Positions 1 to 33,321 of a stretch of DNA of 33,321 bases are shown one piece after another. Each line of letters opens with the position of its first letter. The first letter of the stretch is position 1. The translations under genes were made by a program, and so were the position numbers. The notes beneath the pieces were generated by a model. It had not been told where the DNA came from and searched no databases. It saw nothing but the letters and a program-made list of their open reading frames with translations. This stretch comes from an uncultured Bacillota bacterium (lineage in GTDB: Bacteria; Bacillota_I; Bacilli_A; RF39; UBA660): the NCBI GenBank assembly GCA_946540075.1, contig CAMNHZ010000003.1:1-33321 (forward strand), read 5' to 3'.

Positions 1-22
1 AATAATATAAATAGGTGAAAAA

Positions 23-529
23 ATGTACTATTTAAATATGTTTATAATTTATTCAATATTTGGTTATTTTTTTGAAACTTTGATTTCTGCTTTAACAGGA
101 AGTGGTTTTAAAAGTGGTATAATGGTAGGACCTTGGACACCAATATATGGTCTAGGAGTAATTATTATAGTGTTATTATCAAGTTACTTGTTTATGAATT
201 TACATATGCCAAGAATATATGAAACAATTATTGCATTTTTAATTATTACCATAGTATTAACTGTGTTAGAATGGTTAGGAGGTAAGGGAATTGAATTATT
301 GTTTCATAAAGTATACTGGGATTATAGTTCACATAAATTTAATATAGGTAAGTATATATCACTATCTGTTAGTTTGACGTGGGGGATTGGCTCTATAATA
401 CTTATATATATAATTCATCCTATATTAAAAAATTTAATAATGAAAATACCTTTTGTTGTCACTTTAATTCTATCTGTTTTATTTGTTGTTGATTTTATTT
501 ACACAATTTTAAATAATACAAAGATATAG
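23..529 (+). CDS. Small integral membrane protein, putative ABC-transporter permease type (CmpB/DUF1113-like)
   Basis: 168-aa ORF with several hydrophobic helices; N-terminal pattern YSIFGYFFETLIS...GPWTPIYGLG resembles this family. Confidence 0.6.
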   Translation: MYYLNMFIIYSIFGYFFETLISALTGSGFKSGIMVGPWTPIYGLGVIIIVLLSSYLFMNLHMPRIYETIIAFLIITIVLTVLEWLGGKGIELLFHKVYWDYSSHKFNIGKYISLSVSLTWGIGSIILIYIIHPILKNLIMKIPFVVTLILSVLFVVDFIYTILNNTKI

Positions 530-550
530 TGTCTAAAAAGGTAACATATT

Positions 551-577
551 AGCAAGTTAATACAATCTTGCTTTTTT
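551..577 (+). terminator. Intrinsic terminator
   Basis: AGCAAG...CTTGCT stem followed by T-run. Confidence 0.6.
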
Positions 578-588
578 AAAGTATATTT

Positions 589-615
589 TTAGCACTCACT
601 ATTGACAAGTGCTAA
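589..615. promoter_or_regulatory. CIRCE (HrcA operator) upstream of clpB
   Basis: TTAGCACTC-N9-AAGTGCTAA, one mismatch to consensus TTAGCACTC-N9-GAGTGCTAA. Confidence 0.88.
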
Positions 616-629
616 AAAATGTGTATAAT
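602..629 (+). promoter_or_regulatory. SigA-type promoter of clpB
   Basis: TTGACA (602-607), 16-nt spacer, TATAAT (624-629); the -35 lies in the CIRCE spacer. Confidence 0.8.
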
Positions 630-654
630 GAATAATGGATAGGGGGATGATAAT

Positions 655-2775
655 ATGTTTAATCAAAATCAACCAGAAGAAAATGTTTTAGAAAAATATG
701 GTCGTAACATAATTGAAGCTGCAAAAAATGGTAAGATAGATCCTGTTATTGGCCGTGATGATGAAATAAGAAGTATAACTAGAGTGTTATCAAGAAAGAC
801 TAAAAATAATCCGGTTTTAATAGGTGAACCAGGTGTAGGTAAAACTGCAATTGTTGAAGGACTAGCTTTACGAATAGTAAAAGGTGATGTTCCTGTAAGT
901 TTAAAAGATAAAACAATATGGGAATTGGATATGGCATCGTTAATTGCTGGTGCGAAATATCGCGGTGAATTTGAGGAAAGACTAAAAAATGTATTAAAAG
1001 AAATAAAGAATAGTAATGGTGAAATCATTATGTTTATTGATGAAATTCACACAATTGTTGGTAGTGGTAATATGGAAGGAGCTATGGATACTTCTAATAT
1101 TTTAAAGCCTATGCTTGCCAGAGGAGAAATACATGTTATAGGAGCAACTACCTTAAATGAATATCGAAAATATATCGAAAAAGATGGAGCGCTTGAAAGA
1201 AGATTCCAAAAAATAAAGGTAAATGAGCCAACCGTAGAAGATACAATCACAATACTTAGAGGTTTAAAGGAAAGATTTGAAATTCATCATGGTGTATCAA
1301 TTCAAGATAAAGCCTTAATTGCAGCAGCTACTTTATCTAATCGATATATAACTGATCGTTTTTTACCTGATAAAGCAATTGATTTAGTAGACGAAGCATG
1401 TGCTACTATTAGAGTCCAAATGGATTCTGTTCCAACTGAGTTAGATAATTTAAGAAGAGAAATAATGCGTCTTCAAATAGAAAAACAAGCAATAAAAAAA
1501 GAAAAGGATGATTTAAGTAAAAAACGTCGTGAATCAATTGAAGAGTCTTTAGAAAATTTAAAGAAAAGTGAACAAGAACTTACTGATGCATGGAATAAGG
1601 AGAAAGATATCAATAAAGATATAAAGAAAAAGAAGTCTGAACTAGAAGATGCACGTTTTAAATTGTCCCAAGCTGAATCAAGTTATGATCTTGAAAAAGC
1701 AGCAGTCCTAAGACATGGAACCATTCCAAAATTAGAAAAAGAGTTAGAACAATTTAATTCTTTAGATAAAAATAAAATATTGAGTGATACTGTAACAGAT
1801 GATTCTATTGCTAGTATTATTGCTAAATGGACAAACATACCAGTTGCTAAATTAATTAGTAGCGAGAAAGAAAAATTATTATCACTAGAAGATAATATGA
1901 AAAAACGTGTTATGGGGCAAGATGAAGCTATAAAACTAGTAAGTGATGCTATCATAAAATCTAGAAGTGGTATAAAAGATCCTAATAGACCAATTGGTTC
2001 ATTCATATTTTTAGGCCCAACAGGTGTTGGTAAGACAGAAGTAGCTCGAACACTTGCTTATGAACTTTTTGATGATGAAAGACATATGGTTAGAATCGAT
2101 ATGAGTGAATACATGGAAAAATTCTCAGTTTCTAGATTAATAGGTTCTCCTCCTGGTTATGTAGGATATGAAGAAGGAGGTCAATTGACTGAGGCAGTAA
2201 GAAGAAATCCTTATAGTATAGTGTTGTTTGATGAAATAGAAAAAGCACATCCAGAAGTACTTAATTTATTGCTTCAGATATTAGATGATGGCCGTGTAAC
2301 AGATTCAAACGGAAGAACTGTAGATTTTAAGAATACTATAATTATAATGACATCCAATTTAGGAAGTGAATATATACTTGATGGTAATAATGATAGAGTT
2401 TTACCAGAATTAAGAAAACATTTTAGACCAGAGTTTATTAATCGTATTGATGAAGTTGTTATATTTAATCAATTAAACAAGGAATCTATTTATAAAATAT
2501 TAGATAAAATTATTTCTGAAATAGAAATTCGTTTAAAAAATGATAATATTCATATTAGATTAACTGATAAAGCTAAAGATAGATTAGTAGAACAAGGATA
2601 TGAACCAGCTTATGGTGCACGACCACTTAAAAGATTAGTTAGTAGAACAATTGAAACACAATTAGCTAAAGAGATAATAAGCGGTAATATTAAATATGGT
2701 TCAGATGTGATAATTGATTATGATAATAACGATTATAATATAGATATTCAAAATAAAAATGAAAAAGAAAATTAA
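655..2775 (+). CDS. clpB: ClpB-type AAA+ disaggregase lacking the N-terminal domain
   Basis: Two AAA+ modules ([16 protein letters not shown]), coiled-coil middle domain with [42 protein letters not shown]-terminus begins almost directly at AAA1. Confidence 0.9.
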
Positions 2776-2832
2776 TAGTTAAAAATTAAAGATTTTAGAA
2801 TATAATAGTATTATGATTGTTTGGGTGATAAA

Positions 2833-3738
2833 ATGTTTGGTATAAAAAGAATAATAAATTTTATAAAAAGGAATATTAATAAGAAAACATATGTAGAAAT
2901 TGCACTTAATAATACTAGTGAAAATATCATTACTAAGAGGTATCCTTTATTTACTAAAATATTAACTAACAAATATATTCCTATACCTAATTTGGATACT
3001 AATTTTATTCCGCAAGGAATATGTCAGGCTGATGATTATTATGTCATAACTGCCTATGATAAAATGGGTTTAAATAATAGCAAGATATATCTGATTGATA
3101 AGAATGGAGTTTTAGAAAGAACTATTGAAATGGATTCTAAGTACCATGTAGGTGGCGTATCATTCTATAAAAAAACACAAATGATATATGTTTCAGCTAG
3201 TAAAAATGTCCACGCTTATAAACTAGGTGATCTTCTTCGAGGAAAAGTTGTTCCAATAGTAATTAATATAAATACAGGAGTAAAAGGTCATTACACATCT
3301 TATCTAAATATAACTAATAATTATATATATGTAGGAGAGTTTGGAACAAAAGGTAATAGTTTTGTTCTTAGAAGATACCAGCTAAATAGTGAAGGACTAG
3401 TAGATAATAGTTTATTTAAGGAATATAGTGTTCCATATTTATATACTCAAGGAATGACAGTGTTCGAATATAAAAATGAGGTTTATTATATATTTAGTTG
3501 TTCATATAGAAATATAGATTCAAGTTTATATATATCAAAACAGGATGGGAATACTTTCAAAACAATCAAATGTATAAAAATACCGCCAATGTCTGAAGGT
3601 GTTTCCATAACCAATAATAAAAAACTGCTCATTATTTTTGAGTCAGGATCAAGTTATTTTAAGAAAGTAAATATAAAATGTAAAAGCGCAATGATATTAG
3701 ATATAAAGAAAATAATTGATGATATCAGTATAATATAA
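2833..3738 (+). CDS. Hypothetical protein, possible beta-propeller-like repeats
   Basis: ORF 2821-3738; ATG at 2833 follows GGGTGAT; repeated beta-rich strands (YYVITAYDK, IYVSASKN, IYVGEFGTKG). Confidence 0.5.
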   Translation: MFGIKRIINFIKRNINKKTYVEIALNNTSENIITKRYPLFTKILTNKYIPIPNLDTNFIPQGICQADDYYVITAYDKMGLNNSKIYLIDKNGVLERTIEMDSKYHVGGVSFYKKTQMIYVSASKNVHAYKLGDLLRGKVVPIVININTGVKGHYTSYLNITNNYIYVGEFGTKGNSFVLRRYQLNSEGLVDNSLFKEYSVPYLYTQGMTVFEYKNEVYYIFSCSYRNIDSSLYISKQDGNTFKTIKCIKIPPMSEGVSITNNKKLLIIFESGSSYFKKVNIKCKSAMILDIKKIIDDISII

Positions 3739-3765
3739 ATCTGTCATAGTTTATGACAGATTTTT
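3738..3765. terminator. Bidirectional terminator between convergent genes
   Basis: AATCTGTCATA-GTT-TATGACAGATT perfect 11-bp stem plus T-run. Confidence 0.8.
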
Positions 3766-4378
3766 AATTATGTAACATTTTTCTGATAGTACTATATAAA
3801 TAAGGTTTATATTCATTAATAGATAATGGAATATTCTTCGTAATAGCAGTAAAGCAAGTAGATGAAACTAATTCAATTATCATAAATAGTGTAACATCAG
3901 GATTTTCAAGTTCAATATTCTTTTCCTTAACGCCATTTATAAATACATCATATAATCCAATTTCATTATTATCCATTAATCTAGCTAATTTATCATTATA
4001 GACTCCAAGAGATAGATCTTTTGATATAAAGTTTATCAATGTATTATCTTTGACTAATTCATCGATAACATAATTAATTACATATATAATCTCATCATCA
4101 AAGTTTTCAATATAATTATTTTCAAGATTCTTTAAAGCTTCATTGAACAATTGACAAGATTTTTGGATGATTAGTTTTTCTTCAATATCATATTTATCTT
4201 TAAAATATAAATAAAAAGTTCCTTTAGCTACTTCTGCACTATCAACAATATCTTGAATAGATGTATTTTTGATTCCTTTTGTTGTGAATAGTTTATAAGC
4301 TGAAGAAAGTAATTTTTGCTTCTTTTCTTCTTTTTTTAATTTAATTTTACTTTTTATTTTTTTTTCTAAATCACGCAT
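3764..4378 (-). CDS. TetR/AcrR family transcriptional regulator
   Basis: N-terminal HTH: LLSSAYKLFTTKGIKNTSIQDIVDSAEVAKGTFYLYFKDKYDIEEKL. Confidence 0.9.
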   Translation of the reverse strand: MRDLEKKIKSKIKLKKEEKKQKLLSSAYKLFTTKGIKNTSIQDIVDSAEVAKGTFYLYFKDKYDIEEKLIIQKSCQLFNEALKNLENNYIENFDDEIIYVINYVIDELVKDNTLINFISKDLSLGVYNDKLARLMDNNEIGLYDVFINGVKEKNIELENPDVTLFMIIELVSSTCFTAITKNIPLSINEYKPYLYSTIRKMLHN

Positions 4379-4534
4379 ATTTATCCCTCACATACAATAT
4401 AATTGTAACATAAAAAAACTATTAGTCAATTTTTATTCTATAAAAAACATGATAATTTTACAAAAAACAAATATAATATTGACTGTTGGTCATTTTTGTG
4501 ATATATTATAGCTGTTGTTAATTTGGAGGGAAAT

Positions 4535-6610
4535 ATGAAAAAAATAGGTGATTTTGTATGTAATCATAAATGGATGATTATTATATTAACTTTAATTTTA
4601 ATTGTTCCATCTTTAATTGGAATGTATTTAACAAAAGTAAACTATGATATTTTAGTTTATTTGCCAAAAGATATAGATACATTAAAAGGTGAAAAGATTT
4701 TAACTGATGATTTTAAGATGGGCTCTTTTTCGATAATTGTAGTCGATGATATGTCAAACAATAATATTTTAAAATTAGAAGACAAAATAAAGAAAGTTGA
4801 AGGAGTTAATAAGGTAGTAAGTATAGCTGATATAACCGGAACGACAATTCCGATGGAAATATTACCAAAAAAAATAGTAGATAAAGTGTCTAAAGGAAAT
4901 TCTAAATTAATACTTACTACTTTTAAAACGTCTACTAGTGATGATAAAACATTAGAAGCTGTTGAAAAAATCAGGAAAATAACAAAGAATAATTCTAAGG
5001 TTGGTGGAATGAGTGCAATGGTTCTTGATACTAAGGAATTATTTAATAGTGAAATGACATTATATGTAATTGTTGCGGTTGTTTTATGTATAATAGTACT
5101 AATGTTTTCACTAGATTCATATTTAGTACCATTTTTATTAATTGCTAATATTGGTGTTGCTATATTATTTAATATGGGTACTAATATATTACTTGGAGAT
5201 ATATGTTATATAACTAAAGCAATAAGTTCGGTATTACAATTAGGAGTTACTACTGATTTCTCTATATTTTTATATCATAAATATGAGGCAGCAAAAAAGA
5301 AAAATAAAGATAAAAATAAAGCTATGAGTGAAGCTATTTATGACACTTTAATTTCTGTGTTTGGTAGTTCACTTACGACTATTGCTGGATTTTTAGCTTT
5401 ATGTACTATGAATTTAACATTAGGAAAAGATATAGGAATTGTCATGGCAAAAGGAGTACTTTTTGGATTGATATGTGTTATTTTACTATTTCCAAGTTTA
5501 CTTCTTGTATGTGATAAATGGATTGATAAAACAAAACATAAAGTTATAATTCCTAAGTTTACATCAATTAAGAATTTTGTTTTAAATCATTACATAATAG
5601 TATTTATGGTTTTTATAATTATGCTAGTACCAGTTTATATGTTGCAGAAAAAAACAACGGTTTATTATAATTTGGATAAATCTATTCCTAGTAATTATGG
5701 GTATAGTATAGCTAAGAAAACACTTAAGAAAGATTATAATATTGTATCCCAAGAAATAGTTTTAATTAGTAATGATACAAAAGATTATAAAATTAATGAA
5801 ATGGTAGACAAAATAAAAGATATAAAAGGTATAGATTCAGTATTAAATCCAGCATCTTTAAGTTCTTATGGATTAAATGAAGATATAATTAGTAGTGACA
5901 TAAGAAAAATGTATAAAACAGATAAATATAAGATGATTTTAATAAACTCAAAATATGATATTGCAACAAATGAGTTAAATGATCAAATAACAAAGGTAAA
6001 TAAAATAGTCTTAAAATATGATAAACATGCTATAGTAGCAGGTGAAGGTCCTTTAATGAAAGATTTAGTCACTATAACAGATCAAGATTTTCATAATGTT
6101 AACTATACATCAATTGCTATTATATTTATAATTATGTTATTAGTATTAAAATCAATTTCTCTTCCAATACTTTTAGTTTCTACTATTGAATTTGCTATAT
6201 TTATGAATATGGGAATACCATATTTAACACACACTCAATTACCTTTTATAGCATCAGTAGTTATAGGGACAATTCAATTAGGTGCGACAATTGACTACGC
6301 GATTTTAATGACAACAAAATATTTAGAGAAGAGAAAACAAGGTACGTCAAGAAAAGAATCAGTTAAAATCGCACTTGATAGTTCAATTAGTTCAATTTTT
6401 GTAAGTGGTATGTGTTTCTTCGCTGCTACCATTGGTGTAGGTATAGTATCTAAGATAGATATGATAGGATCTTTATGTACATTAATTGCTAGAGGAGCTA
6501 TTATTAGTATGGTCGTAGTAATACTAGTTTTACCATCTGTATTATTAGTATTTGATAAATTGATATGTAAGACAAGTTTAGGATTTGGAGGAATGAAAAA
6601 TGAAAAATAG
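4535..6610 (+). CDS. MMPL/RND-family transporter
   Basis: ORF 4523-6610, ATG at 4535 after GGAGGG; two duplicated multi-TM modules with GVTTDFSIFLYHKY and GATIDYAILMTTKY. Confidence 0.87.
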   Translation: MKKIGDFVCNHKWMIIILTLILIVPSLIGMYLTKVNYDILVYLPKDIDTLKGEKILTDDFKMGSFSIIVVDDMSNNNILKLEDKIKKVEGVNKVVSIADITGTTIPMEILPKKIVDKVSKGNSKLILTTFKTSTSDDKTLEAVEKIRKITKNNSKVGGMSAMVLDTKELFNSEMTLYVIVAVVLCIIVLMFSLDSYLVPFLLIANIGVAILFNMGTNILLGDICYITKAISSVLQLGVTTDFSIFLYHKYEAAKKKNKDKNKAMSEAIYDTLISVFGSSLTTIAGFLALCTMNLTLGKDIGIVMAKGVLFGLICVILLFPSLLLVCDKWIDKTKHKVIIPKFTSIKNFVLNHYIIVFMVFIIMLVPVYMLQKKTTVYYNLDKSIPSNYGYSIAKKTLKKDYNIVSQEIVLISNDTKDYKINEMVDKIKDIKGIDSVLNPASLSSYGLNEDIISSDIRKMYKTDKYKMILINSKYDIATNELNDQITKVNKIVLKYDKHAIVAGEGPLMKDLVTITDQDFHNVNYTSIAIIFIIMLLVLKSISLPILLVSTIEFAIFMNMGIPYLTHTQLPFIASVVIGTIQLGATIDYAILMTTKYLEKRKQGTSRKESVKIALDSSISSIFVSGMCFFAATIGVGIVSKIDMIGSLCTLIARGAIISMVVVILVLPSVLLVFDKLICKTSLGFGGMKNEK

Positions 6611-8318
6611 TATTAAAAAATTTGCATATACAACTTTAGTTTGCTCATTATTTATAATGCCAAATGCACAAGCACTTACTAAAGATGAGACAGTATATGT
6701 TAAATTAAAGAGTAATGGTAGTGTTAAAAAAACTATAGTTAATGAACATCTAAGAGATTTAGATGGTAAGAATAGTGATATATCAAATTTAAAAGATATA
6801 TTAAATGTAAATGGTGACGAAAAAATAAATCATGTAGATGGTAAATTAACATGGGAAACAACAAAAAATGAGTTATATTATCAAGGTACAACTGATAAAG
6901 AATTACCAGTAAAAACTCATGTTACTTATAAATTAGATGGAAAACAAAAGAAATTAAGTAAGATAATCGGAAAAAAAGGTAAAATTGAAATAAGTGTTGA
7001 TTATAAAAATGATTCATGTCAAGTAATTGATAATAATAAGGTATGTACTCCATTTGTTTTAACTCTTGGAACTATAATTTCTAATAAGTATAATCATAAT
7101 ATTGAAGTTACAAATGGAAAAGTTGTTAGTAATGGTGCAAGTAGTACTGTAGTAGCTATAGCTGCACCAGGACTTGATGATAGTTTAAATATGGATAGTT
7201 TATCTAATTTAAATAATATTACTATATCTTTTGATACTGATAAATTTGAATTAAATCCTATATATACAGTAATGACATCAAAATTAATTGATAATGATGA
7301 TTTAAAAGTTTTTGATAAACTTGATAGTATATATGGTTCAGTTGATCAATTATCTTCATCTTCAAAAAAAATAGTAGCAGGTAGTAGACAATTATTAGAT
7401 GGTTCAACAAATTTAAAAGATGGAGCATCTAAATTAAATGATGGTGTTTCATCGTTATCTAATGGTAGTAATAAAATAGTATCAAAAGTAAATGGTGCGA
7501 TTAACACATTAAAGAATGATAATTCAGAAGCGATTGATAGTGCAACATTAAATGCTATTAAAACTCAAGCAGAAACTACTGCTACATTAACAGAAATACA
7601 AAAACAACAAATAGCAGCTCAAACTGAACAAACTATAAGAGCTAGTGAGCAATATAAAAGTTTTGAACTTAAAGTATCTGGTTATAGTAATAAGCTAGCA
7701 ACTGTCAATTCATCAATCGCACAATTAGAAACAGCTATGTCAATGATATCTGATCATGAATCAGAACAATATAAGGCACTAGAAAATCAATTAACAACAT
7801 TAAAAACAACAAAAGTGCAACTTGAGACAGGTATAGAAACATATAGTGGAATGATGAAATTAATGGTAGAAACAGCTAAAAATACAGCTATAACTGTCGC
7901 AAGTAATACATCAAAAACTGTAGCAGGAAAGACAGCTACAACAGTAGCAACTAAGGTTGCTAACAATGCCAAAGCAACTGCAACAACAAAAACTATTAAT
8001 CAATTACAACAACTAGTATCAGGTTTGAATCAACTTAATAATGGTATTACATCATTAAAAAATGGTACATCAAGTTTATATGATGGAACAAAGAAAATAG
8101 AGAGTGGTGCATCAACTTTAAATGATGGCATAGTTAAGTTTGATAAAGAAGGTATTTCTAAAGTTTCATCATTAGTAAATAATCGTATAAAACCATTACA
8201 TAATCGTGTTAAGTCTGTAATAGAATTAGGAAATAAATATGATTCATTTGCCAATAAAGATGGTAATGATGAAGGTAATACTAAGTTTATAATGGTAATA
8301 GATGCGAAGAAAAAATAA
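6600..8318 (+). CDS. Secreted protein with YhgE/Pip-like L-x(2)-G repeats, translationally coupled to the MMPL transporter
   Basis: Signal peptide; repeats such as LLDGSTNLKDGASKLNDGVSSLSNG and LNNGITSLKNGTSSLYDG; overlaps preceding ORF by 11 bp. Confidence 0.7.
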   Translation: MKNSIKKFAYTTLVCSLFIMPNAQALTKDETVYVKLKSNGSVKKTIVNEHLRDLDGKNSDISNLKDILNVNGDEKINHVDGKLTWETTKNELYYQGTTDKELPVKTHVTYKLDGKQKKLSKIIGKKGKIEISVDYKNDSCQVIDNNKVCTPFVLTLGTIISNKYNHNIEVTNGKVVSNGASSTVVAIAAPGLDDSLNMDSLSNLNNITISFDTDKFELNPIYTVMTSKLIDNDDLKVFDKLDSIYGSVDQLSSSSKKIVAGSRQLLDGSTNLKDGASKLNDGVSSLSNGSNKIVSKVNGAINTLKNDNSEAIDSATLNAIKTQAETTATLTEIQKQQIAAQTEQTIRASEQYKSFELKVSGYSNKLATVNSSIAQLETAMSMISDHESEQYKALENQLTTLKTTKVQLETGIETYSGMMKLMVETAKNTAITVASNTSKTVAGKTATTVATKVANNAKATATTKTINQLQQLVSGLNQLNNGITSLKNGTSSLYDGTKKIESGASTLNDGIVKFDKEGISKVSSLVNNRIKPLHNRVKSVIELGNKYDSFANKDGNDEGNTKFIMVIDAKKK

Positions 8319-8345
8319 AGATTTACAATCGTAAATCTTTTTTAG
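8317..8345 (+). terminator. Intrinsic terminator
   Basis: AAAGATTTAC-AATC-GTAAATCTTT plus T-run. Confidence 0.75.
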
Positions 8346-8368
8346 CACTCTAACTTGACAATTGCTAA
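8342..8368. promoter_or_regulatory. CIRCE-like HrcA operator upstream of hsp20
   Basis: TTAGCACTC-N9-AATTGCTAA, two mismatches in the right arm. Confidence 0.78.
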
Positions 8369-8382
8369 AAAAGTGCTATAAT
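8355..8382 (+). promoter_or_regulatory. SigA-type promoter of hsp20
   Basis: TTGACA (8355-8360), 16-nt spacer, TATAAT (8377-8382). Confidence 0.8.
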
Positions 8383-8424
8383 TATAATTGTTGGAGGAAT
8401 CCAATAGATATATCATTTAAATAG

Positions 8425-8471
8425 TATTTGGTCATATAAAAAGAAAGAGGGAATGCATATGTTACCAAGTA
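8425..8471 (+). promoter_or_regulatory. Candidate start-codon-sequestering hairpin of hsp20
   Basis: TATTTGGTCATAT (8425-8437) pairs with ATATG-tt-ACCAAGTA (8457-8471): 13 bp with one G-T and a 2-nt bulge; AUG 8459-8461 in the stem, SD in the loop. Confidence 0.45.
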
Positions 8472-8839
8472 GAATATTTTTTGATAGTATGTTAGATGAT
8501 TTTAAAATTGATGATAAGATGAAATGTGATATTTATGAAAAAGATAATATATATCATGTTGAAGTAGATGTTCCAGGATTTAATAAAGATGATATAAACA
8601 TTGAAATCAATAAGGGAACACTTTCCATAATTGCCGAAAAGAAAGGCGAAGAAAAAGAAGAAAATGAGAAGAAATATCTTCGTCGTGAACGTAGTTCTTA
8701 TGGAAAGTATCAAAGATCTTTCTATCTAGGAGATGTAGACGAAGAAAATGTTGAAGCTACATTTAAAAATGGTATATTAAAAATAGAAATACCAAAAAAG
8801 ACAGAAAGTGAATGTAAAAAAACAATCGAAATAAAATAG
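8459..8839 (+). CDS. Hsp20/alpha-crystallin small heat shock protein
   Basis: ORF 8453-8839; YHVEVDVPGFNKDDINIEINKGTLSIIAEKK ... FKNGILKIEIPK; ATG at 8459 better spaced from GAGGG. Confidence 0.93.
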   Translation: MLPSRIFFDSMLDDFKIDDKMKCDIYEKDNIYHVEVDVPGFNKDDINIEINKGTLSIIAEKKGEEKEENEKKYLRRERSSYGKYQRSFYLGDVDEENVEATFKNGILKIEIPKKTESECKKTIEIK

Positions 8840-8855
8840 TATATATTTTAGGTAC

Positions 8856-8887
8856 AAAGAAGAATATATTTTCTTCTTTTTTTATAT
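8856..8887 (+). terminator. Intrinsic terminator
   Basis: AAAGAAGAA-TATATT-TTCTTCTTT plus T-run. Confidence 0.7.
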
Positions 8888-9103
8888 CTTTCTATTGTTA
8901 TTATTTTAATAAAAAATTTGACAAAGATGATTATTTAAATTAAAATAAGGACGATTATAACTAATAGGATACTACTATGACATGATGTTATTGTTACTAA
9001 TATGCATCATATGAATGTTTATTCAAAAAAAGAAGTATTGGAGAAATTTTTAAATAAGTTTATGATATATAAAAATCTATAATTATGTTATTTGGAGAGT
9101 AAA

Positions 9104-9772
9104 ATGAAAAAGAAAAAATTAAAAATATTATATGAAGATAAAGATATATTAATAGTAGATAAACCAGCTAAATTATTAACTGTATCTACATCGAAAGAAA
9201 AATATAAAACATTATTTCACCAGGTTTTTGAATATGTTAAATCTAAAAATAAGCATAATAAGGTGTTTATAGTACATAGATTAGACAAAGATACTAGCGG
9301 CATAGTGGTGTTTGCTAAAAGTGAAGATATAAAGTATAAATTACAAAATAATTGGAATAATATTGTTAGGACAAGAAGATATGTCGCTATAGTAGAAGGA
9401 AAGGTAGTTAAATCAGGAAAAATTGTATCTTATTTAAAAGAAACTAAAACTCTATTAACTTATTCTACAAAGGATAAAAAGAATGGTAAGAAAGCTATCA
9501 CACTTTATAATCCTATTAAAAATTGTGGAAAGTATTCATTACTTGAAATAGATATTTTAACAGGTAGAAAGAATCAAATAAGGGTTCATATGAAAGATAT
9601 GAATCATCCGATAATAGGTGATAAGAAATATGGTGCACAAACTAATCCTATAGGTAGATTAGGATTGCACGCAACAGTATTAGAATTCTATCATCCAAGA
9701 ACAAATGAATTATTGAAAGTAACATCAAATATACCCAAAGATTTTGAAAAAATTATTGATTTACCTTTTTAA
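9104..9772 (+). CDS. RluA-family pseudouridine synthase
   Basis: HRLDKDTSGIVVFAKS catalytic motif; GRKNQIRVHM. Confidence 0.92.
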   Translation: MKKKKLKILYEDKDILIVDKPAKLLTVSTSKEKYKTLFHQVFEYVKSKNKHNKVFIVHRLDKDTSGIVVFAKSEDIKYKLQNNWNNIVRTRRYVAIVEGKVVKSGKIVSYLKETKTLLTYSTKDKKNGKKAITLYNPIKNCGKYSLLEIDILTGRKNQIRVHMKDMNHPIIGDKKYGAQTNPIGRLGLHATVLEFYHPRTNELLKVTSNIPKDFEKIIDLPF

Positions 9773-9855
9773 GTAAAATAACAAAAATAACTTAAATAAT
9801 TTATTGATTATAAAAATAATTTATGTTAGTATAAAGGTATAATAGGAGTGATAAT

Positions 9856-10830
9856 ATGTATAATGATAATAGTTTTATATCTAATAATGGTTTAGGTAAT
9901 GAAAATAACATAAATAATAATAAAAAAAATAACAAAAAAAATATAATTATTTATGCTATTTTACTAATGATAATAGCAGGATTAGTATTATATATATGCT
10001 ATGATAAAGGGTATTTTAATAAGTCTGTAGAAAACGAAAAGAAAGAAACAGCTGAAAAGGTAAAGAAAGAAAAAAAGGTTGAAGAACCAGAGGACACTGA
10101 ATTATCAGAAGCTGAAAAAAAAGAAATAAGTACTAAGGCCAATGAAATATTAACATTTGGAATTAATACTAGTTCTGATGATGTAACATCAAGTATTATA
10201 AGTTGGTCAGGTATAGATGATACAAAAACATATGTTGAAAATGTTGAAAGTCAAAAATTGTTTACAGTACTAAATATTTATGGAAGAGCAGACAATGGTG
10301 GATTTAGGGATTTGAATTCAGCAGAAAAAGCATCTGTTCCAGAAAAATTAAAGAGATTTCTTCCTTATGAATTAAGTATTATTGATGCTAGTACAATCAC
10401 AAATAAATATAAAGAAATATTTGGAGAAGAACCAAATCATAAAGAAGCAGGAAGATGTATAAAATATGAGTATAATCCAAACCAAGCTGTTTATTATAAG
10501 TATGAATACTGTGGTGGAACAGGAAATCCAACTATGTTAATATATAAGGATGGATATAAAAAACAAAATGGAGAGGTTGAAGTTGATGTTAGTATAGCAA
10601 CTGCTAGTAATGTTGATAATAGACCTTCAACTAAAGAAGTATATAAAGGAATAGTAGATAATATATCAGATAATGCCTATGGTAAAGAGAATCTGTTATA
10701 TACAAAAGATTTTGAAGATGATTATACTGAAGAAATAAAAACTAATCATGATAAATATGCAAAATATAAAATAGTATTTGTAAAGGATAATAGTGGTAAT
10801 TATACATATAAATCATTAAAGAAAATATAA
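9856..10830 (+). CDS. Hypothetical single-pass membrane protein with extracytoplasmic domain
   Basis: Asn-rich N-terminus, one TM helix (IIIYAILLMIIAGLVLYICY), charged linker, soluble C-terminal domain. Confidence 0.55.
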   Translation: MYNDNSFISNNGLGNENNINNNKKNNKKNIIIYAILLMIIAGLVLYICYDKGYFNKSVENEKKETAEKVKKEKKVEEPEDTELSEAEKKEISTKANEILTFGINTSSDDVTSSIISWSGIDDTKTYVENVESQKLFTVLNIYGRADNGGFRDLNSAEKASVPEKLKRFLPYELSIIDASTITNKYKEIFGEEPNHKEAGRCIKYEYNPNQAVYYKYEYCGGTGNPTMLIYKDGYKKQNGEVEVDVSIATASNVDNRPSTKEVYKGIVDNISDNAYGKENLLYTKDFEDDYTEEIKTNHDKYAKYKIVFVKDNSGNYTYKSLKKI

Positions 10831-10848
10831 AAAATATATTTTCTTTTT
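10818..10848 (+). terminator. Intrinsic terminator
   Basis: AAAGAAAATATA-AAAAA-TATATTTTCTTT plus T-run. Confidence 0.65.
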
Positions 10849-10925
10849 AAATATATAGAAACATTTATAAATTTTAAAACTTATTAAAAATATGTTATAT
10901 TAATTAGTAGAAAGAGGGAATTTCT

Positions 10926-11819
10926 ATGTTAGATAATTTTCAAATTGGAGAAATACATCTTACTGAAGCAAACGTAAAAAAATTAAAGAATTTTGGTATT
11001 GATCCTAAAGTATCTAATACTGAAAGTGTCATAAAAGTATATAAGACTATACCTAATGGAGTTACTATACTTTTAAAAATGTTATATGATACAAGAAATA
11101 TAGAGTCTAAAATAGATACAATCAAAAAAATAAGACAGAATGAAGAATTACTTGCAATGGATGAGATAGTCTTACCAACTGATGTTGTAATTTCAAAGGG
11201 AGAAAGTATAGGATTTGCTATACCTGAAATTAAGAATTCAACTAATTTAGGTCTAATATTACAAGATCCTAAAGTAAGTATTAAATATAAAATGGATTTG
11301 TTATATAAAGTTAGTAAACTATTAAGTAAGACTCTATCACTTAACGATAATTTTTACTTTAATGATTTGCATGAATTTAACTTTTTAGTAGATGAAAATG
11401 ATAATATAAAAGTGATTGATATAGATAGTTCATCTATTAATTCAAACAAAGCTACACCATCTTATTATTTAGTGACAGATCCTAAATTGACAGAAGTCCC
11501 TAAATATAAATTTAACGAAGTAGGTTTACCATATTCAGGGCGTGATTGTGATATATATTGCTATAATATTATGTTAATGAACACTCTAGCTAATTATCAA
11601 ATTCAAAAACTTACATTCTTAGAACTTAGTGAGTATTTGGATTATTTATTATCAATTGGAATTGATGAGACTATTATAGATTCAATAATTAATCTATATA
11701 CAACTAAACCGAATGAATTAATTACTACTAATTTGAATGATATTAATTGTAATTTATATCAAGCTAGATATTCCACTTATAAACAATTAAAGGAGATGGA
11801 AGTTAAGAAGACACGTTAA
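10926..11819 (+). CDS. Protein kinase-like (degenerate) protein
   Basis: FNDLHEFNFLVDENDNIKVIDIDSS resembles catalytic loop DLxxxN plus a DFG-like DID motif. Confidence 0.5.
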   Translation: MLDNFQIGEIHLTEANVKKLKNFGIDPKVSNTESVIKVYKTIPNGVTILLKMLYDTRNIESKIDTIKKIRQNEELLAMDEIVLPTDVVISKGESIGFAIPEIKNSTNLGLILQDPKVSIKYKMDLLYKVSKLLSKTLSLNDNFYFNDLHEFNFLVDENDNIKVIDIDSSSINSNKATPSYYLVTDPKLTEVPKYKFNEVGLPYSGRDCDIYCYNIMLMNTLANYQIQKLTFLELSEYLDYLLSIGIDETIIDSIINLYTTKPNELITTNLNDINCNLYQARYSTYKQLKEMEVKKTR

Positions 11820-11835
11820 AGTGTTTTCTTTTTTT
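11805..11835 (+). terminator. Intrinsic terminator
   Basis: AAGAAGACAC-GTTAAA-GTGTTTTCTT plus T-run. Confidence 0.65.
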
Positions 11836-11868
11836 ATTATTTGAATATATTATTATAGGAGTGATTTT

Positions 11869-12936
11869 ATGACAAAATTTGTAATTGATGCAGGACATGG
11901 AGGTGTTGATTCAGGTGCAACATCATCTGGTGTAAATGAAAAAGATATTACTTTAATGATATCAAAATATATGTATGATAAATTAAAAGAAAAAGGATAT
12001 CCAGTAGTATTGACTAGAACAGATGATGAAACATTAAACCCTACTGACCGTGTAAATAGAATTTTAAGTGCTTATGGGAATGATCCAGAGGTGATTGTAA
12101 TATCGAATCATATTAATTCATCAGGAACACCAACAAGTACCGGAGCAGAAGTGATATATGCATTACGAAACGAATCCACACTTGCTCAAAATATATTAGA
12201 TGCACTTGGTAATGCTGGACTTACAAAGCGAAGTGTCTATCAGAGAAGATTACCAAGTAATCCAAACCAAGATTATTATTTTATACATCGAAATACAGGA
12301 CAAACAGAACCATTAATTATTGAATATGGATTTATAAATAATCCTAGTGATTTAAGTAAAATACAGAGAAATTATAAAAGATATGTTGATGCAGTAGTAA
12401 ATGCAATTGATCGTACTATATTGAATTCTGATATGCCTAACAATTTTCCAACAGAAATACCAGAAAATATACCGATAATGGATGATTCTGAAGCTGGTAT
12501 ATATATAGTAAAAAAAGGAGATAGCTTATATAAAATAGCCAATATGTATAATACTAGTGTAATAGAATTAAAACTTATGAATAATTTATTAACTGATAAT
12601 ATATCAATAGGTCAGATGCTAAAAGTTCCAAGTAATAACGAAACAGATATATACACAGTAAAAAAAGGAGATAGTTTATATAAAATAGCTAATATGTATA
12701 ATGTAAGTGTAGATGAATTAAAAAAACTGAATAATTTAACTAGTAATTTAATAAGTATTGGTCAAAACATAAAAATACCAAGTGTAATAAATAATACAAT
12801 AATGCATATAGTAAAAAAGGGGGATACACTTTATAAAATAGCTAACATTTATGGTACAACAGTATCTAAAATAAAGGCTGATAATAATTTACTTAGTGAT
12901 ATGCTAAGTATTGGTCAAGAATTAATAATAATGTAG
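11869..12936 (+). CDS. N-acetylmuramoyl-L-alanine amidase (Amidase_3) with three C-terminal LysM repeats
   Basis: VIDAGHGGVDSGA, NHINSSGTPTSTGAEVIY, LIIEYGFINNPSD; three copies of VKKGDxLYKIANxYxxxVxxLK. Confidence 0.92.
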   Translation: MTKFVIDAGHGGVDSGATSSGVNEKDITLMISKYMYDKLKEKGYPVVLTRTDDETLNPTDRVNRILSAYGNDPEVIVISNHINSSGTPTSTGAEVIYALRNESTLAQNILDALGNAGLTKRSVYQRRLPSNPNQDYYFIHRNTGQTEPLIIEYGFINNPSDLSKIQRNYKRYVDAVVNAIDRTILNSDMPNNFPTEIPENIPIMDDSEAGIYIVKKGDSLYKIANMYNTSVIELKLMNNLLTDNISIGQMLKVPSNNETDIYTVKKGDSLYKIANMYNVSVDELKKLNNLTSNLISIGQNIKIPSVINNTIMHIVKKGDTLYKIANIYGTTVSKIKADNNLLSDMLSIGQELIIM

Positions 12937-13018
12937 AAAAAAGTATCAATTTGACGAATCTATCTATATATGCTAAAATCAACTTATGTCGCTTGAAGAT
13001 TATAATTGAGGTGAAATA

Positions 13019-13729
13019 ATGAAAGTAGATCGGAAGCTTGTTGTTTTAGGAATAATAAGTTTGGTGATTATCTGTATAGTTGGTATAGGATTTAACTACA
13101 AAAGATTTAGTACTCCAACTACAAAGGTAAAAAAAGAAGTTGTTAATAAACCTAAAATAGCAAAGGATGTTGCAGTTATATTAGAAACTGTAAAAGTCAA
13201 AGAAACTACTGAGAAAAAGACTGAAGATGTCTCTTCGACAGAAAAAACTGAGAAAAAAAGTGAAAAAGTTGTTGAAAAAGCAGAAACAACTCCAAAAACT
13301 GAACCAGAACCAACACCACAACCAGAAATTGTTTATGATGGATTAACTCTTGATGAATTAGCGACAAAATTAAATCGTTCATTAGGATCAAGTTTATCAG
13401 GATATGGTTATAAATTTGCATCTCGTTCACTTGAACTTGGTGTAGATCCATATTTAGCAGTTGCTATTGTATTACATGAGACAGGATGTTCATGGTCATG
13501 TAGTGCCTTAGTTCAAAACAAAAATAACGTTGGTGGAATGGTAGGAAATGGAGGATATATCGCATTTGCTAGTTTAGATGCCGGTATAGATGCATTTTTA
13601 AATAATTTATATAAGAATTATTATGCATATGGATTAACTACACCAGAGCAAATCAACAAAAAATATGCAGCAAGTACTGCATGGGCCAGTAAAATAAATT
13701 ATTATATAGGAAAAATAAAAGCTAGTTAG
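13019..13729 (+). CDS. Membrane-anchored glucosaminidase/lysozyme-like peptidoglycan hydrolase
   Basis: N-terminal TM, Lys/Glu/Pro-rich linker, YLAVAIVLHETGCSWSCSALVQNKNNVGGM. Confidence 0.75.
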   Translation: MKVDRKLVVLGIISLVIICIVGIGFNYKRFSTPTTKVKKEVVNKPKIAKDVAVILETVKVKETTEKKTEDVSSTEKTEKKSEKVVEKAETTPKTEPEPTPQPEIVYDGLTLDELATKLNRSLGSSLSGYGYKFASRSLELGVDPYLAVAIVLHETGCSWSCSALVQNKNNVGGMVGNGGYIAFASLDAGIDAFLNNLYKNYYAYGLTTPEQINKKYAASTAWASKINYYIGKIKAS

Positions 13730-13825
13730 TTGTAAAACTATCTAGTTTTTTAAATGTCATAAAAGTGTAATTTTTTTGCAAAAATATTACTTTTTGTGAT
13801 AGAATATTATTAGAGAGGTGATAAC

Positions 13826-14176
13826 ATGAAGTATAATAAGCAGGAAGCTATAGATCTTATAAATAAAAAACTAAATAAGGAAACTTTTCTTAGTTATCAT
13901 GAAATTGCTGAAATAACAGGTTATCACGAAAAGTATATATCTAAATTAAAAAAACAAATTTTAAATGGAACAATTAATACTGTTCACGGTAATAAAAATA
14001 AAAGACCGGTTAATGCATTGACACGAGAAGAAAGTCAATTAATTATAAAATTATATAAACGTTCACACGTAAGTTTAAGAAAATTTTGTAAATTCTATGG
14101 AAAAAGAAGTTATTCATGTATTTATAATTTATTAAAAAAGAATGATTTATTATCTGAATCACACGAAAAAGAATAA
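13826..14176 (+). CDS. Small HTH protein resembling the DNA-binding N-terminus of ISNCY/IS481-like transposases
   Basis: YHEIAEITGYHEKYISKLKKQILNGTINTVHGNKNKRP; no DDE catalytic domain follows. Confidence 0.6.
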   Translation: MKYNKQEAIDLINKKLNKETFLSYHEIAEITGYHEKYISKLKKQILNGTINTVHGNKNKRPVNALTREESQLIIKLYKRSHVSLRKFCKFYGKRSYSCIYNLLKKNDLLSESHEKE

Positions 14177-14191
14177 CTATAGCGTTAAAAC

Positions 14192-14222
14192 AAAAAACTA
14201 ACAATTATGTTAGTTTTTTTTG
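14192..14222 (+). terminator. Intrinsic terminator
   Basis: AAAAAACTAAC-AATTAT-GTTAGTTTTTT. Confidence 0.75.
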
Positions 14223-14297
14223 TTATTTTTAAAAAATGTTACTTTTATCATATATAAATAGTTATAAAAATAATGTCGACATATATATCATATATAT

Positions 14298-14334
14298 AAT
14301 TCTAATTTATAGATTTTGTAAATAAATTAGAATT
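14298..14334. repeat. Perfect 13-bp inverted repeat directly 5' of the Ca2+-ATPase Shine-Dalgarno
   Basis: AATTCTAATTTAT (14298-14310), 11-nt loop, ATAAATTAGAATT (14322-14334). Confidence 0.8.
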
Positions 14335-14349
14335 ATAGGAGGAATAAAT

Positions 14350-16947
14350 ATGTTAGGACTTGATGAAAAAAAGGTAATAATTAATCGTGAAAAATATGGT
14401 AGTAATAGAATAACTAGTAAAAAAAGAAATAGTTTCATTGGATTATTAATAGAATCTTTGGGAGACCCTATTATAAAAATTTTGTTAATTGCTTTGGGTA
14501 TAAAAACAATATTTCTAATTCAAAACTTTGATTGGTATGAAACTGTAGGAATTGTAATAGCCATATTTATAGCTTCATTTATTTCTAGTATATCTGAATA
14601 TGGTAGTGAAAAAGCATTTGATAAATTACAAGAAGAAGCTTCAAAAATAAAATGTCGAGTAAGAAGAGATGGCAAACTTAAAGAGATAAATATTGATGAT
14701 ATTGTTGTTGATGATATAGTTGAACTATCTACAGGTGATAAGATTCCAGCTGATGGAATAATAATTGAAGGTGAAATAACTGTTGACGAGTCCTCCTTAA
14801 ATGGGGAGACAAAAGATATATATAAGATAGCAAATTCAAAAAAAACAACTGAATTATATCTTTATAGGGGAACAGTTGTTTATTCCAAGGAATGTCTAAT
14901 GCGAGTAACCAAAGTAGGAGATGATACGTTTTATGGAAAAATGGCCAAGGAACTACAAGATAGTCAACCAACAAGTCCATTAAAGATAAAATTACATGAT
15001 TTAGCACTCACTATAAGTAAGATAGGCTATATATGTGCCTTTTTAGTTTTTACATCATATTTATTTTCCATGATTGTAATAAAAAATAACTTTAAGACAG
15101 AATTGATCATGAAAAGTATAACTAATTTACCTTTATTAATAGGATATATATTATATGGATTAACTTTAGCAGTCACTATAATAGTAGTCGCAGTACCTGA
15201 AGGACTTCCAATGATGATAACGCTTGTATTATCATCTAATATGAAACGTATGCTTAAAAATAATGTATTAGTAAGAAAGTTGGTTGGAATAGAAACTGCA
15301 GGTAGTTTGAATATATTATTTACAGATAAAACAGGTACTTTGACTAAAGGAAAATTAGAAGTAGTAGAGTTTATGAGTGGAAGTGGACTTTCAGTTAATA
15401 GTATGGAGGAACTTAATAAATATCCTAAATTACATAAAATAGTAGAGACTTCATTATATTATAATAATGGTTCAAAAATATCTGATGATTTAAAAATAAT
15501 TGGAGGAAATATTACTGATCAAGCATTACTTAGATATGTTGGAAGAATTAATACAAAGTATAAAATTATTGATAGAATACCTTTTGATAGTAAGAATAAG
15601 TATTCAGTAACTACTATATATGATAAAGGTGAAATTAGTTTGATTAAAGGCGCACCTGAAAAATTGCTTGAGCATTGTAAAACTTACTATAATGATTATG
15701 GTATAAAAAGAACGTTAATAAGTAATTCAAAAATAGAGGAAAAGATAAAACAAATGACTAATAAGGGTATCAGAGTTTTATTATTATGTACTGGTCATAG
15801 TAAATATCGATTGGACAATCTTACATTGGTTGGTTTAGTTTTTATAAAGGATGAAATACGAGAAGAAGCAAAGATTGGTGTAAAAGAGGTTGAAAAAGCA
15901 GGAATAAAAACAATTATGATTACAGGTGATAATAAAGAAACTGCTACTAGTATAGCTAGAGAATTAGGAATTATAAAAAATGATAGTGACATAGTTCTAA
16001 CGGGTGATGAATTACATAATAAAACAGATGATGAAATAAAAAAGATATTACCAAATCTAAAAGTAGTTGCTAGAAGTCTTCCTCAAGATAAGAGTAGGTT
16101 AGTAAAACTATCAGAAGAATTAGGGTTAGTAGTAGGAATGACAGGTGATGGAGTAAATGATGCACCAGCATTGAAAAAAGCAGATGTTGGTTTTGCAATG
16201 GGAAGTGGAACTGAAGTTGCTAAGGAAGCAAGTGATATTGTAATATTAGATAATAATTTTAATTCTATAACAAAAGCTATACTTTTCGGACGAACTATAT
16301 TTAAAAGTATACGTAAGTTTATAATCTTTCAATTAACAGTTAATTTATGCGCTGTATCATTATCTATAATCGGTCCATTCATCGGAGTTGCAACACCAGT
16401 AACAGTAATTCAAATGTTATGGATAAATATGGTTATGGATACAATTGCTGGCATAGCTTTTTCATTTGAACCACCTCTTAGTGAATATATGGATGAGAAA
16501 CCAAAAAGTAAAAATGAAAAAATCTTGAATAAGTATATGAAAGACGAAATAATATTTACAGGTGTTTATTCATCACTGTTGTGTATATTTTTCTTAAAGA
16601 GTGGAATAATAAGAAGGTTATTCAGAGTAGGCACAAATTATCAGTATTTAATGACATCGTTTTTTGCTTTGTTTATATTTATAGGAATATTTAATTCTTT
16701 TAATGCTAGAACAAATAGATTAAATCTACTAGCCCATTTAGAAAAAAATAAAATATTTGTGATCATGATATCATTTGTAATTATAGTTCAATTGATACTT
16801 ATTTATTATGGTGGAGAACTATTTAGAACATCAGGTATGAGTTTAAAAGATTTTATTATGATGATAATAATCGCATTTACAGTTGTTCCTGTTGATTGGA
16901 TTAGAAAGTTATATTTAAGATCAAATGGAATAGTTGGCGGAGTTTGA
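14350..16947 (+). CDS. Calcium-translocating P-type ATPase (PMCA/SERCA-like)
   Basis: DKTGTLTKG, AVPEGLPMMITLVL, TGDGVNDAPALKKADVGFAMGSGTEVAKEASD, MLWINMVMDT. Confidence 0.93.
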   Translation: MLGLDEKKVIINREKYGSNRITSKKRNSFIGLLIESLGDPIIKILLIALGIKTIFLIQNFDWYETVGIVIAIFIASFISSISEYGSEKAFDKLQEEASKIKCRVRRDGKLKEINIDDIVVDDIVELSTGDKIPADGIIIEGEITVDESSLNGETKDIYKIANSKKTTELYLYRGTVVYSKECLMRVTKVGDDTFYGKMAKELQDSQPTSPLKIKLHDLALTISKIGYICAFLVFTSYLFSMIVIKNNFKTELIMKSITNLPLLIGYILYGLTLAVTIIVVAVPEGLPMMITLVLSSNMKRMLKNNVLVRKLVGIETAGSLNILFTDKTGTLTKGKLEVVEFMSGSGLSVNSMEELNKYPKLHKIVETSLYYNNGSKISDDLKIIGGNITDQALLRYVGRINTKYKIIDRIPFDSKNKYSVTTIYDKGEISLIKGAPEKLLEHCKTYYNDYGIKRTLISNSKIEEKIKQMTNKGIRVLLLCTGHSKYRLDNLTLVGLVFIKDEIREEAKIGVKEVEKAGIKTIMITGDNKETATSIARELGIIKNDSDIVLTGDELHNKTDDEIKKILPNLKVVARSLPQDKSRLVKLSEELGLVVGMTGDGVNDAPALKKADVGFAMGSGTEVAKEASDIVILDNNFNSITKAILFGRTIFKSIRKFIIFQLTVNLCAVSLSIIGPFIGVATPVTVIQMLWINMVMDTIAGIAFSFEPPLSEYMDEKPKSKNEKILNKYMKDEIIFTGVYSSLLCIFFLKSGIIRRLFRVGTNYQYLMTSFFALFIFIGIFNSFNARTNRLNLLAHLEKNKIFVIMISFVIIVQLILIYYGGELFRTSGMSLKDFIMMIIIAFTVVPVDWIRKLYLRSNGIVGGV

Positions 16948-17046
16948 TTGTCAATTGTTTACATTAATCTGTATTAAAATAATCGTTTTAAATATTATTA
17001 GTTAAAAAATAGGTTATAATGTAGGTGTAAGAAAGGGTATGATAAT

Positions 17047-18096
17047 ATGGAAAATTATAAGGTTGTCCAATATGGATGCGGGAAAATGAGTAAATATACA
17101 ATGAAGTATGTTTATGATGTAGGTTGCAAAATAGTAGGAGCTATTGATATTAATCCAGATATTATAGGTAAGGATATCGGTAGTATAATGGGAACCGAAG
17201 AAAAAGGAGTAAAAATTACATCAGCAGAAGAAGCTGAAAAACTATTGATGGAAGTTAAACCAGATATATGTATTGTTACAACCATGAGCTTAATGGTTGA
17301 TGTTAAGGATATTTTGTTGTTATGTGCAAAACTTGGAATTAATGCAATTACAACATGTGAAGAAGCTTTCTATCCATTTAATTCATCACCAAAGTTAACT
17401 AAACAAATAGATGATTTAGCTAAACTAAATGGTTGTACAATTACTGGTAGTGGTTATCAAGATGCTTTCTGGGGAAACTTAATCACTACTTTAGCTGGAA
17501 GCAACAGAAATTTAACTAAAATAAAAGGTAGTTCTAGTTATAATGTAGAAGACTATGGTATTGCACTAGCCGAAGCTCATGGAGCAGGATTATCAATTGC
17601 TGATTTTAATGATCAGATTGCAAGTGCTGATAATATTTCTGAGGAAGAAAGAAATAAAATGATTGAAGCAGGTAATTTTTTACCATCTTACATGTGGAAT
17701 ACTAATGGTTGGTTATGTGATAAACTTGGACTAAGTGTTTTATCACAAACACAAAAATGTGTACCTCAAACGGCAGATAAAGATATCCATTCTACAACAC
17801 TTAATATGACTATAAAAGCAGGAGATGCTACAGGAATGAGTGCCGTAGTAACAACTACAACTAAAGAAGGAATTACTATTGAAAGTGAATGTATAGGTAA
17901 GGTATATTCTGAAGAAGATTGCGATAAAAACGATTGGACAGTATATGGTGATACAGATACTAATTTAGTAATAACTAAACCAGATACTGTAAAACTTACT
18001 TGTTCAGCTATTGTAAATAGGATTCCAGATGTTATAAATGCACAAGCTGGTTTTGTTCCAACATCAAGAATGGGTGAATTAAAGTATTATAGATAA
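17047..18096 (+). CDS. 2,4-diaminopentanoate dehydrogenase-like / DapB-fold oxidoreductase
   Basis: N-terminal Rossmann YKVVQYGCGKMSKYTMKYVYDVGCKIVGAIDINPDIIGKDIG; family-like GSGYQDAFWGNLI. Confidence 0.7.
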   Translation: MENYKVVQYGCGKMSKYTMKYVYDVGCKIVGAIDINPDIIGKDIGSIMGTEEKGVKITSAEEAEKLLMEVKPDICIVTTMSLMVDVKDILLLCAKLGINAITTCEEAFYPFNSSPKLTKQIDDLAKLNGCTITGSGYQDAFWGNLITTLAGSNRNLTKIKGSSSYNVEDYGIALAEAHGAGLSIADFNDQIASADNISEEERNKMIEAGNFLPSYMWNTNGWLCDKLGLSVLSQTQKCVPQTADKDIHSTTLNMTIKAGDATGMSAVVTTTTKEGITIESECIGKVYSEEDCDKNDWTVYGDTDTNLVITKPDTVKLTCSAIVNRIPDVINAQAGFVPTSRMGELKYYR

Positions 18097-18105
18097 AAAA
18101 GTATG

Positions 18106-18131
18106 AAAAAAGGCAAATTGTTGCCTTTTTA
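18106..18131 (+). terminator. Intrinsic terminator
   Basis: AAAAAGGCAA-ATTG-TTGCCTTTTT. Confidence 0.8.
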
Positions 18132-18236
18132 TTTTGATTTATTCCAAATATTGGTAATTTGATTGTTGATTTAAAAAAATATATATGATAAAATTAATAA
18201 GGATATTAACTGATTGCAAACGATAGGAAGGTAAAA

Positions 18237-18947
18237 ATGTTAAATTTTATAGTATGTGACGATAAAAAGAAGATTGTTGACGATGTAACTAAAACAATAA
18301 ATAAGGTTATGATTGGTAATAAATATGCATATAAAATACATAAGTTTTATGAATATGATAATGAATTTATGAAGATTGTAAATTCAAAAATGGCGGCAAA
18401 AATCTATATATTAGATATAGAGACTCCAAAAAAATCTGGTATTGATGTAGCGCGAAAAATAAGAACTAAAGATATTAATTCTACAATAATATTTCTTACT
18501 TCTCATCAAGAATTAGGTGAAGTGTTATTACAAGAAGAAGTGATGTTTTTATCATTTATAAACAAATTTAACAATAGTAAAACAAGATTAAAAAAAGCAA
18601 TTCAAAAAAGTATTCAATTTGCAGGAAAAAGGAACGCTATAAGGTTTCAATGTCACGGCGCAGTATTTACTATTCCGACTTCAGATATTCTTTATATAAC
18701 GCGAGATAGTGTAGAAAGAAAATGTATTATTAAAACTGACTACACTGAGTTTAAACTGATAAAACCATTAAGTGAAATGATTGAATTGCTAGGACCAGAT
18801 TTTGCTTATTCACATCGAGCTTGTATTGTTAATCTTAAAAGAATTCATTTGATAGATAAACACCATAGAATTATCGTGTTTGATAATGGCAACAAACTTG
18901 ATTTAGTTAGTTCAAAATATGTTAAGGAGATGATTAGCAGTAAATGA
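18237..18947 (+). CDS. agrA: AgrA-like LytTR response regulator
   Basis: Receiver domain (CDDKKK, YILDIETPKKSG) plus LytTR domain (DILYITRD...YSHRACIVNLKRI...VSSKYVKEM). Confidence 0.9.
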   Translation: MLNFIVCDDKKKIVDDVTKTINKVMIGNKYAYKIHKFYEYDNEFMKIVNSKMAAKIYILDIETPKKSGIDVARKIRTKDINSTIIFLTSHQELGEVLLQEEVMFLSFINKFNNSKTRLKKAIQKSIQFAGKRNAIRFQCHGAVFTIPTSDILYITRDSVERKCIIKTDYTEFKLIKPLSEMIELLGPDFAYSHRACIVNLKRIHLIDKHHRIIVFDNGNKLDLVSSKYVKEMISSK

Positions 18948-20263
18948 AAATATGTGAAGTATTTATTGGTTCATTAATTACAGTTATAGCTCAATTATAT
19001 ATATGGTTTAGATTATCTAATAAGAAGATAGGTGATTTGTCTAGTAAAGTATATCTTTTCTTAGTACTACTTGCAATAGTGATGACGATTAATTATCTTT
19101 ATATAAATAAGTTTTTTCGTATAATAATTATTGTAGGTTGTATGATTTTGTTTGTATATAAAGTATTAAAAAGGCCAATAAAGAATTCTATAATTATGGT
19201 TTTATATAGTGAATTACTAGCAGTTATTAGTGAAGTTATATTTATATCAGCTATATCATATATAGGTAATTATGATATCAATTCTTTAGAAAAATATTCC
19301 TTTGGTAAGTTATTAACTAATGTTGTTATTGCAGTTCTGTCAATTATTATTTTTAACATTGTAGATAAAATTAAATTTTTACAAGATAAAGTTAGTATTA
19401 TAAGTAATTACCCAAAAAGAAAATTGATACTTATATCAATATTATATATATTTATTGTTAACTTTTTCATTATGCAGTCATATTATAAAATAACTTTGGG
19501 TTTTCTATTGATTCTGAATGCATTTAATATCGTTATTTTTACATTTATTATTATACAAATAATGAATGAGTATTCAAATAATGTCGCAATAAAGAACAAG
19601 TATGATATTTTAATGAGTAAATCAATTGATTACGAAAATATAATAGACAGTCAAAGAATGGAAAACCATGAAAACAAAAATGACTTATATGTTTTAAAGA
19701 CAATGATTCCATCTAGCAATAAGGAAGCACATGAACAATTAGATTTAATGATTAATGAATATGAAAATAGAGAAATTGAATATCAACAAAATAAAGATTT
19801 ATATCAAAAAACGCTAAGAATACCATCTGGTGGTCTTAGGGGACTTTTTTATCAGAAATTATTGTATATTGAGAATAATAATATTGAGTATTCTCTTAGA
19901 GTTAGTAAAAATATAAATAAAGATAGTTTAAATGATTTAGATAAGTATGAACGCAGAAATTTATGTAAAATAATAGGAGTATACTTAGATAATGCTATTC
20001 AAGAAGTAGAAAAAATAGATAATAAAAAAATTAGAATTGATTTAAAACTAGATAAAAAGGTGTTTCAAATTAGTATATCTAATAGCTTAGGTAAAATTCT
20101 TGAAATTGAAAAAATAAATGACAAGGGATATAGTACTAAAGGTAAAAAACACGGATATGGTCTTTCTTTAGTTAATGATATTTTAAAAGAAAGTAAAAAA
20201 ATTACTAGTGAAACAAGTATCACAGGTAGTATCTTTAAACAGACAGTAAAAATAAAAATATAG
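18944..20263 (+). CDS. agrC: AgrC-like peptide-sensing histidine kinase, GHKL ATPase
   Basis: About 6 N-terminal TM helices, MENHENKNDLYVLKTM H-box region, GVYLDNAIQEVEK N-box, KKHGYGLSLVNDIL; overlaps the regulator ORF by 4 bp. Confidence 0.88.
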   Translation: MKICEVFIGSLITVIAQLYIWFRLSNKKIGDLSSKVYLFLVLLAIVMTINYLYINKFFRIIIIVGCMILFVYKVLKRPIKNSIIMVLYSELLAVISEVIFISAISYIGNYDINSLEKYSFGKLLTNVVIAVLSIIIFNIVDKIKFLQDKVSIISNYPKRKLILISILYIFIVNFFIMQSYYKITLGFLLILNAFNIVIFTFIIIQIMNEYSNNVAIKNKYDILMSKSIDYENIIDSQRMENHENKNDLYVLKTMIPSSNKEAHEQLDLMINEYENREIEYQQNKDLYQKTLRIPSGGLRGLFYQKLLYIENNNIEYSLRVSKNINKDSLNDLDKYERRNLCKIIGVYLDNAIQEVEKIDNKKIRIDLKLDKKVFQISISNSLGKILEIEKINDKGYSTKGKKHGYGLSLVNDILKESKKITSETSITGSIFKQTVKIKI

Positions 20264-20286
20264 TTTAAAAAACTATATTTTTATTT
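20250..20286. terminator. Bidirectional terminator between convergent agrC and agrD
   Basis: Perfect 16-bp inverted repeat AAATAAAAATATAGTT-TAAAA-AACTATATTTTTATTT containing both stop codons. Confidence 0.75.
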
Positions 20287-20403
20287 AATTAAAGATTTTG
20301 GTGTTTCTGGTTCATCAGCGACAACAATTACGCAAGCGCTTGAACCAAGAGTAGCTACGAAAGCTCCAACCTTTGCTAAAATAGTTGATAAAACAGCAAC
20401 CAT
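20281..20403 (-). CDS. agrD: AgrD-like cyclic autoinducing peptide precursor (40 aa), absent from the ORF track
   Basis: Reverse-strand translation MVAVLSTILAKVGAFVATLGSSACVIVVADEPETPKSLIK; C-terminal SAC....DEPETPKSL matches AgrD recognition tails; SD AAAGGAAGG upstream; directly follows agrB. Confidence 0.93.
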   Translation of the reverse strand: MVAVLSTILAKVGAFVATLGSSACVIVVADEPETPKSLIK

Positions 20404-20448
20404 CTATTCTTCGCCTTCCTTTCTTTTTATATACCTTACTTTATAAAA

Positions 20449-21057
20449 TCAAATACCATTACTTTGATAATTTTTATAATTATCATATGGTAATTTAAAT
20501 GCTTTATAGACATATGGTGAAATCATAAAGCATTGTACTACTAAAGCAAACATAAATGCATTTGCTAAGAACATGTCATTGATAAAAATTGATGAAAAAG
20601 ACATAATAATGGCCATTAAAGTTGATATCAATTTAAATCTTTCTCGTCTAGTTTTACTAATGATTGGTCTTTTATACGTATCAGCAGGAGCATTTTTATA
20701 TACTCTTAAGATACATATTGAGCAAATCACAGCTCTTTGAATGCAGGATATCTCCACATGTTTACATATTAGAGGGACTCCAATAAAAATAATTGTTGAA
20801 GCAATCCAACACATCCAGCTTTTAGTAGCATGTAATCCAAAAGAGGGTGTCCTTATTATGTTGTAAATTAATAAGAAGATCACCACTTCCTTAAAAATAT
20901 GCAGAAAGATCGATACTACAAATATAAATACTAATTTAGTTAATAAAATATATATAGATTCTAACCCATATCTAATAATAGATAGTTTTTCTTGATCATA
21001 TTCTTTGTTTGAATTGGATATTAACTTTATACAACCATCTAAAACTAAATTTTTCAT
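20449..21057 (-). CDS. agrB: AgrB-like propeptide-processing membrane endopeptidase
   Basis: YNIIRTPSFGLHATKSWMCWIAS with the conserved His and Cys; NAPADTYKRPI; several TM helices; ATG at 21057 (track uses TTG at 21063). Confidence 0.93.
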   Translation of the reverse strand: MKNLVLDGCIKLISNSNKEYDQEKLSIIRYGLESIYILLTKLVFIFVVSIFLHIFKEVVIFLLIYNIIRTPSFGLHATKSWMCWIASTIIFIGVPLICKHVEISCIQRAVICSICILRVYKNAPADTYKRPIISKTRRERFKLISTLMAIIMSFSSIFINDMFLANAFMFALVVQCFMISPYVYKAFKLPYDNYKNYQSNGI

Positions 21058-21099
21058 ATTCAAATACCACTCTACTTTCTACACTTTACTGATTTTATC

Positions 21100-21153
21100 A
21101 CTATAAAGAATTATTTTAGATTTTATGTCTTAAAAAACACGAAAAATATGTCT
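21100..21153 (-). promoter_or_regulatory. Putative agrBD promoter with a LytTR-type direct repeat
   Basis: On the minus strand AGACATA (21153-21147) and AGACATA (21130-21124), 23 bp start to start; TATAGT -10-like at 21105-21100. Confidence 0.4.
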
Positions 21154-21388
21154 AAAAGAGTTTTTTATAACTTAATTTAATTGTAATTTTACATTTTAAA
21201 CAATTTTATGAATACTTTGAGCAAATAAATAAAAAAATATCAAATAAAAGGGTAAAATCGTAGTTACCTTGCTTTATAGGAATCGCTAATTTGTAGTATT
21301 TTGTCGACTCTTTTTTCTTGTAATAACAAGAAAATAAAATTAAAATAAAATTGTAAGGCAGTAAATTACTAGGAGGGAGATTTATATG

Positions 21389-21601
21389 ATGCGTGGTAAA
21401 GTAAAATGGTTTAATAATGAAAAAGGATTTGGTTTTATTGAATACAAAGAAAACGAGGATATCTTTGTTCATTATTCTGCTATATTATCTGAAGGATATA
21501 AAACCTTAGTCGAAGGTCAATATGTTGAATTTGACTTAGTACGTACTGACAAAGGTTTACAAGCAAAAAATGTAGTTGAAATAAAAACTGCTCTTGTTTA
21601 G
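21389..21601 (+). CDS. Cold-shock protein (CspA family)
   Basis: [32 protein letters not shown]. Confidence 0.95.
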
Positions 21602-21611
21602 CAGTTTTTTT
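21583..21611 (+). terminator. Intrinsic terminator overlapping the end of the csp gene
   Basis: AAAACTGCT...AGCAGTTTT plus T-run. Confidence 0.75.
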
Positions 21612-21722
21612 ATGTAAAAATGTTGTAATTCTTTAATATAATAAATGTATATTTTTAAATAAAGAAAAAAATGACAAAAATAAATATTTGTGCTACAATA
21701 AAACTAGAAAGGATGGATATGT

Positions 21723-22244
21723 ATGTTATTTAATATTCGTGGTGATAAGATTGAAATCACAGAGTCAATAAAAGAGTATATTGACAAGAGGATAGGGAGG
21801 TTAGATAAGTATTTTAGAAATCCTGGAGAAATGAAAGCTAATGTAAAAGCTAGACTAAGTGGAATCAATCAAGTGATTGAAGTTACGATACCTATAAAGA
21901 AAGGTGTATTACGTGCAGAAGATCGTGATAAAGATTTATATGCAGCAATAGATAAAGTTACTGAAAAACTTGAAAGACAAATTCGCAAGAACAAAACAAA
22001 AATTATGAATCATCGTAATGTTAAGAATACTTTTAATGATGTAGAAATCGAAGAAGTTCCAGATAATAAAAAAGTTGTTAAAAGAAAATTAATTGAAACT
22101 AAACCAATGAGCGAAGAAGAAGCTATTCTTCAAATGGAATTAATCGATCATGATTTCTTCATTTTTAAAGATGCAGAAGATGATAGTGTTGCGGTTGCTT
22201 ATAAGAGAAATGATAAACAATACGGAATAATTAAAATAAAATAG
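21723..22244 (+). CDS. hpf: Ribosome hibernation promoting factor, long form
   Basis: MLFNIRGDKIEITESIKEYIDKRIGRLDKYF; C-terminal domain ETKPMSEEEAILQMELIDHDFFIFKDAEDDSVAVAYKRNDKQYGIIKI. Confidence 0.95.
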   Translation: MLFNIRGDKIEITESIKEYIDKRIGRLDKYFRNPGEMKANVKARLSGINQVIEVTIPIKKGVLRAEDRDKDLYAAIDKVTEKLERQIRKNKTKIMNHRNVKNTFNDVEIEEVPDNKKVVKRKLIETKPMSEEEAILQMELIDHDFFIFKDAEDDSVAVAYKRNDKQYGIIKIK

Positions 22245-22248
22245 ATAT

Positions 22249-22271
22249 AAGGAGTGAAAACTCCTTTTTTT
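22249..22271 (+). terminator. Intrinsic terminator after hpf
   Basis: AAGGAGT-GAAA-ACTCCTT plus T-run. Confidence 0.8.
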
Positions 22272-22316
22272 GTTACTAAAATTTAATTACTTAAATATAA
22301 TTATAATGGTGATACT

Positions 22317-22562
22317 ATGATTAAATTACAAAATATTAGATCATATTTATTAGATGAACAATTTAAAATAACAATAATTAATAATAATGTTGATATAGTT
22401 AATTTTACATCAATAGGTCATTTTGATGATACTAAAATTATTGTTAGATATAATAATGGAAGTGTCGTCGTTAAAGGAGAAAAACTAGTAGTTAAAAAGT
22501 TGCTAATTGATGAAATATTAATTGGTGGAAAAATAAAAAGTATTGAGTTGATTAATATATGA
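22317..22562 (+). CDS. yqfC: YqfC family sporulation-associated protein
   Basis: 81-aa YqfC-like pattern (VNFTSIGHFDDTKIIVRYNNGSVVVKGEKLVVKKLLIDEILIGGKIKSIE) directly upstream of yqfD. Confidence 0.75.
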   Translation: MIKLQNIRSYLLDEQFKITIINNNVDIVNFTSIGHFDDTKIIVRYNNGSVVVKGEKLVVKKLLIDEILIGGKIKSIELINI

Positions 22563-23722
22563 AATCTAAATTAAAACTTAAGGTTGTTGGAAAGAATCCC
22601 AACTTATTTTTTAGAAGATTGATTAGTAATGGTATTAATATATATAATCTAAGTCAAATAGATTATAAAACTATTGAAATAGTTATTTTAGAAGAAGATT
22701 ATGAAAAGCTAATGAAGATTAGATCTGTATACGATGTAACTATATTAAATAGTTATGGTATCAGAAAAGTAAGAGAATTAATCAGAAAAAATAAAATTTT
22801 AATGATAAGCTTAATTATAAGTATCTTATTAGTATATATGCTATCAAATATTATTTTTAAAATTGAAATAGTACATAATGATAGTAACATAAGACAATTG
22901 CTTTCTAAAGAATTAGAAAGTAACGGTATAAAGAAATACTCTATAAAAAAAGATTATCATAGTATTCAAAGAATAAAGAATGGTATTTTAAATAAATATA
23001 AAGATAAACTGGAATGGATTGAAATAGAAAATATTGGGACAAAATATGTTGTTAGAGTTGAAGAAAGAAAAATAAATAAGAAACGTAAGGAATCAGCTAT
23101 AAGAAATATAGTAGCTAAAAAGAGTGCGACGATAAGAAGGATATATACTAAAAAGGGAGAGGCTATAAAAGGAATTAATGACTATGTAAACAAGGGAGAT
23201 GTAGTCATAAGCGGGGAGATAAAATTAAATGATGAATCTAAAAATATGGTATCTGCTTCTGGGACAGTATATGGAGAAGTGTGGTATAAAGTAAAGGTCG
23301 ATATGCCTCTTGAATACCATGAAAAAAAATATACTGGAAGGAGTAAGAAAGTATATGCAATTAATTTTTTAAATTATAGTTTTGAATTGTTTAATTTTAA
23401 TAAGTTTAAAGATAAAGAAAAAAAATCAAAAGTTATATTAAAAGATATGATTTTGCCAATAAGTATTGAAAAACAATATCAAAAAGAAATAATTAGAATA
23501 GATAAAAAATATAAAGAAGAACAAGCAATTACAGCTGCAACTAATTATGCATTAGATAAAGTAAGACATGATTTGAAAGAAAAAGAGTATATAATTGGTA
23601 AAAAAGATTTGAAAGTTGCGCTAAAAGATAGTAAAATAGAAGTGAATGTATTTGTAGCTGTATGTGAAAACATAACTCAGTATCAAAGTATATCTGTAAA
23701 TGATGATTTAAAAAAGGAGTGA
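22559..23722 (+). CDS. yqfD: YqfD family sporulation protein
   Basis: Single TM then IGTKYVVRVEERKINKKRK, NIVAKKSATIRRIYTKKGEAIKGINDYVNKGDVVISGEI; overlaps yqfC by 4 bp. Confidence 0.88.
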   Translation: MKSKLKLKVVGKNPNLFFRRLISNGINIYNLSQIDYKTIEIVILEEDYEKLMKIRSVYDVTILNSYGIRKVRELIRKNKILMISLIISILLVYMLSNIIFKIEIVHNDSNIRQLLSKELESNGIKKYSIKKDYHSIQRIKNGILNKYKDKLEWIEIENIGTKYVVRVEERKINKKRKESAIRNIVAKKSATIRRIYTKKGEAIKGINDYVNKGDVVISGEIKLNDESKNMVSASGTVYGEVWYKVKVDMPLEYHEKKYTGRSKKVYAINFLNYSFELFNFNKFKDKEKKSKVILKDMILPISIEKQYQKEIIRIDKKYKEEQAITAATNYALDKVRHDLKEKEYIIGKKDLKVALKDSKIEVNVFVAVCENITQYQSISVNDDLKKE

Positions 23723-24345
23723 TAAGTAATATGATCAGTGAAACAATATTAAATATTTTTTCCAGTGTCTGGCCAATGTTACTTATATTTATAACAATAA
23801 TTATATCTATGCGTATTACTTATCTAATTGATCATAAAGGGGAACCTTATTATTTATATAAAGATTTAATGGTTTTAGGATTTGTCATATATATATTGTG
23901 TTTGTTCCATGTTGTAACTTTTCAAGATGTAAGTTGGTCAACTTCTAATTTTATACCATTTAAAGAAATGTTAAGATATGATTTTGGGACAATGATGTTT
24001 TATAAAAATGTTTTAGGAAATATGATTATGTTTATTCCATTTGGTTTTTTTACATCATATTTTTTGACTATTAAGGATAAATATAAAATATTTATTTTAT
24101 CAATTATAACTTCAATTACTATTGAAACCACACAACTTATGATAGGTCGTGTATTTGATGTAGATGATATACTATTAAATGTATTTGGAGGATTAATAGG
24201 ATATTTAGTATATAGATTTTTAGATGGAATTAAGGAAAGATTACCAAAATTCTTACAAAAAACAATTGTATATAATATTATAATGTTTTTAGTTCTTATA
24301 TTAATATTTGCTTATTTATACATGATAATTTATTGGGGGATATAA
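23719..24345 (+). CDS. VanZ-like membrane protein
   Basis: NFIPFKEM...NVLGNMIMFIPFGFFTSYF...TIETTQLMIGRVFDVDDILLNVFGGLIGY. Confidence 0.85.
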   Translation: MISNMISETILNIFSSVWPMLLIFITIIISMRITYLIDHKGEPYYLYKDLMVLGFVIYILCLFHVVTFQDVSWSTSNFIPFKEMLRYDFGTMMFYKNVLGNMIMFIPFGFFTSYFLTIKDKYKIFILSIITSITIETTQLMIGRVFDVDDILLNVFGGLIGYLVYRFLDGIKERLPKFLQKTIVYNIIMFLVLILIFAYLYMIIYWGI

Positions 24346-24346
24346 A

Positions 24347-24793
24347 ATGAATCAGGTTAGTATATATAATGAAACAGATGAAAAATTAAATGAGATAGAT
24401 GAATTACCTAAATTAATTGATTATATGATTAAGTTCGAAAAGTTGGATAATCTAATCTTTAATGTTATTATAGTAGATAATGAATATATTCATAAATTAA
24501 ATAGAGATTATCGTAATATTGATAGACCAACTGATGTTATAACTTTTGCACTAGAGGATAATGGAAAAATCGAATTAGAAGGTGGAAGAGTGTTAGGAGA
24601 TATATATATATCGATTGATAAAGCTAAAGAACAAGCTAAGGAATATAATCATAGTTTAAAACGAGAATTATCATTTTTAATGGTTCATGGATTTTTGCAC
24701 CTATTAGGATATGATCATATGAATGAGGAAGATGAAAAGGTTATGTTTGATAAGCAAGAAAGGATATTAGATAGTTATGGTATCACACGTTAA
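24347..24793 (+). CDS. ybeY: Endoribonuclease YbeY
   Basis: LNRDYRNIDRPTDVITFAL, GDIYIS, HGFLHLLGYDHMNEEDEKVMFDKQERIL zinc-binding motif. Confidence 0.95.
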   Translation: MNQVSIYNETDEKLNEIDELPKLIDYMIKFEKLDNLIFNVIIVDNEYIHKLNRDYRNIDRPTDVITFALEDNGKIELEGGRVLGDIYISIDKAKEQAKEYNHSLKRELSFLMVHGFLHLLGYDHMNEEDEKVMFDKQERILDSYGITR

Positions 24794-25169
24794 AAAGAAT
24801 ATAGCAAAAATGCTTAAAGGAACTGGATATGCAGTAGATGGAATTATTTATGCTAATCGTTATGAACAAAGTTTTTTACTCATAGGAATTACGTTATTTT
24901 TGATTCTAGTATTAGGAATTGTATTCAAAATTAGTTTATTAGAATGGGCAATAAGTGTATTCTTGCTTGGAATTATAAGTGCATGTGAATTAATTAATAC
25001 ATCAATGGAGGCAGTAATTGATTTAATTTGTCCAAAGATTCATCCTCTTGCCAAAATAGGTAAAGACACTGCAAGTTCAGCTGTGTTTATAATATCGACA
25101 GCTGCATTTGTTACTTGGTTAGTAATTTTTGTTCCTAAAATAATTAAGATGTTGGAGGTATTACGATGA
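24777..25169 (+). CDS. dgkA: Diacylglycerol/undecaprenol kinase family, copy 1
   Basis: CELINTSMEAVIDLICPKIHPLAKIGKDTASSAVFI; three TM helices. Confidence 0.88.
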   Translation: MVSHVKKNIAKMLKGTGYAVDGIIYANRYEQSFLLIGITLFLILVLGIVFKISLLEWAISVFLLGIISACELINTSMEAVIDLICPKIHPLAKIGKDTASSAVFIISTAAFVTWLVIFVPKIIKMLEVLR

Positions 25170-25564
25170 CCGAACAAGAAAGAAAAAAATTAAAACAACA
25201 CGGTATAGGAAGATTTTTTAGAAGTTTTAAGTTTTCAATGCAAGGATTACAATATGCATTTAAGTATGAACAAAATATTGTTATACATTTAATTATTACA
25301 GTACTTGTAATATGTTTAGGATTATATGTTAATTTGAATTTTAATGAATGGATTTTTGTAATCTTATTGATTGGACTTGTAGTAGCTACAGAACTAATTA
25401 ATACTTCTATAGAAGCAGTAGTAGATCTTGCTTGTACGGAGATTCATCCTCTTGCAAAAGTTGCTAAAGATACAGCTGCAGCATCAGTATTGATATTTGC
25501 TTTAACATCAGTAGTAGCAGGTGGTCTAATATTTGTCCCAAAAATCATTGAAATATTATTCTAA
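25166..25564 (+). CDS. Diacylglycerol/undecaprenol kinase family, copy 2
   Basis: TELINTSIEAVVDLACTEIHPLAKVAKDTAAASVLIF; tandem paralogue overlapping copy 1 by 4 bp. Confidence 0.9.
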   Translation: MTEQERKKLKQHGIGRFFRSFKFSMQGLQYAFKYEQNIVIHLIITVLVICLGLYVNLNFNEWIFVILLIGLVVATELINTSIEAVVDLACTEIHPLAKVAKDTAAASVLIFALTSVVAGGLIFVPKIIEILF

Positions 25565-25568
25565 AGAT

Positions 25569-25597
25569 TTGCAAAAATTAGAAAAGTTTGTTATAAT
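25569..25597 (+). promoter_or_regulatory. Promoter upstream of tRNA-Arg
   Basis: TTGCAA, 17-nt spacer, TATAAT. Confidence 0.6.
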
Positions 25598-25629
25598 TAT
25601 AACGTTGTTTAAAAAACAATGTTTTATTT

Positions 25630-25706
25630 GCGCTTGTAGCTCAGCTGGATAGAGTGTTTGGCTACGAACCAAAAGGTCAGGGGTTCGAATCCCTTCAGGC
25701 GCGCCA
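25630..25706 (+). tRNA. tRNA-Arg (anticodon ACG)
   Basis: GCGCTTG/CAGGCGC acceptor, TTTGG-CTACGAA-CCAAA anticodon arm, GGTTCGAATCC T-arm, encoded CCA. Confidence 0.95.
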
Positions 25707-25717
25707 TTATGTAAATC

Positions 25718-25745
25718 AAGACATATTTATTATGTCTTTTTTTTA
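25718..25745 (+). terminator. Intrinsic terminator after tRNA-Arg
   Basis: AAGACATA...TATGTCTT plus T-run. Confidence 0.75.
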
Positions 25746-25799
25746 TAACTAATACAAATTTTATTTGTTTAATGATATAATTATATTTAGGTGAATAGT

Positions 25800-26792
25800 A
25801 TGGAGTATATTTTGAATGAAAAAAATGACAAGAAAATAACTCTTAAAAAATTTCAGAATGAATTACTCTCAATGATGAAGGATATAGATAAGATTTGCGT
25901 TAAAAATAATATCAAATATATTCTTTATGGTAGTTCAGTATTAGGTGCTGTTTGTTATAAAGGTTTTAGATCTTGTGATGATAATATAAGTATTGCAATG
26001 ACAAGAGATAATTATTATAAATTAATAAAAGCATTAGAACATAATTCTGATTATACTGCTCAATCTTATGAGTTGGATAAGAGATATCTTGTTACTGGAC
26101 CTGCAATGAAAATAAGAAAATTAAATACTTATGTAGAAGAAAAAAATATATTTTTAAATAATAAATGTAGTGATTGTGATGGTATTTATATTAATGTATT
26201 TATAATTAGTAATATATCTAGAAGTAAATTGATTGATTTTATTGTTAGATATTTAAATGCTTTTATTGCGTTAGTTATTATAACGTTTGAATTCGTTGAA
26301 ATTAATCCAACATTGTTGAAAAGATTATATAAATGGAATTCTAAAATGTATGATAAATTAAATAAGAAGAGTAATTATATAGGTGAAGATATTACAAATT
26401 TTAAAAGTATATTAAAGTTAAATTCTTATAAGTATGATGACATATTTCCATCTGTAAAGAAAAAATTTTGTAATACAAAGTTTCCAATTCCACATAATAG
26501 TGAAAAATATTTGTTGAAATATTTCGGGTATAATTATATGGATAATTTAACAGAAAATAAAAAGGATTTTATACATATAAAAAATGTAGATCTAAATATA
26601 ACTACTGAGCAACAAATAAAGTATATAGAAGTAAAAAAACGAAAAAAATTATTAAAACAAATCATATTATTTGGATTATGTTTGATTATTTTTTCAACAA
26701 TTTTACTTGCAGAATTCAGTTTTTTATTAGCTGGAATAGGCATAATGATTTTAGGCGTTGCGCTAATGATTCTGTTTAATACAAAAAATTAG
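25800..26792 (+). CDS. LicD-like nucleotidyltransferase-fold protein with degenerate motif and C-terminal TM helices
   Basis: YILYGSSVLGAVCYKGFRSCDDNISIAMTRDNYYKL resembles the LicD G(S/T)xLGAxRxxGFIPWDDDIDIAMPR motif; two TM segments at the C-terminus. Confidence 0.7.
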   Translation: MEYILNEKNDKKITLKKFQNELLSMMKDIDKICVKNNIKYILYGSSVLGAVCYKGFRSCDDNISIAMTRDNYYKLIKALEHNSDYTAQSYELDKRYLVTGPAMKIRKLNTYVEEKNIFLNNKCSDCDGIYINVFIISNISRSKLIDFIVRYLNAFIALVIITFEFVEINPTLLKRLYKWNSKMYDKLNKKSNYIGEDITNFKSILKLNSYKYDDIFPSVKKKFCNTKFPIPHNSEKYLLKYFGYNYMDNLTENKKDFIHIKNVDLNITTEQQIKYIEVKKRKKLLKQIILFGLCLIIFSTILLAEFSFLLAGIGIMILGVALMILFNTKN

Positions 26793-26811
26793 GATTTATA
26801 CCTAATTTTTT
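26783..26811 (+). terminator. Intrinsic terminator
   Basis: AAAAAATTAGG-ATTTATA-CCTAATTTTTT. Confidence 0.75.
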
Positions 26812-26866
26812 AAATATTATATATAAATGTGCTATAATATTTGTGATTTGAGATGAGGTTGTTTAT

Positions 26867-27700
26867 ATGGAAAGATATCGAGAAATTGAAAAATCGATTA
26901 TAAAAAAGTACCGTAAGACAGTATGGAGTAAATTTGTTAAGGCTGTAAAAGAATATAAACTTATTAATGAAAATGATAAAATTGCTGTTTGTATATCTGG
27001 TGGTAAAGATTCATTTATATTGGCAAAGTGTATGCAGGAATTACAAAGACATGGGATATTTAAATTTGGTTTAGAATTTATTTGTATGGATCCTGGTTAT
27101 ACAAAAGAAAATAGACAAGCAATAGAGGATAATGCTAAATTAATGGGTATAGATCTTCATATATTTAATACTGAAATATTTGATACTGTATATGGTATTA
27201 CAGAAGGAAGTCCTTGCTATTTGTGTGCAAGAATGCGAAGAGGTTATTTATATAAATATGCCCAAAAACTAGGATGTAATAAAATTGCACTAGGACATCA
27301 TTTTGATGATGTGATTGAGACAATCTTATTAAGTATGTTTTATGGAGGATCATTGAATACGATGATGCCAAAACTTCACAGTACCAATCATCCGGGAATG
27401 GAACTTATAAGACCATTATACTTAGTACGTGAAGAAGATATAATTTCTTGGTGTGATTATAATAACTTAAAATTTTTAAATTGTGCATGTAGATTTACAG
27501 AATTATGTAGTATTAATGATAATTCAACTGATTCGAAAAGATTAGAAATGAAGGAATTGATTAAAAAATATCGACAAATAAATCCTTATGTGGATAAAAA
27601 TATATTTAGAAGTGTTGAGAATGTAAACCTAGAAACTATAATTAGTTATAAAAAATCAGGAGAAATCCACAGTTTTTTAGACGAATATGAACAAAAATAA
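26867..27700 (+). CDS. TtcA-like tRNA thiolation PP-loop ATPase
   Basis: CISGGKDSFILAKCMQEL PP-loop, SPCYLCARMRRGYLYKYAQKLGCNKIALGHHFDDVIETIL. Confidence 0.88.
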   Translation: MERYREIEKSIIKKYRKTVWSKFVKAVKEYKLINENDKIAVCISGGKDSFILAKCMQELQRHGIFKFGLEFICMDPGYTKENRQAIEDNAKLMGIDLHIFNTEIFDTVYGITEGSPCYLCARMRRGYLYKYAQKLGCNKIALGHHFDDVIETILLSMFYGGSLNTMMPKLHSTNHPGMELIRPLYLVREEDIISWCDYNNLKFLNCACRFTELCSINDNSTDSKRLEMKELIKKYRQINPYVDKNIFRSVENVNLETIISYKKSGEIHSFLDEYEQK

Positions 27701-27773
27701 CATTTTTTTATAAAAAATATTGCTTTTCCACATGTTTTGTGTTATTATGAATATGCGTTGTTTTAATGCATAT

Positions 27774-27850
27774 GGGGAATTAGCTCAGTTGGCTAGAGCA
27801 CCTGCCTTGCACGCAGGGGGTCAAGGGTTCGAGTCCCTTATTCTCCACCA
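27774..27850 (+). tRNA. tRNA-Ala (anticodon TGC)
   Basis: GGGGAAT/ATTCTCC acceptor, CCTGC-CTTGCAC-GCAGG anticodon arm, GGGTTCGAGTCCC T-arm, encoded CCA. Confidence 0.96.
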
Positions 27851-27861
27851 TATTGTTATTT

Positions 27862-27888
27862 AACCTTTATAAAATAAAGGTTTTTTTT
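27862..27888 (+). terminator. Intrinsic terminator after tRNA-Ala
   Basis: AACCTTTA-TAAAA-TAAAGGTT plus T-run. Confidence 0.8.
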
Positions 27889-27968
27889 ATTTTTCTTTTT
27901 ATATTCTCTTAAAATTATCTTAAAAATCTTTAAGATACATGGTATAATTATAATAAGGAGGGGTTTAG

Positions 27969-29123
27969 ATGTTAAAAACTGGTGTAGGATATAGTAAACT
28001 TACAGACGCAATGGAGGCAGGTACTGAGGCAGCAACAAAGGCAATGGCAATTGTAAAAACTCCTAAAGTAGCTATGTTATTCACCTCTGAAAAATATCAA
28101 CAAGAAGAGGTAGTAGTAGGAGTAAAAGATGTTGTTGGGGATATTCCAATAATAGGATGTACATCATCAGATGGTATAATTGTTCCAGAAGGTATTATTA
28201 CTGCAGATATGCCATTTGTCGGAATAATGATTATTGAAGAACCTAATATGATTGTTTCAACTGCAGGGTCCAACATGAAGAAAAATGCACGTGAAACAGG
28301 TCAAATTGTAGCAGTTGAAGCTATAAAGGAATCAAAATTAAAGAAGGTACCATCATACTTTTATGTAACATCAACACCTGGTGACGAAGAAGAATATATT
28401 AAGGGAATTCAAGATGTAATAGGAAATGTTCCATGTTTTGGTGGAAGTGCATCTGCAAATAAAAAACATAAAGTTTTTTCTGATGTTAATGTATATAAAA
28501 ACGGTGTGGCAGTAGCTTTCTTCTATACAAATAAGAAAATTGTTAATAAATTTGACGGAAACTATACTGAAACTAATGATGTTGGTATTATTACTAAAGT
28601 AGATAAAAAAAGAGTTTTAAAAACAATAGATGGTAAGCCAGCAATAGAAAAGTATATGGAATGGACTGGTAAAGAATTAGATTCTCTAAAAGGAAATAAT
28701 ATTTTATCACAAACAGTTTTATCTCCAATAGGAATTAAGGATCCACTAGGAGATTTGATCTTGGTTCGTCAATCGCTATTTGGTAATGGTGATTCGTCTA
28801 TTAATATGAGTAATAATTTAGCTGTTAATACAGCAGCAATCAGATTGGAAACTACAGTTGATGGATTAATAGAATCGACTGAAAAATTATTAAGTGAGGT
28901 TAGAAAAAGTATAAAAGTGCCTTCAGGATATTTTATGATTCATAGTGTTGGAAGAAAGATAGGTATAGATGATAGACTTGAAGAAGTTTACAAAAGAATC
29001 CTAAAAGAAGCAAATGGTAAACCATTTATAGTAGGTTTTACTTCATGTGAATATGGTTCTAAAAATCATAGTGGAAATGCTTGTGGAAGTTTAATGTTGT
29101 CTTTTACAGGGTTTAGTGAATAA
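27969..29123 (+). CDS. Stand-alone FIST-domain (FIST_N/FIST_C) protein
   Basis: Pattern IIGCTSSDGIIVPEGI...VPCFGGSASANKKHKVFSDVNVYKNGVAVAFFYTNKKI...FIVGFTSCEYGSKNHSGNACGSLMLSFTGF. Confidence 0.82.
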   Translation: MLKTGVGYSKLTDAMEAGTEAATKAMAIVKTPKVAMLFTSEKYQQEEVVVGVKDVVGDIPIIGCTSSDGIIVPEGIITADMPFVGIMIIEEPNMIVSTAGSNMKKNARETGQIVAVEAIKESKLKKVPSYFYVTSTPGDEEEYIKGIQDVIGNVPCFGGSASANKKHKVFSDVNVYKNGVAVAFFYTNKKIVNKFDGNYTETNDVGIITKVDKKRVLKTIDGKPAIEKYMEWTGKELDSLKGNNILSQTVLSPIGIKDPLGDLILVRQSLFGNGDSSINMSNNLAVNTAAIRLETTVDGLIESTEKLLSEVRKSIKVPSGYFMIHSVGRKIGIDDRLEEVYKRILKEANGKPFIVGFTSCEYGSKNHSGNACGSLMLSFTGFSE

Positions 29124-29135
29124 AAGGGTGAGAAT

Positions 29136-30521
29136 ATGAAGAATTTAATTGGTAAAAATTGGGTTGATAGTAATTCCGATAATGTAATTGAAGTAAGAAA
29201 TCCAGCAACTAATGAATTGATAGATGTTGTATATGGCGCAAGTGAAAAGGATGTAACACTTGCTGTCTCAGAAGCAAAAAAAGCATATAATTATTGGGCA
29301 AATATTTCTGTATTTGAAAGAGGAGAAATAATGAGAAAATTTTCTGTTTTACTAAAGGAAAATATTTCTTCATTAGCACAATTATTATCAAGAGAAACCG
29401 GTAAACCAATTAATGAGGCTTATTCTGAAATAAATAGAACTAATTTTATTATAAATGAATATATTGAGGAGTCTAGACATTTATTAGAAAATGTAAAAGA
29501 AAATAATGATATATATAATAATACAAAAGAAATTCATTTTGAACAACGAACTCCAATTGGTGTAGTTGCATGTATTATGCCATTTAATTTGCCTAGTTAT
29601 GTGTTTAGTAAAAAGGTAATTCCAGCTATTATAATGGGAAATGTTGTAGTTTTAAAACCATCATCAAACGCACCTTTAACTCTAACTAAATATGTTGAGC
29701 TTATGATAGAATCAGGTATTCCATATGGGGTTATTCAAGTGTTAAATGGAACAGGTGATACTGTTGGAGTGGAAATTACAAAAAATCAAGGTATTGATCT
29801 AATAAGTCTAACAGGAAAAAGGGAAACAGGAGTATTGCTAAAAGAACAAGTAAAATCTAATTCGACAATTTTATCGTTAAATCTTAGCAGTAATGATTGT
29901 TTTATAGTATGTGAAGATGCAGATATAACTTCTGCAGTAGAAGAAACTTTAAAATGTAGACTTTATAATACTGGACAAGTTTGTTATGGTGGAAAGAGAT
30001 TTCTGATTCATAATAGTTTAAAAGATAAATTTGTTTCTAGTCTATCTTCAAAAATGAGAACATTAAAAATAGGTAATCCAATAGATCCTAAAGTAAATAT
30101 AGGGTGCTTAATAAATGAAAAAGCCGCAATCAATGTTCAAAATCAAGTAAACAAAACTATTCAAGAGGGAGCCAAAATAGTTGTTGGTGGACGTCGTCGT
30201 GGTGCTTATTTTGAACCTACCATTCTATCAAATATAACAAGTGATATGTCAATTGCTAAAGATATGGAAATATGTGGACCTGTTATTCCAATAATAGGTT
30301 ATGATGATATTGAAGAAGCAATTAAAATTGCTAATCAATCAGAAAAGACATTAAGTGGTAGTATAATTACAAAAAATATAGATACAGCCATTAAGATTTC
30401 AAAAAAACTTAATGCAGAAAAGATAGTTATAAATGGATCGTTACTATTTGAGACAGATGCAAAAATTACTGATTTAACTGAAATGACTCATGTAAAAACA
30501 ATAGTTTTAAGGAATGTATAA
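29136..30521 (+). CDS. Divergent aldehyde dehydrogenase superfamily protein
   Basis: GVVACIMPFNLPSYVFSKKVIPAIIMGNVVVLKPSSNAPL, YNTGQVCYGGKRFLIH (Cys), MEICGPVIPIIGYDD; atypical LNLSSN in place of LELGGK. Confidence 0.88.
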   Translation: MKNLIGKNWVDSNSDNVIEVRNPATNELIDVVYGASEKDVTLAVSEAKKAYNYWANISVFERGEIMRKFSVLLKENISSLAQLLSRETGKPINEAYSEINRTNFIINEYIEESRHLLENVKENNDIYNNTKEIHFEQRTPIGVVACIMPFNLPSYVFSKKVIPAIIMGNVVVLKPSSNAPLTLTKYVELMIESGIPYGVIQVLNGTGDTVGVEITKNQGIDLISLTGKRETGVLLKEQVKSNSTILSLNLSSNDCFIVCEDADITSAVEETLKCRLYNTGQVCYGGKRFLIHNSLKDKFVSSLSSKMRTLKIGNPIDPKVNIGCLINEKAAINVQNQVNKTIQEGAKIVVGGRRRGAYFEPTILSNITSDMSIAKDMEICGPVIPIIGYDDIEEAIKIANQSEKTLSGSIITKNIDTAIKISKKLNAEKIVINGSLLFETDAKITDLTEMTHVKTIVLRNV

Positions 30522-30522
30522 G

Positions 30523-30548
30523 AAAACTACTAATTAGTAGTTTTTTTT
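30523..30548 (+). terminator. Intrinsic terminator
   Basis: AAAACTACT-AATT-AGTAGTTTT plus T-run. Confidence 0.8.
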
Positions 30549-30591
30549 CTAAAATAAATTTAGAATAATAGAATTATAGTAGGTGATTCTT

Positions 30592-30816
30592 ATGTTATTT
30601 AGAATCTTTATGTTTTTAGTAGGTTTTGGTTTATCTATTATAGGATTTGTTTACATTATAAGTTATCTAAATTTACTTGATGTAGGGTATAATTTTTTAT
30701 ATTATGTTAATTTTATAATTAGACGTATAGAGTGTTTATATGCACCTATTGGAATATTAATAATATTCTTATCTTTGTATATGCCGAAGGGAGATAATAA
30801 TGAACTACATATATGA
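30592..30816 (+). CDS. Small two-TM membrane protein of unknown function
   Basis: 77-aa ORF 30583-30816, ATG at 30592 after AGGTGATTCTT; two hydrophobic segments. Confidence 0.5.
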   Translation: MLFRIFMFLVGFGLSIIGFVYIISYLNLLDVGYNFLYYVNFIIRRIECLYAPIGILIIFLSLYMPKGDNNELHI

Positions 30817-31432
30817 TATATTTCTTAATTTTAATACGGAATTATATGACTTTTTTGATTGGAATTCAAACGATAATATGATTCATATCAAAAAAATCCC
30901 AATATATAGAGTTAGTACAAAAGTATTAAATGATATGAGACTAAGGCAAATAAAAATTGAAAAAAACAGATTGGAAGAAATAGAGAATAAAACAGAACTT
31001 TTTAGTAGATTAAAGAATACTTCACTAAAATATGCTGCCTTATTTACTGATACTGAAGATGTATTAGCTTTAACATTTGATAGGCAAGGTAATTCAGTTC
31101 AAAGAAGTAAACTATTAATTGATGAAGATATAGAAGTATTAGAGTGTAGTAGTCGTTATAAATTGGTAAATATAAGATATACATCAAAAAAAGCATTACA
31201 TATAAATGATTTAGAAACACGAAGACAAAGAAATGTTGATCAAATAATATTTAAAGAATTAAGTAAACTTTATAAAAGCAAAAACTATGAAACACTAGAA
31301 TATTTGTACTACGAATTATTTAATCAAAAAGAAAGAAATATCAATATAGTTTATAGTAAACTAAAGAAATGTATTAAGAAATATAATAAACAGATGACAA
31401 CTTTTTTAGATTTGATATCCCAAAACAATTGA
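30800..31432 (+). CDS. Hypothetical protein of unknown function
   Basis: 210-aa ORF with SD AAGGGAGATAATA, overlaps the upstream small membrane protein by 17 bp. Confidence 0.6.
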   Translation: MNYIYDIFLNFNTELYDFFDWNSNDNMIHIKKIPIYRVSTKVLNDMRLRQIKIEKNRLEEIENKTELFSRLKNTSLKYAALFTDTEDVLALTFDRQGNSVQRSKLLIDEDIEVLECSSRYKLVNIRYTSKKALHINDLETRRQRNVDQIIFKELSKLYKSKNYETLEYLYYELFNQKERNINIVYSKLKKCIKKYNKQMTTFLDLISQNN

Positions 31433-31472
31433 TTAATTAGTATTAATATGTTAAAATAATTAAAATAAAAAC

Positions 31473-31680
31473 AAGGAAGTGGACGAGTAATATAAGAAAC
31501 AGTTAATAGAAAGCCAGAATGATGGAAGCTGGTAATATGTCTTATATGAATAACACCATGGAGTTGTAAGTCAGAAGTAGTAGTATGATTTACCGGTTAA
31601 AACCGTTATCTAAATTAAGTAAGTTATTTTAAGGGTGGTACCGTATGATTAACATGCCCCTTATAATAACTTTTTTTGTT
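31473..31680 (+). ncRNA. T-box riboswitch/leader of asnS
   Basis: T-box core AGGGTGGTACCG (31632-31643), specifier-like GAA-T-AAC-ACC with Asn codon AAC (31552-31554), terminator CCCCTTATAATAACTTTTTTT. Confidence 0.93.
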
Positions 31681-31697
31681 TATTGGGAGGAGAAAAT

Positions 31698-33080
31698 ATG
31701 AAATTAGATGTTAAAGAATTATATCAAAATATCAATATGTATATGAATAAAGAAGTTATATTACAAGGATGGATTAGAAATCATCGTAAACAAAAAGATT
31801 TTGGATTTATAGATTTTCATGATGGAACATATTTTAAATCAGTTCAAGTTGTTTATGATAATAAGATTAAAAACTTTGATGATATAACTAAATATCACAT
31901 AGGTTCATCTATTATGGTAAAAGGAAAAGTAATAGAATCCCCTGCTAAGGGACAATTGTTTGAAATTCAAGCAGCTGACATTATATTAGAAGGAGATTGT
32001 CCTGAAGATTATCCAATTCAACCTAAAAGACATTCTAGAGAGTTTTTACGTGAACAAGCCTATTTACGTCCAAGAACTAATTTATTTCAAGCTGTATTTA
32101 GAGTAAGAAGTGTAGCCGCTATGGCAATTCATGAATATTTTCAATCTCATGGATATGTTTATGTTCATACACCACTAATAACTACAACTGATTGTGAAGG
32201 ATCAGATCAAATGTTTAAAGTTACAACTTTAGATTTAAATAATTTACCTATTAAAGAGGGATCTGTAGATATGTCTAAAGATTTATTTGGTAAACAAGCC
32301 TATATTACAGGTACAGGTCAATTACATGGTGAAGCATTTGCTTTAGCGTTCAAGAAGATTTATACATTTGGACCAACATTTAGAACTGAAAACTCTAATA
32401 CAAAAGTTCATGCTAATGAGTTTTGGATGATAGAACCAGAAATAGCATTTTGTGATTTAGAAGGTTTGATGAATATAGAAGAGGAAATGTTAAAATCAGT
32501 TGTTAATTATGTACTTGATAAATGTGAATCAGAAATAGAATTCTTAGATAAATTTGTTGAAAAGGGATTAAAAGAAAAATTAACTAAATTAGTAAATTCT
32601 GATTTTGTCAGAATATCTCATCATGATGTGATTGATATTTTAAAAAGTGCAAAAGTAAAATGGGAATTCACACCAAGTTATGAAGACGACATAGCAAAAG
32701 AACATGAAAAATATATTACTGAATACTTTAATTGTCCAGTATTTATAACAAATTGGCCAAAAGATATAAAGGCATGGTATATGAAATTAAATGATGATGG
32801 AAAAACTGTTGCAGCTGTTGATTTAGAAGTTCCAGGTGCAGGAGAATTGATGGGCGGATCTGAGCGTGAAGCTGATTATGATAAATTACGTTCTCGTATG
32901 AAAGAAATGAATGTTCAATACGAACCAGTTGAATGGTTTTGTAATTTAAGAAAATTCGGAGGATGTTATCATTCTGGATTTGGTATGGGATTTGAAAGAT
33001 TATTGATTTATTTAACAGGTGTAGAAAACATTCGTGATGTCATTCCATTCCCACGTACTCCAGGAAACTGTGAGTTTTAA
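31698..33080 (+). CDS. asnS: Asparaginyl-tRNA synthetase
   Basis: OB-fold GWIRNHRKQKDFGFIDFHDGT; class II motifs FRTENSNTKVHANEFWMIEPEIAF and GFGMGFERLLIYLTGVENIRDVIPFPRTP. Confidence 0.96.
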   Translation: MKLDVKELYQNINMYMNKEVILQGWIRNHRKQKDFGFIDFHDGTYFKSVQVVYDNKIKNFDDITKYHIGSSIMVKGKVIESPAKGQLFEIQAADIILEGDCPEDYPIQPKRHSREFLREQAYLRPRTNLFQAVFRVRSVAAMAIHEYFQSHGYVYVHTPLITTTDCEGSDQMFKVTTLDLNNLPIKEGSVDMSKDLFGKQAYITGTGQLHGEAFALAFKKIYTFGPTFRTENSNTKVHANEFWMIEPEIAFCDLEGLMNIEEEMLKSVVNYVLDKCESEIEFLDKFVEKGLKEKLTKLVNSDFVRISHHDVIDILKSAKVKWEFTPSYEDDIAKEHEKYITEYFNCPVFITNWPKDIKAWYMKLNDDGKTVAAVDLEVPGAGELMGGSEREADYDKLRSRMKEMNVQYEPVEWFCNLRKFGGCYHSGFGMGFERLLIYLTGVENIRDVIPFPRTPGNCEF

Positions 33081-33107
33081 TGCACATTATATAGTAATAA
33101 AAAAATT

Positions 33108-33131
33108 AAGGACTAACCCAGTCCTTTTTTT
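33108..33131 (+). terminator. Intrinsic terminator after asnS
   Basis: AAGGACT...AGTCCTT plus T-run. Confidence 0.8.
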
Positions 33132-33154
33132 CATATTCTTTTATAGGTGATATT

Positions 33155-33321
33155 ATGAAGAAATTATTTGTAGGATTATGTTTGTTTAGTTTATTATTAA
33201 CCAACAAAGTACAAGCAATAACTACAGGTGCTAAATCAGTTATATTAATGGATCAAGATAGTAAGAGAATACTATATCAAAAGAATATTAATGAGGTAAG
33301 AAGTGTTGCATCTATATCTAA
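33155..33321 (+). CDS. Partial D-alanyl-D-alanine carboxypeptidase (DacF-like), truncated by window end
   Basis: MKKLFVGLCLFSLLLTNKVQAITTGAKSVILMDQDSKRILYQKNINEVRSVASIS(K); signal peptide and start of the SxxK motif. Confidence 0.82.
   Translation, partial: MKKLFVGLCLFSLLLTNKVQAITTGAKSVILMDQDSKRILYQKNINEVRSVASIS

Follow-up and report, generated by a model that had tools for sequence, protein, structure and literature searches.

The 33,321-nucleotide stretch of DNA analysed here (the window), which derives from an uncultured Bacillota bacterium, carries a locus that, judging from its sequence, is best explained as a full quorum-sensing system of the Agr type in an uncultured bacterium of the Bacilli, and this system very probably makes a six-residue C-V-I-V-V-A thiolactone as its signal (AIP). 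Gene identity, synteny and catalytic residues are read directly in the locus, while the six-residue register comes from comparison with relatives.

The precursor gene is an unannotated minus-strand frame at 20281-20403, encoding 40 amino acids plus the stop codon, which a sequence-only reading had proposed to be agrD. The translation matches the peptide quoted there exactly, and the frame is, as far as sequence comparison can tell, an intact agrD, i.e. the precursor of a cell-to-cell signal peptide. It is single-copy in the host genome, starts with ATG and is preceded by a good ribosome-binding site 10 nt 5′ of it (AAGGAAGG; 20414-20421, minus strand). All parts of an AgrD are present: a hydrophobic/amphipathic N-terminal leader (M1-A23; 20335-20403), a Cys core, in which the six-residue macrocycle C24-V-I-V-V-A29 is predicted (20317-20334), and an acidic, Pro-containing recognition tail (D30EPETPKSLIK40; 20284-20316), all on the minus strand. 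The profile search that had been suggested as a check bears out the assignment: the product scores 30.3 bits (E 3.3e-7) against the NCBIfam AgrD model TIGR04223, above its cut-off of 19 bits. Against Pfam's AgrD model, a staphylococcal one, it reaches 16.1 bits, below the gathering score of 22.7. Cognate AgrB, AgrC and AgrA are found at the locus. A frame of merely 40 codons in an AT-rich genome might be a chance or decayed one without a product, yet a peptide that lies above a curated TIGR04223 cut-off, follows a good ribosome-binding site and has syntenic homologues in more than 100 genomes, with nucleophile and tail fixed, leaves this explanation a vanishingly small probability.

Directly upstream of agrD, and on the same strand, lies agrB (20449-21063, with a likely ATG start at 21057), encoding a membrane cysteine peptidase (PF04647, E 1.3e-32) in which the catalytic His and Cys are present. 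Its R69, G74, H76 and C83 correspond, by motif and spacing, to R70, G75, H77 and C84 of Staphylococcus aureus AgrB, which are required for cleavage (PMC10196373). The agrBD pair converges on the plus-strand genes agrA (18237-18947), encoding a response regulator with a LytTR DNA-binding domain (PF04397, 1.6e-12; PF00072, 4.6e-8), and agrC (18944-20263), encoding a GHKL sensor kinase with about seven hydrophobic segments (PF14501, 1.5e-12), so that an AgrC-type sensor and a LytTR AgrA adjoin agrBD. H242, N350, G404 and G406 of AgrC are invariant among 87 aligned sequences; the NCBIfam AgrC and AgrA equivalogs are matched below their cut-offs only, as expected outside staphylococci. A perfect inverted repeat of 17 bp, its loop 3 nt long (20250-20286; RNA fold z = -4.1), is situated between the stop codons of agrC and agrD and is probably a terminator for both directions.

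The same arrangement recurs in the host's family, where the AgrD model finds matches in 105 of 295 genomes; these organisms are represented by metagenome assemblies. The family AgrD set comprises 142 peptides, 110 collected first and 32 then held out, from genomes not used before. AgrB adjoins AgrD in 108 of the 110 family loci, and in 89 (about 90) of the 110 the order agrB-agrD followed by a convergent agrC is seen within the short stretch retrieved. His76 and Cys83 of AgrB are kept in 108/108 of these loci, Gly74 in 100% and Arg69 in 97%; such family counts are not to be taken as probabilities, since related sequences are not independent. The AgrD search at the order level added no match outside the host's family, and that of a phylum-level sample returned nothing beyond the loci already found. 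One class-level match (L131, in G443) looks like a false positive, being inside a longer membrane protein.

The best reading of the window AIP is a thiolactone of C24-VIVV-A29, a ring predicted, above all from comparison with relatives, to be almost certainly of six residues. S. aureus AgrB cuts at M32|D33, directly before the tail DE, with D33 and E34 indispensable (PMC10196373). The sequence-only reading had registered the peptide on its tail, and rightly so: D30-E31-P32-E33-T34-P35-K36-S37-L38 aligns position for position with D33 to L41 of S. aureus, which leaves C24 plus five residues before DE. As the register of DEPETPKSL with the staphylococcal DEVEVPKEL is exact, the cut should fall at A29|D30 and the ring should span C24 to A29. 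The window peptide thus lies outside the canonical five-residue AIP subgroup, its nucleophile being six residues before the tail.

Family-wide comparison leads to the same register. When residues are numbered backwards from the tail, position -6 holds Cys in 92, Ser in 7, Thr in 6 and another residue in 5 of the first 110 peptides, and Cys in 25 and Thr in 7 of the 32 held out. One of the latter Thr peptides (L176), with a clostridial-type tail, no AgrB detected nearby and Ser/Thr readable at other distances, was left out of the six-type count. Overall, C, S or T stands at exactly -6 in 135 of the 142 family AgrDs (six-type), with 132 distinct cores. A usable Cys is missing from 14 six-type peptides (no Cys whatever, or a lone, unsuitably placed one), and all of these have Ser or Thr at -6; elsewhere in the 110 peptides Ser/Thr is found in 7 at -5 and in about 3 at -7. 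In the 110 peptides, hydrophobic residues of varying identity fill positions -5 to -1, and in the six-type peptides a hypervariable core, at 2.7-3.4 bits per site, stands between a fixed nucleophile and a fixed tail, the latter with D/E as residue 1 in 134, E as residue 2 in 135 and P as residue 6 in 129 of the 135. That the mature signal is instead a canonical five-residue C24-V-I-V-V28, with AgrB cutting at V28|A29 and A29 belonging to the tail, is improbable. Rings in Staphylococcus, Listeria and most clostridia usually have five residues (PMC12312760), and in 13 of 13 AgrDs that the same model picked out in other families of the class the nucleophile stands five residues before the tail; however, the D-E-x-x-x-P-x-x-L motif is in exact register with D33-L41 of S. 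aureus, whose AgrB cuts right in front of D33, residue -1 is hydrophobic and varies as much as the core, unlike the conserved tail residues, and the Ser/Thr replacements follow position -6. The 13 out-group peptides also demonstrate that the AgrD model does not force a count of six.

The choice between five and six, which the earlier reading had left open, is largely resolved in favour of six by the family-wide comparison, and the rarity that it implied for such a ring was overstated: six is the rule in the host's family and is known in the Clostridium acetobutylicum group. That reading's description of the core as entirely aliphatic is correct for CVIVVA, which is not special in this respect, 8 of the 135 six-type family cores consisting of A/V/I/L/M throughout. 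Some flexibility of the frame exists, as Cys is at -7 in two sister AgrDs (L031 in G023 and L057 in G275), for which seven-residue rings are possible, and at -5, with Thr at -6, in G020 and G162.

In the AgrB tree, Cys appears to have been replaced by Thr about four or five times and by Ser about six times, and one group of eight AgrBs (support 97) pairs with seven Thr-type peptides and one Cys-type; the three systems with five-residue rings and tails of the clostridial type are placed outside the six-type clade, their branches being long and their exact position unsure. Seven AgrDs with Thr at the ring-closing position and an intact AgrB adjacent were noted (L167, L170, L171, L172, L174, L177 and L060, the last in G221). 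AgrBs adjoining Thr-type AgrDs retain the catalytic His and Cys, and four Thr-type AgrDs scanned singly all exceeded the AgrD cut-off, one barely (19.4 versus 19). The simplest prediction for such precursors is a threonine-closed lactone; no published Thr ring nucleophile was found in the open-access papers searched. On balance, we lean towards the view that the host's family has a separate six-residue AgrB/AgrD clade, in which Cys gave way, on several occasions and always at one position, to Ser or Thr as the nucleophile, and of which one lineage would make Thr-closed lactones.

For the window system we infer the chemistry, cut sites, leader removal, export, sensing, autoregulation and target genes, most likely along the following lines. 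AgrB, through H76 and C83, would cleave AgrD at A29|D30, keep the core as an acyl-enzyme and then pass it to the C24 thiol, giving the six-residue C-V-I-V-V-A thiolactone with the leader still attached. A further protease, for which the host genome's single CPBP-family peptidase is the probable candidate, would remove the leader; AgrC would sense the exported peptide and phosphorylate AgrA, which probably activates agrBD via LytTR-type direct repeats 5′ of agrB. The thiolactone could also be an intermediate, if leader removal leaves an N-terminal Cys, and undergo an S-to-N acyl shift to an all-amide cyclic hexapeptide as the lasting signal, a sequel compatible with the preferred explanation up to the final step. 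Such a rearrangement is on record for the tail-less AIPs of Listeria and Ruminiclostridium (PMC11297923), and the active synthetic peptide of C. acetobutylicum is named R6T0 (PMC10301443), taken here to mean a ring of 6 and a tail of 0; on the other hand, the conserved G-S-x-A-C stretch before the Cys could equally be an exocyclic tail, and the shift is rather unlikely.

As for regulation, a candidate AgrA (LytTR) operator lies upstream of agrB (21124-21157, minus strand), namely the direct repeat TTTTAGACATA / TTTAAGACATA, 23 bp apart, which is the sole such pair in the genome; by itself, the half-site TTTWAGACATA shows no enrichment in the window, only the spaced pair being unique in the genome. 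Among relatives, ATGTCTRAAA pairs at exactly 21 bp are found 5′ of agrB in 16 of 105 regions, with near none expected, and at other spacings in two or fewer each. A general direct-repeat scan of these regions gave a weak signal (16/105 at p ≤ 0.05), and only the 21-bp spacing preference is used as evidence because the motif came from the top hits of that scan. This preference supports the view that, in the host's family, AgrA acts through its LytTR domain to autoregulate agr; for the host genome itself, whose repeat has a 23-bp spacing and an orientation opposite to that of most relatives' 21-bp repeats, the candidate operator is suggestive only. Genome-wide, ATGTCTRAA pairs 21 bp apart are not in excess (11 versus 10 for the reversed pattern), and a wider AgrA regulon is not proposed on these counts.

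Among known systems, agrBDCA of S. aureus is alike in the AgrB catalytic residues, the DE...P..L tail register and the AgrC/AgrA pair with LytTR, and differs in its ring of five and its single operon, whereas the host's agrBD converges on agrAC. The agr group of C. acetobutylicum (CA_C0082 and homologues) resembles the host system in its predicted six-residue ring and in having agrBD and agrCA in separate operons (PMC10301443); unlike the host locus, it is accompanied by a LanM-like gene (PMC10301443), whereas a protein-family scan of the larger window ORFs between 17047 and 23722 found none. In Listeria and Clostridium perfringens the tail spacing of AgrD is the same, with YEP/HQP in place of DEP, and the ring has five residues. 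Ser for Cys, as in several host relatives, occurs in the AIP lactone of the Staphylococcus intermedius group and in GBAP of Enterococcus faecalis, the latter with a ring of nine.

The window peptide is not a new kind of signal, since six-residue AIPs have already been described around C. acetobutylicum: they are predicted in that species and its relatives, with the synthetic peptide R6T0 active (PMC10301443), and are noted for clostridia in a review (PMC12312760). The family-wide six-residue AgrB/AgrD clade, the convergent agrBD/agrCA order and the Thr lineage appear to be undescribed in the searchable literature. The size of the ring is regarded as critical for Agr signalling, and in S. aureus an altered one is not tolerated for activation (PMC10482373); a family where six prevails, more than 130 different cores being set in a constant frame with C, S or T at one place, offers natural tests of how AgrB measures the ring and chooses the nucleophile, and is also a source of many candidate signals from uncultured organisms. 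In some genomes agrD is present in two or three copies that differ in their cores (L053 in G053, and L069, L051 in G029), close together in L053 and L069, and several signals per processing enzyme are possible there. One genome (G078) combines a five-residue, clostridial-type Ser AgrD with a six-residue, family-type one (L003 and L044).

Elsewhere in the window, a T-box leader (Rfam RF00230, 105 bits; 31465-31664, plus strand) lies 5′ of the ORF at 31683, two tRNA genes are found at 25630 and 27774, and a YqfD-family (stage IV sporulation) protein is encoded at 22559-23722 (plus strand), in a genome whose assembly is only 0.83 Mb.
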